From the NCBI RefSeq assembly GCF_031656915.1, contig NZ_CP134227.1, forward strand, positions 1,488,001 through 1,552,000: DNA of 64,000 nt, given 5' to 3'. Source of the stretch: Nocardioides marmorisolisilvae. Its GTDB lineage: Bacteria; Actinomycetota; Actinomycetes; Propionibacteriales; Nocardioidaceae. Shown piece after piece: positions 1-64,000 of this stretch (position 1 is the first letter of the stretch; every line of letters begins with the position of its first letter). The position numbers and the translations under genes are program-made. Under the pieces are notes generated by a model, which was not told where the DNA came from, did no database searches, and saw only the letters and a list, made by a program, of their open reading frames with translations.

Positions 1-3000
1 TCGTGGTCAGGTCGCCGTCGGTGACCACCCGGTCGAGCAGGATCTTGATGTTCACCTCGTGGTCGGAGGTGTCCACGCCGGCGGAGTTGTCGATGAAGTC
101 GGTGTTCAGCCGCCCGCCGTGGCCGCCGCAGCCTTGCTGGGCGTACTCGATGCGACCCCGTTGGGTGAAGCCGAGATTGCCGCCCTCCCCCACACAGCGC
201 GCGCGCAGCTCACCGCCGTCGACGCGGATCGCGTCGTTGGCCTTGTCGCCGGCGTCTGCGTGACTCTCGCTGGTCGCCTTGACGTAGGTGCCGATCCCAC
301 CGTTCCACAGCAGGTCGACGGGTGCGAGCAGGATGGCACGCATCAGCTCCGCCGGCGTCAGCTTCGCCTGGTCGACGCCCAGGGCCGCCCGGACCTGCTG
401 GCTCAGCGGGATCGACTTCGCACTCCTGGGGAAGACGCCGCCGCCCTCGGAGATCAGCGAGGTGTCGTAGTCCTTCCACGACGAGCGGGGCATCTCGAAG
501 AGCCGGCGCCGCTCGGCGTACGACGTCGCCGGGTCCGGATCGGGGTCCAGGAAGATGTCGCGGTGGTCGAAGGCCGCGACCAGGCGGGTGTGCTCCGAGC
601 AGAGCATCCCGTTGCCGAACACGTCGCCGGACATGTCGCCGATGCCGACACAGGTGAAGTCCTCGCTCTGACAGTCCACGCCCATCTCGCGGAAGTGCCG
701 CTGCACCGACACCCACGCTCCCCGGGCGGTGATGCCCATCGCCTTGTGGTCGTAGCCGACCGAGCCACCCGAGGCGAAGGCGTCGCCGAGCCAGTAGCCG
801 TAGTCGGCGGAGACCTGGTTGGCGATGTCGCTGAAGGTCGCGGTGCCCTTGTCCGCGGCCACCACCAGGTAGGTGTCGTCCCCGTCGTGGCGCACCACAC
901 CCGACGGAGGTACGACGCTGCGGCCGTCCGGACCCGCGACCAGGTTGTCGGTGAGGTCGAGCAGTCCACAGATGAACGTCTTGTAGCAGGCGATGCCCTC
1001 CGCCAGCCAGGCGTCACGATCCACCGCCGGGTCGGGCAGCTGCTTGGGGAAGAAACCACCCTTGGAGCCGACCGGGACGATCACGGTGTTCTTCACCATC
1101 TGTGCCTTGACCAGGCCGAGCACCTCGGTGCGGAAGTCGTCGCGGCGATCGGACCAGCGCAGGCCGCCTCGCGCGACTGCGCCGAAGCGCAGGTGGACGC
1201 CCTCGACCTTGGGCGAGTAGACGAAGATCTCGTACCTGGGCCGAGGCTCGGGGAGGTAGCCGATGTCGGCAGGCTCCAGCTTCAGCGAGAGGTAGTCGTG
1301 CTGGCGCCCGTCGCGATCTCGCTGGAAGAAGTTCGTCCGCAGAGTGGCCTTGATCGAGACCAGGTAGGAGCGCAGGATGCGGTCCTGGTCGAGGCTGGCC
1401 ACGTCGTCGAGGGCACGCAGCAGCCGTTCCTCGATCTCGGCGCACTTGGCCACCCTGGCCTCACCGTCGGCGGCGAGGTCGCCGTTGCGGCCGGGGTTGA
1501 AGCGGGCCTCGAACAGCTGGATCAGCAGCCGGGTGATGTCGACGTTGAGCCGCAGCGCGCCCTCGATGTAGTCCTGGGCGAACGGCGTGCCGCCCTGGCG
1601 CATGTACTTCGCGTAGGCGCGGAGCACGGTGGCCTGGCGCCAGGTCAGCCCCGCGGCCAGCACGAGCGCGTTGAATCCGTCGCTCTCGTTGCCGCCGTCC
1701 CAGACCGCCTTGACGGTGTCGGCGAACAACGCCCTGGCGTCCTCGGGCAGCGGGCCCCCATACCGGAGCCCGAAGTCATAGATCCAGGACTCCCGGTCCA
1801 GTCCCTCCAGGTGGTAGGGCCGCTCGTCGACGACCTCGACCCCCATCGTGGACAGCACCGGCAGCACGTCGGAGAGGGACAGCGCCGGCCCGACTCGGAA
1901 GATCTTCAGTCGGGCCTCGCCGTCCTTGCCGTCGAGGCGCTCGTGCAGTGCGAGCGCCAGCCCGTCGTCGCCCTCGATCGCCTCGAGCCGGGCCAGGTCG
2001 GCGGCACCGGCGGCCGCGGGGTAGTCCTCCTTGTAGGCCTCGGGGAAGGAGTCGGCGTACTTGCGGGCCAGCCGGCTGCCCTGCTCCTCGCCGTGCTCGG
2101 CAAGCACCGCGCTGACCAGGTCGTCGCGCCACGATCGGGCGGCGGCGGCACATCGACGCTCGAGGTCCGCGATGTCGGCGTCGGCCAGCTGGTCGCCCTT
2201 CGGCGGCCGTACGACGAAGTGCAGCCGGGCCGCGAAGGCCTCGCCCACGTGGGCGGTGTACTCGATGGACTCGCCGTGCAGCTGGTCCTTGAGGATCGCC
2301 GCGATCCGCTCCCGGACGGCGGTGTTGTAGCGCTCCCGAGGCAGGTAGACCAGACAGGAGAGATAGCGGCCGTAGACGTCTCGGCGGACGAAGAGCTTCA
2401 GCTGGCGCCGCTCCCGGGTGTGCACCACCTGGCCGGCGATCGGCACCAGGTCGTCGACGGAGGTCTGGAAGAGCTCGTCGCGAGGGTAGGTCTCGAGCAC
2501 GTCCATCAGGGCCTTGCCCGCATGGCTCATCGGCTCGAAGCCGGAGGCATCGAGGACCGCGCGCGCCTTCTCGCGCAGCATCGGGATCCGGGTGACCGAC
2601 TCGGTGTAGGCGGCCGAGGAGAACAGCCCGAGGAACCGCTGCTCGCCGGCCACCTCACCGTCGGCGTCGAACGTCTTCACGCTGATGTAGTCGAGGTGGA
2701 CCGGCCGATGCACGGTCGCGGTCGAGTTGGCCTTCGCCAGCACCAGCAGAGTCTTCTCGCGAGCCTTCTCCGCGACCAGCGGCGGGAGCACGCCCGGCCC
2801 CTCCGGATCGGAACGCAGGATCCCGAAGCCGGTGCCCGGGACGGCAATGAGCACTTCGTCCCCCCCTCGCCGCTCGAGGCGGTACTCCCGGTAGCCCAGG
2901 AAGGTGAAGTGGTTGTCGGCCACCCAACGCAGCAGCGCGGTCCCCTGCTCGACCTCGTGGGCGGGCAGGGGCGGCGGGTCCTCCTCGAGCTGGCCGACGA

Positions 3001-3613
3001 TCCGCTCCATCTGTGCACGCATCTTCGGCCAGTCCTCGACCGCCTCGCGGACATCGGTGAGGACCTTCTCGAGCACCTGCCGGATCGCGTCTACCTCCTC
3101 GGCCGGGACGCGGTCGATCTCGATGTGCATCCAGGACTCCCGCTCGAGATCGTGCGCGGACGTCTCCGCCCGGTCGTCGAGCACCTCCTGGAGGGCGCCG
3201 GTGAGGTCTCGTCGTACGACGAACTGGGGGTGCACCACGAGGTGGACGTCGTGCTGCCCCTGGTCGAGCGCCATCGACACCGAGTCGACCAGGAAGGGCA
3301 TGTCGTCGGTGACCACCTCGACGACGGTGTGCCCCTGGGCCGTCCACCCGTGCTCGGGAACGGTGGGGGTGAACACCCGCACCAACGCGGTGCCCTGGGG
3401 TCGACTGGCCGCCGTCCGGAGGTGGTGCAGCACGACGCCGAAGAGGTCGTCCTCGGTGCGGTCGAGCAGGTCCTCCGGGGCGACGTGCCGGTAGTAGCCG
3501 CGCACCAGGTCGGCGAGGTTCACGCCCTTCGGCGCGGTGCCGGCGCGCCCCTGCGCCAGGTCGCACAGCCTACCGAGGAGTTCTGACTTGCCCGTGTCCA
3601 GCGAGTTGCCCAC
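1..3613 (-). CDS. gdh: NAD-specific glutamate dehydrogenase, large type (3' end outside window)
   Basis: Oxidative deamination of glutamate to 2-oxoglutarate with NAD in the cytoplasm; this is the large (~1,600 aa) GDH family. The 1,204 residues visible include the long regulatory N-terminal half and the start of the catalytic half, with the substrate-binding loop VPVGSKGGFF at about residues 845-855 and the conserved run GGLRWSDRRDDFRTE just before it. The frame reads off position 1, so roughly the last quarter is missing from the window, not from the gene. I chose the GTG at 3613 (protein begins MGNSLDTGKSELL), since no in-frame ATG lies near and the family N-terminus fits. An antisense open frame covers nearly all of it and is a GC-bias shadow. 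A 14-bp palindrome lies about 60 bp upstream. Confidence 0.93.
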   Translation of the reverse strand, partial: MGNSLDTGKSELLGRLCDLAQGRAGTAPKGVNLADLVRGYYRHVAPEDLLDRTEDDLFGVVLHHLRTAASRPQGTALVRVFTPTVPEHGWTAQGHTVVEVVTDDMPFLVDSVSMALDQGQHDVHLVVHPQFVVRRDLTGALQEVLDDRAETSAHDLERESWMHIEIDRVPAEEVDAIRQVLEKVLTDVREAVEDWPKMRAQMERIVGQLEEDPPPLPAHEVEQGTALLRWVADNHFTFLGYREYRLERRGGDEVLIAVPGTGFGILRSDPEGPGVLPPLVAEKAREKTLLVLAKANSTATVHRPVHLDYISVKTFDADGEVAGEQRFLGLFSSAAYTESVTRIPMLREKARAVLDASGFEPMSHAGKALMDVLETYPRDELFQTSVDDLVPIAGQVVHTRERRQLKLFVRRDVYGRYLSCLVYLPRERYNTAVRERIAAILKDQLHGESIEYTAHVGEAFAARLHFVVRPPKGDQLADADIADLERRCAAAARSWRDDLVSAVLAEHGEEQGSRLARKYADSFPEAYKEDYPAAAGAADLARLEAIEGDDGLALALHERLDGKDGEARLKIFRVGPALSLSDVLPVLSTMGVEVVDERPYHLEGLDRESWIYDFGLRYGGPLPEDARALFADTVKAVWDGGNESDGFNALVLAAGLTWRQATVLRAYAKYMRQGGTPFAQDYIEGALRLNVDITRLLIQLFEARFNPGRNGDLAADGEARVAKCAEIEERLLRALDDVASLDQDRILRSYLVSIKATLRTNFFQRDRDGRQHDYLSLKLEPADIGYLPEPRPRYEIFVYSPKVEGVHLRFGAVARGGLRWSDRRDDFRTEVLGLVKAQMVKNTVIVPVGSKGGFFPKQLPDPAVDRDAWLAEGIACYKTFICGLLDLTDNLVAGPDGRSVVPPSGVVRHDGDDTYLVVAADKGTATFSDIANQVSADYGYWLGDAFASGGSVGYDHKAMGITARGAWVSVQRHFREMGVDCQSEDFTCVGIGDMSGDVFGNGMLCSEHTRLVAAFDHRDIFLDPDPDPATSYAERRRLFEMPRSSWKDYDTSLISEGGGVFPRSAKSIPLSQQVRAALGVDQAKLTPAELMRAILLAPVDLLWNGGIGTYVKATSESHADAGDKANDAIRVDGGELRARCVGEGGNLGFTQRGRIEYAQQGCGGHGGRLNTDFIDNSAGVDTSDHEVNIKILLDRVVTDGDLTT

Positions 3614-3671
3614 AACTCCGACACTAGACCGGTGGGCGCCGCCGGACACCTCAGGCCCCACAGTGTTTCAG

Positions 3672-3685
3672 TCTCGGATCCGAGA
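3672..3685. promoter_or_regulatory. 14-bp perfect palindrome upstream of gdh
   Basis: TCTCGGATCCGAGA is a perfect inverted repeat without spacer. It lies in the 97-bp gap between the end of the dioxygenase gene and the start of gdh, both on the minus strand, and is flanked on each side by TGAAAC on that strand. The position, about 59 bp upstream of the gdh start, suits an operator for a dimeric repressor; it could also be a weak terminator stem of the upstream gene, though no T-run follows. Function is inferred. Confidence 0.4.
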
Positions 3686-3710
3686 TGGTTTCATCGTGCG
3701 GTCGGGCGAC

Positions 3711-4559
3711 TCACAGCACGGACCGCAGCTCCCACAACAAGGGGTAGTAGCGAAGGTCGAGCCGGGTGCGCAGGTACGCCGCCCCGGTCGACCCGCCGGT
3801 GCCGGTGCGAGCCCCGATCATCCGCTCCACCATCACCACGTGCCGAGCCCGCCAGGCTGCGGCGAGCTCGTCGTGCTGGAGGAGTCCCTCGGCCAGTCCC
3901 CAGATGTCGGCGTACGACGAGCGGTCGTGCGCGACGGTGCGCAGCGACCGGGTCATCGCCTCGTCCGAGGACGTGTCCAGACCTGCCGCGTCCAGCACAT
4001 GCACGAAGCCGTCCCACAGGGTCGGCTCGGCGAGCCGCTGCTCGAGACGGGCCGCCTCCTCGGGCGTCAGACCTCGGAACCGCTTGACGAACGCGGGGTC
4101 CTTGGCCCCCGAGAGGAACTCCAGCTCGCGGAACTGCACCGACTGGAAGCCGCTGGCAGGGGCGAGCCGCTGGCGGAACTCGAGGAAGTCCTGAGGCGTC
4201 ATCGTCTCCAGGACGTCGATCTGCTGGATCAGGACCCGCTCGATCACGTGCATCCGGGTCAGCAGGTGTCGGCACAGCCAGAGCCCACCGGCTGATCCGC
4301 TGCGCGGTCCGACGTTGCGCTCATCGCTCGCGGGCTCGGTGGAGATGAGGGCGTCGCGGACAGCGACCGCCTCGTGGAGCAGTTGCTGGAACCACAGCTC
4401 GTAGACCTGGTGGATGGTGATGAACAGCAGCTCGTCGTGGGCCGGCGGGTCCGACTCCAGGTGCTGGGCGTCGAGCAGCTCCGGCAGCCGCAGATAGCTG
4501 CCGTAGGTCAACCGCGCACCCTCCTCGCCGAAGTGCGCGTCATCCACCGGTGCCGTCAT
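3711..4559 (-). CDS. kynA: Tryptophan 2,3-dioxygenase
   Basis: Heme enzyme opening the indole ring of L-tryptophan to N-formylkynurenine, first step of the kynurenine route; cytoplasmic tetramer. The 282-aa length is typical of bacterial TDO. Active-site segment FITIHQVYELWF has the conserved His at residue 50, and the heme-ligand segment RHVVMVERMIGARTGTGG puts the axial His at 240, as in the Xanthomonas enzyme. The ATG at 4559 starts MTAPVDDAHF and agrees with family N-termini; the same frame is open upstream to 4976 but that stretch is antisense to the DUF2505 gene and has no family similarity. No other kynurenine-pathway gene is nearby, so it may act in tryptophan catabolism or feed a pathway encoded elsewhere. 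It precedes gdh on the same strand with a 97-bp gap. Confidence 0.93.
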   Translation of the reverse strand: MTAPVDDAHFGEEGARLTYGSYLRLPELLDAQHLESDPPAHDELLFITIHQVYELWFQQLLHEAVAVRDALISTEPASDERNVGPRSGSAGGLWLCRHLLTRMHVIERVLIQQIDVLETMTPQDFLEFRQRLAPASGFQSVQFRELEFLSGAKDPAFVKRFRGLTPEEAARLEQRLAEPTLWDGFVHVLDAAGLDTSSDEAMTRSLRTVAHDRSSYADIWGLAEGLLQHDELAAAWRARHVVMVERMIGARTGTGGSTGAAYLRTRLDLRYYPLLWELRSVL

Positions 4560-4676
4560 GGGCCCAACGTAGCCGAGGCTCGACCGGGTCAGGCTCTGCC
4601 GCTCCCGCGGGGCGGCAGACGGCGAATGGGGAGACATGGCTAGGCGAACGCCCCGGTGTCCACCATGATGTGCCCC

Positions 4677-5159
4677 ATGAGACTGCGCCAGGAGCTGACC
4701 TATGACAGCCCCGTCGACCAGGTCTTCGCCATGGTCACCGACCCCGCCTTCTGGGACGAGGTGGCCGACGCGACGGGCGCCCTCTCCAGCACGTCGACAG
4801 TCGAGGAGAGCGCAAGCGGCACCGTGGTGGTGGTCGTCGACCAGCAGCAGGAGGTGACCGGCGTCCCCGCGTTCGCGAAGAAGTTCGTCGGCGACTCCAC
4901 ACGGTCGATCAAACGGCAGGCCTGGGATGGTCACCGGAGCACCTTCGAGGTGGAGACCCCCGGAAAGCCGACGCACATCATCGGCACCGCCGCGCTGACC
5001 GTCACCGACGGCGGCACCCTGCTCACCTACGACCTCGAGGTCAAGGCGAGCGTCCCCCTGGTCGGTGGCAGGCTCGAGAAGCTCGTCGTCGACCTCACCA
5101 CGGACGGATTCGACAAGGAGCAGGCTGTGGGCACGGCCTGGCTGAGAGGAAACCGATGA
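4677..5159 (+). CDS. DUF2505 domain protein (copy 1)
   Basis: Small soluble protein of the DUF2505 family (160 aa from the ATG at 4677), probably an SRPBCC-like lipid- or ligand-binding fold; no reaction is known. It shares with the next gene the segments VPAFAKKFVG, PGKP and VPLVGGRLEKLV, so the two are tandem paralogues. Start choice: the frame also offers GTG 4656 and ATG 4665/4668, but alignment with the second copy (MRLRQELTYD against MKQLRHDMRYD) favours 4677. No clear Shine-Dalgarno precedes any of them, which fits a leaderless or short-leader transcript. The stop overlaps the start of copy 2 by ATGA. Confidence 0.85.
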   Translation: MRLRQELTYDSPVDQVFAMVTDPAFWDEVADATGALSSTSTVEESASGTVVVVVDQQQEVTGVPAFAKKFVGDSTRSIKRQAWDGHRSTFEVETPGKPTHIIGTAALTVTDGGTLLTYDLEVKASVPLVGGRLEKLVVDLTTDGFDKEQAVGTAWLRGNR

Positions 5160-5641
5160 AGCAACTGCGCCACGACATGCGGTACGACGGAGCCACGACC
5201 GAGCAGGTCTACACCATGCTCGCGAACCCGGACTTCCGCGAGAAGGTGTGCGACTTCCAGCGCTTCCCGAAGCGGACGGTGACCATCACGCCGTCCGACA
5301 CCGGCATGGCGGTGCGGATCGACCAGTTCCGTCCCGCCGACGAGGTGCCGTCGTTCGCCAAGAAGTTCGTCGGTGCCGAGATCAACATCGTGCAGGAGGA
5401 GCAGTGGAGCTCTCACACCTCCGCCGACCTCACCGTGGCCATCCCGGGCAAGCCGGGTGACATGTCCGGCACCGTCTCCCTCGCCGAGAGCGACGGCGGC
5501 ACCACGGAGACGGTCTCAGTCGACATCAAGGTGAACATCCCGCTGGTCGGCGGCAAGATCGAGGACCTGATCAGCGGGCTGCTGCTCAGGGCGCTCAAGG
5601 CCGAGAACAAGGTCGGCCGCGACTGGCTGGCCCAGGCCTGA
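5156..5641 (+). CDS. DUF2505 domain protein (copy 2)
   Basis: Second DUF2505 protein, 161 aa, translationally coupled to copy 1 through ATGA at 5156-5159. It retains VPSFAKKFVG, PGKPGDMSG and IPLVGGKIEDLISG, the family's most conserved pieces. SRPBCC-like proteins usually form a cavity under a long C-terminal helix; here the C-terminal stretch LISGLLLRALKAENKVGRDW fits that helix. Function unknown. Its last 126 bp lie opposite the 3' half of a converging small gene (5516-5800), an unusually long tail-to-tail overlap. Confidence 0.85.
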   Translation: MKQLRHDMRYDGATTEQVYTMLANPDFREKVCDFQRFPKRTVTITPSDTGMAVRIDQFRPADEVPSFAKKFVGAEINIVQEEQWSSHTSADLTVAIPGKPGDMSGTVSLAESDGGTTETVSVDIKVNIPLVGGKIEDLISGLLLRALKAENKVGRDWLAQA

Positions 5642-5800
5642 ACGGCCAAGGTCACCGTCGTCGGACCGGCGCCGAGTGACCCAGACCGTCACCGCGAGCA
5701 GCACGAACGGCCCGAAGGCGAGCAGATAGACCAGGGCGTGCTCGTAGGGGTGCAGCGTGCCCAGATGCCAGGCCGGGACGCCGACGACGAGGCGAGTCAT
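5516..5800 (-). CDS. Small single-pass membrane protein coupled to pruA
   Basis: Reading frame of 94 codons beginning ATG ACT CGC, where ATGA is shared with the stop of the P5C dehydrogenase gene, so translation is probably coupled to it. Residues about 18-45 (EHALVYLLAFGPFVLLAVTV, followed by WVTRRR) form one convincing transmembrane helix with a basic inner end. The last 42 codons or so run antisense inside the DUF2505 copy 2 gene and look like shadow sequence, so the functional part may be the first 50 residues. I do not know a function. A partner of proline/glutamate metabolism at the membrane is only a guess from the coupling. Convergent overlap with the neighbouring gene is noted as a finding. 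Confidence 0.6.
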   Translation of the reverse strand: MTRLVVGVPAWHLGTLHPYEHALVYLLAFGPFVLLAVTVWVTRRRSDDGDLGRSGLGQPVAADLVLGLERPEQQPADQVLDLAADQRDVHLDVD

Positions 5801-7434
5801 CCCTCCGTTGCCATGTGCGGGTAGCGGTGGTCCGTCGGCGGGTCGAAGGTCTCCTTGATCGACCGCGGTGAGGTCCAACGCATCAGGTTGGCCATCGATC
5901 CCGCCTTGTCGTTGGTCCCCGAGGCGCGCGCGCCACCGAAGGGCTGCTGCCCGACGACGGCGCCCGTGGGCTTGTCGTTGACGTAGAAGTTGCCCGCCGC
6001 GAAGCGGAGCGCCTCCTGGGTCCAGGCGATCGCCGCGCGGTCCTGGGCGATCACCGCCCCGGTCAGGGCGTACCTCGCCACCGACTCGAGCTGGCCGACC
6101 ACCTTCTCGTAGCGGTCGTCGTCGTAGACGTGCAGGCCCAGGATCGGCCCGAAGTACTCCTCGGTGAAGATCGCGTCCGCTGGGTCACGGGACTCAACGA
6201 TGGTCGGCCGCACGAACCAGCCCACCGAGCCGTCGGTCTGGCCGCCCACGAGGACCTTGAGCTTGTCGGAGCGACGCGCCCGGTTGATCGCCCGGCGATG
6301 CTTGTCGAAGGCCCGCTCGTCGATGACAGCGCCCATGAAGTGGGAGAAGTCGGTGACGTTGCCCATCGACAGCGACTCCGTCTCGGCGAGCAGCGAGTCC
6401 TTGAGCTTCTTCCACACCGAGCGCGGCACGTAGGCCCGGGACGCGGCCGAGCACTTCTGCCCCTGGTACTCGAACGCCCCCCGCAGCAGCGCCACCCGGA
6501 GCACGTCGACGTCCGCCGAGGGATGGGCCACCACGAAGTCCTTGCCGCCGGTCTCCCCCACGATGCGCGGGTAGGACCGGTAGCCGGCGATGTTCGCGCC
6601 GACCTCGCGCCACAGGTGCTGGAAGGTGGCAGTCGAGCCGGTGAAGTGGATGCCGGCCAGGTCCGGATGGGCCAGCAGCACCTCGGAGACCGCGAGCCCG
6701 TCGCCGGGCAGCATGTTGATCACACCCGGCGGCAGCCCCGCCTCCTCCAGCAGCTGCATGGTGAAGTGCGCCGCGAGCTGCTGGGTCGGCGACGGCTTCC
6801 AGATCACCGTGTTGCCCATCAAGGCCGGCGCGGTCGGCAGGTTGCCGGCGATGGCAGTGAAGTTGAACGGCGTGATCGCGTAGACGAATCCCTCCAGCGG
6901 ACGGTGGTCGCTGCGGTTCCATACCCCGCGTGCGTTCGCGATCGGCTGCTCTGCCAGCACCTGACGACCGAACGCGACGTTGAACCGCCAGAAGTCGATC
7001 AGCTCGCAGGCGGCGTCGATCTCGGCCTGCCACACTGTCTTGGACTGGCCCAGCATCGTCGCGGCGTTGAGTCGGGCACGCCACGGACCGGCGAGCAGGT
7101 CGGCCGCCTTGAGGAAGATCGCCGCCCGATCGTCGTACGACATCGCCCGCCAGGCCGGCGCCGCCTTCGCCGCCGCGCGGCAGGCGGCCTCCGCATCCGC
7201 CCGGGTCGCGTGCTTGAGCACGCCGAGCACCGAGGCGTGGTCGTGAGGCTGGGTCACCGCCAGCTCGGCCCCGCCGCCCATCCGGCGGCGGCCGCCGATC
7301 GTGGCGGTCAGGTTGATCTGCCGGGAGGACAGTCGGCTGAGCTCCGCCGCCACCGCGGCCCGTTCGGGGCTGCCCGGCGCGTAGGAGAGGTTCGGCTCGT
7401 TGGTGGGAGCCGGCGGAAGGGTGATGGCGTCCAT
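5797..7434 (-). CDS. pruA: L-glutamate gamma-semialdehyde (P5C) dehydrogenase
   Basis: Oxidises glutamate-5-semialdehyde to glutamate with NAD, the second step of proline degradation; cytoplasmic aldehyde dehydrogenase superfamily. At 545 aa it is the monofunctional type, with no proline dehydrogenase domain. The general base is Glu294 in VGETGGKDFV and the catalytic Cys328 lies in GQKCSAASR; the PFNFTAIAGNLP segment (residues 189-200) is diagnostic of the P5CDH group. Start ATG 7434 (MDAITLPPAP) agrees with actinobacterial homologues; the longer open frame upstream is antisense to the DUF6912-like region. Its product glutamate is the substrate of the gdh at the left end. No proline dehydrogenase gene is visible in the window. 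Confidence 0.95.
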   Translation of the reverse strand: MDAITLPPAPTNEPNLSYAPGSPERAAVAAELSRLSSRQINLTATIGGRRRMGGGAELAVTQPHDHASVLGVLKHATRADAEAACRAAAKAAPAWRAMSYDDRAAIFLKAADLLAGPWRARLNAATMLGQSKTVWQAEIDAACELIDFWRFNVAFGRQVLAEQPIANARGVWNRSDHRPLEGFVYAITPFNFTAIAGNLPTAPALMGNTVIWKPSPTQQLAAHFTMQLLEEAGLPPGVINMLPGDGLAVSEVLLAHPDLAGIHFTGSTATFQHLWREVGANIAGYRSYPRIVGETGGKDFVVAHPSADVDVLRVALLRGAFEYQGQKCSAASRAYVPRSVWKKLKDSLLAETESLSMGNVTDFSHFMGAVIDERAFDKHRRAINRARRSDKLKVLVGGQTDGSVGWFVRPTIVESRDPADAIFTEEYFGPILGLHVYDDDRYEKVVGQLESVARYALTGAVIAQDRAAIAWTQEALRFAAGNFYVNDKPTGAVVGQQPFGGARASGTNDKAGSMANLMRWTSPRSIKETFDPPTDHRYPHMATEG

Positions 7435-7492
7435 GCTGGCGATGTTGTCAGACAATCCCCGGACGTTCCACCCGGGCCGATCCCGGCGACGG

Positions 7493-7816
7493 TCAGGACG
7501 CCAACAGGGCCGGGATCTCCTGGGGTGCGTACCACGCCAGGTCGCCGTCGACCGTCGCCTGACCGGCCGGGTCCGCATGCACGGCGACCACCCGGTCGAA
7601 GGGCACGGCTGCGTCCGGGTCCGCGCACTCGGCGACGACCACCACACGTCGGGGCGCCCCCAGCTCCCGACTCGCGTCGGCCGCGGCCATCAGCGCGTCG
7701 TACTCGGTCTCCTCGTCCTCCTGCTCGGCCACGAACCGCTCCCCGCCCGCCGGGACGGCACCCGCGGCCGCCCACGTTGCGAGCTGCTCGAGGGAGGCGG
7801 CGACGTAGACCCTCAT
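7493..7816 (-). CDS. DUF6912-like small protein
   Basis: Cytoplasmic protein of 107 aa beginning MRVYVAASLEQLATW. It resembles an actinobacterial family I recall as DUF6912, whose members start MRVYVPATL and have a central acidic stretch, here EDEETEYDALMAAA. No catalytic motif is evident and function is unknown. ATGA (7813-7816) couples it to the acyltransferase gene just upstream, so both are probably made together. No signal peptide or membrane segment. Family name is from memory. Confidence 0.72.
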   Translation of the reverse strand: MRVYVAASLEQLATWAAAGAVPAGGERFVAEQEDEETEYDALMAAADASRELGAPRRVVVVAECADPDAAVPFDRVVAVHADPAGQATVDGDLAWYAPQEIPALLAS

Positions 7817-9261
7817 CCCTTCGGCCCCGGCCTGGTCGGCTTCCGGCGTCCACGCGGGGCGCGCGGGCGGGTCTCGCTGGCGCTGTCGACCAGCTCGTCC
7901 AGCGCCTCGGTGACGCACTGGCCGAGCACCTCGATGTCCGGGAGCGCGTCGCGGTCGGCGGTGATGCCGTAGTAGACGCCGCCGTCGTACGACGTGACCC
8001 CGATGGCGAGCCCGAACCCGGGGTGCAGCGGCGGCACCGGGTACGACGCCGTCATCTCGGCCCCGGCAAGGTACATCGGGAACTGCGGGCCCGGCACATT
8101 GGTGATCACCAGGTTGGCGCCGTGGTCGTCGGCCGCCGCCAGCCTGGCACCGAGCGCATGGAACGTCGTCGGGGCGAACCCGGCGACCCCCGCGATCCGG
8201 TCCGCGGCCACCGCCTTGCCGGTGTCGCGGTGCGCACGGAGCTCGTAGGAGACCTGGTGCAGACGGACCACCGGGGACGTCTCCCCGATCGGCAGGTCGA
8301 CGAGTCGGGCCACCACCTGCGAGCCCAGCGACGTCGGCTCGAGCTCCTCGTCGATGACGCTCATCGGCACCAGGGCCCGGATCTTGCGGCCGGTGCCGAC
8401 GGCGTCGGCGCGGGTCATCAGCCAGTTCCGGATCGCTCCGGTGAGCGTTGCCAGGATGACGTCGTTGACGGTGCCGCCGTGGGTGCGGCGGACCTTGCGG
8501 TGGTCCTTCAGCGCCGTCCGCACACACAGCACCCGGCGCTGCGACGACGGCTCGAGATTGAACGGCGACGCCGGGGCGCTGCGCCGGTTGGTGAGCGCAC
8601 CCGCCACCTCGCCCAGACGGCCCGCCATGCCACCCGCCGCTCGCGTCATCCCGTCCGCGACCAGCCGCGCACTGGTCAGCGCGAGCCGCGGGTCCCGGGC
8701 AGTCTCCTGGAGCGCTCCGAGGACCAATCCGGCCTGGGTCGGCTCCGGCTCCGGGGACCACTGCTGGTGCACCACCTGATGGGGACCGGGATCGACGTCG
8801 AGGAGTACCTGCCCGAGGTCCACGGTGGAGATCCCGTCGACGAGGATCTCGTGCGACTTCGACAGCAGAGCGACCTTCCCGTCCTCGAGCCCCTCGACGA
8901 AGTAGACCTCCCACAGCGGCCGGTCCGGATCCAGCCGGCGCGAGGCGATCCGGGCGGTCAGCTCGCGCAGCTGCTCCAGCGTGCCCGGCCGCGGCAGCGC
9001 GGACCGCCGTACGTGGTAGGCGAGGTCGAAGTCAGGGTCGTCGACCCAGACGGGGTGCGCGAGCCCGCCCGGGACCCGCCGTACCCGTTGCCGGTAGCGG
9101 GGCACGAAGGCGATCCGGTCATCGATGTGGGCCACGAGCGCGCCGTAGTCGAACCCTGAGTCACGAGGGTCGAACACCTCGAGAGTCACGTTGTGCATCG
9201 GCGTGTGCGGGGTCTCCTGGGCGAGCAGCGCCACGTCGCGCGTTCGCAGTCGCTCGGTCAT
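7813..9261 (-). CDS. Wax ester synthase / diacylglycerol acyltransferase family protein with variant active-site motif
   Basis: Member of the bacterial WS/DGAT family (482 aa), which transfers acyl-CoA to diacylglycerol or long-chain alcohol to make storage lipid. N-terminal acyltransferase domain (residues ~1-190) and C-terminal DUF1298 domain (~300-450, with NVPGPQFPMYLAGAEM). The family's HHxxxDG motif here reads HEILVDG at residues 137-143, so the second His is Glu. I recall other actinobacterial paralogues with SHQILVDG, so this is probably a subfamily with altered or non-acyltransferase activity, not a sequence error. ATG 9261 has GGAGG seven bases upstream, which decides the start over the codon at 9276. 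It is divergent from the lipoprotein gene. Confidence 0.85.
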   Translation of the reverse strand: MTERLRTRDVALLAQETPHTPMHNVTLEVFDPRDSGFDYGALVAHIDDRIAFVPRYRQRVRRVPGGLAHPVWVDDPDFDLAYHVRRSALPRPGTLEQLRELTARIASRRLDPDRPLWEVYFVEGLEDGKVALLSKSHEILVDGISTVDLGQVLLDVDPGPHQVVHQQWSPEPEPTQAGLVLGALQETARDPRLALTSARLVADGMTRAAGGMAGRLGEVAGALTNRRSAPASPFNLEPSSQRRVLCVRTALKDHRKVRRTHGGTVNDVILATLTGAIRNWLMTRADAVGTGRKIRALVPMSVIDEELEPTSLGSQVVARLVDLPIGETSPVVRLHQVSYELRAHRDTGKAVAADRIAGVAGFAPTTFHALGARLAAADDHGANLVITNVPGPQFPMYLAGAEMTASYPVPPLHPGFGLAIGVTSYDGGVYYGITADRDALPDIEVLGQCVTEALDELVDSASETRPRAPRGRRKPTRPGPKG

Positions 9262-9334
9262 CGTGGACCTCCGCATCGGTCGATCGGGCCGTGAGTGATG
9301 AACGTTCAGTCCGTTGTGAGATTCTGGCAGAGCC

Positions 9335-9355
9335 CGGCTCGCCCGGGCCGAGCCG
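9335..9355. promoter_or_regulatory. Inverted repeat in the divergent WS/DGAT-lipoprotein intergenic region
   Basis: CGGCTCG and CGAGCCG form a perfect 7-bp stem around a 7-nt loop that contains CCCGGG. It sits 37 bp before the lipoprotein start, inside the 130-bp gap between divergent genes, so it may be an operator or a 5'-leader hairpin. Function is inferred from position only. Confidence 0.35.
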
Positions 9356-9391
9356 TCTCAGGGCGACGAGCGCCCGCCACCGGAGGTCCCG

Positions 9392-9802
9392 ATGAGGTTG
9401 TCCCGCGCGCTGCTGACCGTCGCCGCCGCCCCCATGGTCGCTGTGCTCGTCGCGGGCTGCGGCTCCAGCGGCGACACGCACGTCCACGAGGACGGCACCG
9501 TGGTCACCGCTCGCCCGACTCCGGCATCGGCGAAGCCGGGCGGCACCGTGGTCCGGATCACCATCACCGCCGACGACGTCCACCCCTCGGGCAGCCGGGT
9601 CCAGGTGCCCCTGGGCAAGCCGGTGACCCTGCTGATCAACGCCGCCCACGCAGGAGAGCTGCACGTGCACAGCACCCCTGAGCAGCACGTCGACTACCCC
9701 CAGGGGACCTCCGCTGCGCGGCTGGTCATCCAGCAGCCGGGCGTCGTCGACGTGGAGAGCCACACCCTGGACAAGCTGATCGTCCAGCTCGAGGTCAAGT
9801 GA
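9392..9802 (+). CDS. His-rich lipoprotein with cupredoxin-like domain
   Basis: Predicted exported lipoprotein of 136 aa: basic start, hydrophobic segment and lipobox LVAGC with the lipidated Cys at about residue 23. After the lipobox come HVHEDG and a beta-rich domain of about 100 residues containing ELHVHSTPEQHVDYPQGT and VESHTLDKLIVQLEV, a pattern like cupredoxin-fold domains but without the complete Cys-His-Met copper set, so metal binding is an inference from the histidines. Start ATG 9392 has GGAGG seven bases upstream. The next gene begins one base after the stop and is probably co-translated; the pair may form an envelope complex. Confidence 0.72.
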   Translation: MRLSRALLTVAAAPMVAVLVAGCGSSGDTHVHEDGTVVTARPTPASAKPGGTVVRITITADDVHPSGSRVQVPLGKPVTLLINAAHAGELHVHSTPEQHVDYPQGTSAARLVIQQPGVVDVESHTLDKLIVQLEVK

Positions 9803-9803
9803 C

Positions 9804-11144
9804 TTGATCCTGCTGCACGGGCTGGGTGGCGCCAAGGACCTCCCGGTCCCCGCCCCCCTCGCCATCGCGGGTGGAACGGCGGCGCTGGTGGTCTCCTTCT
9901 GCGTGTTGGCGCTGGCCTGGCGACAGCCGCGGTACGACGCCGCGCACCAGGGCCGTCCCCTCCCATCCCTGCTCGCGGCGGTCCTCGACGGTCGACCGTT
10001 CGCGTGGCTGCTGCGGGTGCTCGGACTGCTCTTCTTCGGCTGGTCCACCTGGGCGCTGGTCTCCGGGCCGGACAACAACAACAATCCCGCGCTCGGCGTG
10101 TTCTACGTCCTGGTGTGGGTGGGCGTCGTGCCGGCCTCGCTGCTGTTCGGCAGGGTCGCGCGCGCCGTGAGCCCGGTGCGGACGATCAACCTGGCACTGG
10201 CGAGACTCCGGGGGGTCGACCCCGGCGCCGGTCTCTACGCATACCCGGCGCGGCTCGGCCAGTGGCCAGCAGCCATCGGGCTGTTCGCCTTCGTGTGGCA
10301 GGAGCTGGCCAACCCCGACCAGGTGGCGCTCGGCTCGATCCGCCTCTGGCTCGCGGTCTACGTCGCCGTCATGCTCATCGGCGCGGCTCTCTTCGGCGAC
10401 GTCTGGCTCGAGCGGGCCGACCCGTTCGAGGTCTACTCCGACCTGCTGGCGCACCTCTCGGTGTGGGGCCGGCTGCCGGTGCAGCCCGGACCGAACGGAC
10501 GGCCGGGCCGGCTCGTCGTACGGACTCCGCTGTCGAACCTCGACGCACTGGTGCCCCGGCCGGGGACCGTCGCGGTGGTCGCCGTGCTGTTCGGCTCGAC
10601 GGCGTACGACTCCTACAAGGACACGCTGCGCTGGGTGAACTTCATCGAGGGGCTCGGGGTCAACAGCGAGCTGCTCAACACCGCGGCACTGCTGGGCTTC
10701 TGCCTGGTCGTCGGGATCACCTTCACGATTGCCGCGCGGTGCACGGCGGTCGGGGACCGGATCGCGCACCGCGCGCTTCCCCGGGTCTTCGCCCATGCCG
10801 TGGTGCCGATCATCGTGGGCTACATGACTGCGCACTACCTGAGCTACTTTGTCTCCCAGGGCCAACAGACCCTCACCTTCCTCAGCGACCCGCTGGTGCG
10901 TGGCGACGACTACCTGGGCACGGCGGGCCTGAGCCCGAACCTGTGGCTCAACTTCCACCCGACCCTGCTGGCCTCCGTGAAGGTTGCCGCCGTCGTGCTG
11001 GGACATGTCGTCGGTGCGGTCGCGGCCCACGACCGGGCGATGAGGCTGTTGCCCGCGCGGCACCAGGTCACCGGTCAGCTCGGGATGCTCGTGGTGATGA
11101 CCTGCTACACCGCGACGGGGCTCTACCTGCTGTTCGGCATCTGA
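9804..11144 (+). CDS. Polytopic membrane protein, partner of the His-rich lipoprotein
   Basis: Integral membrane protein of 446 aa with about ten predicted helices, for example GGTAALVVSFCVLALAW, AIGLFAFVWQEL, LAVYVAVMLIGAALFG, LGFCLVVGITFTIAA and the final LGMLVVMTCYTATGLYLLF. The initiator is probably TTG 9804, immediately after the lipoprotein stop, giving MILLHGLGGAKDLPVP. I do not recognise a named family or a transport signature. Because it is placed directly behind the cupredoxin-like lipoprotein, a role in metal or oxidant handling at the membrane is a guess. Its last 22 bp overlap the end of the converging broken ATPase gene. Confidence 0.7.
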   Translation: MILLHGLGGAKDLPVPAPLAIAGGTAALVVSFCVLALAWRQPRYDAAHQGRPLPSLLAAVLDGRPFAWLLRVLGLLFFGWSTWALVSGPDNNNNPALGVFYVLVWVGVVPASLLFGRVARAVSPVRTINLALARLRGVDPGAGLYAYPARLGQWPAAIGLFAFVWQELANPDQVALGSIRLWLAVYVAVMLIGAALFGDVWLERADPFEVYSDLLAHLSVWGRLPVQPGPNGRPGRLVVRTPLSNLDALVPRPGTVAVVAVLFGSTAYDSYKDTLRWVNFIEGLGVNSELLNTAALLGFCLVVGITFTIAARCTAVGDRIAHRALPRVFAHAVVPIIVGYMTAHYLSYFVSQGQQTLTFLSDPLVRGDDYLGTAGLSPNLWLNFHPTLLASVKVAAVVLGHVVGAVAAHDRAMRLLPARHQVTGQLGMLVVMTCYTATGLYLLFGI

Positions 11145-11498
11145 GCGGGCCGACCTTCCGGCAGAGCCACCCGGCACAGGTCGGCCACGGCCGTGCGCAG
11201 GGCCGAGTCGCCGGACTCGGTCAGGCTCCGACCCGCCACGATCGCCCGGTCCACCGCGGTCCGGTCCTCGGGCAGGAAGTGCACGGGGACGCCCGGAGCG
11301 TAGCCCTCGACCATGCCGACGATGTCCTGGCGCCGCCAGCCCAGGGAGGCGCGCATCCGGTTGACCACGACCTGGACCGGCGTACCGGGCGCGAGCTCGC
11401 CGAGGTCGACCAGTGCCCGGGCGAGCCGCGCCAGGCCGGTGGGCTCCGCCGACCCGACCAGAACCACCTCGTCCGCCGCTGCAATCGCCTCCAATGTG
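11123..11498 (-). pseudogene. C-terminal fragment of IS-disrupted CpaE/Ssd-like ATPase gene
   Basis: Continuation of the reading frame of the ATPase fragment at 12935-13781, cut off by the insertion sequence. It encodes EAIAAADEVVLVGSAEPTGL onward, about 124 residues, ending MPNSR. This is the second half of the ParA-like fold (the NRMRASLGW strand-helix region). It has no promoter or ribosome site of its own beyond an accidental TTG at 11494, so it is unlikely to be made. Joining it to the N-terminal part through one copy of the 8-bp repeat gives an uninterrupted 404-codon gene. Confidence 0.9.
11491..11498. repeat. Left target-site duplication of the ISL3-family element
   Basis: CCAATGTG, identical to positions 12935-12942 at the other end of the element. 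Eight bases is the usual duplication for ISL3-family insertions. Identity of both copies suggests recent insertion. Confidence 0.93.
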
Positions 11499-11523
11499 GG
11501 CCCTCCTGACTGATCTGTGGGTT
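11499..11523 (+). repeat. Left terminal inverted repeat of the IS
   Basis: Starts GGCCCTCCTGAC and contains CTGTGGGT near its inner end; pairs with 12910-12934. Mismatches to the other end are at repeat positions 4, 13, 14 and 16, and 25 lies outside. The transposase stop codon (TAA on the minus strand) begins inside its inner edge. Confidence 0.9.
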
Positions 11524-12820
11524 AGTTGCGGCCCGGGAGGGCGGGTCGGTGCCCGCCGAGGGTGAGCATCGCCAGCGCGATCAATGCCTCGGCGGAGTGG
11601 AACCCGAACGCCATCCTGGTCAGCAGCCGGATCTTGGTGTTGGTCGACTCGATCAGCCCGTTGGACAGGTTGTGCTCGATCGCGGCGAGGATCCGGGAAC
11701 GGTGCTTGACGATGCTCTTCTGCAGTTTCACGAACGCCGGGATCCGGCAGCGTCGCGCCCAGCTGATCCACCGGTCCAGGGCCTCGGCGGCTGCCGCGTG
11801 GGGTAGTCGGAAGACCAGCCGCAGGCCTTCTTTGAGCAGATAGGCGCGATACAACCGCGGATCGGTGGCCGCGATCCAAGCCAGCTTGGTCTGCTGGTTC
11901 TCGGTGAGATCTTCGGGGTTCTTCCACAACGAGTAGCGGGCTCCCTTCAACGACTTGGCCCGTTCGCTGCCCGGTCGCGGCGGTGCGTCGGCGCGAGGAC
12001 GTCCACGCGGCCGCTTGGGTTCGGTTCTGGCCTGCTTGCGGGCGTCGTTCCACGCCTCACGCCGGACCTCATCGAGCGCCTCGGTCGCCCATTTGACGAT
12101 GTGGAACGGATCGGCCACCCGGACCGCGTTCGGGCACCGCCCGGCGACGATGGTGTCGATGAAGTCGGCCCCATCAGCCGAGACGTGGGTGATCAGCTTG
12201 CAGCGTTCTTCGCCGAGGAGATCGAAGAACTCAGCGACGGTGGCGCTGTTGCGTCCCGGTGCGGCCCAGACCAGTCGCCGCTGGTCGTGGTCGACGACGA
12301 CCATCAAGTACTTGTGCCCGCGCTTGTAGCTGATCTCGTCGATCCCGATGCGCCGCAGCCCGGCGAAGCGGTCGTGCTGGGTCTCGATGTCGGCCCAGAC
12401 CCGGGAGATGATCGAACCCACGGTGCGCCAGGCGATCCGCATCAGCTCGACCACGCATGACTTCGAGGCCTGGGTGGCCAGCCATGCCACCTGATCATCG
12501 AAGCTCAGCGTGTGGCCGGCGTCGTGGCGGGCCCAGGGCACGTGGGCGACCACCACGCCATGGGCCCGGCAGGTCACCCGCGGCGCGTCAGCCTCGACCA
12601 TCGCGACCATCGTGCCCAGGTCCAGCGCCCGCCAACGCCTCCTGCCCGCACCGGCGTCATAACCCGGACAGCGTCGCCGACAACGCCCGCAGCGGCCACG
12701 CTGCCGCTTGGTCGGCCGCACGTAGGCGACCAGCACCTGGTCGTCCTCGTCGAACTCGACCCGCTCGATCACCGTCTTCTCGACCCCGAACACGCCCCGC
12801 CATAGGCTGACATCACGCAC
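11522..12820 (-). CDS. ISL3-family transposase
   Basis: DDE transposase of 432 aa. N-terminal zinc-finger-like region has CGRCRRRCPGYD (about residues 43-54); the catalytic core shows RRIGIDEISYKRGHKYLMVV (first Asp), VSADGADFIDTI (second Asp) and SNGLIESTNTKIRLLTRMAF (the Glu), spaced as in ISL3 enzymes. Full length without frameshift, so probably active. The GTG at 12820 has AGGAG six bases upstream. Codon use is GC-rich like the host, so the element is adapted to high-GC actinobacteria. Confidence 0.95.
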   Translation of the reverse strand: MRDVSLWRGVFGVEKTVIERVEFDEDDQVLVAYVRPTKRQRGRCGRCRRRCPGYDAGAGRRRWRALDLGTMVAMVEADAPRVTCRAHGVVVAHVPWARHDAGHTLSFDDQVAWLATQASKSCVVELMRIAWRTVGSIISRVWADIETQHDRFAGLRRIGIDEISYKRGHKYLMVVVDHDQRRLVWAAPGRNSATVAEFFDLLGEERCKLITHVSADGADFIDTIVAGRCPNAVRVADPFHIVKWATEALDEVRREAWNDARKQARTEPKRPRGRPRADAPPRPGSERAKSLKGARYSLWKNPEDLTENQQTKLAWIAATDPRLYRAYLLKEGLRLVFRLPHAAAAEALDRWISWARRCRIPAFVKLQKSIVKHRSRILAAIEHNLSNGLIESTNTKIRLLTRMAFGFHSAEALIALAMLTLGGHRPALPGRN

Positions 12821-12909
12821 GCCGCTCTCCTGTGCACCTGGTTCCTGTTCCTAGACAGCTCAGAAACCTAGACAGGAAGCGGCGTGTGGCTCGTTCAGGC
12901 GCGCTCAGG

Positions 12910-12934
12910 CACCCACAGGTACGTCAGGAGAGCC
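12910..12934 (-). repeat. Right terminal inverted repeat of the IS
   Basis: Read on the minus strand it starts GGCTCTCCTGAC and continues to CTGTGGGT, matching the left end at 20 of 24 positions. It is directly followed by the right copy of the target duplication. Confidence 0.9.
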
Positions 12935-12942
12935 CCAATGTG
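12935..12942. repeat. Right target-site duplication
   Basis: CCAATGTG, identical to 11491-11498; see that entry. Deleting one copy together with the element restores the interrupted reading frame. Confidence 0.93.
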
Positions 12943-13781
12943 GTGGTGTTGCGACCCATCGCACCGGGGCCCGCCAGCCCATCGGTCTCGACGCTGAACC
13001 CGCAGTCGACCACGACGTCGGCCTGCTCGGCAGCGAGCGCAAGCACCTCATCGACGACGCCGGGACGGACCTCGATCCACCGGTCCGGCCGCGGCAGGCC
13101 CGTCACCACGTCCAGACACTCCGCCACCCGACGACGGCAGTGGGCGAAGGAGCTCACCACGAGCGCACCCTCGTTGACGAGTCGGGCGCACGCGAGCAGC
13201 CCGGACACCTCGTCGAGCACACCGAGGTGCTGCGCGACCGCTCCGCCGTACGGATCGGCGTCGACCAGCACGGTCGCCCTTCCCGCAGCCGCGTGCTCGG
13301 CTGCCAGTCCGACCGCCACCGTGGTCCGGCCCGGCGCACCGGTCGCGCCCCAGACCGTGACCACCCGACCGCGCGAGCCCGGCATCGCCGTCGGCTCCGG
13401 CGCCGCTGCAGGCGCAGCAGTCGCCAGCAGGCTCTCGACGGCGTCGGCGACATGGGCCGGCTCCGTGACGGCGCTGATCCCGAGCCGGGCCAGTCGCTCC
13501 AGCTGGGCAGAGTCTCCCGTGGTGGCCACGGCGAGGATGCGGACGTCGTCCTGACGCAGCCGGCGTACAGCGTCGGCGTCGAGACCCGGCAGCCCACCGG
13601 CCACGACCGCGACATCGGCTCGACCCGACGACGTCGCGGCGAGCAGGTCTGCCAGATCGACACACCGGCGCAGCACCACCATGCCCGCGGCGGCCAGCCC
13701 GCCCAACACCTCCGGCTCCCACTCGGCGCGGCCGGCGGCGAGCAGCACGCAGGGTCGCGGCCCGGCATGGGCGCCCACCAC
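12935..13781 (-). pseudogene. N-terminal fragment of IS-disrupted CpaE/Ssd-like ATPase gene
   Basis: Encodes about 281 native residues, then runs four codons into the element and stops at 12924. Residues 1-110 look like a receiver-type pseudo-domain, followed by a ParA/MinD-like P-loop domain with GATGAPGRTT at about residue 145 (a deviant Walker A with Arg in place of the second Lys) and VLVDADPYGGAVAQHLGVL as the Walker A' partner strand. This architecture is that of CpaE/TadZ and the actinobacterial Ssd proteins, which place Flp-pilus or septum machinery. The gene directly upstream codes for a CpaB-like SAF protein, supporting a pilus-type pair. Starts are GTG 13781 or 13778. The fragment could still be translated but lacks the last ~120 residues. 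Confidence 0.88.
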
Positions 13782-13784
13782 GGC

Positions 13785-14432
13785 TCAGCCCCTCCTGGTC
13801 AGCACGAGGCGACCCGAGGCCGCCCGGCCCAAGGCGCGGCCGAGCCGATCAGCGGTGCCGGCGGGGACGGAGACGATGACCTGGCGAGTGGACTGGGGCG
13901 CGAGCGCGTCACCTTGGCCACCCAGCGCCAGCACCGAGACGTCCTCCAGCACCAGGCGGGCGTCGGGCGCCCCACCGACGGTGCCGGCGGCCTTCTCGGG
14001 CACCACCCATACGTCGACGACCGAGCCGGCCCGGACGGTGCCGGGGATGTCGTCACGCGCGACGCTCAGCGGCACCTCGATCCCGGGATCGGCGGATGCG
14101 GTCTGCAGCGCGGCGCGCGGCAGCAGCTCGCCGGCGCTCAGCGGACGGGAGAGCGTGGCGCCCGCGGGAGGCGGCTGGTCGGCCCGGACGTAGCGTCCGG
14201 CGAGTCCCTGGTCGGAGAACCTGACGCGACGTGTGTCGAGGTCGCCGGCCTTGACCTCGGCCCCTGCCGGGAGGCTGCGACGCACCACGACCATCGCGAC
14301 GCTGTCGTCCGCCGAGGACAGCAGCCAGCCGCCAAGCAGCACACACGCGGCCATGACGGCGACGCCGATCACCAGGCGCGGATCGCGCCATCTCAGGACG
14401 TGGGCGCGGGTGGCCGCAGGAGTGCTGCTCAT
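13785..14432 (-). CDS. SAF-domain membrane protein, CpaB/RcpC-like
   Basis: Membrane-anchored protein of 215 aa: cytoplasmic N-terminus, one transmembrane helix (LVIGVAVMAACVLLGGWLL, about residues 18-37), then a SAF domain beginning VVRRSLPAGAEVKAGDLD and continuing to an extracellular beta-rich part (VPLSVARDDIPGTVRAGSVVDVW). CpaB/RcpC proteins of this type sit in the periplasmic or wall part of Flp pilus systems. ATG 14432 is preceded by GGAAGG. The next gene downstream is the broken CpaE-like ATPase, three bases away. No secretin, prepilin or CpaF gene is in the window, so this is an orphan pair or a remnant. Confidence 0.8.
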   Translation of the reverse strand: MSSTPAATRAHVLRWRDPRLVIGVAVMAACVLLGGWLLSSADDSVAMVVVRRSLPAGAEVKAGDLDTRRVRFSDQGLAGRYVRADQPPPAGATLSRPLSAGELLPRAALQTASADPGIEVPLSVARDDIPGTVRAGSVVDVWVVPEKAAGTVGGAPDARLVLEDVSVLALGGQGDALAPQSTRQVIVSVPAGTADRLGRALGRAASGRLVLTRRG

Positions 14433-14527
14433 CGGGTTCCTTCCCAGAGATGCGTCAAACGGACTTTCCACAGGCATCGGGCCCTGAACGTTCGCAACCA
14501 CGCCGAATCGGTGGCACAGTGGCTGCC

Positions 14528-14788
14528 GTGACTTCGAACCCCGACGCACCCCGCCAGGGCCGCCGGTTCCTCCAGCTGGCCGACGTTGCCGAGGTGCTCA
14601 ACATCTCCGGCTCGCAGGCCTACGCCCTGGTCCGTCGCGGTGACATCCGTGCGGTGAAGATCGGCGGACGTGGGCAGTGGCGCGTCGAGGCCACCGAGCT
14701 CGAGGCCTATATCGAGCGGCTCTACACCGAGTCCGAGCGGTTCGTGGTCGAGCATCCGTTCGCCGACGAGGTCGACGCGGACCTCTGA
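14528..14788 (+). CDS. Helix-turn-helix DNA-binding protein, BldC/excisionase type
   Basis: Small DNA-binding protein of 86 aa with a MerR/AlpA-like winged helix: FLQLADVAEVLNISGSQAYA as the HTH, then LVRRGDIRAVKIGGRGQWRV (the wing) and ELEAYIERLYTESERF. Proteins of this length and motif order are annotated as excisionase-family or BldC-like regulators in actinobacteria; phage excisionase activity is unlikely because no integrase is near. GTG 14528 is preferred, giving MTSNPDAPRQGRR; an upstream ATG at 14450 in frame would include the divergent gene's leader. It is divergent from the SAF gene (95-bp gap), which it could control. Confidence 0.8.
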   Translation: MTSNPDAPRQGRRFLQLADVAEVLNISGSQAYALVRRGDIRAVKIGGRGQWRVEATELEAYIERLYTESERFVVEHPFADEVDADL

Positions 14789-14796
14789 GCACGCGC

Positions 14797-15342
14797 TCAC
14801 CGGCGTACCCGCACCGCGGCGACCGCCGCAAAGGGCACGGCGCTGCCACCCCCAGACCCCTCGAGCACGAAGAAGTCTGAGCCGACACGACCCGGCCGGC
14901 CCTCCATCCGATCCCCGTCCACCAGGTGCACCACGCACCCAGCCGCATCGTCGCCGAGCCGCCGCAGCGCTGAGCGCATCGACAACCTGGCCAGCGCAGG
15001 GCGGGCGACCTCGTCGACGACCCGAGCCGACAGCCCGTCGACGGCGAGCAGCGCAGGCACGCACACCAGCCAGCGCGCACGTGTCTCGCCGAGGATGCAG
15101 AAATCGGATCCCACCCGCTCGAGCTCGCCGCGCACGCGCAGTCCGTGAGGCAACCGGACGCTCAGGACCTGGCCCACGGATCCGTGCAGTCGCCCCAGCA
15201 GGTCCACCGCGGCGTACTCCGCGACACCCAGCTCGGCGACCGCCTCGTCACGCTCGGAGAGCTGCATCCCCTGGGCCTGCTGCTCGAGGTCCTCGAAGAC
15301 CTCCTGCAGCCGGTCGTCGTTGGTCGGGCCCTGGTCGCGCAT
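14797..15342 (-). CDS. Conserved hypothetical protein
   Basis: Soluble protein of 181 aa, N-terminal acidic helix (DRLQEVFEDLEQQAQGMQLS) followed by two similar beta-rich units, VLSVRLPHGLRVRGELERVG SDFCILGE and VVHLVDGDRMEGRPGRVG SDFFVLEG, separated by a helix. The repeated 'RVGSDFxxL' suggests an internally duplicated small barrel. No catalytic residues are evident. Not recognised beyond a Nocardioides-type hypothetical. It ends 9 bases from the HTH gene in convergent orientation, and it is divergent from the LysM gene. Confidence 0.7.
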   Translation of the reverse strand: MRDQGPTNDDRLQEVFEDLEQQAQGMQLSERDEAVAELGVAEYAAVDLLGRLHGSVGQVLSVRLPHGLRVRGELERVGSDFCILGETRARWLVCVPALLAVDGLSARVVDEVARPALARLSMRSALRRLGDDAAGCVVHLVDGDRMEGRPGRVGSDFFVLEGSGGGSAVPFAAVAAVRVRR

Positions 15343-15403
15343 GGCGGCTACCTTCCCCGCAGGGCTGTCCGCTAAACACATTCGACCGCGCCCAGCTGTG
15401 GAC

Positions 15404-15441
15404 AACCGGTTGACAGCGATTGCTATCGCGCCTTTTATAAG
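15404..15441 (+). promoter_or_regulatory. Candidate promoter and operator of the LysM gene
   Basis: TTGACA at 15410-15415 and TATAAG at 15436-15441 resemble sigma-70-type boxes, with a long 20-bp spacer (TTTTAT at 15433 would give 17). The spacer contains the inverted repeat GCGAT-TGCT-ATCGC (15416-15429), and the palindrome AACCGGTT overlaps the -35 box (15404-15411). An AT-rich -10 in this GC-rich window is notable. The LysM gene starts 29 bp downstream. Operator function is inferred. Confidence 0.5.
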
Positions 15442-15469
15442 GCAAACACAAGCAAACGCAGGGGTCGAC

Positions 15470-16135
15470 ATGGTTCTCGGGGAACCCTCCATCGGACGCG
15501 CCACGCTCGCGGTGACCGCCACCGGCGTGCTCATGGGCGCGGCCACCGTGCTGCTGGCGCATTCGCTGGTCCCCGCTGCTCCATTGCCGGACTTCGGAGC
15601 CGCCCTGACCCTGCTCGCCACGTGGGCGTTGCTGGCGTCGCTGGGCTGGGCCGTACTGGTGTCCGCGGCGGTCCTCCTCCAGGCGCTCACGGGCCAGCGC
15701 CTCCTGGTGCGGATCTGCTGCCCCGCGGCCTGGCGACGTCCGGTGCTCGTGCTCTGCGGGGCCGCGCTGGTGAGCGGTGTCGCCGGTCCGAGCGTCGCGG
15801 CCGGGGGAAGCGGCACGTCCCCCGTCGACGGACCGCGCACAGCCGGTCTCCCCCGGCTGGACCGCCCGGCCGGCGGACCGGCTCCTGCAGCCCCGAGTCG
15901 TGGACAGGACGCGCAGGTCCGGGTCCGCCCCGGCGACTCGCTGTGGCGCATCGTCGCGCGCCGGAACCCGCACGCCACCGCCGACGTGGTCGACGCGCAG
16001 GTGCGCCGGCTCTACCAGGCGAACCGCGGGGCCATCGGGCCCGACCCCGACCTGATCCAGCCAGGAACGCTGCTCCAGCCCATCCAGCCCATCCAGCCCA
16101 TCCACCCCACCGACGACGACAGGACCGAGCCATGA
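15470..16135 (+). CDS. LysM-domain membrane protein
   Basis: Protein of 221 aa with three hydrophobic segments in the first half (LAVTATGVLMGAATVLLAHS, ALTLLATWALLASLGWAVLV, VLVLCGAALVSGVAG) and a C-terminal LysM domain, VRVRPGDSLWRIVARR to LIQPGTLL, for binding peptidoglycan outside the cell. The order places LysM in the wall next to a membrane anchor. C-terminus contains QPIQPIQPIHP encoded by three 9-bp repeats. ATG 15470 follows AGGGG; an open frame upstream is not needed. Stop overlaps the next start by ATGA. In actinobacteria a LysM protein and an Rv3235-type protein often sit upstream of secA, as here. Confidence 0.85.
   Translation: MVLGEPSIGRATLAVTATGVLMGAATVLLAHSLVPAAPLPDFGAALTLLATWALLASLGWAVLVSAAVLLQALTGQRLLVRICCPAAWRRPVLVLCGAALVSGVAGPSVAAGGSGTSPVDGPRTAGLPRLDRPAGGPAPAAPSRGQDAQVRVRPGDSLWRIVARRNPHATADVVDAQVRRLYQANRGAIGPDPDLIQPGTLLQPIQPIQPIHPTDDDRTEP
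16075..16101 (+). repeat. Three tandem 9-bp repeats within the LysM gene
   Basis: CCAGCCCAT repeated three times exactly, then a degenerate copy. In frame it adds QPI units to the protein's tail, so copy-number change would lengthen the tail without a frameshift. Confidence 0.8.
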
Positions 16136-16638
16136 CCGTCTCCAGGATTCCCACCCGCGGCACCGGTACGGCGAGCATCACCACGATCCGGGCCCCGCGC
16201 GGGGGCCGGGCACCGGTGGCGAGTACCCAGGGCACCCTGGCCCTGGACTTCGGCGGTGTGGCCATCGCACGGCAGCCGGACATCCGACCCGCACCCGCCC
16301 TGCAGCACACGCTGGAAGCCTTCGCGCGCCGATTCTGTGCCGCGGTCGTCGAGGTGATCGGGGGCGACCGTGGTCCCCAGCAGCTGCTGCGCTGCACCAC
16401 CGAGTCCGTCTATGAAGAGCTCCGTCAACGTGCGGCGGCCCTGGCCGGCACGACCGGCAGCGACCAGCGGCTGCGCCGGCTGCGCGCCCAGATCCGGAGC
16501 GTGCACCTGTCCTGCCCGTCGGCCTCCTCCGCCGAGCTCAGCGTCCACGTCCGTCATGGCGCGCGGTCACGGGCGATCGCCGCCCGCCTCGAACACCGCG
16601 ACGGGCGCTGGATCTGCGTCGCCCTCCAGTTCGGCTGA
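16132..16638 (+). CDS. Rv3235-family protein
   Basis: Soluble protein of 168 aa coupled to the LysM gene by ATGA. The C-terminal ~100 residues (LEAFARRFCAAVVEVIGGDR through RDGRWICVALQFG) match the Rv3235 family as I remember it, found near secA in many actinobacteria. The family has no established role; the SecA neighbourhood suggests a link with secretion. The N-terminal 60 residues are low-complexity and poorly conserved. It ends 27 bases from the converging secA gene. Confidence 0.75.
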   Translation: MTVSRIPTRGTGTASITTIRAPRGGRAPVASTQGTLALDFGGVAIARQPDIRPAPALQHTLEAFARRFCAAVVEVIGGDRGPQQLLRCTTESVYEELRQRAAALAGTTGSDQRLRRLRAQIRSVHLSCPSASSAELSVHVRHGARSRAIAARLEHRDGRWICVALQFG

Positions 16639-16665
16639 CGTCGGCGACCCGCCGCGGGGCGCTGC

Positions 16666-19446
<2,781 letters not shown>

Positions 19447-19506
19447 AGGAGTCTCCCCAGGTGGAATGCACGAAGTCATGGGCCCGCGCCGCGGGCGGTG
19501 ACCATC

Positions 19507-20139
19507 CTAACGGGCTGGCAGAACCCGACGGGCCCGTCCGAGGATTGCCGGCGACATCGGCATCCGGGATCCGCGCGGAACGCTGAACCTGTCCAGCTCG
19601 GAGAAGGTGAATCCGGCCTCCTCGACCTGGGCTGCGATATCGCGTCCGCAGTGGCAGCCACCGAAGAGCCGAGGCCACACCGTGGCGTCGAGGGCGTCCT
19701 GGACGTGCCGCAGCACACCGGGCCGGTGCGCCCGGACGTGCTCGAACAGGCGCAGCTCGCCTCCCGGCCTCAACACCCGGGCGGCCTCGGCGAGCGCGGC
19801 CGGCAGGTCGTCGACCGAGCACAAGACCAGGCAGAACACCACGGCGTCCGCGGCCGCGTCGGGCAGCGGCAGATCGGCGGCGTCCCCGTCGACGACCTCC
19901 ACGCGGTGGGGGGCACTGGCAACGGCACGGCGGCGCAGGTAGGGCTCGGGCTCGACCGCGACGACCCTGGTGACCTCGGCCGGGTAGTGCCGGAAGTTCG
20001 CACCGTCGCCGGCCCCGACCTCGACCACGGTGCCAGCGAGCCCATCCAGCAGCCGAGCCCGCAGCCCCGGTCCGCCGCCCCGCTCGAGGCCGCGGGCGAC
20101 CACGTTGCTGTAGAACCTGGCGAAGACCGGGTTGTTCAT
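19507..20139 (-). CDS. Class I SAM-dependent methyltransferase
   Basis: Methyltransferase of 210 aa with the standard motif I VEVGAGDGANFRHY (residues ~39-52), motif II region VEVVDGDAADLPLPDAAADAVV and VLRPGGELRLFEH; similar to the METTL7/UbiE-like group. The tail contains GGCHCGRDIAAQVEEAGF. Substrate is unknown. The ATG overlaps the stop of the YcaQ-type gene by ATGA, so it is co-translated with a DNA repair protein. It ends 60 bases short of the secA start. Confidence 0.82.
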   Translation of the reverse strand: MNNPVFARFYSNVVARGLERGGGPGLRARLLDGLAGTVVEVGAGDGANFRHYPAEVTRVVAVEPEPYLRRRAVASAPHRVEVVDGDAADLPLPDAAADAVVFCLVLCSVDDLPAALAEAARVLRPGGELRLFEHVRAHRPGVLRHVQDALDATVWPRLFGGCHCGRDIAAQVEEAGFTFSELDRFSVPRGSRMPMSPAILGRARRVLPAR

Positions 20140-21347
20140 CGCAGCTCCTCCAGAAGTGGACCGCTCAGGTCACCCTGCCGCTCCACACGGACGTCGTCCA
20201 CCCCGAGCCAGCCCGCGAGCTCGCGCAGCTCGGCGGCCAGCTCGGCCGCGGTCTCGGGGGGCGCGCCGGGCTCGGCGTACGCCGCCTTGACCTGCAACGC
20301 CCGTTGCTTCCGGTCAGCCTTGAGGTCGACGCGGCCGACGAGTCGGCTGCCGAGCAGGAAGGGCAGCACGTAGTAGCCGTGCACGCGCTTCTCAGCCGGC
20401 ACGTAGATCTCGATGCGGTAGTGGAAGTCGAAGAGTCGTTCGGTGCGCTGGCGTTCCCAGACCACCGGGTCGAACGGGCTGAGCAGGGCGCGGGCGTCGA
20501 CCCGGCGGGGCACCCGGGCGTCGCGGTGCAGGTACGTCGGCCCTCGCCACCCCTCGACCTCGACCTGGACCAGCTCGCCGGCGTCGACCAGGTCCCGGAT
20601 CGCGCGGCGCGCATCGGTCACGCGCATCCGGTAGTAGTCGGCCAGGCACCTGGCCGTTCCGACGCCGTGGGAGCGAGCCGCTCGGCGGACCAGCTCCCGA
20701 TCCGCGTCGGCCCGGGTCGGCGTGGGCAGGTCGAGCACCCGAGCGGGGATGACCCGCTCAGGGAGGTCGTAGCGCACCTCGAACTGGTCGTTGCGACCGG
20801 CGATCGCCAGGTCGCCGACCATGTAGAGGAAGTCGAGGACCTTGCGTGCCTCCGACCAGTTCCATCCCCAGTGCTCCCGGGTCCGGGCACCGCCGCCGAG
20901 CTCGTCCTCCAGGTCACGCGCGGTCACCGGCCCGCGAGCGCGCACGGCCGCGAGTACGTCGGCCTCCAGGCCCGGCCTGGTGTCCGCGACCGGCCACCAC
21001 TTGCCTCGGCGGGCGCGGTACTCCTCCATCCGGTGCCGCATCACCGGCCACAGCTCGACCGGCATCAACGCCTGCACGTGCGCCCAGTACTCGACCAGTC
21101 GACGCGGCCGACTCGGCGTGCCGGAGCCGGCCCGGCGCAGCAGGTCGACGTCGTAGCTGCCCATCCTGGAGAACAGCGGCATGTAGTGGGCCCGCTGGAG
21201 CACGTTGACCGAGTCGACCTGGAGCAGGCCGGTCCGGGCCAAAGTCCGGTCGACGGTCCGCAGCGTCGGCACCGTGTGCCGCGGATCGCGGAATCCCTGG
21301 GCGACCAGCGCGACCCGTCGCGCCTGGGCCCTGCTCAACGACTCCAT
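20136..21347 (-). CDS. YcaQ/AlkZ-type DNA glycosylase (winged-helix)
   Basis: Protein of 403 aa of the HTH_42 (YcaQ) family, whose characterised members cut alkylated bases or interstrand crosslinks. The catalytic loop is LLQVDSVNVLQRAHYM (about residues 40-55), i.e. the QxD form associated with YcaQ-like broad-range glycosylases, distinct from the QxQ form of AlkZ proteins. Three winged-helix modules and a C-terminal DVRVERQGDL. ATG 21347 (MESLSRAQARR) matches family starts. Coupled to the methyltransferase gene. A role in repair of crosslinks is from the family. Confidence 0.88.
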   Translation of the reverse strand: MESLSRAQARRVALVAQGFRDPRHTVPTLRTVDRTLARTGLLQVDSVNVLQRAHYMPLFSRMGSYDVDLLRRAGSGTPSRPRRLVEYWAHVQALMPVELWPVMRHRMEEYRARRGKWWPVADTRPGLEADVLAAVRARGPVTARDLEDELGGGARTREHWGWNWSEARKVLDFLYMVGDLAIAGRNDQFEVRYDLPERVIPARVLDLPTPTRADADRELVRRAARSHGVGTARCLADYYRMRVTDARRAIRDLVDAGELVQVEVEGWRGPTYLHRDARVPRRVDARALLSPFDPVVWERQRTERLFDFHYRIEIYVPAEKRVHGYYVLPFLLGSRLVGRVDLKADRKQRALQVKAAYAEPGAPPETAAELAAELRELAGWLGVDDVRVERQGDLSGPLLEELR

Positions 21348-21437
21348 ACCGCGAACCCTAGGCGGCCGCACCGACCCACCGACTCCCGCGGCGATCGGCC
21401 GAGGACGTGCTGACGGCGCAGCGGTCACGCCGTGCGG

Positions 21438-22133
21438 TCACGGAAGGTCGAGAAGCTTCTCGCGGACGGCGTACATCACCGCTTCCATCCGGGAGTGCAG
21501 CTGAAGCTTCTCCAAGATGTTGCGGACGTGGTTCTTCACCGTGTTCTCGCTGATGAACAGCTCTTTGGCGGCCTCCCGGTTGTTGAGGCCCTTGGCGACC
21601 AGGCGGAGCACCTGCAGCTCTCGGTCGGTGAGCCGGGGTGTGGGCACCTGGTCGCGGCCGGCCCGGGCCATCTCCTTGAACTCCACGATCAGCTTGGCCG
21701 CCATCGACGGGCTGATCAGCGACTGCCCCTCCGCGACCACCCGGATCGCCTGGGCGACCTCCTCGATCGAGGAGTCCTTGAGCAGGTAGCCCGACGCGCC
21801 GTTCTTCACGGCCTCGTACAGGTCGCCCTCCTCGTCGCTGACCGTCAGCATGATGATCTTCGTCGACGGCACGAGCTCCTTGATCCGGATGCAGGCCTGC
21901 AGTCCGGAGCTGCGCGGCATCCGCACGTCGAGCAGCACCACGTCAGGCACGGTCTCCACGGCGAGGTCGACCGCGGCATCGCCGTCACCGGCCTCACCCA
22001 CGACGTCGATGTCGCCCTCAACGCCGAGCAGCATGGTCAGCCCACGCCTGAACAACTCCTGGTCGTCGACCAGAATCACCCGCACCTGCCCCCGGGGGGA
22101 CGCCGGGACCTCGGAGGATGCCTCGGACACCAT
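21438..22133 (-). CDS. NarL/LuxR-family response regulator, orphan
   Basis: Two-domain response regulator of 231 aa: receiver domain with phosphoacceptor Asp69 in PDVVLLDVRMP and the Lys in YLLKDSS, then a LuxR-type HTH (LTDRELQVLRLVAKGLNNREAAKE, VKNHVRNILEKL). No histidine kinase gene is adjacent. It occupies the same position as SCO3008 in Streptomyces between secA and hpf, so it is an ancestral orphan. ATG 22133 chosen over GTG 22136. Promoter region 22134-22236 holds no clear site; HPF lies upstream on the same strand. Confidence 0.9.
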   Translation of the reverse strand: MVSEASSEVPASPRGQVRVILVDDQELFRRGLTMLLGVEGDIDVVGEAGDGDAAVDLAVETVPDVVLLDVRMPRSSGLQACIRIKELVPSTKIIMLTVSDEEGDLYEAVKNGASGYLLKDSSIEEVAQAIRVVAEGQSLISPSMAAKLIVEFKEMARAGRDQVPTPRLTDRELQVLRLVAKGLNNREAAKELFISENTVKNHVRNILEKLQLHSRMEAVMYAVREKLLDLP

Positions 22134-22236
22134 CACATCATGTCAGACGCACATGACCCGAAAGGGCCAGTTCGGGTCATCCGTGCCGACCCGGGTGGGC
22201 TGCTCCGGCGGCGGCCGGATCAGCCCACGGCGTGGC

Positions 22237-22848
22237 TCAACTGAGGTCGAGGGAGATCACTCCGTAGTCGTACCCCCGACGCCGGTAGACCACGCTCGGC
22301 CGTTCGCTCTCCTTGTCGACGAACAGGTAGAAGTCGTGCCCGACCAGCTCCATCTCGTAGAGCGCCTGCTCCAGACCCATCGGCGAGGCGCGGTGGGACT
22401 TCTCCCGCACCACCAACGGACCGTCTCCGTCCACGGTGACCGGCCCGACGCTGTGCTCGGCCACCGCGTCGGCGCCCTCGGCGAAGTCGGCCGGTGCCGC
22501 GACCCGGGCCATGGCCTGAGCCACCGACTCGGGCGGACGGCCACGGTGCACCTTGCGTCGGTCCGAGGCCTTGCGCATCTGGGCCGCCATCTTGTCCAGG
22601 GCCAGGTCCAGGGCGGCCATCTTGTCCTCCGCACAGGCTTCGGCACGGACGATCGGCCCCCGGGACATGGCCGTCAGCTCCACGCGTACGGCGCGGTCGG
22701 GCTGGCGGGGGCTCTTCTCCTTCTGCAGCAGGACCTCCATCCGGATGATCCGATGATCGTGCTTCTCCAGCTTGGTGAGCTTGTCCTCGACGTGTTCCCT
22801 GAACCTGTCCGACACCTCACAGTGCCGTCCGCTGACCACGATGTCCAC
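22237..22848 (-). CDS. hpf: Ribosome hibernation promoting factor, long form
   Basis: Binds 30S ribosomes and dimerises 70S into inactive 100S particles in stationary phase. N-terminal beta-alpha-beta domain (DIVVSGRHCEVSDRFREHVEDKL ... MRKASD; residues 1-105), linker, and a C-terminal dimerisation domain (VVREKSHRASPMGLEQALYEMELVGHDFYLFVDKES ... RRGYDYGVISLDLS). I choose GTG 22848 because GGGAGG lies seven bases upstream and the protein then starts with the universal VDIVVSGR; a GTG at 22953 would add 35 basic residues. Length 203 aa. Confidence 0.9.
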   Translation of the reverse strand: MDIVVSGRHCEVSDRFREHVEDKLTKLEKHDHRIIRMEVLLQKEKSPRQPDRAVRVELTAMSRGPIVRAEACAEDKMAALDLALDKMAAQMRKASDRRKVHRGRPPESVAQAMARVAAPADFAEGADAVAEHSVGPVTVDGDGPLVVREKSHRASPMGLEQALYEMELVGHDFYLFVDKESERPSVVYRRRGYDYGVISLDLS

Positions 22849-22973
22849 GCAGGCCTCCCTAGGTCGCTTGCTGGTGAGAAGCGGAGTCCGTCCGGCCGAC
22901 CTGGTCTTCGTCCCCACACCCGCCTGCTGAGACGTTCGCAGCTCTTCTGCCACTACTGGCCTTCTCCCCCGGG

Positions 22974-22994
22974 CGCCACGTGTCTGACGTGGCG
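22974..22994. promoter_or_regulatory. Inverted repeat in the comF-hpf intergenic region
   Basis: CGCCACGT-GTCTG-ACGTGGCG is a perfect 8-bp stem with a 5-nt loop, 126 bp upstream of the hpf start (GTG 22848). It lies in the 346-bp gap 22849-23194. It could be an operator, an hpf-leader hairpin or the comF-operon terminator, since comF transcription runs toward it; no T-run follows. The rest of the gap has AT-richer patches (22995-23070) but nothing I can name. Confidence 0.4.
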
Positions 22995-23194
22995 TGGAGG
23001 GCAGGACTTACGACTAAGCCGCACCGTGATCGGTGGACGCGACACAATGCCACGCGCACCTTACGTGGACCGTTTCGCCTGCGACTGGCATCGGCTTGCC
23101 GAGAGGGGTCACACCTGACCTCGGACTTTCGTCCGGCCCGGAGCAGCCCCTGCTCGACGCAACCACGGACCCGGACGGACTCCATACCGAGACG

Positions 23195-23929
23195 TTAGTC
23201 GGCCGGTGGTGAAAAGGGTAGGTGGCAGCGCGGAAGGGGCTCGACGACCGCGCGACGACGGGTGGCGCAGACGCACGCGATCGCGAAGACACTGATGCCG
23301 GCGTCCGCGAGGGCGCGCTGGGCCTCGCGGGCGGTGGCTCCCGTGGTGAGCACGTCGTCGCAGACGACCACCCGCACCGGCTGCTCGGTCCTGGCCAGCA
23401 CCGCGCGCGCCCGGGGGTCGACCGCCATCGACTCGCGCAGGTTGTCGGCGCGGCCGGCCAGGCCGAGCCCGGCCTGGTCGGCGACCCGTCTGCGCTGGCG
23501 CAGCAGACCCAGGGTGCGGGCCTCGATGCCCCCGCGACGGCACCGGGCGGCGGCCGTGCGGACGATCCGCAACAGCGGGTCGTGCCCCCGGGCGCGGACC
23601 ACAGCCGGCCGGGATGGGACCGGAACCATCACCAGGGGAACCTCCTGCAGCGGCAGCCGCATCACCACCCCCGCCAACACCCGTCCGAGCGGACGAGCAA
23701 GCGCGAACCCCTGGTGCTCCTTGTGGGCGAGGACCAGGGCGCGCAGCGGGTCGGCGTACTCGTCGGCCGCGAACGAGGGCGCCAGGCCGGGCGGGCACGG
23801 CGTCGGCCGGACCGCGAGACAGGCGTCGGGCAGGGCACGGTCGCACGACCGGCACAGCAGTCGGCCCGGCTCACCGCAGCCGACACAGACTCCACCGTGG
23901 AACAGATCCCACCAGGCGTCGCGCACCCC
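23195..23929 (-). CDS. ComF-family phosphoribosyltransferase-like protein
   Basis: Member of the ComF family, 244 aa from GTG 23929. N-terminal zinc ribbon CVGCGEPGRLLCRSC (Cys 14, 17, 25, 28) and the PRPP-binding-type loop VVVCDDVLTTGATAREA near residue 200. In competent bacteria ComF aids DNA uptake; in actinobacteria the role is unknown. Start is uncertain: GTG 23929 places the zinc ribbon at the usual distance from the N-terminus, ATG 23974 adds 15 residues; neither has a strong Shine-Dalgarno. Sits between lpqB and hpf, as in M. tuberculosis Rv3242c. Confidence 0.85.
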   Translation of the reverse strand, partial: GVRDAWWDLFHGGVCVGCGEPGRLLCRSCDRALPDACLAVRPTPCPPGLAPSFAADEYADPLRALVLAHKEHQGFALARPLGRVLAGVVMRLPLQEVPLVMVPVPSRPAVVRARGHDPLLRIVRTAAARCRRGGIEARTLGLLRQRRRVADQAGLGLAGRADNLRESMAVDPRARAVLARTEQPVRVVVCDDVLTTGATAREAQRALADAGISVFAIACVCATRRRAVVEPLPRCHLPFSPPAD

Positions 23930-24115
23930 GTCATCGTGGCGCCTGGAGTGGGCCGTCGGTAGCCGAGCGGGCATGGCTGTGGACGGCGCAGTGCCTGCGG
24001 GACCGGTCTGTGCCTGCTCCGCCGTCGTCCGTGTCGAGGCTCGCGTGATCGGCGCCTCGCGCCTCAACGCTCCCTCGCTCGGCACGGGTCCGAGCAAGCT
24101 CGTCCTCGGCCTCGC

Positions 24116-25885
24116 TCAGTTCGCGTAGGCCGCGGCGGTGAGGTGGGCCACGCCTCCCGACTCCCACTTCCCGACCGCGTCCAGCCGGGCCAGCCGGCCG
24201 TGGGCCAAGAGCAGCAGCGACAACCCGCTGTCGGAGTTGACGACCAGGGCCTGGGCGTCCTGGGGGAAGATGTCCGGCGGCACGGGGTTGCCTGCCCCCG
24301 GCGAGCCGTCCGACATCGCGTAGACCACCCGGCTGCTCTGCTCGTCGGGCCGGGTCAGCACCGCGAGCAAAGTCGGCGTCCGCCAGCCGACGTCGACGAC
24401 CGGTCCCAGGTGGTGCGATGGGTCGTAGGAGGCGACCGGAACGGGCTCGGGCTCGACTCCACGGAGCACCGCGCCACCAGCCCTGCGCTGGACCGTCACC
24501 ACCGTCACCCGCGGCCGCTGCGAGTCGGCGAGGCCTGCGGCGAAGCGGCTGCCGTCCGGCGACACGGAGAACGAGGAGACGTCCTGCCCGCTGACCCCAC
24601 GGAGGTCGACGACCCGGTCGACACCGTTGCGGATCACGTGCACCACCGCACCGCCGGCGGTTCGGTCGACGAGCCACAGGTCGCCGAACTGGTCGTACAT
24701 CGGCCGGAGCAGATCAGTGCCCCCGCGGAAGACCTTCTCGACCGGACTGGACGGACTCGACGTCATCGCGGCGTACGCCGTGGTGCCGCTCTCCGAGACC
24801 GCCGCGACCGTGTCTCCCGACCGGTCCAGGGCGACCGAGCGCAGCGCGAAGCCACCCTTCCCGAGTCCGCCGGAGACCGCCTTGGCGGAGCCACCGGACA
24901 CGGTGACCACCCGGCCGCCGCGCACCGCGACCAGCTCGCGGGTCGCGCCCAGTCCGGTCGGCGCGAACTCACTGCCGTCCTGGACGCTGAGGTCGGTGCG
25001 CCCATCGGGGAGCGCCACCGGCGTGCCCGCGACGGTGATCCGGACGCGGGTGACGCCCGGCACGCTGCGCAGTGTCCACGCGAGCTGGATCATGGCTCGG
25101 TTGAGCTCGTCGGGCGCCAGCTTGAGGATCTCGTTGCCCAGCGGCACCTCGGCGACACCGTTGTCGGTGATGGCCACCGAGAAGTCCATGCTCGCTCCCG
25201 CAGGGAACGACGACCGCACGACCGAGGCCAGCCGCGGCTCGGGTCCGGTGAGCAGTCCGCGAACCAGGCTGGTGGCCGTCTGCTCGCCGCGTGGGATGTA
25301 GACGGGCTCGGGCACCAGAACCCTGCCGGTGTGGTCGAAGAAGTAGAGGTTGTACAGCCCGAACTGGTCGTCGAAGTAGCCGGACCGCACCATCAACGCG
25401 CTGAGCGGGTCGTCGATCCGCCACTGCCCGGACTCCCGGACGAGATGGAAGTGCACGGTCCTCGTGCGCGACGGCCCCGGCTTCCAACTGCCCCGCGAGT
25501 CGAGCTCGTGGGCGTCCGAGAAGCGGGCCGTGACGCGACCACCGGCCGCCGAGAGGCTGGACGCGTCGTACACGATCGTGCCTCCGTCGGGCTTCCACGA
25601 CTGCTTGGCCTGGTCGGAGAGGAACGTGCGGGCCGTCGCGTAGCTGACCGGGTTGGCCTGCATCGCGGACAGGAACCCGGACACGATCTGCTGGGGGTCG
25701 GCACCGTGCGCCGGACCTGCCGGGTCGATGTAGGGGAGCTCCTGCGGGGTGGCGTCCACGCTCGTGGCACGGCGCTGGACCGGTCCGCTCTCGGGCAGCA
25801 GCGAGCACCCGACCGTGGGCAGGCACACCAGCACCGCGATCGCGATCCCCAGGAACCGTCGACGCGTGCGGCCAGTCGTCGTCAT
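24116..25885 (-). CDS. lpqB: Lipoprotein LpqB
   Basis: Exported lipoprotein, 589 aa, which in mycobacteria interacts with the sensor kinase MtrB and modulates MtrA activity. Signal peptide with lipobox LPTVGCS (Cys 27). Central GerMN domain (residues ~190-310) and C-terminal WD40-like LpqB beta-propeller (residues ~330-580). Starts at ATG 25885, overlapping the mtrB stop by ATGA, so the three-gene unit mtrA-mtrB-lpqB is translationally coupled. Envelope homeostasis is the family role. Confidence 0.95.
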   Translation of the reverse strand: MTTTGRTRRRFLGIAIAVLVCLPTVGCSLLPESGPVQRRATSVDATPQELPYIDPAGPAHGADPQQIVSGFLSAMQANPVSYATARTFLSDQAKQSWKPDGGTIVYDASSLSAAGGRVTARFSDAHELDSRGSWKPGPSRTRTVHFHLVRESGQWRIDDPLSALMVRSGYFDDQFGLYNLYFFDHTGRVLVPEPVYIPRGEQTATSLVRGLLTGPEPRLASVVRSSFPAGASMDFSVAITDNGVAEVPLGNEILKLAPDELNRAMIQLAWTLRSVPGVTRVRITVAGTPVALPDGRTDLSVQDGSEFAPTGLGATRELVAVRGGRVVTVSGGSAKAVSGGLGKGGFALRSVALDRSGDTVAAVSESGTTAYAAMTSSPSSPVEKVFRGGTDLLRPMYDQFGDLWLVDRTAGGAVVHVIRNGVDRVVDLRGVSGQDVSSFSVSPDGSRFAAGLADSQRPRVTVVTVQRRAGGAVLRGVEPEPVPVASYDPSHHLGPVVDVGWRTPTLLAVLTRPDEQSSRVVYAMSDGSPGAGNPVPPDIFPQDAQALVVNSDSGLSLLLLAHGRLARLDAVGKWESGGVAHLTAAAYAN

Positions 25886-27519
25886 CCGGACACCTCCTCG
25901 GCCGGGGCGGGGAGGTCCTCCGGGACCAGTGGCAGCGCGCTGTGGGTGAGCGGATCACCGGCCCGGCGCGGGATGCTCAGTCGGAACTGGGCGCCCTTGC
26001 CCGGGGCGCCCCAGGCCTGCAGCCAGCCGCCGTGCAGCCGGGCGTCCTCCAGCGCGATCGACAGCCCTAGCCCGGTGCCACCGCTGGTCCTGGCCCGCGC
26101 CGGGTCGGCACGCCAGAACCGGTTGAACACCATCGCCTGCTGGCCCGGCTGGAGACCCACGCCATGGTCGCGGACGGTGATCGCAACGCCCTCGTCGTCG
26201 GCCGCCAGTCGCACCACCACGCTCGAGCCCGGTGCCCCGGCGTGGTCGATCGCGTTGGTGACCAGGTTGCGCACCACCCGCTCGAGGCGGCGGCCGTCGA
26301 CCTCGGCCACGACCGGACCGGGGGCCGCCACACTGACGACGACGCCACGCTGGGCGGCCAGCGGTGCCGCTGCGTCGACCACCCGGTGGACCAGGTCGAC
26401 GAGGTTGGTGTCCGAGAGCTCCAGGGCCGCTGCCCCGGCGTCGAACCTGCTGATCTCCAGGAGGTCGCCGAGCAGGTTCTCGAAGCGATCGAGCTCGGTC
26501 TGCAGGAGCTCGGCGGAGCGCGCGGTCACCGGATCGAAGCCGGCACGCGCGTCGTGCAGGACATCACTGGCCATCCGGACCGTGGTCAGCGGCGTACGCA
26601 GCTCGTGGGACACGTCGGAGACGAACCGGCGCTGCACCCGGGAGAGCTCGACGAGCTGACGGATCTGGTTCTGCAAGGCGTCGGCCATCTGGTTGAAAGA
26701 CACCGCGAGCCGACCGATGTCGTCCTCCCCGCTGACATGCATCCGCTCCTCGAGCCGCCCGGATGCGATCCGCTCGGCGACCCGCCGCGCCAGCCGGACC
26801 GGAGTGATCACCTGGCGCGTGACCAGCCAGGTCACTCCCGCGACCAGCACCAGCAGCAGCAGCCCCGAGGTGAGCAGCACCCGCCGCATCAGGTGCAGGG
26901 TCTGTAGCTCGTCGGTCATCGGGAACACGTAGTAGACGGCGTAGGTTCCGCCGTCGGTGGGCAGCACGACCGTGGAGCCGACGACCACCCCGGCGACCGA
27001 GGCGCGGTGCTGGGTGGGCTCGAACCTCACCTTCGTGTAGGTCCATGCCGTGCCGCCGCCGCCCTCGACGACGGAGCGCAGCCGTTGCGGAACGCTCTCC
27101 GGCTCGATCTCCGGCGACGTCTGCATGTCGAGGCTCTGCGCCGCGCTTCCCTTCGTGACGGGGCCGAGCACCACCACGTCGTACCCGCGCACGTTTCCAC
27201 GGGTGACGAGGTTCTCCACGAGCTGCCGCAGCTGGGTCTCGGGGTCGAAGCCCGAGCCACCGGCAGCACCGAGCCCGTCCTGGGCCGTCGCGGTCTCGCT
27301 GGCCGCCTCGGTCAACGCCGAGGACACCCGCCCCTGGACCAGGCCGTCGGCGATCTGCCGGATCATCAGCAGGCCGACCGTGCCGACCACCACGGCGCTG
27401 AGCACCACGATGCTGACCACGACCCGGGTCCGCAACGACCGCCGCCAGAAGGTCAGCCCGCGGGTGAGTACGCCGTGCCGGGCGGGGCCGGTCGGCCTCT
27501 CAGAGCTCGTGCCCGCCAC
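25882..27519 (-). CDS. mtrB: Sensor histidine kinase MtrB
   Basis: Membrane sensor kinase of 545 aa partnering MtrA; coordinates cell division and wall metabolism. Two transmembrane helices (VVVSIVVLSAVVVGTVGLLM and VLLTSGLLLLVLVAGVTWLV), extracellular sensor between them, HAMP domain, phospho-acceptor His in FVSDVSHELRTPLTTVRMAS and ATPase motifs (N box, GTGLGLSIA). I place the start at GTG 27519, inside the end of mtrA by 20 nt; the open frame to 27621 is antisense-like to mtrA's end. Coupled to lpqB downstream. Confidence 0.95.
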   Translation of the reverse strand: MAGTSSERPTGPARHGVLTRGLTFWRRSLRTRVVVSIVVLSAVVVGTVGLLMIRQIADGLVQGRVSSALTEAASETATAQDGLGAAGGSGFDPETQLRQLVENLVTRGNVRGYDVVVLGPVTKGSAAQSLDMQTSPEIEPESVPQRLRSVVEGGGGTAWTYTKVRFEPTQHRASVAGVVVGSTVVLPTDGGTYAVYYVFPMTDELQTLHLMRRVLLTSGLLLLVLVAGVTWLVTRQVITPVRLARRVAERIASGRLEERMHVSGEDDIGRLAVSFNQMADALQNQIRQLVELSRVQRRFVSDVSHELRTPLTTVRMASDVLHDARAGFDPVTARSAELLQTELDRFENLLGDLLEISRFDAGAAALELSDTNLVDLVHRVVDAAAPLAAQRGVVVSVAAPGPVVAEVDGRRLERVVRNLVTNAIDHAGAPGSSVVVRLAADDEGVAITVRDHGVGLQPGQQAMVFNRFWRADPARARTSGGTGLGLSIALEDARLHGGWLQAWGAPGKGAQFRLSIPRRAGDPLTHSALPLVPEDLPAPAEEVSG

Positions 27520-28237
27520 CCGCGCGCCCCACGCCCTGCGGCGTCGCACCGGCCTTGTAGCCGACCCCGCGGACCGTGACCACGATCTCCGGGTTCTCCG
27601 GGTCATGCTCGACCTTCGCACGCAGCCGCTGGACGTGCACGTTCACCAGTCGGGTGTCCGCGGCGTGCCGGTAGCCCCACACCTGTTCGAGCAGCACCTC
27701 GCGGCTGAACACCTGGCGCGGCCGCCGCGCCAGACAGACCAGCAGGTCGAACTCGAGCGGGGTCAGCGAGATCGGTCGGCCGGCACGAGCGACGGCGTGA
27801 CCGACCACGTCGATCTCCAGGTCGCCGATGTGCAGCGACTCCGGAGTCGGCTCGGTCAACCGACGCACCCGGGCACGGATCCGGGCGACGAGCTCCTTGG
27901 GCTTGAAGGGCTTGGCGATGTAGTCGTCGGCCCCGGACTCGAGCCCGGTCACCACGTCGATCGTGTCGCTCTTGGCGGTGAGCATCACGATCGGGGTGCC
28001 GGACTCGGCCCGGATCTCGCGACAGACGTCGATGCCGTCCTTGCCGGGGAGCATCAGGTCGAGGAGGACGACGTCCGGCTTGTACTCGCGGAACGCCGCC
28101 AGGGCGTGGTCGCCCCTATCGACGACCTGCGCATGGAAGCCCTCGTTGTGCAGCACGAGCGTGAGCATCTCGGCCAGGGCCGGGTCGTCGTCGACGACCA
28201 GGACCTTGGTGCGGCCGACCGCGTCCGCGCTGACCAT
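27500..28237 (-). CDS. mtrA: Response regulator MtrA
   Basis: OmpR/PhoB-family regulator, 245 aa, essential in many actinobacteria. Receiver domain with Asp60 in VVLLDLMLPG and switch motif AKPFKPKELVARIRARVRR; winged-helix DNA-binding domain from LHIGDLEIDVVGHAV to VRGVGYKAGA. ATG 28237 follows GGAGG at seven bases, preferred to the GTG at 28240. It begins 20 bases after the ahcY stop, so ahcY, mtrA, mtrB and lpqB may share a transcript. Confidence 0.96.
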   Translation of the reverse strand: MVSADAVGRTKVLVVDDDPALAEMLTLVLHNEGFHAQVVDRGDHALAAFREYKPDVVLLDLMLPGKDGIDVCREIRAESGTPIVMLTAKSDTIDVVTGLESGADDYIAKPFKPKELVARIRARVRRLTEPTPESLHIGDLEIDVVGHAVARAGRPISLTPLEFDLLVCLARRPRQVFSREVLLEQVWGYRHAADTRLVNVHVQRLRAKVEHDPENPEIVVTVRGVGYKAGATPQGVGRAGGGHEL

Positions 28238-28256
28238 CACTCCCCTCCTCGACCCC

Positions 28257-29696
<1,440 letters not shown>

Positions 29697-29816
29697 GCTG
29701 ATTCCTTGTCAGGTCGAGGCAGGTTCGAGTGAAGGGGCGGACGAGTCCGAGGGTCGGATGAGGCATCCCACCCAGGCGTCTGGCCACGATCTCGTGCGAA
29801 AGGCGCGAGGCCCATC

Positions 29817-30761
29817 CTAGTCACACGGTCGGAGGATGTCGGGCTCGACGTAGATCACCCGTGCGCTGGGCTCCGCGGCGCGTACGGCGGCCTCGGCCCG
29901 GTCGATGGTGGCAGCCACCTCGGCGGCTGCGTCGGTCGCTGCGACGGCCACTTTGATCCCGACGAGCAGCTCCTCCGGACCCAGGTGCAGCGTGCGCATA
30001 TGGATGACGCCGTCGACACCGTCCGTGCCCAGGACGGCGGCGTGGATCCGGTCCTGCACGCTCGGGGCGGCGGCCTCACCGATGAGCAGGCTGCGGGTCT
30101 CGACGGCGAGGACGACGGCGACCGCGACGAGCAGGAGCCCGATCAGCGCGGTGCCGATCACGTCGAACACCGGGCTCCGGGTCAGCAGGGACAGGCCGAC
30201 GCCGAACAGGGCGAAAGTGAGGCCGAGGAGCGCTGCCGCATCCTCGAGCAGGACCACCGGCAGCTCCGGAGCCTTCGCGCGCCGGACGAACTCGGTCCAG
30301 CTCGCTTCGCCGCGCAGCCGGTCGGCCTCGGCGACCGCCGTCCGGAGCGAGAGACCCTCCATCACGATCGCGCCGATGAGGACGACCAGGGGCACCCACC
30401 ACCAGCGTCCGTCGAGCTGGCCGAGATCGTGCGGGTGCCCAGCGACCTCGTGGGCCTTGTGCCAGGCCTCGTAGAGCGCGAACAGCCCGCCGACGCTGAA
30501 CAGCACGATCGACACTACGAAGGCGTAGATGTAGCGCTCGCGGCCGTAGCCGAAAGGGTGCTCGGGCGTGGCGACCCGCTTCGACGCGCGGCCGCCGAGG
30601 AGCAGGAGGACCTGGTTGCCCGAGTCCGCGACCGAGTGGATGGCCTCGGCGAGCATCGACGACGACGCCGTCAGCGCGAACGCCGCGAACTTCAGCACCG
30701 CGATGCCGAGATTCGCACTGAGCGCGGCGACCACCGCGCGGGTTCCACCCTCGGTCGACAT
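29817..30761 (-). CDS. Cation diffusion facilitator protein, SLC30A9-like subgroup
   Basis: Six-helix membrane protein of 314 aa of the CDF superfamily. The TM2 motif is AEAIHSVADSGNQ (His-Asp, residues ~40), but the corresponding TM5 segment is VVLLEDAAALLGLTFA, lacking the second DxxxD/HxxxD half of the usual zinc site; this combination resembles SLC30A9 (ZNT9) proteins. A short extramembrane CDF C-terminal domain (VGIKVAVAATDA) is present. Divalent-cation transport is from the family and may not apply to this subgroup. Start ATG 30761 shares a base with the SIS gene's stop (TGATG). 55 bp separate ahcY from the rest of the leader. Confidence 0.85.
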   Translation of the reverse strand: MSTEGGTRAVVAALSANLGIAVLKFAAFALTASSSMLAEAIHSVADSGNQVLLLLGGRASKRVATPEHPFGYGRERYIYAFVVSIVLFSVGGLFALYEAWHKAHEVAGHPHDLGQLDGRWWWVPLVVLIGAIVMEGLSLRTAVAEADRLRGEASWTEFVRRAKAPELPVVLLEDAAALLGLTFALFGVGLSLLTRSPVFDVIGTALIGLLLVAVAVVLAVETRSLLIGEAAAPSVQDRIHAAVLGTDGVDGVIHMRTLHLGPEELLVGIKVAVAATDAAAEVAATIDRAEAAVRAAEPSARVIYVEPDILRPCD

Positions 30762-31777
30762 CAGACCTCGCCGATCTGCAGGTAGGTCGCGGCATAGGTG
30801 CCGGTGGCCAGCAGCGCGGCGTAGCGGCACACCTCGCCCTCGGCGCTGGTGGCGACCGTCTCGACGCGGACGTCGTTGCCGCGAGCGGCTTCGACGAGCT
30901 CGTCCCTGGTCTCGGCGATCGCCGGGTCGGCCAGACCGTCCTCGAGCACGACCAGCGCGGGTCGGGCGTCCACACCGGAGTCGGTGACCGGGTCGGCGAA
31001 GACATCGCGCGGCACGGCAGCCCTGATCACCGGCAGGAGGTGCTCGGCATCGGCCGCGAGCGCGGTCCGGCCGGTGACTCGTCGGACGGACTCCGCGATC
31101 CGTCGTGCGGCGCGAGCGGCCAGCACCGTGCCGCCCCACAGCAGTGGGTTGGCGTCGGCGATCCCGATCGCGAGGATCTTCGCGGGGTTCACCGCGAGGT
31201 CCTGGCGCGGAGCACAGGCGACCGCGACGTCGTCGAGCGCGGTGGCGACCCGCTCCGGCTCGGTGGCTGGTGCGAGGCCGAGCCGGTCGAGCAGGTCCAG
31301 CATCACCACGGCGGTGGCCAGCTGGTCACCTGTGGTGGTGGGCAGCACCGTCGAGTAGCGACCCGCGGCATGCCCGGCCACCAGGGAGTCCGCTGGACAG
31401 GCCACCACCAGCGGGCAGCCGCGGCGTACCGCCTCGGCGACCACCCGGGCAGTGGCGACGTCGTTGCCGCGCGGTGCGAGCACCACGACGAGGTCGAGGC
31501 TCCCGGACCAGCCAGGGAGGCCGGGCCCGGGCCAGGCGAGGAAGGGCACCGGACAGACCGGCTCGAGCACCGCGCGCAACAGCCGGGAGTCCGGGCCGGC
31601 GGCGACGACCGCGCGGGGACGGGTGCCCGCGAGCTGCATGACCGCGTCCCGCACGGATCCCTCGGTGCTGACGCTCTCCCGGCGCACCCGCGCGCCTGCC
31701 TCCGCATGCCTGCGCAGGACCTGGTCGAAGCGGTCGAGCACGACCTCGTCGTCAAGCCGTCCGTCGTCGAAGCTCAT
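30761..31777 (-). CDS. SIS-domain protein, phosphoglucose/phosphomannose isomerase-like
   Basis: Sugar isomerase fold protein, 338 aa, with two SIS-like halves: VVAAGPDSRLLRAVLEPVCP...LVVVLAPRGNDVATARVVAEAVRRGCPLVV and a C-terminal half with NPLLWGGTVLAARAARRIAESVRR. Located immediately behind a Trm112-like protein and manB, as Rv3256c in M. tuberculosis, where I recall it linked to mannose-6-phosphate interconversion. Exact substrate is not provable. ATG 31777 chosen (MSFDDGRLDD). Coupled to the CDF gene downstream by TGATG. Confidence 0.8.
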   Translation of the reverse strand: MSFDDGRLDDEVVLDRFDQVLRRHAEAGARVRRESVSTEGSVRDAVMQLAGTRPRAVVAAGPDSRLLRAVLEPVCPVPFLAWPGPGLPGWSGSLDLVVVLAPRGNDVATARVVAEAVRRGCPLVVACPADSLVAGHAAGRYSTVLPTTTGDQLATAVVMLDLLDRLGLAPATEPERVATALDDVAVACAPRQDLAVNPAKILAIGIADANPLLWGGTVLAARAARRIAESVRRVTGRTALAADAEHLLPVIRAAVPRDVFADPVTDSGVDARPALVVLEDGLADPAIAETRDELVEAARGNDVRVETVATSAEGEVCRYAALLATGTYAATYLQIGEV

Positions 31778-31791
31778 GTCCCCGCGCCGGG

Positions 31792-31962
31792 TCAGTCGGG
31801 CTTGCGGGCCTCGTCGACCAGCAGCACCGGGATGTCGTTGCGCACCGGGTAGGCCAGCCCGCAGCCGGTGCACACCAGCTCGTCGTGGGCCTCGTCGACG
31901 GCCAACGCCTGCCGACAGGCCGGACAGACGATCAGCTCGAGCAGTTGTTCGTCGAGATTCAT
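31792..31962 (-). CDS. Trm112-like zinc-ribbon protein
   Basis: Small protein of 56 aa: MNLDEQLLELIVCPACRQAL, then CTGCGLAYPVRNDIPVLLVDEAR. Two CxxC pairs form a zinc ribbon as in Trm112/YcaR proteins, which in other organisms activate methyltransferases or attach to glycosyltransferases. It lies between manB and the SIS gene, so it may be an accessory subunit of the mannose-phosphate enzymes. Starts two bases after the manB stop on the same strand. Confidence 0.88.
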   Translation of the reverse strand: MNLDEQLLELIVCPACRQALAVDEAHDELVCTGCGLAYPVRNDIPVLLVDEARKPD

Positions 31963-31964
31963 GG

Positions 31965-33329
31965 TCAGTCCTCTGCCCTGATCGTGGCGAGCACCTCGTC
32001 GCGCACGCGCTCCATCGTTGCCGCGTCCTTGCCCTCCGCGTTGAGGCGCAGCAGCGGCTCGGTGTTGGACGCACGCACATTGAACCACCAGTCGGGGTGC
32101 AGCACGCTCAGGCCGTCGAGGTGGTCGACCTCGACGCCGTCTCGCCCAGCCCAGCCGCGCTCGAGCTCCTCGAGCACCGCGGACTGGTCGGCGACCTCGG
32201 AGTTGATCTCCCCACTGGCGACGTGGCGGTGGTACGGCGCCAACACCTCCGAGAGCGGCTGGTCGGTCTCGGCGAGGGCTGCCAGCGCGTGCAGCGCGGC
32301 GAGCATGCCGGAGTCGGCCCGCCAGAAGTCGCGGAAGTAGAAGTGCCCGGAGTGCTCGCCGCCGAAGATGGCGTCGGTCTCTGCCATGGTCGCCTTGATG
32401 AACGAGTGGCCGACCCGGGTGCGCACGGGCCGGCCGCCCAGCTCAGCCACGATCTCGGGCACCCCCCGCGACGTGATCAGGTTGTGGATGACGACCGCGC
32501 CGGGCTCCTTGCGCAGCTCGCGTGCGGCGATCAGGGCGGTGAGGACGCTGGGGCTCACCAGCTCGCCGCGCTCGTCGACGAGGAAGCACCGGTCCGCGTC
32601 GCCGTCGAAGGCCAGGCCGACGTCCGCGTCCACCTCGCGCACCTTGGCCTGGAGGTCGACGAGGTTCGCGGCCTCGATGGGGTTGGCCTCGTGGTGGGGG
32701 AAGCTGCCGTCGAGCTCGTAGTACATCGGGACCACGTCGGCCTCGATCCGACCGAGCACCTCGGGCGCGGTCAGTCCGGCCATCCCGTTGCCGGCGTCCA
32801 CGGCGACCTTGAGTCGGCGACCGCTGACCGGTGCGAGCTCGAGGAGGTACGACGCGTAGTCGGCCAGGACGTCCTGCTCGCTGACCGTCCCGGGTCGGTC
32901 GGCCACCTGGTCCTCGCCCCCGGCCACCCGGTCGCGGATCTCGACGAGTCCGGACTCGGCACCGATCGGCTGGGCGCCCGCCCGGCACATCTTGATGCCG
33001 TTGTAACGGGCCGGGTTGTGGCTCGCGGTGAACATGGCGCCCGGGTGAGCGAGGTGGCCCGAGGCGAAGTAGAGCTCGTCGGTCGAGCACAGTCCGATCA
33101 GCACCACGTCGGCTCCGGCCCGGGCCGCTCCCTGGGCGAACGCCGTCGCCAGATCCGGTGAGGAGGCGCGCATGTCATGACCGATGACGACCGTGTCAGC
33201 ACCGGTCACCACGACGAACGCGTTGCCGACCCGGTCGGCGAGGGTCGGGTCGAGCTGGTCCGGAACGACGCCGCGGACGTCGTACGCCTTGAAGATCGCC
33301 GTCAGGTTGTCCAGGTCGGTGGTCACCAT
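31965..33329 (-). CDS. manB: Phosphomannomutase/phosphoglucomutase
   Basis: Converts mannose-6-phosphate to mannose-1-phosphate (and often glucose phosphates); 454 aa, cytoplasmic. Catalytic Ser103 in TASHNP, metal-binding DGDADRC near residue 243, sugar-binding GEHSGHFYF, and phosphate-binding RASNTEPLLRL near the C-terminus. Feeds GDP-mannose synthesis through the ManC gene at 41-42 kb. First gene of a tight run (Trm112-like, SIS, CDF) with gaps of 2, 14 and a one-base overlap. Confidence 0.95.
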   Translation of the reverse strand: MVTTDLDNLTAIFKAYDVRGVVPDQLDPTLADRVGNAFVVVTGADTVVIGHDMRASSPDLATAFAQGAARAGADVVLIGLCSTDELYFASGHLAHPGAMFTASHNPARYNGIKMCRAGAQPIGAESGLVEIRDRVAGGEDQVADRPGTVSEQDVLADYASYLLELAPVSGRRLKVAVDAGNGMAGLTAPEVLGRIEADVVPMYYELDGSFPHHEANPIEAANLVDLQAKVREVDADVGLAFDGDADRCFLVDERGELVSPSVLTALIAARELRKEPGAVVIHNLITSRGVPEIVAELGGRPVRTRVGHSFIKATMAETDAIFGGEHSGHFYFRDFWRADSGMLAALHALAALAETDQPLSEVLAPYHRHVASGEINSEVADQSAVLEELERGWAGRDGVEVDHLDGLSVLHPDWWFNVRASNTEPLLRLNAEGKDAATMERVRDEVLATIRAED

Positions 33330-33374
33330 GCGGTCGACCCTAGTGGTCCGTGGGTCAGAGCCGTTGGTGCGGTG

Positions 33375-33743
33375 TCACTCGTCGTAGCTGAGCATCCGCA
33401 GGTGACCCTTGCGGGCCACCTCCCGACCGGGCTCGTCGGCCGCTGCCTGCGGCGTCGGTCGCGGCTGGGCCGCTTCGCGCACGGCGTCGGCGAGGGCGAG
33501 CAGGTCGTCGCCGGAGGGACCCTGGGGGTCATCATGGGCGAGGCGGACCACCTCCCAGCCACGGGGGGCGCTGAGTCGCTCGCTGTGCACGTCGCAGAGG
33601 TCGTAGGCGTGCGGCTCGGCGAAGGTGGCGAGCGGGCCGAGCACGGCGGTCTGGTCGGCGTACACGTAGGTCAGGGTGGTGACCGCCGCACGACCGCAGG
33701 CCGTGCGCGAGCATCGGCGCAACGAGTTGACGGGCACGGTCAC
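33375..33743 (-). CDS. DUF3499 family zinc-ribbon protein
   Basis: Actinobacteria-specific family protein of 122 aa: N-terminal RRCSRTACGRAAVTTLTYVY and AYDLCDVHSERL supply Cys/Cys and Cys/His pairs for one zinc. Function unknown. GTG 33743 chosen; GTG 33737 is also possible. Located upstream of manB on the same strand (45-bp gap), as in M. tuberculosis Rv3258c, and divergent from the zincin-like gene. Confidence 0.88.
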   Translation of the reverse strand: MTVPVNSLRRCSRTACGRAAVTTLTYVYADQTAVLGPLATFAEPHAYDLCDVHSERLSAPRGWEVVRLAHDDPQGPSGDDLLALADAVREAAQPRPTPQAAADEPGREVARKGHLRMLSYDE

Positions 33744-33792
33744 GAAGCAGACGCTACCGCGACAGCGCCGCCATGCCGACTAGGCTCGCGGC

Positions 33793-34236
33793 ATGAGCCG
33801 CCAGACCCGTGACCGCCGCGGTCGCGGCCTCCGCGGGCCGGCGTTCGGGCTTCCCTCGGGGCCGTCGGACCCGGCACCGGACGGCGTCCCCGCGAAGCGC
33901 ACCCGTGCCCAACGCTTCGACGCGATCGCGGTCTCGGCGATGCAGGACCTCTGGGGCCGCTTCCCCGAGGAGCTCGGCATGGTGCAGCTCGGCGTCGAGG
34001 AGGTGCCGCTGCTTCCGGAGAACTGGAGCCCGGACAGCATCCCGCTGGCGTCGTACGTCGAGGCCAGCGGCTCCGCACCCGCCCGGGTCGTGCTCCTGCG
34101 CCGGCCGATCGAGCACCGCGCCCAGGGTCCGGTCGAGCTGGAGGCGCTGATTCTCACGGTGCTCGTGGAGCAGGTCGCCGAGGTGCTCGGGCTGCGGCCC
34201 CAGGAGGTCCACCCGGACTACGACGCCGAGGACTGA
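33793..34236 (+). CDS. Zincin-fold (COG3824-type) protein lacking the HExxH motif
   Basis: Protein of 147 aa resembling the small metallopeptidase-family proteins (M. tuberculosis Rv3259 position). The core helix that in other members carries HExxH here reads ILTVLVEQVAEVLG (residues 120-133), with Val125 and Ala129 in the places of both zinc histidines while Glu126 is kept. It therefore probably cannot act as a protease. The basic first 40 residues are variable. ATG 33793 has no strong Shine-Dalgarno. It is divergent from DUF3499 and converges on DUF5719. Confidence 0.8.
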   Translation: MSRQTRDRRGRGLRGPAFGLPSGPSDPAPDGVPAKRTRAQRFDAIAVSAMQDLWGRFPEELGMVQLGVEEVPLLPENWSPDSIPLASYVEASGSAPARVVLLRRPIEHRAQGPVELEALILTVLVEQVAEVLGLRPQEVHPDYDAED

Positions 34237-34252
34237 CCGGGACGAAGTCGGC

Positions 34253-35677
34253 TCACCAACCGGGCCGGACGGTGGGGACATGGGTGTCCGCGGACGTCGG
34301 GCTGAGCGGGATCACCGCCAAGGTGTTGCCACCGGGCTTGCCGAGCAGGACGTTCCCGGTCACGCGCCCCTGGTCCGTCGTGACCCGGAGCGCGACCGCG
34401 TGCGCCCACACGGGGATCGTGGCAGCACCACGCGGCGGAACGTTCACCCGCCGCGATCCGACGGATCCGCCGGCGGCGTCGTAGCCGGTCACCACGACCT
34501 TGGCCGTCACCGGCGCGGCGGCGCCCTTGCCGGTCGCCGCGTCCCCGACCAGCACGAGCTGAGCGGGTTCACCGACCGGCAGACCGACGACAGCGCCGGC
34601 CCCGATCGGTGGCGCGCTCCCGGCGTACGCCTCGTCGAGGCCGCGGGTGGTCCGAACAGTGGCAGCGACCGGCACCTGGCTGCTCAACCGCACCGCCATC
34701 GGCCGGGACCTGGCGACCGCGCCGAGGTCGACCGGGAGCACGGTGCTCGGGGGGACGCGCACCGAGGCGTCCCGTGCCGGGGCGAAGGTCCCGTTGCGGC
34801 CGACGAGCGCCAGCTGGACGATGGCCTCCTTCTGGGCCGGGTTGGCGATGAGGACGGTCGCGCGCCGTGGGCTCGCCGCCAGACCTACCAGGGTGGCCGA
34901 ACGGCTGGCGCCGGGCTGATCGGTCACCCAGTCGTTCGCCGGCTTCTCGATCACGCTCGCCGACCACACCTCGGCCGCGGAGGCGGTGACCAGGCCACGC
35001 GACGCGCTGACGTGGACCGCGAGGTCACCCACCGACGGCGCGACCTTCTTCAGGTCCAGGCGTACGGCGTGGCCACTGTCGATCCGCAGCCCGTGCAGGC
35101 CCGGTGAGCGGACCGGGCCGTCCGGTCCCAGCACGTCGACGTCCACGATCGCGGCGCCGGGCCGGGGGTTGTCCAGGGTGAGCACGCTGTCGTGGCTCGT
35201 GCTCCCACCGACGCCGACGAACCACCAGTCGGGCCGGGGCGACGGGCAGGCGCCTGCTGCCAGCCAGCGTGCCGACGACGCCGATCGCACGGCGTAGCCC
35301 CGGGCGGCCTGTCGTGCGGAGACGTGGACGCGGCTGGGCTGCCGGCCGAGGGCGAACGCACGGCGGGTTGCGGGGCGGCCGTCGACGGTGGTGCCACCCG
35401 ATGCCGGGCCGACGTGGCCGACGCGGGCGACGGCGCCCGGCAGGCCTCCCGCGCAGGAGAGGTCACGGCCCAGCGTGGCGGTCCGGCTGGTCGGCCCGTG
35501 CTCACCGGTGGCGCGCGGGACGGTGCCGGCACCGAGCAGCGCGAGCACGGTCAGCACGACCACGCCCAGGACGAGCAGCAGCCCACGGTCCACCCCGGAA
35601 GTGCGCGTGCCCTGAGGCCGCGTCGTCGACCTGCGCGGACCGCGCCGGGTCGGGGTGCGGGTCACCCGGCGGATCAT
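34253..35677 (-). CDS. DUF5719 family membrane-anchored protein
   Basis: Protein of 474 aa: basic cytoplasmic tail, one transmembrane helix (GLLLVLGVVVLTVLALLGA, residues ~33-52), then a long extracytoplasmic beta-rich region (TLDNPRPGAAIVDVDVLGPD, VLIANPAQKEAIVQLAL). These repeats look like bacterial Ig-like sheets. In Streptomyces the same family lies beside the large glycosyltransferase and whiB. ATG 35677 has GGAGG upstream and overlaps the glycosyltransferase stop by ATGA. A wall-glycan role is inferred from its neighbours. Confidence 0.82.
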   Translation of the reverse strand: MIRRVTRTPTRRGPRRSTTRPQGTRTSGVDRGLLLVLGVVVLTVLALLGAGTVPRATGEHGPTSRTATLGRDLSCAGGLPGAVARVGHVGPASGGTTVDGRPATRRAFALGRQPSRVHVSARQAARGYAVRSASSARWLAAGACPSPRPDWWFVGVGGSTSHDSVLTLDNPRPGAAIVDVDVLGPDGPVRSPGLHGLRIDSGHAVRLDLKKVAPSVGDLAVHVSASRGLVTASAAEVWSASVIEKPANDWVTDQPGASRSATLVGLAASPRRATVLIANPAQKEAIVQLALVGRNGTFAPARDASVRVPPSTVLPVDLGAVARSRPMAVRLSSQVPVAATVRTTRGLDEAYAGSAPPIGAGAVVGLPVGEPAQLVLVGDAATGKGAAAPVTAKVVVTGYDAAGGSVGSRRVNVPPRGAATIPVWAHAVALRVTTDQGRVTGNVLLGKPGGNTLAVIPLSPTSADTHVPTVRPGW

Positions 35678-38448
35678 GACGCCCTCCTCGTGGGCATCGC
35701 CAGCACCACACCGGCCAGCAGCGCGAGCAGCTCGACGGCCAGCAGCCACGGGTGCAGCAGGCTGCCCGAGGAGTCCACGCCGGTCAGGCTCTGGTGCGGC
35801 ACCACCCGCCAGGCCCGGGCATGCGGATTGGGCGCGCTCGCCGAGGCGAAGCCGCTCGACGCGTCCAGGGCACCCGCGACGGCGGGACTCACCGGCGCCG
35901 GCGCGAAGACGTAGGCGATGCCGTTCGCGGCGAGGACCGAGGCGGAGGTGGCCGATCCGCCGCCGACCAGGTTGGTCACGGCCCTGGCCACGGCGGAGTC
36001 AGGCGCGGTCATCGCCAACACCGCGTCGTCCCCGAGGTAGTCGACCCCGGGACGCAGCACCTGGTAGCTCACCGCACGCTGGCGACCGGCGCCCGGGCCG
36101 CCGCGCAGGACCATCGCGGCGTTGTCGTGCCGGGCGGACGCGAGCTCGACCATGTAGGCCGGCACCCGGGCGCCCGCAGAGCGGTGCAGCGGTCCCTCGG
36201 TGCCGTGCGCCAGCCACCATCCGGTGCCCACGACGGGCGCCATCACGGCGGCCAGCAGGGCGATCGCGGCAACCGGCTGGCGCCAGCCGAAGCTGGCTCC
36301 GGCCACCACCCTGAGCGCGCCGTCGGCCGCGAGGGCCGCAGCGGTGACCAGGGCGCCGAGGACGAGAAGCATCGCGAATCCCGGCCATGCCCGGAACGGT
36401 TCCGGGATCCCCGGCAGGCTGATCTCCACCCGCGCCAGTACGAGCACACAGAGCGCGCCGAGCAGGGCCACGATCCAGGCCCGCAGCACGCGGGTCCTGG
36501 TGTCGACGCGGACCAGGGCGACGAGGGCCGCGAACGCGATGCCCAGGGTGATCCAGGCCGGCGCGGCGCCCGGTCCGCCGCTGTTCCCCGCAAGGAGGTG
36601 CCACAGGTCGGGACGCACCGGGACCGAGGCAGCCCGGCCGGCCTCCACGAACGCGATGCCGGGCGCGGCGAACAGGTTCGGCAGCGCCGGCGCGACCAGG
36701 AGCAGCGGCAGCACGACGAGCGCGGCGCGCTGGGTCCACCGCAGCGCCGGCACGCCGATCCGCGGAGCGAGGAGGACCAAGATGATGACCGGTCCCAGCA
36801 CGATCGGGGCGAAGGCAGTCAGCAGCCCGACGAGCAGGGCGGTCCGCCACACGGCCCGGGCGCGCCGGTCGGCGCTCGGATCCGCGAGACCCAGTGCCGC
36901 CGTCGCGGCCCATGGCAGCACCATCGCGCCCACCACGGTGCCGAGCCTGCCCTGGCTGACCGAACCGGACAGCACCGGCAGCAACGCGTACGCCGCCGCG
37001 CCCCAGACCGGCGCCCAGCCGCCGACGGTCACCCGTCGCAGGAAGCGCAGTGCCCCCAGCAGGGTGAGCGGGACGGTGAGGCAGAACAGCAGCCACACCA
37101 CGAGTCCGGGCTGACCGAAGAGGACCGAGCCGGCGACGGCGAGCGGCAGCAGGTACGGCGGCCCCGGGGCCGCGCTGCCCTGCCCGAGCCAGTGCCAGGA
37201 GGCGACCCAGGTGTGCCACCAGTGGCCCACTCCATCGGGCACGGCCCAGAGCGCGCCGCCGTGCAACGGAGCACCGTGCAGGAGGTCCCGGCTCGCGACC
37301 AGAGCGACCACGAAGAAGAACACTGCTGCCCACACCGACGGACTGCGCACCAGCCTGGTGAGCAGTGGCCGGGAGGACGGCTGCGCGCCGCGGCGCCGGC
37401 CGAGCGCCTCACGGACGACGTGCACCAGCGCTCGGAGCACCTCGATGCCGAAGTCGAGCCCGTGCCGCCACGGCATCCAGACCGGGGCCAGCAGTGGCCG
37501 GACGTCCCGATCGGACACGGTCGCCGCACGACGCCGTGCCCTGCGAGCAGCGAGCAGGCGGCCGGGGTGCCCGTAGACGACGCCGAGGGCAGCCAGCTCC
37601 TCACGGGCCTCCGCCGGCGCCCTGACGAGAAGGAAGCCGAGCGAGCGCAACAGCCCGGCTACGAGCAGTCGGAGCAGACGATAGGGATGCGCCCTGGACG
37701 ATCCGTTGGCGAGCACGGTGAAGACGGCGGCCGCGCGCTCGTCGCGGCGCGGTCGTTCGGTGAGCACCCCGCGGCGGCGCCCGCGGTGGGCCGCCTCGAC
37801 GTGGAACATCACCGCGTCCGGCGACACAGTGACCTGCTGACCCTGCCGGGCCAGCCGCCAGCCCAGGTCGATGTCGTTGCCGAACAACGGCAGCTCGTCG
37901 GCAAGTCCGGTCTCGGCGAGGACCTGGTGGCGCACCAGCATGCCCGCGGTGTTGACCGCGAGCACCGGCCCCACGTCATCGTGCTGGCCCTGGTCGTACT
38001 CCCCCGTCTCCAGACCGGTCTCGCGCCGGCCGGTGCCGGAGATCGTCACGCCCACCTCGAGCAGCCGCTTCAGCGAGGGCCACTCACGCAGCTTCGGCCC
38101 GACGACAGCGACCTCGGGCGCCGCCACTCGTGCCGCCGTGGTCAGCCTCTCGAGGCAGTGCTGTCCCGGTGCGGAGTCGTCGTGCAGCAGCCAGATCCAG
38201 TCCTCCGGATCCGGCGCCGGGAGCGCGGCCAGGCCCGCGCGCACGGCGGCGGCGTACGTCGTGTCGGCGGGGAGCCCGATCACCGGGCTGCCCAGCGCGG
38301 ACTCGACCAGCGCGACCGAACCGTCGTCGGACCCGGTGTCGACCGCCACCACACGGTCGGGCCGCAGGGTCGAGGCATCCAGCGCGGCCAGCACCTGCGG
38401 AAGCCATCGCTCGCCGTTGTGGCTGACGAGCAACGCGGTGACCTTCAC
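35674..38448 (-). CDS. Glycosyltransferase family 2 with large membrane region
   Basis: 924-aa protein: cytosolic GT2 domain (residues ~1-250, with AVDTGSDDGS, LLHDDSAPG and GNDIDLGWRLARQGQQV), followed by about a dozen transmembrane helices (for example PSVWAAVFFFVVALVASRDL, FGQPGLVVWLLFCLTVPLTLL). The donor is probably a nucleotide sugar and the acceptor a lipid-linked glycan at the membrane; the exact sugar is not deducible. Start GTG 38448. Together with DUF5719 and whiB it occupies the position seen upstream of fbiA in Streptomyces and mycobacteria. Confidence 0.85.
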   Translation of the reverse strand: MKVTALLVSHNGERWLPQVLAALDASTLRPDRVVAVDTGSDDGSVALVESALGSPVIGLPADTTYAAAVRAGLAALPAPDPEDWIWLLHDDSAPGQHCLERLTTAARVAAPEVAVVGPKLREWPSLKRLLEVGVTISGTGRRETGLETGEYDQGQHDDVGPVLAVNTAGMLVRHQVLAETGLADELPLFGNDIDLGWRLARQGQQVTVSPDAVMFHVEAAHRGRRRGVLTERPRRDERAAAVFTVLANGSSRAHPYRLLRLLVAGLLRSLGFLLVRAPAEAREELAALGVVYGHPGRLLAARRARRRAATVSDRDVRPLLAPVWMPWRHGLDFGIEVLRALVHVVREALGRRRGAQPSSRPLLTRLVRSPSVWAAVFFFVVALVASRDLLHGAPLHGGALWAVPDGVGHWWHTWVASWHWLGQGSAAPGPPYLLPLAVAGSVLFGQPGLVVWLLFCLTVPLTLLGALRFLRRVTVGGWAPVWGAAAYALLPVLSGSVSQGRLGTVVGAMVLPWAATAALGLADPSADRRARAVWRTALLVGLLTAFAPIVLGPVIILVLLAPRIGVPALRWTQRAALVVLPLLLVAPALPNLFAAPGIAFVEAGRAASVPVRPDLWHLLAGNSGGPGAAPAWITLGIAFAALVALVRVDTRTRVLRAWIVALLGALCVLVLARVEISLPGIPEPFRAWPGFAMLLVLGALVTAAALAADGALRVVAGASFGWRQPVAAIALLAAVMAPVVGTGWWLAHGTEGPLHRSAGARVPAYMVELASARHDNAAMVLRGGPGAGRQRAVSYQVLRPGVDYLGDDAVLAMTAPDSAVARAVTNLVGGGSATSASVLAANGIAYVFAPAPVSPAVAGALDASSGFASASAPNPHARAWRVVPHQSLTGVDSSGSLLHPWLLAVELLALLAGVVLAMPTRRAS

Positions 38449-38539
38449 GAGTGGTCACCCTAACGGCGTGACCCGGCCGGCTCCGAACCGAGCGCATGCG
38501 GGACACCGATGGTGCCCGCCGGGGCCGCCCGCGCGTGGG

Positions 38540-38794
38540 TCAGACGGCGCGCTTCTTGAGCTTGCGCCGCTCCCGCTCGGACAGCCCGCCCCAGATGCCG
38601 AAGCGCTCGTCGTTCTGCAGCGCGTACTCCAGGCAGTCGCCGCGCACGTCGCAGGTCAGGCAGACCCGCTTCGCCTCCCGCGTCGAGCCGCCCTTCTCCG
38701 GGAAGAACGCCTCCGGGTCGGTCTGGGCGCACAACGCGCGCTCCTGCCAACCGCTGTCCTCACCGTCACCCTCGAGCAGATAGAGCTCTCGCAC
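38540..38794 (-). CDS. whiB: WhiB-family iron-sulfur transcription factor (WhiB2/WhmD position)
   Basis: DNA-associated regulator of 84 aa binding a [4Fe-4S] cluster through Cys22, Cys45, Cys48 and Cys54; G[I/V]WGG motif is GIWGGLSERERRKLKKRAV at the end. Members bind sigma-A and control cell division in WhiB2/WhmD lines. GTG 38794 (MRELYLLEGDGEDSGW) follows AAGGGA by nine bases. Its position beside fbiA agrees with M. tuberculosis whiB2. A 24-bp inverted repeat lies about 90 bp upstream in the divergent promoter. Confidence 0.93.
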   Translation of the reverse strand: MRELYLLEGDGEDSGWQERALCAQTDPEAFFPEKGGSTREAKRVCLTCDVRGDCLEYALQNDERFGIWGGLSERERRKLKKRAV

Positions 38795-38883
38795 AATCTT
38801 CGTCCCTTCGACCCTGCGACCCTGACGGGCCGCGATGTGTTGTGCCTTCTCATGTGTGGCGATTCCGCTGGCTGCCCTGTGGC

Positions 38884-38907
38884 CGTCATTCGGTGCGGGG
38901 AATGACG
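38884..38907. promoter_or_regulatory. Inverted repeat in the divergent whiB-fbiA promoter
   Basis: CGTCATTC and GAATGACG, separated by eight bases, form a perfect 8-bp dyad in the 211-bp space between whiB and fbiA. It is 90 bp upstream of whiB and 98 bp upstream of fbiA, suiting an operator that governs both. AT-richer sequence (38920-38945) follows. Assignment to a regulator is inference. Confidence 0.45.
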
Positions 38908-39005
38908 TCGAGGTGACGAACCACATTGGTGTGATTACATGCCTGTCGTCCCACAAAGTCAAGCCCGCATCTGCTATGCAGCGGGCGGCACGGGAGACTT
39001 GTCGC

Positions 39006-40010
39006 ATGGCCGATCCCACTGTCCCGTTGCCCGCCCGCGTCACGGTCCTGTCGGGCGGTGTCGGCGGTGCCCGCTTCGTGCAGGGACTGCTCCGTTTGGC
39101 CGAGCGCACGCAGTCTTCCACCGAGGTCACCGTGATCGCCAACACCGGTGACGACATCTGGCTGCACGGCCTCAAGGTGTGCCCCGACCTGGACACCGTC
39201 ATGTACACCCTCGGTGGCGGCATCGACACCGAGCGCGGTTGGGGACGCATCGACGAGACCTGGCGGGTCAAGGACGAGCTCGCGGCGTACGGCGTGGAGC
39301 CGACCTGGTTCGGCCTCGGCGACCGCGACCTGGCCGCCCACCTGGTGCGCACGCAGATGCTCGCCGCGGGGTACTCGCTGTCACAGGTGACCGAGGCACT
39401 CTGCGTCCGCTGGCAGCCCGGCGTACGCCTGCTGCCGATGACCGACGATCGCGTCGAGACCCACGTCGTGATCGATGATCCCGTCGACGGCGAGCGTCGA
39501 GCGGTGCACTTCCAGGAGTACTGGATCCGACACCACGCCGAGGTGCCGGCACACGCCGTCGTCCCCATCGGGATGCCCGACGCGAAGCCCGCCCCCGGTG
39601 TCCTCGAGGCGATCGAGAGTGCCGACCTGGTGCTGCTGCCGCCGTCCAACCCGGTCGTCTCGGTCGGCACCATCCTGGCAGTACCGGGCATCCGGGACGT
39701 GATCAGGAGCACCGACGCGCCGGTGGTGGGAGTGTCCGGGATCATCGGCACCGATCACGTCCGCGGCATGGCCCGCCAACTCCTCGAGGTGATCGGCGTC
39801 CGCTGCACTCCCGGTGCGGTCGCACTGCACTACGGCGCACGCAGCGATGACGGGATCCTCGACGGATGGCTGGTCGACAGCACCGACGCAGCCGTCGTCG
39901 CCGAGGTGGAGGGCAGCGGCATCCGCTGCCGCGCCGTACCGCTGTGGATGACCGACCACGACGCCACTGCCGACATGGCCCTGGCCGCGATCGAGCTCGC
40001 CCGCGGATGA
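39006..40010 (+). CDS. fbiA: 2-phospho-L-lactate transferase (F420 synthesis)
   Basis: Transfers the phospho-enol-pyruvyl or phospholactyl group from its guanosine-diphosphate-activated donor to Fo, making F420-0 (or its dehydro form); cytoplasmic. 334 aa with the N-terminal TVLSGGVGGARFVQGLL, ANTGDDIWLHGLKVCPDLDT and VLLPPSNPVVSVGTILAVPG, all diagnostic of CofD/FbiA. ATG 39006 chosen. Overlaps cofE by ATGA. In actinobacteria the donor comes from FbiD; no fbiD or fbiC gene is in the window. Confidence 0.96.
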   Translation: MADPTVPLPARVTVLSGGVGGARFVQGLLRLAERTQSSTEVTVIANTGDDIWLHGLKVCPDLDTVMYTLGGGIDTERGWGRIDETWRVKDELAAYGVEPTWFGLGDRDLAAHLVRTQMLAAGYSLSQVTEALCVRWQPGVRLLPMTDDRVETHVVIDDPVDGERRAVHFQEYWIRHHAEVPAHAVVPIGMPDAKPAPGVLEAIESADLVLLPPSNPVVSVGTILAVPGIRDVIRSTDAPVVGVSGIIGTDHVRGMARQLLEVIGVRCTPGAVALHYGARSDDGILDGWLVDSTDAAVVAEVEGSGIRCRAVPLWMTDHDATADMALAAIELARG

Positions 40011-40960
40011 GCATCGAGCTTGACGCGCCGGACGGGATCGGCGAGGTCCGACCGGGCGCCGACCTCGCCGCGATGATCGCGACGGCTCTCGAGCTGCGCG
40101 ATGGCGACGTCGTGGTGGTGACCAGCAAGGTGGTGAGCAAGGCGGAGGGCCGGCTGACCGACGGCACGCGAGACGACGCGCTGCCCGGCGAGACGGTGCG
40201 GGTGGTCGCCCGTCGCGGACCGGTCACCATCGTTGAGAACCGCCTGGGTCTGGTCATGGCTGCCGCGGGCATCGACAACTCCAACGTCGCGCCGGGGACC
40301 GTCGCGCTGCTGCCTGCGGATCCCGACGGCAGCGCGCGCGCGATCCGCGCCCTGCTACGCGAGAGCACTGGCCGCAACGTCGCGGTCGTGATCAGCGATA
40401 CCTCCGGCCGGGCCTGGCGCCTGGGGCAGACCGACATTGCCATCGGTGTCGCGGGGCTCGCGCCCCTGGAGCCGTTCGCCGGTCGCGTCGACGCCTATGG
40501 GAACCCCCTGGCGGTGACCGAGCCGGCAGTCGCCGACGAGATCGCCGCGGCCGCTGAGCTCGCCGGCGGCAAGCTGGCCGGACGCCCGCTCGTCCGAGTA
40601 CGGGGACTGGACGACCGGGTCCTTCCCCCCGGCGAGGACGGGCCGGGCGCGCGTTCCGTCGTACGTCCGCGGGAGCAGGACCTCTTCTCGCTCGGCGCCC
40701 GCGAGGCCGTCGTCGCCGCCGTCGCCGGGGACGACCCCGGTGCCTTCGGTCCTCCGGCCACCGCCCACGAGGTGGGGGCAGCGCTGGCGCGCTGCGGACT
40801 CCACGTCGGCCCCACCGACAGTGGCCTGGTCGTCGACACCGCCCACCCCGCGGCCGTCACCCGCGCGGCCTTGGTCGCCCGAGCCCACGGCTGGGTCATC
40901 GAGCCCGGGTCCCCCACCAGCCGGCTTTCGATCCCGGTCGCAGCGAACGAGGAGCCCTGA
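40007..40960 (+). CDS. cofE: F420-0:gamma-glutamyl ligase, without the C-terminal nitroreductase domain
   Basis: Adds gamma-glutamate residues to F420-0, coupled to fbiA. CofE domain spans residues ~8-245 with TSKVVSKAEGRL, TIVENRLGLVMAAAGIDNSN, ISDTSGRAWRLGQTD and AAAAELAGGKLAGRP. Mycobacterial FbiB has an added nitroreductase domain of ~200 residues that reduces dehydro-F420-0; here, after the domain end, only ~70 residues follow (AREAVVAAVAGDDPGAFG...), ending NEEP. So the reductase step must be elsewhere or unnecessary. 317 aa. Its stop lies inside the first 22-bp tandem repeat. Confidence 0.92.
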   Translation: MSIELDAPDGIGEVRPGADLAAMIATALELRDGDVVVVTSKVVSKAEGRLTDGTRDDALPGETVRVVARRGPVTIVENRLGLVMAAAGIDNSNVAPGTVALLPADPDGSARAIRALLRESTGRNVAVVISDTSGRAWRLGQTDIAIGVAGLAPLEPFAGRVDAYGNPLAVTEPAVADEIAAAAELAGGKLAGRPLVRVRGLDDRVLPPGEDGPGARSVVRPREQDLFSLGAREAVVAAVAGDDPGAFGPPATAHEVGAALARCGLHVGPTDSGLVVDTAHPAAVTRAALVARAHGWVIEPGSPTSRLSIPVAANEEP

Positions 40961-41036
40961 CTCAACGGGCGAGGAGCCCTGACTCAACGGGCAAGAACTC
41001 CCCACTCAACGGGCGAGGACTCCCCACTGAACAAGC
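40949..41036 (+). repeat. Four tandem 22-bp repeats at the cofE-manC convergent junction
   Basis: Four units (40949-40970, 40971-40992, 40993-41014, 41015-41036). The first two are identical, beginning GAGGAGCCCTGACTCAAC; the third and fourth have substitutions in the middle (AAGAACTCCCC and GAGGACTCCCC) and the fourth ends AACAAGC. The first unit holds the last codons and stop of cofE, and the array ends one base before the manC stop. Copy-number change would not affect either protein. No clear stem, so a terminator role is doubtful. Confidence 0.85.
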
Positions 41037-41037
41037 C

Positions 41038-42132
41038 TCAGGTGAGGTCGGCGCGGCCGGCGTCCTTGAGCAGCTCGACGGCGGCCTTGACGTCCTGCGC
41101 GTGAGCGAGGTCGGTGACCAACAGCGCGTCACCGGCGTCCACCACGACGACGTCGTCGAGACCGAGCACGACGATCGGTCGGTCGTGCGCGACGACCACG
41201 CCGGTGCTGTCCCGGACGTGGACGAGGTCGGCGGGGCCGAGGACCTTGACCCCCCGGCGGCCCGCGTCCTCGGGCAGCAGACCAGCCAACGACGCGAAGT
41301 CGCCGATGTCGTCCCAGCCGAACGACCCCGGCACCGTGGCCACCATCCCGCGGGCCGCCGCCGGCTCGGCCACCGCGTGGTCGATGGCGATCCGGGTCAG
41401 CCCGGGCCACAGCTCGTCGAGCCTCTCGGGCTCGGCCGCGATCGTGCGCAGTCCGTCGGCGAGGCCGGGGTGCTCGCGGGCGAGCTCGTCGAGCAGCACG
41501 CCGGCCCGGCTCACGAACATGCCGCCGTTCCAGCGGTGCTCCCCGCCCGCCAGATAGCGCCGAGCGGTCTCGGCATCGGGCTTCTCCACGAAGGACACCA
41601 CCTCGCGAGCGGTCCGGAAGCCCGGCAACGGCGCGCCGACGCGCAGGTAGCCGAACGCGGTCGAGGCATGGGTCGGCTCGATGCCGATGGTGACGATCCG
41701 CCCCGTATCCGCGACCAGCGCCGCCTCGGCGACGCACGCCCGGAACGCCTCAGCGCCGCCGATCACGTGGTCGGCGGCGAACGAGCCGAGCAGCGCCTCG
41801 GGCTCGCGTCGCTCGAGGATCGCGGCGGCCAGCCCGATCGCCGCCATCGAGTCGCGGGGGGACGGCTCGGCGACCACGTCCTCGGCACCCAGCTCCGGCA
41901 GCTGCCGCCGTACGGCGTCGGCGTGTCGAGCGCCGGTGACCACCATCACCCGCCCGCCGACCAGGGGCACCAGCCGGTCGACCGTCTGCTGCAGGAGGGT
42001 CCGGCCGGCGCCGGTCAGGTCGAGCAGGAACTTCGGCTCTCCTGCACGGGAGAGCGGCCAGAGCCGGGTGCCGGCGCCTCCTGCCGGGACCACCGCCCAC
42101 ATCCGGTCCAGCACCGCGGTCGGGTCGTCCAC
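41038..42132 (-). CDS. manC: Mannose-1-phosphate guanylyltransferase
   Basis: Forms GDP-mannose from mannose-1-phosphate and GTP; cytoplasmic, 364 aa, no fused phosphomannose isomerase domain. Signature loop AVVPAGGAGTRLWPLSR (residues ~12-28), LLGSFAADHVIGG, VSFVEKPDAETARRYL and GSFGWDDIGDFASL. I place the start at GTG 42132 (MDDPTAVLDRMW) with AAGGG six bases upstream; ATG 42102 is the shorter option. It converges on cofE at the tandem repeat and is divergent from the TIGR03089 gene (43 bp). Product supplies mannosylation reactions. Confidence 0.93.
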   Translation of the reverse strand: MDDPTAVLDRMWAVVPAGGAGTRLWPLSRAGEPKFLLDLTGAGRTLLQQTVDRLVPLVGGRVMVVTGARHADAVRRQLPELGAEDVVAEPSPRDSMAAIGLAAAILERREPEALLGSFAADHVIGGAEAFRACVAEAALVADTGRIVTIGIEPTHASTAFGYLRVGAPLPGFRTAREVVSFVEKPDAETARRYLAGGEHRWNGGMFVSRAGVLLDELAREHPGLADGLRTIAAEPERLDELWPGLTRIAIDHAVAEPAAARGMVATVPGSFGWDDIGDFASLAGLLPEDAGRRGVKVLGPADLVHVRDSTGVVVAHDRPIVVLGLDDVVVVDAGDALLVTDLAHAQDVKAAVELLKDAGRADLT

Positions 42133-42175
42133 CTGTTGCCCTTCGCTCAGCCGTGGTCGGCGTCGGTCTACTGTC

Positions 42176-42934
42176 GTGCGGGTGAGCGCACCCGGCGAGG
42201 ACACCTTCCCACGGCTGCTGGAGTCGCTGCTGCGGAACTCCCCCGGACGCCCGCTGGTGACGGCGTACGACGAGGCCACCGGCGACCGGACCGAGCTGTC
42301 GGTCACCACCTACGCCAACTGGGTGGCCAAGACCGCGAACCTGCTGCTCGAGGAGTACCTGCTGGACCCCGGGGACCGAGTCCGCCTCGCCCTGCCGCCG
42401 CACTGGTTGACCACCGTCTTCCTGGGCGCGGCCTGGTCGACCGGCCTGGTGATCAGCACCGACCCCGGGGTGACCGCCGACCTCGTGATCACCGGCCCTG
42501 AGCACGACGGCAGCACCGAGGCCGACAGCGCCGTGCTCGCCTGCTCGCTGCTGCCGTTCGCGGTCCGCTTCCCCGACCCGCTCCCCGCCGGGGTTGACGA
42601 CTTCGGGCTGCTCTGGCCCGGGCAGCCCGACGCCCCGCCCGTCGTGGACGCGCCCACAGGCGCGACGATCGGCTGGCTGGATGCGGCCGGGTCGCACAGC
42701 CAGTCCACACTCCTCGACGCCGCCCGCGCCGCCTCGGCGGGGTGGCACGGGAACCGCCTGATCACCGACGTCGGACCCAGCGAGGCGCGCGGCACGAGCA
42801 CGTTCCTCGCGGCACTCGTCCGGTCCGGCTCGCTGGTGCTCGTCGCGAACGCCCGAGACGAGCGGTGGCCCGCCCGCCTCGAGGGCGAACGGGCCACCGA
42901 CGTGCTGCGGTCGAGTCCGGAGGCGGGTGCCTAG
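42176..42934 (+). CDS. TIGR03089 family protein
   Basis: Protein of 252 aa that resembles the N-terminal part of AMP-forming acyl-CoA synthetases but lacks an adenylate core of usual length. The actinobacterial family TIGR03089 carries SVTTYANWVAKTANLLLEEY and DRVRLALPPHWLTTVFLGAAW; both are here. Function is unknown. Start is GTG 42176 or GTG 42182. Divergent from manC, and shares CTAG with the converging amidase, so both stops (TAG) lie in the same four bases. Position matches M. tuberculosis Rv3268. Confidence 0.85.
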   Translation: MRVSAPGEDTFPRLLESLLRNSPGRPLVTAYDEATGDRTELSVTTYANWVAKTANLLLEEYLLDPGDRVRLALPPHWLTTVFLGAAWSTGLVISTDPGVTADLVITGPEHDGSTEADSAVLACSLLPFAVRFPDPLPAGVDDFGLLWPGQPDAPPVVDAPTGATIGWLDAAGSHSQSTLLDAARAASAGWHGNRLITDVGPSEARGTSTFLAALVRSGSLVLVANARDERWPARLEGERATDVLRSSPEAGA

Positions 42935-45900
42935 TCGGCGAGGCGGTACTTCCCCAAGCCGCTGCCGACGAACTGGCGGGGGCCGAAGCCCGTCGCCGTT
43001 CCCGGAATCAACCACAGCGTGTTGTCGGACCGTTGTCGGCCCAACAGGTCAGGACGTCCGTCCCCGTTCACGTCCCCGGGTCCGATCACCCAGTCGTAGG
43101 TGGACTTCAGGGATGCCGCGACGGTCCGCAGCGGCGAGGACGTGCCCTTGACGACGCCCGCGAGCGGGACGAAGGAGCCATCGGCGGCGTCGATGGTCGA
43201 GTCGGCACGAGGTCGCGGGTCCCAGCTGCCCGGACCCATCTGGTTGAAGGTGCGCATCGCGGTCCTCGTCTTGATCGCCGGCAGGAAGCCGCTTCGGCCG
43301 TCGCTGGGGAAGATCCGCATCGCACCGCTGGGCTGTCGGCCCATCAGGTCGGGCCGGCCGTCGCCGGTCACGTCACCGACTGCGGCGAGCATCGTCAGCC
43401 GGCTCCAGCCGGTCGACATCACCCGTCCGGGTCGGAAGCGTCCGTGGCCCAGACCCAGATGGAGCATCAGCACGTCTCCACCGCGCTGCCGGCTCACGAG
43501 GTCGGGCAGACCGTCCCCGTTCCAGTCGCCGACGGTGTAGATCGCTGTCGTGGGGCTGGTCCTGAGGTGGGCCGACACGGGGCGACGGAGGTTGACCAGG
43601 TCGTTGTTCGCGAGCACCTCGAGGCGGTTGCCCACCCGGCCCAGGATGTCCGGACGCTTGCCGCCCGCCAGTTGGGCACCACTCATCTGCCGGAGCCCGC
43701 CCATTCCTGGGAACGGTCCGTAGGGATGGCCGAAGCCACCTGTGCCGTTGCCCGCGAGGATCAGCGCGGTGCCGTTCCAGCGGTTGCGGACCAGGACGTC
43801 CCCGGCCCTGTCACCGGTCAGGTCACCGGCCCCGCTCAGGCCGTTGTAGGCCTTGCTCAGGGTCTGAACCCACCTCGCGGGGCGGAGCCGACCCGACGCG
43901 CTGCCGAGCGCCACGTAGAGGCCATGCGCGGGGGTGAGTGCGACGACGTCCGGCACCTTGTCTCCGTTGAGATCGCCGGCGACCGCCGTCTGGGCGAAGC
44001 GGGTCCAGTTGCGGGCGAGCAGGCGTCGCTTCCCGAAGGCGCCCACCCCGGGGGCGCCCGGGTAGAGGTACAGCGACCCGTTGCGACGGTCGATCCCGAC
44101 GAGGTCGGCCCGGCCGTCGCGGTTCCAGTCGCCGGCGGAGAACAGCCGTGCGACGTGGCGCATCGGACGGGTGTGGGCGACGGGTCTCGCCGAGATGTGC
44201 CCGGCTCCGTCGCCCCGGTAGATGGCCCACGACCGGCTGCCACGGGTCCGCGCCATCACGTCGCCGTTGCCGTCGCCGGTGACGTCGCCGACCGCCACGA
44301 TCCTGCTCATCTGCGCCCAGGCACCGGTGCTGGCCACCGCCGGGCGGAAGCCCACCATCCCGCCGGTGCGCAGTACATAGAGGCTGCCGTCAGATCGTTG
44401 GGCCACCAGGTCGGGCTGGGTCGCGTTGCCCATGATGTTCGACGTGCGCGGGAAGGACATCCTCGGCTGGGCTGGTCCGTAGGGCGTCTTCTTGAGCGGG
44501 TTGTACGCCGTGGGTGTCGGTGTCGGTGTCGGTGTGCTGCCGCCGGTCTGCGCCGCGATCTGGATCTGTCTGGCCTCAGTGCGGATGTAGGGCAGCTTCG
44601 CGTAGAGATAGCGACCCGGACAGGCCGTCTGTCCGACGTCCCGGTGCCCATTGATCGCGTGCAGCGTGTAGCCGCGCAATCGGATCCCGGTGGCGTTGGC
44701 CTTGATGTTGTACATCGACAGCTTCCAGGCGAACAGTCGGGCATAGGCGTCGAGCAGCACCTTCGGCGGCTCGGCGATGTCGTAGTTGCCGATCGCCGAC
44801 ATCGCGAAGGACACGTCGTTGAAGCCCAGGGTGTGGGCGCCGATCACCGGCCGGTCCACCCCGCCGTACCGCCCCTCCCAGATTCGGCCGAAGCGGTCGA
44901 CGAGGAAGTTGTAGCCGATGTCGCGCCACCCGCGGGAGATCACGTGGTAGGCGTAGATGCCGCGGATCAGTGCCGGCACGTCCTTGCGGGTGTAGTTGTT
45001 GGCGTTGACCGTGTGGTGCACGAAGCCGGTCTTGATGGTGCCGTAGTCCGGCGGCCCCTGCTCGCGCAGCTTCTCGTTGGCGCCCCACTGTGCCCGGGAG
45101 AAGATCTGCGGCTTGGGCGCGACCTTCATCGCGCTCAGCGCGACGCTGCTGCCCGGCCGCGAGACCGCCTGCTCCGCTGCGGGGGTCGCGAGCTTGCTGG
45201 TGTCCTCGATCGGTGCCCCGGTCGCGCTCGCGTCCGACGCCGGCAGCTTCGCGGTGTCGATCGCCGGCTTCTCCTTGGTGAGGTCGTCCCGGCCGGGGTT
45301 GATCAGTGCGAGCTGGAGGCCTGCGGGCACCCTGCCCCCGGCGGCGGCGACACGCATCTGCACCTGGTCCACGTCCCCGACGACGAGCGCGTCGGTCCCG
45401 GGGCGAGCGTGGGCGTTGTCGGCGTCATCGGAGGCGTCCGGCCCGTGGTCGTCGTGATACTGCAACTGCTGCCAGGACGACCAGGTCTCCCCGGTCAGGG
45501 TGCGCACCTGGAAGGCGATCTGGTCCTCAGCAGGCTCGGTGCCGGGAGCCCAGGTGACGCCGACCGTCGCGTAGCCCGCCACCGCCTCAGGAGCGCTGGT
45601 GAGCGCCACCGGCAGGCCGTGGATCGTCGCCCGCGGCGCGCTCGGTACGACGGGAGCGCTGCGCTGCGAACCATGGCTCGGGGTCGAGTCAGGACGGGGG
45701 GCAGGAGTGCCCTTGGCGGTGTCCGGTGCCACGCTGCGCGCGTCTGCCCTCGTCGCGCCGCCGGCAGGTGCAGCAGCGTCGAGGGTGACCTCACGCACCT
45801 TCGGCGTGATCGCCTTCTGGTCGACGTAGGCAGGGTGGACGTCGACGGCCGCAGTCAGGTCCCGCGCGAGACCCGTCCCGGCGTCGGGCTGGGGCCCCAC

Positions 45901-46008
45901 GATGTCCAGCGTCACCACGCCGGCCGCGGTGACGCCCACCGCGAGCACGGTCGCAGTGACCAGCAGCTGCTGGCACACGGTGATGTACCGGGACTTGTTG
46001 AACGGCAT
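42931..46008 (-). CDS. Secreted PGRP-type N-acetylmuramoyl-L-alanine amidase with FG-GAP repeats
   Basis: Secreted protein of 1,025 aa. Residues ~10-35 form a signal or anchor helix. Residues ~300-480 are an amidase_2/PGRP domain: zinc ligands His331 (VHHTVN), His455 (GHRDVGQTACPG) and Cys463, with Tyr366. This domain cleaves the peptide stem from muramic acid. A TPTPTPTPT linker (residues 492-500) leads to about 520 residues of FG-GAP/VCBS-like repeats with calcium-type loops (VGDVTGDGNGDVMART, AGDWNRDGRADLVG, AGDLNGDKVPDVVA, VGDVTGDGRPDLMG), forming a beta-propeller. N-terminal 100-300 is low complexity. Start ATG 46008. Next to the galactan genes, so wall remodelling is likely. Confidence 0.9.
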   Translation of the reverse strand: MPFNKSRYITVCQQLLVTATVLAVGVTAAGVVTLDIVGPQPDAGTGLARDLTAAVDVHPAYVDQKAITPKVREVTLDAAAPAGGATRADARSVAPDTAKGTPAPRPDSTPSHGSQRSAPVVPSAPRATIHGLPVALTSAPEAVAGYATVGVTWAPGTEPAEDQIAFQVRTLTGETWSSWQQLQYHDDHGPDASDDADNAHARPGTDALVVGDVDQVQMRVAAAGGRVPAGLQLALINPGRDDLTKEKPAIDTAKLPASDASATGAPIEDTSKLATPAAEQAVSRPGSSVALSAMKVAPKPQIFSRAQWGANEKLREQGPPDYGTIKTGFVHHTVNANNYTRKDVPALIRGIYAYHVISRGWRDIGYNFLVDRFGRIWEGRYGGVDRPVIGAHTLGFNDVSFAMSAIGNYDIAEPPKVLLDAYARLFAWKLSMYNIKANATGIRLRGYTLHAINGHRDVGQTACPGRYLYAKLPYIRTEARQIQIAAQTGGSTPTPTPTPTAYNPLKKTPYGPAQPRMSFPRTSNIMGNATQPDLVAQRSDGSLYVLRTGGMVGFRPAVASTGAWAQMSRIVAVGDVTGDGNGDVMARTRGSRSWAIYRGDGAGHISARPVAHTRPMRHVARLFSAGDWNRDGRADLVGIDRRNGSLYLYPGAPGVGAFGKRRLLARNWTRFAQTAVAGDLNGDKVPDVVALTPAHGLYVALGSASGRLRPARWVQTLSKAYNGLSGAGDLTGDRAGDVLVRNRWNGTALILAGNGTGGFGHPYGPFPGMGGLRQMSGAQLAGGKRPDILGRVGNRLEVLANNDLVNLRRPVSAHLRTSPTTAIYTVGDWNGDGLPDLVSRQRGGDVLMLHLGLGHGRFRPGRVMSTGWSRLTMLAAVGDVTGDGRPDLMGRQPSGAMRIFPSDGRSGFLPAIKTRTAMRTFNQMGPGSWDPRPRADSTIDAADGSFVPLAGVVKGTSSPLRTVAASLKSTYDWVIGPGDVNGDGRPDLLGRQRSDNTLWLIPGTATGFGPRQFVGSGLGKYRLAD

Positions 46009-46095
46009 CGGAAGGACTCCATGTGAGGGGGAAGTAATTCACACGAGTACCAAGTTTCACACCATTAACAGGGGTCACCGCAAGCAATTCCCGAC

Positions 46096-46113
46096 AATTA
46101 CAAATGTGTAATT
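46096..46113. promoter_or_regulatory. AT-rich dyad upstream of the amidase gene
   Basis: AATTACA-AATG-TGTAATT is a perfect 7-bp dyad in a markedly AT-rich intergenic stretch (46009-46164, 156 bp), rare in this window. It lies 88 bp upstream of the amidase start and 52 bp below the ABC ATPase stop on the minus strand. Operator of the amidase or remnant terminator are both possible. No other gene is seen in the stretch. Confidence 0.45.
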
Positions 46114-46164
46114 CGCAAACAACAATGATGTCATTTCGATGGAATTACCGCGATATTCCGCCGG

Positions 46165-46953
46165 TCAGATGTCGGCGCCGAGCTCCTCGTCCATCTCGGC
46201 GTCGAGGTCGGACTCATCCTCGCCGTCGCCGTCGTACTGCAGGTAGCGGATGCCCTCGGCGACGTCACCGTCGAAGTTGAGCTTGCCCGACTCCAGCACC
46301 AGGACCCGGTCGCACATCGAGCGCACCGACGCGGCCGCATGGGAGACATAGAAGATCGTGGTGCCCTGGTGACGGATCTCCTGCATCTTGGCGAGGCACT
46401 TCTTCTTGAACGGGCGGTCCCCCACCGCGAGCACCTCGTCGGCCAGGAAGATGTCGGCATCGACGTGGACCGCGATCGAGAAGCCGAGCCGGGCGTACAT
46501 GCCCGAGGAATAGTGCGAGACCGGGGTGTCGAGGAACCTGCCGATGTCGGCGAAGGCAACGATCTCGTCGAACTTGCGGTTGATCTCGGCCTCGCTCATC
46601 CCCAGGATCGCGCCGTTGAGGAACAAGTTCTCCCGCCCGGTGAGCTGCGGGTGGAAGCCGGCGCCGGTGGCGATCAGGCCGGCGATCCGGCCGCGGGTGA
46701 GGATCTTGCCCTTGTCGGGGTTCAGCACGCCGTTGATCAGCTTGAGCAGGGTCGACTTGCCGGAGCCGTTCAGGCCCATCAGGCCGATCGCCTCCCCCTG
46801 CTCGACGGTGAAGGAGACGTCGTTGACCGCCAGGAAGGTCTCCTGGAGCGGCAACCTGCGTACGGTCGCGACCGCCATCTGCTTCAGGGTGCGGTGGTAC
46901 TGCATGCTGAACTCCTTGGAGACCGCATCGACCACGATCGACTCGCTACCCAT
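46165..46953 (-). CDS. Polysaccharide ABC exporter ATPase (RfbE/Wzt type)
   Basis: ATP-binding subunit of 262 aa for export of lipid-linked polysaccharide. Walker A GLNGSGKST near residue 60, ABC signature YSSGMYARLGFSIA, Walker B DIFLADEVLAVGD, and H-loop YVSHAAASV. No C-terminal carbohydrate-binding domain; the C-tail is acidic (DESDLDAEMDEELGADI). Immediately preceded by the permease (TAG ATG). Comparable in role to Rv3781 (RfbE) exporting galactan precursors; assignment rests on the neighbouring glf and glfT2-like genes. Confidence 0.9.
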   Translation of the reverse strand: MGSESIVVDAVSKEFSMQYHRTLKQMAVATVRRLPLQETFLAVNDVSFTVEQGEAIGLMGLNGSGKSTLLKLINGVLNPDKGKILTRGRIAGLIATGAGFHPQLTGRENLFLNGAILGMSEAEINRKFDEIVAFADIGRFLDTPVSHYSSGMYARLGFSIAVHVDADIFLADEVLAVGDRPFKKKCLAKMQEIRHQGTTIFYVSHAAASVRSMCDRVLVLESGKLNFDGDVAEGIRYLQYDGDGEDESDLDAEMDEELGADI

Positions 46954-48003
46954 CTACATCCGCTCCGGGAACTTGCCCTCGACCCGGGAGAAGAACCGCT
47001 GGGCGAAGTAGAGCAGCACCGCGCACGCCACCAGCATCACGAGGCCCCTCTCGAAGAGGTCCGGTGGGAACTCCACGGTGTGGCCTCCCCCCGGCTGGAT
47101 CAGCCCGGAACCCTGCTTGCGGTTGGCCGGGACCACGCCCCACCAGAAGAACCGCTGCATCAGCAGCACCGCCTCGGCGACCGGGTTCGCCATGTAGACC
47201 TGGTAGAGCCACGGATGCACGTGCTGCAGCTGGTAGATCCGGGAGAACGGATACATCATCGGCACCATGAAGTGCAGGAACTGCAGGAGGGTCTGGACGA
47301 TGTTCTGGAAGTCCTTGTAGAACACGTTCAGCGCGCTGAAGAACAGTCCGAGCGCCAAGGAGATGCACACCAGGATCCCGACGCCCAGGAGCGCGGCGAT
47401 GATGCCCGAGATCGAGATGTGCCAGCCCGACAGCACGCAGATGAAGATCAGCACCAGGATCTGCGGGAAGGTGTGGTAGGCGGCCACCACCATCGCGGCC
47501 ACCGGGAAGGTCTCCCGGGGCATCCGCATCTTCATCACCAGTGACCGGTTCTGCCAGATCGACCGGGTCCCGCCGCTCCAGGTCTCGGTGAAGTAGTGCA
47601 CGAAGACGATCCCGCAGAACAGGTGGATCGCGAACGACGGAAAGCCCTGGTGCAGGTTGAACACGAAGCCGAAGACCACGAAGTAGATCGCGAACCGCAT
47701 CGCCGGCTGGATGTAGGACCAGAGCAGGCCGAGAAGCGAGGCCGCGTACATCGACGCCAGCAGCCGGGACACGATCAGCCGAAGCAGGTAGGGCTGGCGA
47801 AGGACCTCGATGATCCCGCCGTGCGGAGCGGGCTGCACCAGCGGCGCGTCCACGCGGCGCTCGAGCCTCGGCCCGTCGAACGCGGCCACGACCGGCATCG
47901 ACTCGGCCTTCGCGCGCGCCAGTCGGCGGGCGCGCTTCGCCGCATCGGCGCGACGGCCCTTCTGATCGGATCCGGGGCCGCTCGCCTTGTTTGCAGCCCT
48001 CAC
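46954..48003 (-). CDS. Polysaccharide ABC exporter permease (RfbD/Wzm type)
   Basis: Membrane subunit of 349 aa, ABC-2 type, six predicted helices (for example LLGLLWSYIQPAMRFAIYFV, FPVAAMVVAAYHTFPQILVL, GIIAALLGVGILVCISLALG). Pairs with the ATPase directly downstream. The first ~65 residues are a basic cytosolic extension (KASGPGSDQKGRRADAAKRARR). GTG 48003 shares GTGA with the GlfT2-like stop; an ATG at 48102 is in frame but inside that gene. Exports lipid-linked galactan in the proposed pathway. Confidence 0.88.
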   Translation of the reverse strand: MRAANKASGPGSDQKGRRADAAKRARRLARAKAESMPVVAAFDGPRLERRVDAPLVQPAPHGGIIEVLRQPYLLRLIVSRLLASMYAASLLGLLWSYIQPAMRFAIYFVVFGFVFNLHQGFPSFAIHLFCGIVFVHYFTETWSGGTRSIWQNRSLVMKMRMPRETFPVAAMVVAAYHTFPQILVLIFICVLSGWHISISGIIAALLGVGILVCISLALGLFFSALNVFYKDFQNIVQTLLQFLHFMVPMMYPFSRIYQLQHVHPWLYQVYMANPVAEAVLLMQRFFWWGVVPANRKQGSGLIQPGGGHTVEFPPDLFERGLVMLVACAVLLYFAQRFFSRVEGKFPERM

Positions 48004-49984
48004 GTGGGCTCCTCGACCGAGGCCTTGAAGGTCGCCTCCCAGGTCTCCGGCGAGGTGATCTCCCCGAGCGCCTCGCGGTAGCGCTGGGCGAGCTGCGGCC
48101 ACTCGCGGTAGAGCCGCTGATGCAGTTCGCCAGAACGCGCCAGCAGGGCACGGAACTGCTCAGGATCGCGCTGGTAGAGGGCGGCTCCGGTCTGGTCCTT
48201 CATGCTGACCACTGCCGAGTCCATCGTGCCGAGCTTGTACCACTTGGCGTCCATGGCGGGCACGACGGCCTCGGGGTGCTCGCGAGACAGCGGGCGGACC
48301 TTCGAGAGCTGGCGCAGCGTCCCGACGCAGGCAGCGACCAGCCGGGCAGGCATGCTCGGGACCTCGGTGACGTCACCCTTCTTGCGCGGCTTCGATCGTC
48401 GGACGGGCGGGAACGCATCGGGGTCGGCCTCGATCCGAGCGTCCTGGAAGCGCTTGACCTGGGCACGCACCGCGCCGAGCTTGCTCGGCAGGTCCGCGTG
48501 CAGCTGTTCGGGACCCGCGAGCACGTCCTGGAGTGCTTGGCAGCGCAGCTCCGCGGTGGAGTACTGCATCGAGATGAGGTGCTTGACCTGGACGTTGAAG
48601 CTCTCACGCAGCAGCTTGCCGCCGTGCGGGAACGGCGAGTGCAACAGCGCCGCGACGAAGCGATTGCGCTCGTGGAAGTAGGCCTGCCAGTCGACCTCGT
48701 CGTTCTTGTCGGTCCACGGGATGTGCCACACCGCAGCACCGGGCATGCTGACCGTCGGGTAGCCGGCCGCCTTCGCCCGGAGGCCGTACTCGGAGTCGTC
48801 CCACTTGATGAACAGCGGAAGCGACAGGCCCAGCTCGGCGAGCACCCGGGTGGGGATCAGGCACATGAACCAGCCGTTGAAGTCCACGTCCACCCGCTGG
48901 TGCAGCCAGCGCGCCGAGCGCAGGTTGCGGGCGCTGAAGTCCCAGTCGAGGAACACCCCGGGCGCCGACATCCACCAGAATCGCCACGGCTGCACGATCT
49001 CGCCGAAGCTGTAGAGCCGGGACCGCGAGTAGAGGCTGAACATGTGGCCCCCGACGATCGTGGGGCGACGAGCCAGGTCCCCGAAGGTGACCGAGCGGAT
49101 GATGCCCTCCGGCTCGCACACGACGTCGTCGTCCATGCACATGAAGTACGTCGCGGTGCCGCGCGCCAGGGTCTCCATCTGGCCACGGGCGTAGCCGCCG
49201 GACCCGCCGAGGTTGGCCTGCTCGATCACCCGGAGCCGATCGCCGAGCAGATGCTCGGCCGCCGGGAACTCCGTGGAGTCGACGACCTTCTGGGTGCCCT
49301 GCTCGACGACGATGACCTCATCGAGGTAGTCCCGCAGGTCGTCGTCGGCACCGATCTGGCCGAGCAGGCGGGCGCAGAAGTCGGGGCGGTTCATCGTGGT
49401 GATGCCCACGGTCACGGTGCCGTGCTCGAGCCGGTCGTCGGGGACCTCGGCGGTCCACTCGCCGGACTCGACCACCACGTCGGTGTCACCGGCGACCACG
49501 TCGTACCAGTACCAGCCGCCGTCGGCGAAGGGCTTCAGCGACAGCGCGAAGTCGAAGCTGCCGGCGTCCTGGTCGTCGGTGCTCGCCGAACCGACGCGCT
49601 GGGACCGGCCGTTCGCCATCGAGCGGTAGACGGTCACCGTCGCGCCGCGGCCGCGAAGCCGCACGGTCAGGGTGACCTCACTGACGACGGTCCAGCGACG
49701 CCAGTAGCTGGCCGGGAACGCGTTGAAGTAGGTGCCGAACGAGAGTCGGTCGCCGCTGGCGATGCGCAGCGCGTGCCGGCCCTCGATCTGATCGGGGTGC
49801 AGCACCAGACCCGTCGAGGTCGACTGGCGCAGCGCCGCGGCGTTGACCGCTCGTGCGCTGCGGTTGCCGCCGACGTCGTACTTGTCGGCGTCGAGGTTGG
49901 CCGCCTCCAGGTCGACGTAGAGGCTGAACACGTCGGTGTCGCGATCCAGCGGCAGGATCTGTCGCTGCAGCAAGCGGGTGCCCA

Positions 49985-49985
<1 letters not shown>
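48000..49985 (-). CDS. GlfT2-like galactofuranosyltransferase
   Basis: Processive GT2-type enzyme, 661 aa, that extends galactan with galactofuranose from UDP-Galf. N-terminal beta-sandwich (residues ~1-190), then the GT-A domain with DDD in CMDDDVVCEPEG (near residue 283), WDDSEYGLRA (catalytic Asp region, near 397) and a downstream HIPWTDKNDE; the C-terminal helical part follows. All these agree with mycobacterial GlfT2. Coupled to glf by TGATG and to the permease by GTGA. Confidence 0.93.
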
Positions 49986-51181
<1,196 letters not shown>

Positions 51182-51229
51182 TCAAGAGCCCGCACCGGGG
51201 CGTACACACACTGCTTTCGGTGCGTCAGT

Positions 51230-53044
51230 CTAGCGGCGGACCCGGGTGGACCGGTTTGCCAACAGGCTGCGGTAGGCGACCTTTCTCACACCCTCCGGGA
51301 CCAGGCGGTAGCCACCCCGAACGACGACGTTGCGCAGGTACTCCGCCCGGGAGGTGATGCCGAGCATCCGCAGCCGTCGCTGCAGGGCCAGCTCCGAGCG
51401 CAACAGGGCCGCCCCGCCCCGGCGGGCGTAGGCACCCTCCCCGACGCGGTAGTAGACGAGCGGGTCCGGCAGGTTCGCGGGCACCGCACCCCCCTCGACC
51501 ATCCGCGTGAACAGCAGGTAGTCCTCGAGCAGCGCGAGGTCGGTGTAGCCACCGGCTGCCGCAACTGCCGACCGGCGGTAGACCACGGTGGGGTGGTTGA
51601 ACGGGTCACGGAAGCGGATGACCCGGCGGATCTCGTCGGGGTCGATCGGCGGCGTACGACGCCCTACGACGTCGTCGCGGTCGCGTCCGAACTCCCAGAG
51701 TCCGGAGCCCACGATGTCCGCGCCGGCCTCGATCAGTGGGAGCTGGCGCTCGAAGCGCTCCGGAGCGCTGAGGTCGTCTGAGTCCATCCGGGCGACGATC
51801 TCGTGGGAGCAGGCCGCCAGTCCGGCGTCGAGCGCCGGGCCCAGGCCGATGTTTCTCGGCAGCCGCACCACCCGGGTGGGCACCTCGCTGCGGCCGGTCA
51901 GCTCCTCCACGACGCGAGCGAGTGCGGCCGGCACCGGGCCGTCCTGGACCAGCACCACCTCGTCGGGCGGGCGGGTCTGCTCGAGGACGCTGGTGCGGTA
52001 GGCGTCGCGCAGCTGATCGGGGTCGTCGCCGGCCCAGGTGCTCATCAGCATGCTGAACGGCTGTCGGCCGAGTGGGCGGGCCGCGGCGTCGGGCCAGCCG
52101 GCCTCGGCGAGCACCGTCCGGTTGGGCCGCGGCCGGGACCACAGCCCTTCACGGAATCCCCGCCGGGTCGCGGATCGCAGGGTCGCCCGGTCCGCCGAGC
52201 CGCGATAGGTACGTCGCCAGCGGCGGAGCGTGGACCCGCCGTACAGCAGCTTCTCGTGCGGAGCCAGGCCCGTGGAGTGGCGGAACAGCCAGAGCTTGTT
52301 GCGCACCTCGAAGAAGAAGCGCTCCCCCGGGTCGGCGTCGGTGGACCCGTAGGTCCGGGTCTTGTGCACGACCACACTGCCCGGCACGTAGAGACCGGCC
52401 CCGCCGCGCACGAGCCGGGTGGTGTACTCGAAGTCGTCGTTCCACAAGAAGTAGTCGGCCACCGGCAGACCGCGCTCGCGTATCGCATTCGCGTCGCACA
52501 TCACCGACACGAAGGAAGCCGAACGGATCGGGACTGCGTCGACCGCATCAGCCGCGACCCGCTCGGCCGAGGTCGCTCCTGGCTTGGGTCGCGGCGTGTT
52601 CATCGGGTGATCGCGACCATCGGTCCACACCACCTTGCTCGCCAGCAGCGACGGCCGGCCGCCGGGGTGGTCCTGCCAGGCACGGACCAGCACAGCGGCC
52701 GCGTCGGGGGTGGGCACGGTGTCGTCATCGAGCAGCCAGACCAGGTCGGGGTCGTGGGTCAGGGCACGCTCGATGCCCACCGCGAATCCTCCCGCGCCTC
52801 CGGTGTTGCGGCCCAGGGAGACCACGTCGAGGCCGTCGGCGAAGGATGACCGCAGCAGCGCTGCCGTCTCGTCGGTGGAGGCGTTGTCGACGACCACGAT
52901 CTCCTCGGGTGGCGTCGACTGGCCGCGCAGCGCGACCACAGCCTCCTGGAGCAGCTCGACGCGGTTCCAGGTGACGACCACGGCGACCACGCGCGTCCGG
53001 GCCGGCCCTGTGACCGGAGCGGGAGTGGTGGGCAGCTCGGACAC
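51230..53044 (-). CDS. Double GT2 protein: GlfT1-like half plus second glycosyltransferase
   Basis: 604 aa in one open frame. Residues ~18-305 form a GT2 domain like GlfT1 (VVTWNRVELLQEAV, VDNASTDET, DDDT at 106-109, FLWNDDFEY at 199-207), which in mycobacteria adds the first Galf units to the lipid-linked acceptor. Residues ~330-545 are a second GT2 domain (FSMLMSTWAGDD, DSDDLSAPERFERQ at 421-434, LLEDYLLFTRMV at 505-516). Both halves keep metal-binding acidic motifs, so both may be active. Start GTG 53044. No stop or frameshift separates the halves. The second sugar is not deducible. Confidence 0.85.
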   Translation of the reverse strand: MSELPTTPAPVTGPARTRVVAVVVTWNRVELLQEAVVALRGQSTPPEEIVVVDNASTDETAALLRSSFADGLDVVSLGRNTGGAGGFAVGIERALTHDPDLVWLLDDDTVPTPDAAAVLVRAWQDHPGGRPSLLASKVVWTDGRDHPMNTPRPKPGATSAERVAADAVDAVPIRSASFVSVMCDANAIRERGLPVADYFLWNDDFEYTTRLVRGGAGLYVPGSVVVHKTRTYGSTDADPGERFFFEVRNKLWLFRHSTGLAPHEKLLYGGSTLRRWRRTYRGSADRATLRSATRRGFREGLWSRPRPNRTVLAEAGWPDAAARPLGRQPFSMLMSTWAGDDPDQLRDAYRTSVLEQTRPPDEVVLVQDGPVPAALARVVEELTGRSEVPTRVVRLPRNIGLGPALDAGLAACSHEIVARMDSDDLSAPERFERQLPLIEAGADIVGSGLWEFGRDRDDVVGRRTPPIDPDEIRRVIRFRDPFNHPTVVYRRSAVAAAGGYTDLALLEDYLLFTRMVEGGAVPANLPDPLVYYRVGEGAYARRGGAALLRSELALQRRLRMLGITSRAEYLRNVVVRGGYRLVPEGVRKVAYRSLLANRSTRVRR

Positions 53045-53103
53045 GACACAGCACCCTATCCGCGCCGCTGCCCGTGCTCGGCGCCCGACTCGGATGCCGC
53101 CGG

Positions 53104-54552
53104 TCAGCAGGCGTCGGAGAGGTTCGAGGCCTGGTTCGCGGCGTACCCACTGCTCAGGCTGCCGTACGACCCGCCGGTGGTGACCCCGGAGACATGGTGC
53201 TTCCTGTGCTTCTTGGCTGCGGCGTGGCCCGACGCCTTCGCTGGGGCGATCGCCTTCTTCACGGCCGCCTGGATCGTGGCGATGTCCGGGTGGCCGGTGT
53301 TGACCATCGGCGGCACGAACGACACGGTGCGCACCGGTTGGGAGCGTGCCTTCAGCGCAAGCTGGATGAAGGTGTCCAGCTCGGACGCGGGCAGGTCGGT
53401 GGTGAGCAGGGTCTCCCCCGCGTCCGCGATCGACTGGAACTTCAGCACCACCCTCTGCGGGCTGACCTGGTGCAGCATCGCATTCATCACGCACTTCTGG
53501 CGGGCCATCCGCGAGTAGTCGTCGGCCGACTCCCGCGACCGGGCGAACCAGAGCGTCTGGTAGCCGTTCAGCTTGCGGTAGCCCGGCTGGATGTAGCCGG
53601 TGACCGGTCCGCCGATCCCACCGATCGGGATCCGGTCACGCACGTGCAGCTTGACGCCGCCCACGGCCTCGACGAGCTTGCGGAACCCGAGCAGGTTCAC
53701 CATCGCGTAGTAATTGATCTTCAGCCCGGTGATGCCCTCGACGGCCTCCTTGGTGGCCTCGACCCCGGGGTTGGCGACGCCCTTGAACACCGACTTGTGG
53801 TCCGCGGCCCAGGTGGCGAGCGAATTGAGCTCGTGCAGGCCGAGCTGCTGCGGGTCGTTGATGCACCGGGTGTTGCAGGTGTAGCCGTGCGGGAACTGCT
53901 TGGCCATCCTCGAGCCGGGCGCGAACGGGAAGTTCAGCATGTTGCGGGGCAGGCCGAAGAGGACGGTCCGGCCGGTGTCGGCGTCGATGCTGGCCACCGT
54001 CATGCTGTCCGGGCGCAGTCCCCAGCGGTCGGCGCCGGAGTCACCCCCGAGCAGCAGCACGTTGTAGCGGCCGTCGTGCACCTGGGTGACCGAGCCGTTG
54101 CCGAAGACGGACGTGATCAGGTTCTTCTCGACCGTCACCACGTGCGAGAAGAACAACAGCGAACCGGCGACCGTGAAGCAGAGCACGCCATTGAGGCCCA
54201 CCATGGCGAGGCGCTGCTGGCGCTGCAGCGCGAGCGGGTCGCCGAGCATCCAGGAGTCGACGAACAGGTAGGCCCAGCCCACCGCCATCCCCATCAGCAC
54301 GAACCTGATCAGCCCGAGGATGACCGTGTTGGTGCCGAACCAGAAGATGAAGCTGTGGAAGGTCAGGCCGAGCAGGACGACCAGGACGAGAGATCCGAGC
54401 AGCGCCAACCAGATCCTGATCGCGATCCGGCCGACCTCCTTGCGCCCGGCGACCAGCTGGGCGGAGCCGGGCAGCACCAGGGTCATCACCATCAGCGCGA
54501 CCGCGCGTCGGAACCGGACACGGGTCAACTGGGCGCGGTAGTCCTGCGGCAT
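53104..54552 (-). CDS. LytR-CpsA-Psr (LCP) family ligase with four N-terminal helices
   Basis: Transfers undecaprenyl-linked glycopolymers to peptidoglycan; 482 aa. Four N-terminal transmembrane helices (VALMVMTLVLPGSAQLVAG, IRIWLALLGSLVLVVLLGL, FGTNTVILGLIRFVLMGMAV, GLNGVLCFTVAGSLLFF) instead of the usual one, then the LCP domain: DSMTVASIDADTGRTVLFGLPRNM, NYYAMVNLLGFRKLVEAVGGV and LWFARSRESADDYSRMARQ. Start ATG 54552. It lies after the galactan genes and is divergent from the second LCP gene, so it is a good candidate for galactan attachment. Confidence 0.9.
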   Translation of the reverse strand: MPQDYRAQLTRVRFRRAVALMVMTLVLPGSAQLVAGRKEVGRIAIRIWLALLGSLVLVVLLGLTFHSFIFWFGTNTVILGLIRFVLMGMAVGWAYLFVDSWMLGDPLALQRQQRLAMVGLNGVLCFTVAGSLLFFSHVVTVEKNLITSVFGNGSVTQVHDGRYNVLLLGGDSGADRWGLRPDSMTVASIDADTGRTVLFGLPRNMLNFPFAPGSRMAKQFPHGYTCNTRCINDPQQLGLHELNSLATWAADHKSVFKGVANPGVEATKEAVEGITGLKINYYAMVNLLGFRKLVEAVGGVKLHVRDRIPIGGIGGPVTGYIQPGYRKLNGYQTLWFARSRESADDYSRMARQKCVMNAMLHQVSPQRVVLKFQSIADAGETLLTTDLPASELDTFIQLALKARSQPVRTVSFVPPMVNTGHPDIATIQAAVKKAIAPAKASGHAAAKKHRKHHVSGVTTGGSYGSLSSGYAANQASNLSDAC

Positions 54553-54719
54553 CACGACCTGGGTGCACCTCTCGGGTCGGTGGCGGGGAGGGGAAGGTTC
54601 CCCGCACGTCCGCCCAGTATCACCAGTCACACGTGCCACAGGGGTCACGGCACGCCGAGGATTCCGAATCGGCCGGGCGCACGCGGGGCGATGTGCGCCT
54701 GCACGGTAGCGTCTGGGCC

Positions 54720-55934
54720 ATGCCCGACCGCCCCACGCGCCGATCCGGCGGAGCCGACGAGCCGGAGTACGGCTGGCTCTACGGCAGCAAGTCCGGCGCC
54801 GCTGCCGCCGACCAGCCGGACGAGCCGACCCGGATCATGCCGACGGTCTCCCGTCCCGGAGCCCGGGACCCGCGTGCCGGGCAGCCCTCCGGTGCGCCTC
54901 CGGCACGCCCTCCCGCCCAGCCGCCTGCCCAGCCTCCGACGGGACCGCGCGGGGCGGGGCCCCGGGCGCCGCGCCCCCGTCGCCGCCGACGCTGGGGCAG
55001 GATCGTGCTCACGGTGGTGGTGCTCTGGCTGGTCTTCCTCATCGTCGTGCCGCTGTGGGCCTGGGGCCGGGTGGACAAGATCAACGCGTTCCCGTCCGGG
55101 CACCGACCGGCCGACCAGCCGGGCAGTAACTACCTGCTGGTCGGCTCCGACAGCCGCGAGGGCCTGTCGAAGGCGGAGAACCGCAAGCTCGGCACTGGCG
55201 GCGTCTCCGTGGACGGCGGCCGTACCGACACCATCATGATCCTGCACACCGGGTCCGGTCCGAGCATGCTGCTCTCCATCCCCCGCGACTCCCTGGTACC
55301 TATCCCTGGCCATGGCACCACCAAGGTCAACGCGGCGTTCGCATACGGCGGCCCCAGGCTCCTCGTCCAGACGATCGAGCAGGACACCGGGCTGCACATC
55401 GACGACTACGTGGAGATCGGTCTCGGCGGCTTCGTCAACGCAATCGACGCCATCGGCGGGGTGACCATCTGCCCGCACCGCAGGATCAACGACCCGCGCG
55501 CCAACCTGCACGTCAAGAAGGGCTGCCAGAAGGCGGACGGCGCGACCGCGCTGGGTTGGGCGAGGTCGCGACACGCGTTCAAGCTCGGTGACATCGAGCG
55601 GGCCGAGCACCAGCGCCAGGTCGTCAACTCGATCGGCGCCGGCATCAAGTCGCCCTGGACCTTCCTCTTCCCGTGGCGCTACTACGCGATCAACAAGGCG
55701 GTGACGACGTCGCTGAAGGTCAACAAGGGCATGAGCCTGTTCTCCGCGGCGAACTTCGCCTGGGCGATGGGGCGGGTCAACGGCAAGAGCGGGATGACCT
55801 GCACGATGCCGATCTCCGACCTGGCCGTGCACTGGGACCGGACGCGGGCGCTGCAGCTGCTGCGGTACCTGAAGCACGACCGTACGTCGGACATCCCGAA
55901 GTCGCTGTGCACCAAGTCAGGACTGCCCAAATGA
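54720..55934 (+). CDS. LCP family ligase, single-helix type
   Basis: 404 aa. Cytosolic proline-rich N-terminus (GQPSGAPPARPPAQPPAQPP), one transmembrane helix (IVLTVVVLWLVFLIVVPLWAW, about residues 97-117), then the LCP domain with RTDTIMILHTGSGPSMLLSI, KVNAAFAYGGPRLLVQTIEQ and ALGWARSRHAFKLGDIERAE; the conserved Arg/Asp set for pyrophosphate binding is present. ATG 54720 chosen. Coupled by ATGA to enoyl-CoA hydratase, an odd partner. Divergent from the four-helix LCP gene, so two attachment enzymes flank one promoter. Confidence 0.93.
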   Translation: MPDRPTRRSGGADEPEYGWLYGSKSGAAAADQPDEPTRIMPTVSRPGARDPRAGQPSGAPPARPPAQPPAQPPTGPRGAGPRAPRPRRRRRWGRIVLTVVVLWLVFLIVVPLWAWGRVDKINAFPSGHRPADQPGSNYLLVGSDSREGLSKAENRKLGTGGVSVDGGRTDTIMILHTGSGPSMLLSIPRDSLVPIPGHGTTKVNAAFAYGGPRLLVQTIEQDTGLHIDDYVEIGLGGFVNAIDAIGGVTICPHRRINDPRANLHVKKGCQKADGATALGWARSRHAFKLGDIERAEHQRQVVNSIGAGIKSPWTFLFPWRYYAINKAVTTSLKVNKGMSLFSAANFAWAMGRVNGKSGMTCTMPISDLAVHWDRTRALQLLRYLKHDRTSDIPKSLCTKSGLPK

Positions 55935-56797
55935 GCTACCAGACCCTCCGCGAGGAGATCGATGACGACGGCATCGTCACGCTGACCCTGGACCGTCCGG
56001 ACGCCCTCAACGCCTTCACCGTGACCATGGCCACCGAGCTCGAGCAGTTCTTCCGCCGGGCTGCGGACGACGACGCCGTCCGGGCCGTCGTGGTGACCGG
56101 CGCAGGGCGGGCCTTCTGCGCCGGCATGGACCTGACTCGTGAGGGCAACGTCTTCGGACTCGACGAGGACGTCGCGGTGACGCCCGACGACCTGCGCGAC
56201 CGGCTCACCGAGGAGCCCTTCCAGAGTGGGGTCCGCGACACCGGCGGCAAGGTCACGCTCGCCATCCACGACTGCCCCAAGCCGGTGATCGCCGCGATCA
56301 ACGGGCCCGCGGTCGGCATCGGGGCCACCATGACGCTCGCCATGGACATCCGGATGGCATCGACCCGGGCGCGCATCGGCTTCGTCTTCGGGCGCATCGG
56401 GATCGTCCCCGAGGCCGCCTCGACCTGGTTCCTGCCCCGCATCGTCGGCCTCCAGCAGGCCCTGGAATGGATCTACGCCGCCGACATCCTCACCGCCGAG
56501 GAGGCACTGGCCGGCCGGCTGCTGCGGTCGGTCCACGAGCCCGACGACCTGCTGCCCGCGGCGCACGACCTGGCTCGCAGCTTCGTGAGGAACCGCTCGC
56601 CGCACGCCCTGGGCCTCGCCAAGCGACTGCTCTACCGCAACGCCGGCACGCCGTTCCCGGTCGATGCGCACCGCGCTGACTCGCTCGCGATGTGGCACGC
56701 CTCCCAGGCGGACGGCAAGGAGGGCGTCCGCGCCTTCCTCGAGAAGCGCGACCCGGAGTTCACCCACCGGGCCTCGGAGATCCCCGACGTCTTCTGA
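55931..56797 (+). CDS. Enoyl-CoA hydratase/isomerase family protein
   Basis: Crotonase-fold enzyme of 288 aa. Oxyanion-hole pieces are RAFCAGMDL (residues ~58-66) and INGPAVGIGATMTLAMDIRMA (residues ~115-135), with VFGRIGIVPEAASTWFLPRI carrying the usual catalytic Glu position in EAAS. The C-terminal EKRDPEFTHRASEIPDVF is typical. Acts on CoA thioesters in fatty-acid or branched-chain breakdown; the exact substrate is not deducible. Coupled to the LCP gene; the downstream hairpin at 56857 may terminate transcription. Confidence 0.9.
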   Translation: MSYQTLREEIDDDGIVTLTLDRPDALNAFTVTMATELEQFFRRAADDDAVRAVVVTGAGRAFCAGMDLTREGNVFGLDEDVAVTPDDLRDRLTEEPFQSGVRDTGGKVTLAIHDCPKPVIAAINGPAVGIGATMTLAMDIRMASTRARIGFVFGRIGIVPEAASTWFLPRIVGLQQALEWIYAADILTAEEALAGRLLRSVHEPDDLLPAAHDLARSFVRNRSPHALGLAKRLLYRNAGTPFPVDAHRADSLAMWHASQADGKEGVRAFLEKRDPEFTHRASEIPDVF

Positions 56798-56856
56798 CAC
56801 GGCCGAATCCGTGCGGCGAGGTGGTGACGAGCAGGAGCCGCGACAGTCGACCGCGT

Positions 56857-56873
56857 GAAGGCCGTCGGCCTTC
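56857..56873 (+). terminator. Candidate terminator hairpin after enoyl-CoA hydratase
   Basis: GAAGGCC-GTC-GGCCTTC: perfect 7-bp stem, 3-nt loop, 59 bp downstream of the hydratase stop and 86 bp before the S53 protease start. There is no T-run, common for actinobacterial hairpins. Role inferred. Confidence 0.45.
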
Positions 56874-56958
56874 GCCAGATCTCGACAGCCGTGTGACCTT
56901 TGCCGGGTCAGATCGTTGCGCAATTCATCATCCTGCTCGGGAGTCGGAGGATCACCGC

Positions 56959-58800
56959 ATGCGCATGCCCATCGGTCGCAGGACCGCACTCGCCACCCTC
57001 ACCGCGCTCGCGAGCGCGACTGCACTCGGGTTGGCTCCGGCGGCCCACGCCGCCCCCACCGGACTGCTGCCGACGCAGCTGCTCTCGACGGTGACCCAGA
57101 ACGTGCTTCCAGGTCTCGCGAACGCGACCAGGCTCGGCGCGGACACCGGCTCGGTGCTGCACCTGGTCGTGACCGTGCCTCGGCCCGACCCGTCCGGCGA
57201 GAGGGCGCTGATCCGCGCCGAGCACACCCCGGGCAACGCCGCCTACCGGCACTTCCTGACACCGGCCCAGTTCGCGTCCCGCTTCGGGGTGCCGTCGACC
57301 CAGCAGCAGGCCGTGCGCTCGTTCTTCACCCAGGGCGGGGCCCACGTCGACTCCGTCTCGAGCGCCGGTGACATCTACAGCGTTCACGGCACCACCGCAG
57401 TGCTCGGTTCGCTGCTGCACACCTCGTTCGGCCGCTACCGGATCAGCGGCACCACATTCGTCGCGAACACCTCGGCGCCGGTCACCCCGGCCAGCCTGAA
57501 GATCCGCAACATCGTGGGCCTCAACACGCTGCAACGGTTCCGCACACCCGCGAAGGCGATTCGTCAGCAGGGCACCTGCCTGGGCAGCACCTGCATCGGG
57601 GGCACCACGCCCCAGGACCTCTGGAAGGTCTACGACCAGCCCGCGACCCACACCGGAGCCGGCCAGTCGATGGCGATCTTCGGCGAGGGACAGACCGACG
57701 GCGTGATCAGCGACCTGCGCGCCTTCGAGGCCAAGTTCGACCTTCCCCAGATCCCGGTCACGGTCAAGCACCCGGCCGGCGACACCGACTTCTCCGACGA
57801 CTCCGGGCACCCGGAGTGGAACATCGACACCCAGGCCGCCTCGGGGATGGCGCCCGACGCCGACAACCTGACCCTCTACTTCGGCTCGGACCTCAGCGAC
57901 GCCGATGTGGCCAAGGTCTTCTCCCAGTTCACCGACGACGCCACCGGACCGATGCAGGCCTCGGCGTCGTACGGCGAGTGCGAGACCGTCCCCGTGGTCT
58001 CCTCGATCGCCGCCAACCCGCTGCTCAACCCGTCGCTGCCGATCGGCCAGGGGCTGGGCAACAACAGCGACGCGACCCTCACCCAGATCACCCAGCAGGC
58101 AGCCGCCGAGGGCAAGACGATCTTCGCCTCCACCGGCGACACCGGGTCGTCGTGCCCGGTGGTGTTCGCGTCGGTGATCGGCGCCGGCAACGGCGTGCTC
58201 AACCAGGGTGTCCCGGTCACCAACTCCCCCGCCTCGCTGCCGTGGGTCACCGCCGTCGGCGGCACCGTGCTCTACACCGACGGCTCGGGCAACCGGAGCC
58301 GCGAGTACGGATGGGCGTTCTCCGGCGGTGGCTCCACCTTGTTCACCCCGGCGCCGGCGTACCAGATCGGCACCAAGAACCTCGACATCCCGTGCCTGCA
58401 GCCCCTCGGTGCGACCTGCCGGGGCATCGCGGACGTCTCGGCCCAGTCCGGTGACGTGACCGGCAACGGCTACGACATCGTGATGAGCGGCACCTACACC
58501 GAGGGGGGCGGAGCCGGCACGTCGCTGTCCTCCCCGCTCTGGCTGGGCATGTGGACGCGGGTGCAGTCGGCCGCGCCGACGGCCGCGGGCAACGGGTTCG
58601 CGAACGAGCAGCTCTACCGCGTCGGGAACGCCGCTGCGTCGTACTCCCGGGACTTCTTCGACGTCAGCTCGCTGGACACCTCGACCGGGCTTCCCGCCAC
58701 CAATGGCCTCTACCCGACGCTTCCCGGGTGGGACTACGTGACGGGCTTCGGTACGCCGAAGGTGGCCGGCCTGATCCAGGACATCGACGGCGTCTCCTGA
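56959..58800 (+). CDS. Secreted S53 (sedolisin/kumamolisin) serine-carboxyl protease
   Basis: Secreted acid protease of 613 aa: signal peptide (residues 1-32, ending AAHAAP), an inhibitory pro-domain (~40-195, including AYRHFLTPAQFASRFG), and the catalytic domain. Catalytic triad Glu286 and Asp290 in HPEWNIDTQAASG, oxyanion Asp394 in ASTGDTGSS, and Ser522 in GAGTSLSSP; calcium-site pattern near the end (GWDYVTGFG). ATG 56959 has GGAGG eight bases upstream. Probably self-activates outside the cell. Starts downstream of the hairpin, so likely monocistronic. Confidence 0.95.
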   Translation: MRMPIGRRTALATLTALASATALGLAPAAHAAPTGLLPTQLLSTVTQNVLPGLANATRLGADTGSVLHLVVTVPRPDPSGERALIRAEHTPGNAAYRHFLTPAQFASRFGVPSTQQQAVRSFFTQGGAHVDSVSSAGDIYSVHGTTAVLGSLLHTSFGRYRISGTTFVANTSAPVTPASLKIRNIVGLNTLQRFRTPAKAIRQQGTCLGSTCIGGTTPQDLWKVYDQPATHTGAGQSMAIFGEGQTDGVISDLRAFEAKFDLPQIPVTVKHPAGDTDFSDDSGHPEWNIDTQAASGMAPDADNLTLYFGSDLSDADVAKVFSQFTDDATGPMQASASYGECETVPVVSSIAANPLLNPSLPIGQGLGNNSDATLTQITQQAAAEGKTIFASTGDTGSSCPVVFASVIGAGNGVLNQGVPVTNSPASLPWVTAVGGTVLYTDGSGNRSREYGWAFSGGGSTLFTPAPAYQIGTKNLDIPCLQPLGATCRGIADVSAQSGDVTGNGYDIVMSGTYTEGGGAGTSLSSPLWLGMWTRVQSAAPTAAGNGFANEQLYRVGNAAASYSRDFFDVSSLDTSTGLPATNGLYPTLPGWDYVTGFGTPKVAGLIQDIDGVS

Positions 58801-58839
58801 TCCCGGGTCCGGGGCTGAGCGTTCGCCGATCCTGGCCGC

Positions 58840-59289
58840 TCAGCTCTCCCCGGGGGACGCCAGCAGCCGGCCGCCGAGCTCACGGCTGCGGCCATCGAAC
58901 TCGGCGACCACCTCGTCGGTGCCGTCCGGGCGGGTGCGGGCCACGGTGACGTCGTAGGTCCCGTCACGTCCCTCGCGAGCACGCTCCACCGCTGTCGCGA
59001 CCAGCACGTCGCCATGGTGCGTGGGACGGCGGAACCGGATCTGTGCGCTTGCCGCGACCGTGATCCGGTCGTAGGTGTTGCAGGCGAACGCGAAGGCACT
59101 GTCGGCCAGCGTGAACGTGTAGCCGCCGTGGCCGATTCCGTGGCCGTTGACCATGTCCTCGCGCACGGTCATCCGCAGCACCGCACGGCCAGGACCCACC
59201 TCGAGGAGCTCCATGCCGAGGTCCCGGCTGGCCCGGTCCTCGGACCACATCGTGCTGGCGCAGGCGCGGGCGAGCTCCTCGGGGTTCAC
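58840..59289 (-). CDS. PaaI-type hotdog thioesterase
   Basis: 149 aa hotdog-fold acyl-CoA thioesterase. Conserved DMVNGHGIGHGGYTFTLADSAFAFACN carries the family His and Asp positions, followed by QIRFRRPTHHGDVLVATA. In phenylacetate degradation PaaI hydrolyses dead-end CoA esters, but no paa gene is here, so the substrate is open. GTG 59289 overlaps the dienelactone hydrolase stop by GTGA, making a two-gene unit. It converges on the S53 gene with a 39-bp gap. Confidence 0.88.
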   Translation of the reverse strand: MNPEELARACASTMWSEDRASRDLGMELLEVGPGRAVLRMTVREDMVNGHGIGHGGYTFTLADSAFAFACNTYDRITVAASAQIRFRRPTHHGDVLVATAVERAREGRDGTYDVTVARTRPDGTDEVVAEFDGRSRELGGRLLASPGES

Positions 59290-60035
59290 CCCCGCAGGGT
59301 ACGGCGGAGCAGGCCCTGCAGCTCGGTGAACATCCGCTCGGCCGCGGCCTCGTCGTACATCGAGGTGTCCGCCATCGTGTAGCCGTGCGGCGCCCCGGCG
59401 TACACCTCGTTCTTCGCGGTGAGACCGGCAGCGGCAATCGCCTCACCGAGGGTGGCGATCGCCTCCGGGGGCATCGACCCGTCGTTGTCCGCGTGACCGA
59501 AGACGAGCTCGGCGCTCGCGTCGGCGAGCGCGAGGTGGGGGCTCTCGGGATCGTCGGTGACCAGCCCGCCGCCGTGGAAGCCGGCCGCGGCAGCGACCAG
59601 GTCCGGGTGGGCGCCGGCGGCCCGGACCGCGAACCGCGCACCCATGCAGTAGCCGGTCACCGCGACCGGCCCCGGCGCGACGCCCTCGAGGTCGGTGAGC
59701 GCGGCGAGGTAGGCGGCATTGTCGGCGCGCATCATCGGCCCGTCGAAGGCACGCACCCGTGGCATCACCGTGGCGAAGAACTTCTCGCGCTCGCCCGGCT
59801 CGCGGAGGTCGCCCTGCGGGGCGAGGTCGGCGGCCCGCCCGCTGCGGTAGAACAGGTTCGGCGCCAGCACGACGTAGCCCCAGTCCGCGATCCGGTCGGC
59901 CATCTCCTCGATGCGCGGACGCAGGCCGATCGCATCGATGAAGAACAGCACCCCTGGATGGTCGCCATCGGCGTCGGAGCGGGCGAGGTAGGCCTCGGCG
60001 GTGCCGTCGGGCACGGCAAGATCGATGTACGGCAT
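59286..60035 (-). CDS. Dienelactone hydrolase family protein
   Basis: Alpha/beta hydrolase of 249 aa. The nucleophile is Cys130 in GYCMGARF, Asp follows in FGHADND, and His in APHGYTM: the Cys-Asp-His triad of dienelactone hydrolases, which open 4-carboxymethylene-butenolide rings. Cytoplasmic. ATG 60035 (MPYIDLAVPDG). Coupled to the PaaI-type gene. No ring-cleavage genes are visible, so the natural substrate is uncertain. It ends the peptidase gene's run on the minus strand with a 10-bp gap. Confidence 0.9.
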   Translation of the reverse strand: MPYIDLAVPDGTAEAYLARSDADGDHPGVLFFIDAIGLRPRIEEMADRIADWGYVVLAPNLFYRSGRAADLAPQGDLREPGEREKFFATVMPRVRAFDGPMMRADNAAYLAALTDLEGVAPGPVAVTGYCMGARFAVRAAGAHPDLVAAAAGFHGGGLVTDDPESPHLALADASAELVFGHADNDGSMPPEAIATLGEAIAAAGLTAKNEVYAGAPHGYTMADTSMYDEAAAERMFTELQGLLRRTLRG

Positions 60036-60045
60036 GCCGACGACC

Positions 60046-61524
60046 CTACAACCAGTTGCGTTGGACAACCGCCCTGGGTACCGTCCTGCGGCCGTCGACT
60101 CCGGGGACCGCCGGCATGTGGCGACCGAGCAGCCAGTCGTGGAAGAAGTGGGGCGGAACGTCGAGCCGGGACCGGATCCACGACAGGTACGCAGATCGCG
60201 TCGCGTTGCCCCCGGCGTGCGTAGCCAGACCCGGCCAGTCCCGGACCATCGACCAGAACGCCTGACCGCCCACGTGCCGACGCAGCTGGTCCCACATCAG
60301 TGCCGGCGGGAAGTAGACGTTGTCGGCGGCGAAGACGTATCGGTCGTAGTCTCCCGGCGGCCCGAAGGCGTCCCACCCGGCCTGGGCGCGCGGCACCTCC
60401 TGGCCGAGCACGTCCGTCAGGGTCGTGTGGTGCCGCTGCCCGAGCCAGTCGTACTGCAGCAGCGTCGCCATCCCCTCGTTCATCCAGACGTCACGCCAGT
60501 CCCTCGGCGTGACCAGGTCGCCGTACCACTGGTGGGCGACCTCGTGGACGAGGGTGTCCTTCGCGGTGTCGTAGGCGGTGTCCCCGACGGTGACCAGGGT
60601 CTGGTTCTCCATCCCGCTGTCGTAGCCCTTGACCACGATCACCGAGAGCGACCCGAATGGGTAGGCACCGAGTCTGCGCTCGACCCAGCGCAGCGCGGCG
60701 GGCAGGTATCTCGCGCGGTGCAGCGCCCGGCGGTCACCGCGTGGCGTCCACAGCGTCACCGGCACGCCATGCACCGCCGGCCTGCGGGTCTGGCGGTAGC
60801 GGCCGAACTCCACGGTCGTGAGGTACGACGACGCCGGTGCGTCGAGATGGAAACGGGTGATCTCCTGACCGCGTACGCGATGGCGTGCGACGAGCCGACC
60901 GTTGGCGACCCCGACCTGAGGGGCCGGCACGGAGAGCCGGAAGTCGTAGAACGCCTTGTCGGAGGGCTGGTCGTTCACGGCGTACCAGTGGAACGCGCCC
61001 ACCGGCTCGTCATTGGTGAAGACGTCGCCGGTGCGGGTTCGGTACATGCCCACCGCGTTGCGCTGAAGCGCAAGCGGCGGCGCTTGGGGCAGCGTGCCGG
61101 CGTACCTGATCCGCAGGGCGTGCATCGACCCTGCGCGCACCGCGTGGTGGACGACCAGGACCTGCTTGGCGTGGCTGACCCGGACGGGCCGACCGTCCAG
61201 CTGCGCCGAGGAGACACGCATCCGGCCGCCGAGGGCGAGCCGCACCACCCGGGTGCCCCTGGCGGCGCGGAAGGTCAGTGTCTCGTCGCCGTGCAGCCGG
61301 TGTTGCGCGGGTGCCCAGCGGAGGCTGAGCCCGTAGTGCCACGCATCCACCCCCGGCATGGAGTGCGCAGGGTAGACGCTGTCCCGCCTCGGGATGGACG
61401 ACCCCTGGCACCAGGCGGCACAGTCGGCGGCAGCCGGTCCGGGCTGGACCAGCGTTGTGACGAGCACGACCGATGCGCCGAGCAGGACCGCGATCCGGTG
61501 CGACCAGCTCCCCCTATGATCCAC
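60046..61524 (-). CDS. Secreted M1-family metallopeptidase
   Basis: 492 aa, exported: signal segment IAVLLGASVVLVTTLVQPG ending AAA near residue 34. Substrate motif GMEN at 304-307, zinc motif HEVAHQW with His327, Glu328, His331, and Glu350 in WMNEGMA, the spacing of M1 aminopeptidases. Smaller than the usual 850-aa M1 enzymes because it ends after the catalytic domain, as is frequent in actinobacterial secreted members. GTG 61524 is the best start; no strong Shine-Dalgarno. Extracellular peptide cleavage is inferred. Confidence 0.9.
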   Translation of the reverse strand: MDHRGSWSHRIAVLLGASVVLVTTLVQPGPAAADCAAWCQGSSIPRRDSVYPAHSMPGVDAWHYGLSLRWAPAQHRLHGDETLTFRAARGTRVVRLALGGRMRVSSAQLDGRPVRVSHAKQVLVVHHAVRAGSMHALRIRYAGTLPQAPPLALQRNAVGMYRTRTGDVFTNDEPVGAFHWYAVNDQPSDKAFYDFRLSVPAPQVGVANGRLVARHRVRGQEITRFHLDAPASSYLTTVEFGRYRQTRRPAVHGVPVTLWTPRGDRRALHRARYLPAALRWVERRLGAYPFGSLSVIVVKGYDSGMENQTLVTVGDTAYDTAKDTLVHEVAHQWYGDLVTPRDWRDVWMNEGMATLLQYDWLGQRHHTTLTDVLGQEVPRAQAGWDAFGPPGDYDRYVFAADNVYFPPALMWDQLRRHVGGQAFWSMVRDWPGLATHAGGNATRSAYLSWIRSRLDVPPHFFHDWLLGRHMPAVPGVDGRRTVPRAVVQRNWL

Positions 61525-61859
61525 GATCCTGAATGTACGCCCGCTGCCCGGGCACAACGGCCGGTCTTGCCGACGGCTCTACCGGGCGGTTCCTGTGGGA
61601 CAAGGTCCGCACGGCTTTCCTTGCCCTGCCGTGGCGGCTGTTTTGGATGCCGTCCAGACATCGCGCGTGAGTGGGCGGCATCGAGCTCGTCGTTGATGTG
61701 GCGGGCGCCCGGAGAGCACCGTCGACGATGGGTGCCAGCGGTCCGCGAGCCTCAGTTCGGTCCGTCCGGGCACTTCGCCGAAAACGTGGGTGGGCGCGCG
61801 GGCGTGGCTCTACGCTGCGCTGGACCAAGGTCTGGTCCGCCGTCGTCCCGGGAGGTCCC
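61525..61859. other. Divergent intergenic region between the M1 peptidase and a secreted protein
   Basis: 335 bp without a gene. It has no strong dyad, tRNA or repeat that I can see; a GGGAGG near the right end belongs to the ribosome site of the downstream gene. Promoters for both divergent genes must lie here, but I cannot identify -10 or -35 boxes with confidence. Confidence 0.6.
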
Positions 61860-63698
61860 GTGCGTCGTCCGATCGCAGCCAGCGTGGTGCTGGCCACCGC
61901 GGCTGCACTCGCCGCACCGATGTTCGCTGCCACCGCGTATGCCACCACGAACCCTGTGGTCACCGCCTACTCCGACACACGGCAGACCCCGTACTCCTAC
62001 GAGCAGACGAACGACGGGAACATCCTGCGCGAAGCGTGCGCGGACGCGGCACCGAAAGCCGCTCGGCTCTCGCTCGCAACCGCGTTGCGGCACGCTGGCC
62101 ACCTGGTGTCCAAGGCATCCCACGGAAAGGGCGCGCGCAAGCTGGCCCACAGCGCATCGGGCAAGACCGAGGACGCGGCGATGACCGGCGCGGTCTCTGC
62201 CGTGGTCGACGGAAGCCCGGTCGCCGCGCTCGCCGCGCTGCTGCGCGCGCACCACCTCGCGCGGAAGGATCCGGTGCCGCTCATCGACGGCGCCGCCCTG
62301 CTCGCCCAGATGGGCAAGCCCAACGAGGCCCTCGCCTTGTTGCGGGCGGTGAAGACCAAGCGACTGCCCGCACACGCACCGTTCACCGTGCCGTGGCCGG
62401 CCGTGATGTCGGCCGCGCGCGGTGCAGCCCAGCTCGACCTGCACCACTACGACGCGGCGATCACTGCCTACGCGGCGGCGCGCAAGGCAAACAAGCTGTT
62501 GCCCGAGGCCAACCAGGGACGCGCCGCGGCGTACGCGTGCAAGAACGACGACCAGCACGCGATGGTCTTCCTGACCGCCGGTACGACGCGGCAGCAGTTC
62601 CCCGACGGCGACTTCGTCGGTGGCGACCCGACCTCCGGCGGCCAGCAGGTCGCCGGACCGGAGGTGCTCGACACCCACCACGGAAAGACCATCACCCTCC
62701 CCAACTTCAAGCTTCCGCAGACGGTCGCGGAAGGCGCCGCGTTGAATCAGCCGTACCAGAACTACATTGAAGGGAAGTTGCGTGACCAGGAGAGGGCCGT
62801 CGACGCCGCAGCGCAGGCGGCGAGTGTGCCCTACGAGAAATTCATCGACGCCCCGACGACGACTCCGGCGACGGCCGGACGTGCGCAAGACATCCTCCAC
62901 GCCGTGGCAGAGACGGGCGTCGATCCCTCGGTCAAGCCACTGTGGGACAAGGCCTGGGCAGCCGAAGGCGTCCTGAGCGAGAAGATGACCAGCGTGCTGG
63001 GGCAGGCCCCGTGTTCGGACAAGGGCGCGTCGCAGGGCGAGCTCCGGGCGGACACCATCGCGTTCGACACGGACTGGCGCAAAGCGCTCGCTGCCGACTA
63101 CCGTCTGGGTACTGCGCTCGCAGCGAACCTGAAGACCCCGGCGGCACACGAGTACGCGATCGCGCAGGCGCGCTCGCATGCATGGAACAACATCGACTTC
63201 CTTGCCCACGAAGACAGTCGGATCGACTTCTACGACTGGCTGTGCCAGGACGAACAGTCGGGGTCCGGGGATCCCGTCAGCGGCTCGGTCGCGACACCCC
63301 CCAGCGCCGCATGCCCCACGGGCATCCAGGGCATGGCGATCAAGTTCAAGCTCTTCGGCATCACCGTGAGCGTCAGCTGCGAGGTCGTCAGCGCGAGCGT
63401 GGCGACCAAGGGCTGGATCGGCGCGTTCGTCAGCGGGACCTACGACTTCGGCAAGCGACAATTGACGATCTTCGGCGGACCCCAGGTGAGTGTCTCGACG
63501 CCGGACGGTCCGACGAAGTTCGGCGGATCGGTCAAGGACGGGATCTACGTGACCGTCGGCGACAAGGGGATCGAGGACATCGGCGCCAGGTACCAGCACG
63601 GCGTGACGTCGACCGTCGGGTCGGTGTCGACCAAGATCGCGGGCGACAAGATGGACTTCACCTTCGTCGGCGCGTTCTCCAGTGCGTTCAGCCGGTGA
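61860..63698 (+). CDS. Secreted protein of unknown family with TPR-like repeats and a beta-rich tail
   Basis: 612 aa from GTG 61860 (GGGAGG four bases upstream). Signal peptide of about 30 residues ending TAYA. Residues ~105-230 are helical and TPR-like (GSPVAALAALLRAHHLA, KPNEALALLRAVKTK, HYDAAITAYAAARKANKLLP). Residues ~300-490 are helical (QERAVDAAAQAASVPYEKF). Residues ~490-612 are beta-rich with repeated strand pairs (FKLFGITVSVSCEVVSASVA, YDFGKRQLTIFGGPQVSVST, GSVSTKIAGDKMDFTFVG). Two or three Cys pairs may be disulfides. No catalytic motif, no family recognised. Alternative start at ATG 61671 would add a non-signal extension. Confidence 0.68.
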   Translation: MRRPIAASVVLATAAALAAPMFAATAYATTNPVVTAYSDTRQTPYSYEQTNDGNILREACADAAPKAARLSLATALRHAGHLVSKASHGKGARKLAHSASGKTEDAAMTGAVSAVVDGSPVAALAALLRAHHLARKDPVPLIDGAALLAQMGKPNEALALLRAVKTKRLPAHAPFTVPWPAVMSAARGAAQLDLHHYDAAITAYAAARKANKLLPEANQGRAAAYACKNDDQHAMVFLTAGTTRQQFPDGDFVGGDPTSGGQQVAGPEVLDTHHGKTITLPNFKLPQTVAEGAALNQPYQNYIEGKLRDQERAVDAAAQAASVPYEKFIDAPTTTPATAGRAQDILHAVAETGVDPSVKPLWDKAWAAEGVLSEKMTSVLGQAPCSDKGASQGELRADTIAFDTDWRKALAADYRLGTALAANLKTPAAHEYAIAQARSHAWNNIDFLAHEDSRIDFYDWLCQDEQSGSGDPVSGSVATPPSAACPTGIQGMAIKFKLFGITVSVSCEVVSASVATKGWIGAFVSGTYDFGKRQLTIFGGPQVSVSTPDGPTKFGGSVKDGIYVTVGDKGIEDIGARYQHGVTSTVGSVSTKIAGDKMDFTFVGAFSSAFSR

Positions 63699-63879
63699 GC
63701 CGTTCGGGCATCAGGGCATCTTGCGCCCTTCGTGCGGGTGGTCCACCGCGCGGATCTGTCACACAGCGTCACATAGGTGCGCGCCGCGTGGTTCGACTCG
63801 TTCGTAGCCGGTCTGGTGCAACACCCGGCGCTCACCGGATCCCGGGCATCGCCCTTGCCGATATGACTGCGAAACCCGC

Positions 63880-64000
63880 TCAGAGCTCGGACTGGACCCC
63901 CGCAAGGAGCTGTCGTGCCATCACGATCCGCTGCACCTGGTTGGTGCCCTCGTAGATCTGGGTGATCTTGGCGTCGCGCATCATCCGCTCGACGGGGTAG
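63880..64000 (-). CDS. Acyl-CoA dehydrogenase, C-terminal end (gene continues past the window)
   Basis: Forty codons ending [32 protein letters not shown]...VQSEL. The segment [18 protein letters not shown] is the conserved C-terminal helix of acyl-CoA dehydrogenases, whose Glu-Gly-Thr contacts the FAD; the catalytic base is outside the window. 181 bp separates it from the preceding gene on the other strand; that space (63699-63879) holds no feature I can support. Confidence 0.93.

What the first reader, a model, noticed from the sequence alone, without database searches (positions are those of the whole stretch)
11123..13781. Exact IS insertion that breaks a CpaE/Ssd-like ATPase and can be undone on paper
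A complete ISL3-family element with 20/24 matching ends and an identical 8-bp duplication (CCAATGTG) splits the gene. Deleting the element and one repeat copy gives 1,215 bp, a 404-codon frame reading GRNTTTLEAIAAADEV across the join. The perfect repeats and open frame imply recent insertion, so this strain has probably just lost this function.
Basis: seen in the sequence. Interest (0 to 1): 0.7.

Follow-up and report, generated by a model that had tools for sequence, protein, structure and literature searches.

The report
Jumping gene breaks pilus-positioning gene
A recently jumped piece of DNA has cut a gene in what looks like a soil actinobacterium, and that gene may be half of a split pilus machine of a kind used for DNA uptake in a relative, so the strain may be a natural mutant for it.

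Summary
An ISL3-family element (window 11499-12934, 1,436 bp, ends matching 20/24, 8-bp repeat CCAATGTG) splits a gene. The two halves, searched apart, each match 15 of 15 intact same-genus orthologues fetched, with the predicted junction residues. It looks recent: 8 identical copies in the genome, none found in 23 other genus genomes. The host is Nocardioides-like.

'Ssd-like ATPase' is only partly right. A full-scoring Ssd lies elsewhere in the genome; this gene belongs to a separate CpaE-like family whose P-loop lysine is arginine. It is the last gene of a LysM / unknown / HTH / CpaB(SAF) / CpaE cassette beside secA, present in 17 of 24 genus genomes and absent in 7. A tad pilus locus about 34 kb away, with no cpaB or cpaE of its own, is found in 16 of those 17 and 0 of the 7. 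The layout matches a Micrococcus luteus locus needed for natural transformation.

Best reading: the element knocked out the CpaE of a split Tad pilus (about 0.7, inferred), perhaps a competence pilus (about 0.4).

The parts
11499..12934 (-). ISL3-family insertion sequence, 1,436 bp, transposase on the - strand
11522..12820 (-). ISL3 transposase, 432 aa (Zn ribbon, HTH, DDE domains)
11491..11498 (.). target-site repeat CCAATGTG, left copy
12935..12942 (.). target-site repeat CCAATGTG, right copy
12943..13781 (-). N-terminal half of the broken CpaE-like gene (receiver-like domain and first half of the MinD-like domain)
11123..11490 (-). C-terminal half of the broken CpaE-like gene, frame open
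13785..14432 (-). CpaB/RcpC-like SAF-type gene; start judged from orthologues, the long ORF runs to 14549. Pfam RcpC and NCBIfam CpaB matches are below their cut-offs
14450..14788 (+). HTH_17 / excisionase-type DNA-binding protein, divergent from the CpaB-CpaE pair
14797..15333 (-). cassette gene of unknown family (no Pfam match)
15320..16135 (+). cassette gene with a weak LysM match (16.6 bits, below the cut-off of 20.9)
9804..11144 (+). convergent gene (no Pfam match; membrane protein by its look) that borders the cassette; its 3' end overlaps the broken gene by 22 bp

Best explanation
An ISL3-family element recently transposed into, and almost certainly inactivated, a chromosomal gene for a CpaE-like (receiver-like plus MinD-like) protein. 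Shown: the insertion, the intact orthologues, and that the break lies before the last three core strands of the modelled MinD-like fold. Shown as a pattern: the gene belongs to a five-gene cassette beside secA, and that cassette is present or absent together with one particular tad pilus locus that lacks its own cpaB and cpaE. Inferred: cassette and locus are two halves of one Tad pilus machine, with CpaE positioning it in the cell, so the insertion disables or misplaces that pilus. More weakly inferred, from the same gene layout in Micrococcus luteus: the pilus serves DNA uptake, and this strain is a natural mutant for competence. The broken gene is the last in its direction and its neighbour is convergent, so no polar effect is expected.
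For: Element and junction. Recency. Cassette: CpaE, SAF and HTH orthologues each in the same 17 of 24 genus genomes; same order of five genes in 15 of 15 relatives fetched; in the 7 others, secA and the far neighbours are kept and none of the five genes gives a hit in the stretches fetched. Pilus link: the tad locus at G000:C1 about 1461.1-1465.2 kb (L145:9120-13195) holds no cpaE, cpaB or SAF gene that the queries could find; it is in 16 of 17 cassette-positive and 0 of 7 cassette-negative genomes (Fisher p 2.3e-5, genomes taken as independent), whereas another tad class is in 12 of 17 and 7 of 7. In G003 the two lie 1.4 Mb apart on one contig and are still both present. Fold: orthologue model pLDDT 88.6, MinD-like ATPase FlhG first by Foldseek. 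Competence: PMC8467076, section 24 part 1 and passages read; PMC4322843, outline with abstract and passages read.
Against: The co-occurrence rests on few independent events: only 2 independent pairs, both concordant, sign test p 0.5. One exception, G013, has the cassette but no such tad locus; its assembly has about 240 contigs. In G010 the tadA of that locus is found in two pieces about 20 kb apart although its cassette genes are present and its cpaE-like frame is whole, so there 'present' does not mean working. ComEC is kept in 6 of 7 cassette-negative genomes. No M. luteus sequence was compared here; the phenotypes I saw in that paper concern the SAF and HTH genes, none its CpaE gene, and deleting the SAF gene raised com promoter activity while lowering transformation. 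PMC4322843 states that M. luteus lacks a TadZ orthologue, against the later paper. The third operon gene named there, a PAS kinase, has no counterpart here. The arginine in the P-loop leaves the biochemical role open. The SAF gene's CpaB and RcpC matches are below cut-off.
Confidence: 0.7

Rival explanations
1. The gene is an ordinary Ssd septum-site protein, and the strain has lost septum-site control.
For: TIGR03815 matches the N half at 35 bits, and 30 of 33 intact relatives at E up to 0.001.
Against: The scores shown (35.1 and 45.4 bits) are far under the cut-off of 154; at E up to 0.001 the model also rings in 14 of 14 control genomes (over the cut-off in 1), so weak hits say little; a full-scoring Ssd (298 bits) sits beside tadA, T2SSF and TadE genes in the same genome; 7 of 24 genus genomes lack this gene.
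Confidence: 0.05
2. The cassette is a self-contained regulator of the cell envelope or of transcription (HTH plus LysM plus SAF), and its link to the tad locus is shared ancestry of a few lineages, not function.
For: Only 2 independent pairs; the G013 exception; the M. luteus HTH gene could not be deleted, and its authors suggest it may serve more than one process.
Against: Where both are on one contig they lie about 27-68 kb apart in 9 genomes and 1.4 Mb apart in G003, and secA with the far neighbours of the cassette is kept in the 7 negatives, so the two losses look like separate deletions that coincide; CpaE and CpaB are pilus-type proteins; another tad class shows no such link.
Confidence: 0.2
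3. The interrupted gene still works: the two fragments are both made and reassemble, or the C fragment is coupled to the transposase stop 28 bp upstream.
For: Both frames are open; the C part has a TTG start at 11494.
Against: By alignment the break lies in or beside a helix of the MinD-like core (residues 281-288 of the modelled orthologue) and separates it from three core strands.
Confidence: 0.04

Closest known systems
ISL3 family of insertion sequences (nearest match in the plasmid collection: Frondihabitans sp. PAMC 28766, 70.7% identity over the full length)
   Same: Transposase domains, imperfect inverted ends, 8-bp target repeats
   Different: All 23 matching plasmid records are in the 60-80% identity band, and no phage record matched; eight identical copies here, two of them in tandem
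Micrococcus luteus locus Mlut_14660 / 14650 / 14640 (PMC8467076)
   Same: HTH_17 gene divergent from an RcpC/CpaB SAF gene followed by a CpaE gene, away from the tad clusters
   Different: No PAS kinase gene here; a LysM-type and an unknown gene belong to the block here; sequence orthology not tested
CpaE/TadZ proteins of Tad pili
   Same: Receiver-like N domain plus MinD-like C domain
   Different: P-loop lysine replaced by arginine (mostly GAPGR[TS]); gene not inside a tad locus
Actinobacterial Ssd (TIGR03815)
   Same: Distant homology over the MinD-like part
   Different: Scores well below cut-off; a full-scoring Ssd is elsewhere in the genome

Membership tests
ISL3 insertion sequences | ISL3 DDE transposase with Zn ribbon and HTH | tested here: met
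ISL3 insertion sequences | Imperfect terminal inverted repeats and 8-bp target duplication (family feature recalled) | tested here: met
   20/24 ends; 7 of 8 copies with identical 8-bp flanks; the eighth is half of a tandem pair
ISL3 insertion sequences | Transposition activity | not testable with these tools
   8 identical copies suggest recent activity
CpaE/TadZ | Receiver-like domain fused to a MinD/ParA-like domain | tested here: met
   Model of the intact orthologue at L040, pLDDT 88.6: MinD-like part hits FlhG, MinD and Soj; the N domain is called receiver-like from its five alternating strands and helices (my reading) and from 3fkq (rank 31, 410 columns, but rmsd 18.3)
CpaE/TadZ | Canonical P-loop lysine (not kept by all CpaE/TadZ proteins, recalled) | tested here: not met
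   R154 invariant in 33 of 33; arginine in the window gene and 15 of 15 genus orthologues; GR in 52 of 54 named ORFs, the other 2 missed by the pattern but covered
CpaE/TadZ | Encoded in or with a tad locus | tested here: inconclusive
   Not adjacent; co-occurs with a cpaE-less tad locus in 16 of 17 versus 0 of 7
Ssd (TIGR03815) | Score over the curated cut-off of 154.45 bits | tested here: not met
   35.1 bits for the N half, 45.4 for the intact orthologue at L040
M. luteus competence locus Mlut_14660/50/40 | HTH_17 divergent from SAF/CpaB then CpaE | tested here: met
   layout of the M. luteus locus from PMC8467076
M. luteus competence locus Mlut_14660/50/40 | Sequence orthology with the M. 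luteus genes | not tested
   No M. luteus sequence was fetched; of 13 Agromyces loci (recalled to be in the same order), 12 show all three genes and 12 show secA
M. luteus competence locus Mlut_14660/50/40 | PAS kinase gene in the same operon (the paper gives its locus tag in two ways) | tested here: not met
   The downstream neighbour is a convergent gene without a Pfam match
M. luteus competence locus Mlut_14660/50/40 | Needed for natural transformation | not testable with these tools
   Experiment only

The most novel reading that the evidence does not exclude
A secA-linked CpaB-CpaE cassette, with an arginine P-loop CpaE, is the missing half of a split competence-type Tad pilus in actinobacteria. 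Both halves are lost together, repeatedly, within one genus, and this genome is caught at the first step of such a loss: the genes of its tad locus show no break and only the CpaE is freshly cut.
Probability: 0.4. Interest if true: 0.65.

Novelty: new member of a known kind. Interest (0 to 1): 0.45.

Why it matters
An element landing in a gene is ordinary. The gene is of more interest: the pattern ties an orphan CpaB-CpaE pair, whose direct role in pilus formation the M. luteus authors say still needs to be verified (PMC8467076, passage), to one definite tad locus, and offers a natural knock-out plus seven natural double absences for testing what the pair does.

Tried and rejected
Rejected: Ssd identity. 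Rejected as unneeded: re-acquisition of the cassette by G012 to explain its deep position in the first cassette tree; holding the genus together is not rejected (p-AU 0.589), and the tad-locus tree places G012 with G008 (SH-aLRT 92, not starred), as the species markers allow. G008 groups with G015 and G005 in the cassette tree (97), unlike in the species tree; this was not resolved. No source found for the element: plasmid matches are at most 70.7% identical in the rows listed, and no phage record matched. Led nowhere: the promoter and terminator scan (0 sites); paper searches on ISL3 in Nocardioides and on ISL3 target sites (listings only); the 2026 M. luteus paper PMC12849477, in which the locus tags I searched for do not occur (two passages); the Ssd paper PMC3095998, in which Walker, CpaE and TadZ do not occur (passages). 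The C-half query was translated out of frame (it started at 11490), and its hits are not used; one search repeats it in frame. That the 7 absent genomes form one clade is rejected (p-AU 4e-9).

Full report
OBSERVATION. The window (G000:C1:1488001-1552000, one contig of 4.23 Mb) holds an ISL3-family element at 11499-12934, 1,436 bp, ends matching 20 of 24, flanked by CCAATGTG on both sides. The transposase carries three ISL3 domains above Pfam cut-off and passes NCBIfam's ISL3 model. Instead of joining the flanks I translated the halves apart: the N half ends GRNT, the C half begins AIAAADEV, and 15 of 15 intact same-genus orthologues fetched (L115-L129) run through the gap of four codons with matching residues; both halves hit all 15. 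A 16th relative with the gene (G001, on a contig end) was left out.

HOST. The nearest named records are Nocardioides and other Nocardioidaceae (records of this very genome may be left out there). That such bacteria live in soil and are not pathogens is recalled.

RECENCY. Eight full copies in the genome are identical over 1,436 bp. Seven of the eight have identical 8-bp repeats; the eighth is half of a tandem pair in which, as I read it, the second insertion used a target that includes the last base of the first element. No copy was found in 23 other genus genomes at E up to 1e-50 (16 candidates scored per genome). Two further copies in this genome are 91% identical, one partial. The eight target sites are 66% A+T against 30% for the window. 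Neither half of the gene has a stop, and the branch of its cassette is of ordinary length (0.39, median 0.41). Gene conversion could also keep copies identical, and no sister strain was available, so 'recent' is well supported but not dated.

WHAT THE GENE IS. It is CpaE-like, not Ssd. The Ssd model TIGR03815 gives 35 bits (cut-off 154), and 45 bits for the intact orthologue at L040, while a full-scoring Ssd (298 bits) lies at 2.63 Mb beside tadA, T2SSF and TadE genes with open frames. A model of the L040 orthologue (33 sequences, pLDDT 88.6) shows an N domain of five alternating strands and helices, which I read as receiver-like, and a MinD-like C domain; Foldseek ranks the MinD-like ATPase FlhG first, with MinD and Soj close by, and finds the two-domain 3fkq (TadZ, by recall) at rank 31 with a large rmsd of 18.3. 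The P-loop reads mostly GxxGAPGR[TS]: the usual lysine is arginine in 33 of 33 aligned relatives and in the window gene and 15 of 15 genus orthologues. By alignment the insertion falls in or beside a helix (281-288) before three core strands (292-298, 323-330, 351-358), so the N fragment lacks much of the nucleotide-binding core.

THE CASSETTE. The gene is the last of five: weak LysM protein, unknown protein, HTH_17 protein, CpaB/SAF-type protein (matches below cut-off), CpaE. The CpaE, SAF and HTH orthologues are each found in the same 17 of 24 genus genomes; the other two genes were looked for only in the stretches fetched. In the 15 relatives fetched, all five genes are in the same order (in L125 with about 2.4 kb extra after the HTH gene); the membrane-gene neighbour is seen in 12 of 15, and secA in 14 of 15 (the contig of L126 begins too late). 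In the 7 others the far neighbours follow secA, with a DUF6459-type hit between them in 3 of 7, and none of the five genes gives a hit at E up to 1e-3. Among 62 loci of named genomes, 56 have the HTH-SAF-CpaE trio; three of the six misses start at or near a locus end (L057, L081, L084), one lacks a SAF hit (L097) and two are distant hits (L099, L100). secA lies within reach in 17 of 62, among them 12 of 13 Agromyces loci.

THE PILUS LINK. Scanning the genus for T2SSF proteins and for the TadA of one tad locus shows that this locus, next to prfB in 11 of 15 relatives fetched, is in 16 of 17 cassette-positive genomes (15 by TadA, G001 by TadC, flp, TadE and TadF-like genes only) and in 0 of 7 negatives. 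G013 is the exception. In G010 its tadA is in two pieces about 20 kb apart, so that copy is itself interrupted. In this genome the locus reads tadA, tadB, tadC, a flp-like gene, tadE and a tadF-like gene without a break that I could see; Pfam supports T2SSE, two T2SSF and TadE, the flp-like and tadF-like names rest on position. Queries with the cassette's SAF, HTH and CpaE halves, with Ssd, and with the genome's other CpaE and CpaB-like proteins found nothing at E up to 1e-4 in the 16 stretches that hold this locus (L153, L154 and L160 show only part of it). The tad class that in this genome has its own CpaE occurs in 12 of 17 positives and 7 of 7 negatives (sorted by me, counted), and a tad locus of the Ssd class is seen in all 7 negatives (an Ssd hit itself in 6 of the 7 short stretches). 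Fisher's p is 2.3e-5 but treats genomes as independent; on the tree (G001 not included) there are only 2 independent pairs, both concordant, sign test p 0.5. The 7 absences are not one clade; with no regain, I count at least three joint losses on that tree (G007; G020; the other five), which is my reading of a partly unresolved tree. The free minimum is 2 changes for the cassette and 3 for the tad locus, the third being G013. Cassette and locus lie about 27-68 kb apart in 9 genomes with both on one contig (about 34 kb here) and 1.4 Mb apart in G003.

THE COMPETENCE LINK. PMC8467076 (section 24 part 1 and passages read) describes in Micrococcus luteus an HTH_17 gene divergent from an RcpC/CpaB SAF gene and a CpaE gene; deleting the SAF gene cuts transformation 10^4-fold (while com promoter activity rises in rich medium), and its direct role in pili is said to need verification. 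PMC4322843 (outline with abstract, and passages) shows that both tad clusters of M. luteus are needed for Flp pili and transformation; it also states that M. luteus lacks a TadZ orthologue, against the later paper. The layout is the same here; sequence orthology and function were not tested. The ComEC domain lies in an open frame in this genome and is found in 23 of 24, including 6 of 7 cassette-negative genomes, which neither proves nor excludes a competence role.

VERDICT. Insertion and gene loss: close to certain. Split Tad pilus: about 0.7. Competence: about 0.4. I found no paper stating the link between the orphan pair and a particular tad locus in the searches (listings seen; of the papers listed, only PMC3095998, PMC8467076, PMC4322843 and PMC12849477 were opened); the library lacks most subscription journals.

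Noticed in passing
L139:12726-15604 (G000:C1:948725-951603): Two identical copies of the element in tandem, 7 bp apart; the flanks fit two successive insertions, the second using the last base of the first element as part of its target.
   Followed up: partly
L142:2529-5427: Another copy of the element appears to interrupt a gene whose first part matches SIR2_2 (PF13289), near an SMC/AAA_23-type ATPase: possibly a broken defence gene.
   Followed up: partly
L139, L140, L141, L142: Six of the 8 copies lie in these four regions, with integrase-like, IstA/IstB-like or SMC-like ATPase genes nearby (gene types partly judged by eye); the window copy sits in a gene with conserved synteny.
   Followed up: partly
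target repeats of the 8 copies: Target sites are A+T-rich (66% against 30% for the window) in a G+C-rich genome.
   Followed up: no
G010:C6:314560-335812 (partly in L148): In this relative the tadA of the cpaE-less tad locus is found in two pieces about 20 kb apart, as if a large insert had split it; its near twin G009 has one piece.
   Followed up: no
L117 / G013: Only genus genome with the cassette but without the cpaE-less tad locus; assembly gap or true intermediate.
   Followed up: no
window 14797-15333: Conserved cassette gene with no Pfam match.
   Followed up: no
G000:C1:1013685-1014672 and 1021400-1022835: Relatives of the element at 91% identity, one of them partial.
   Followed up: no
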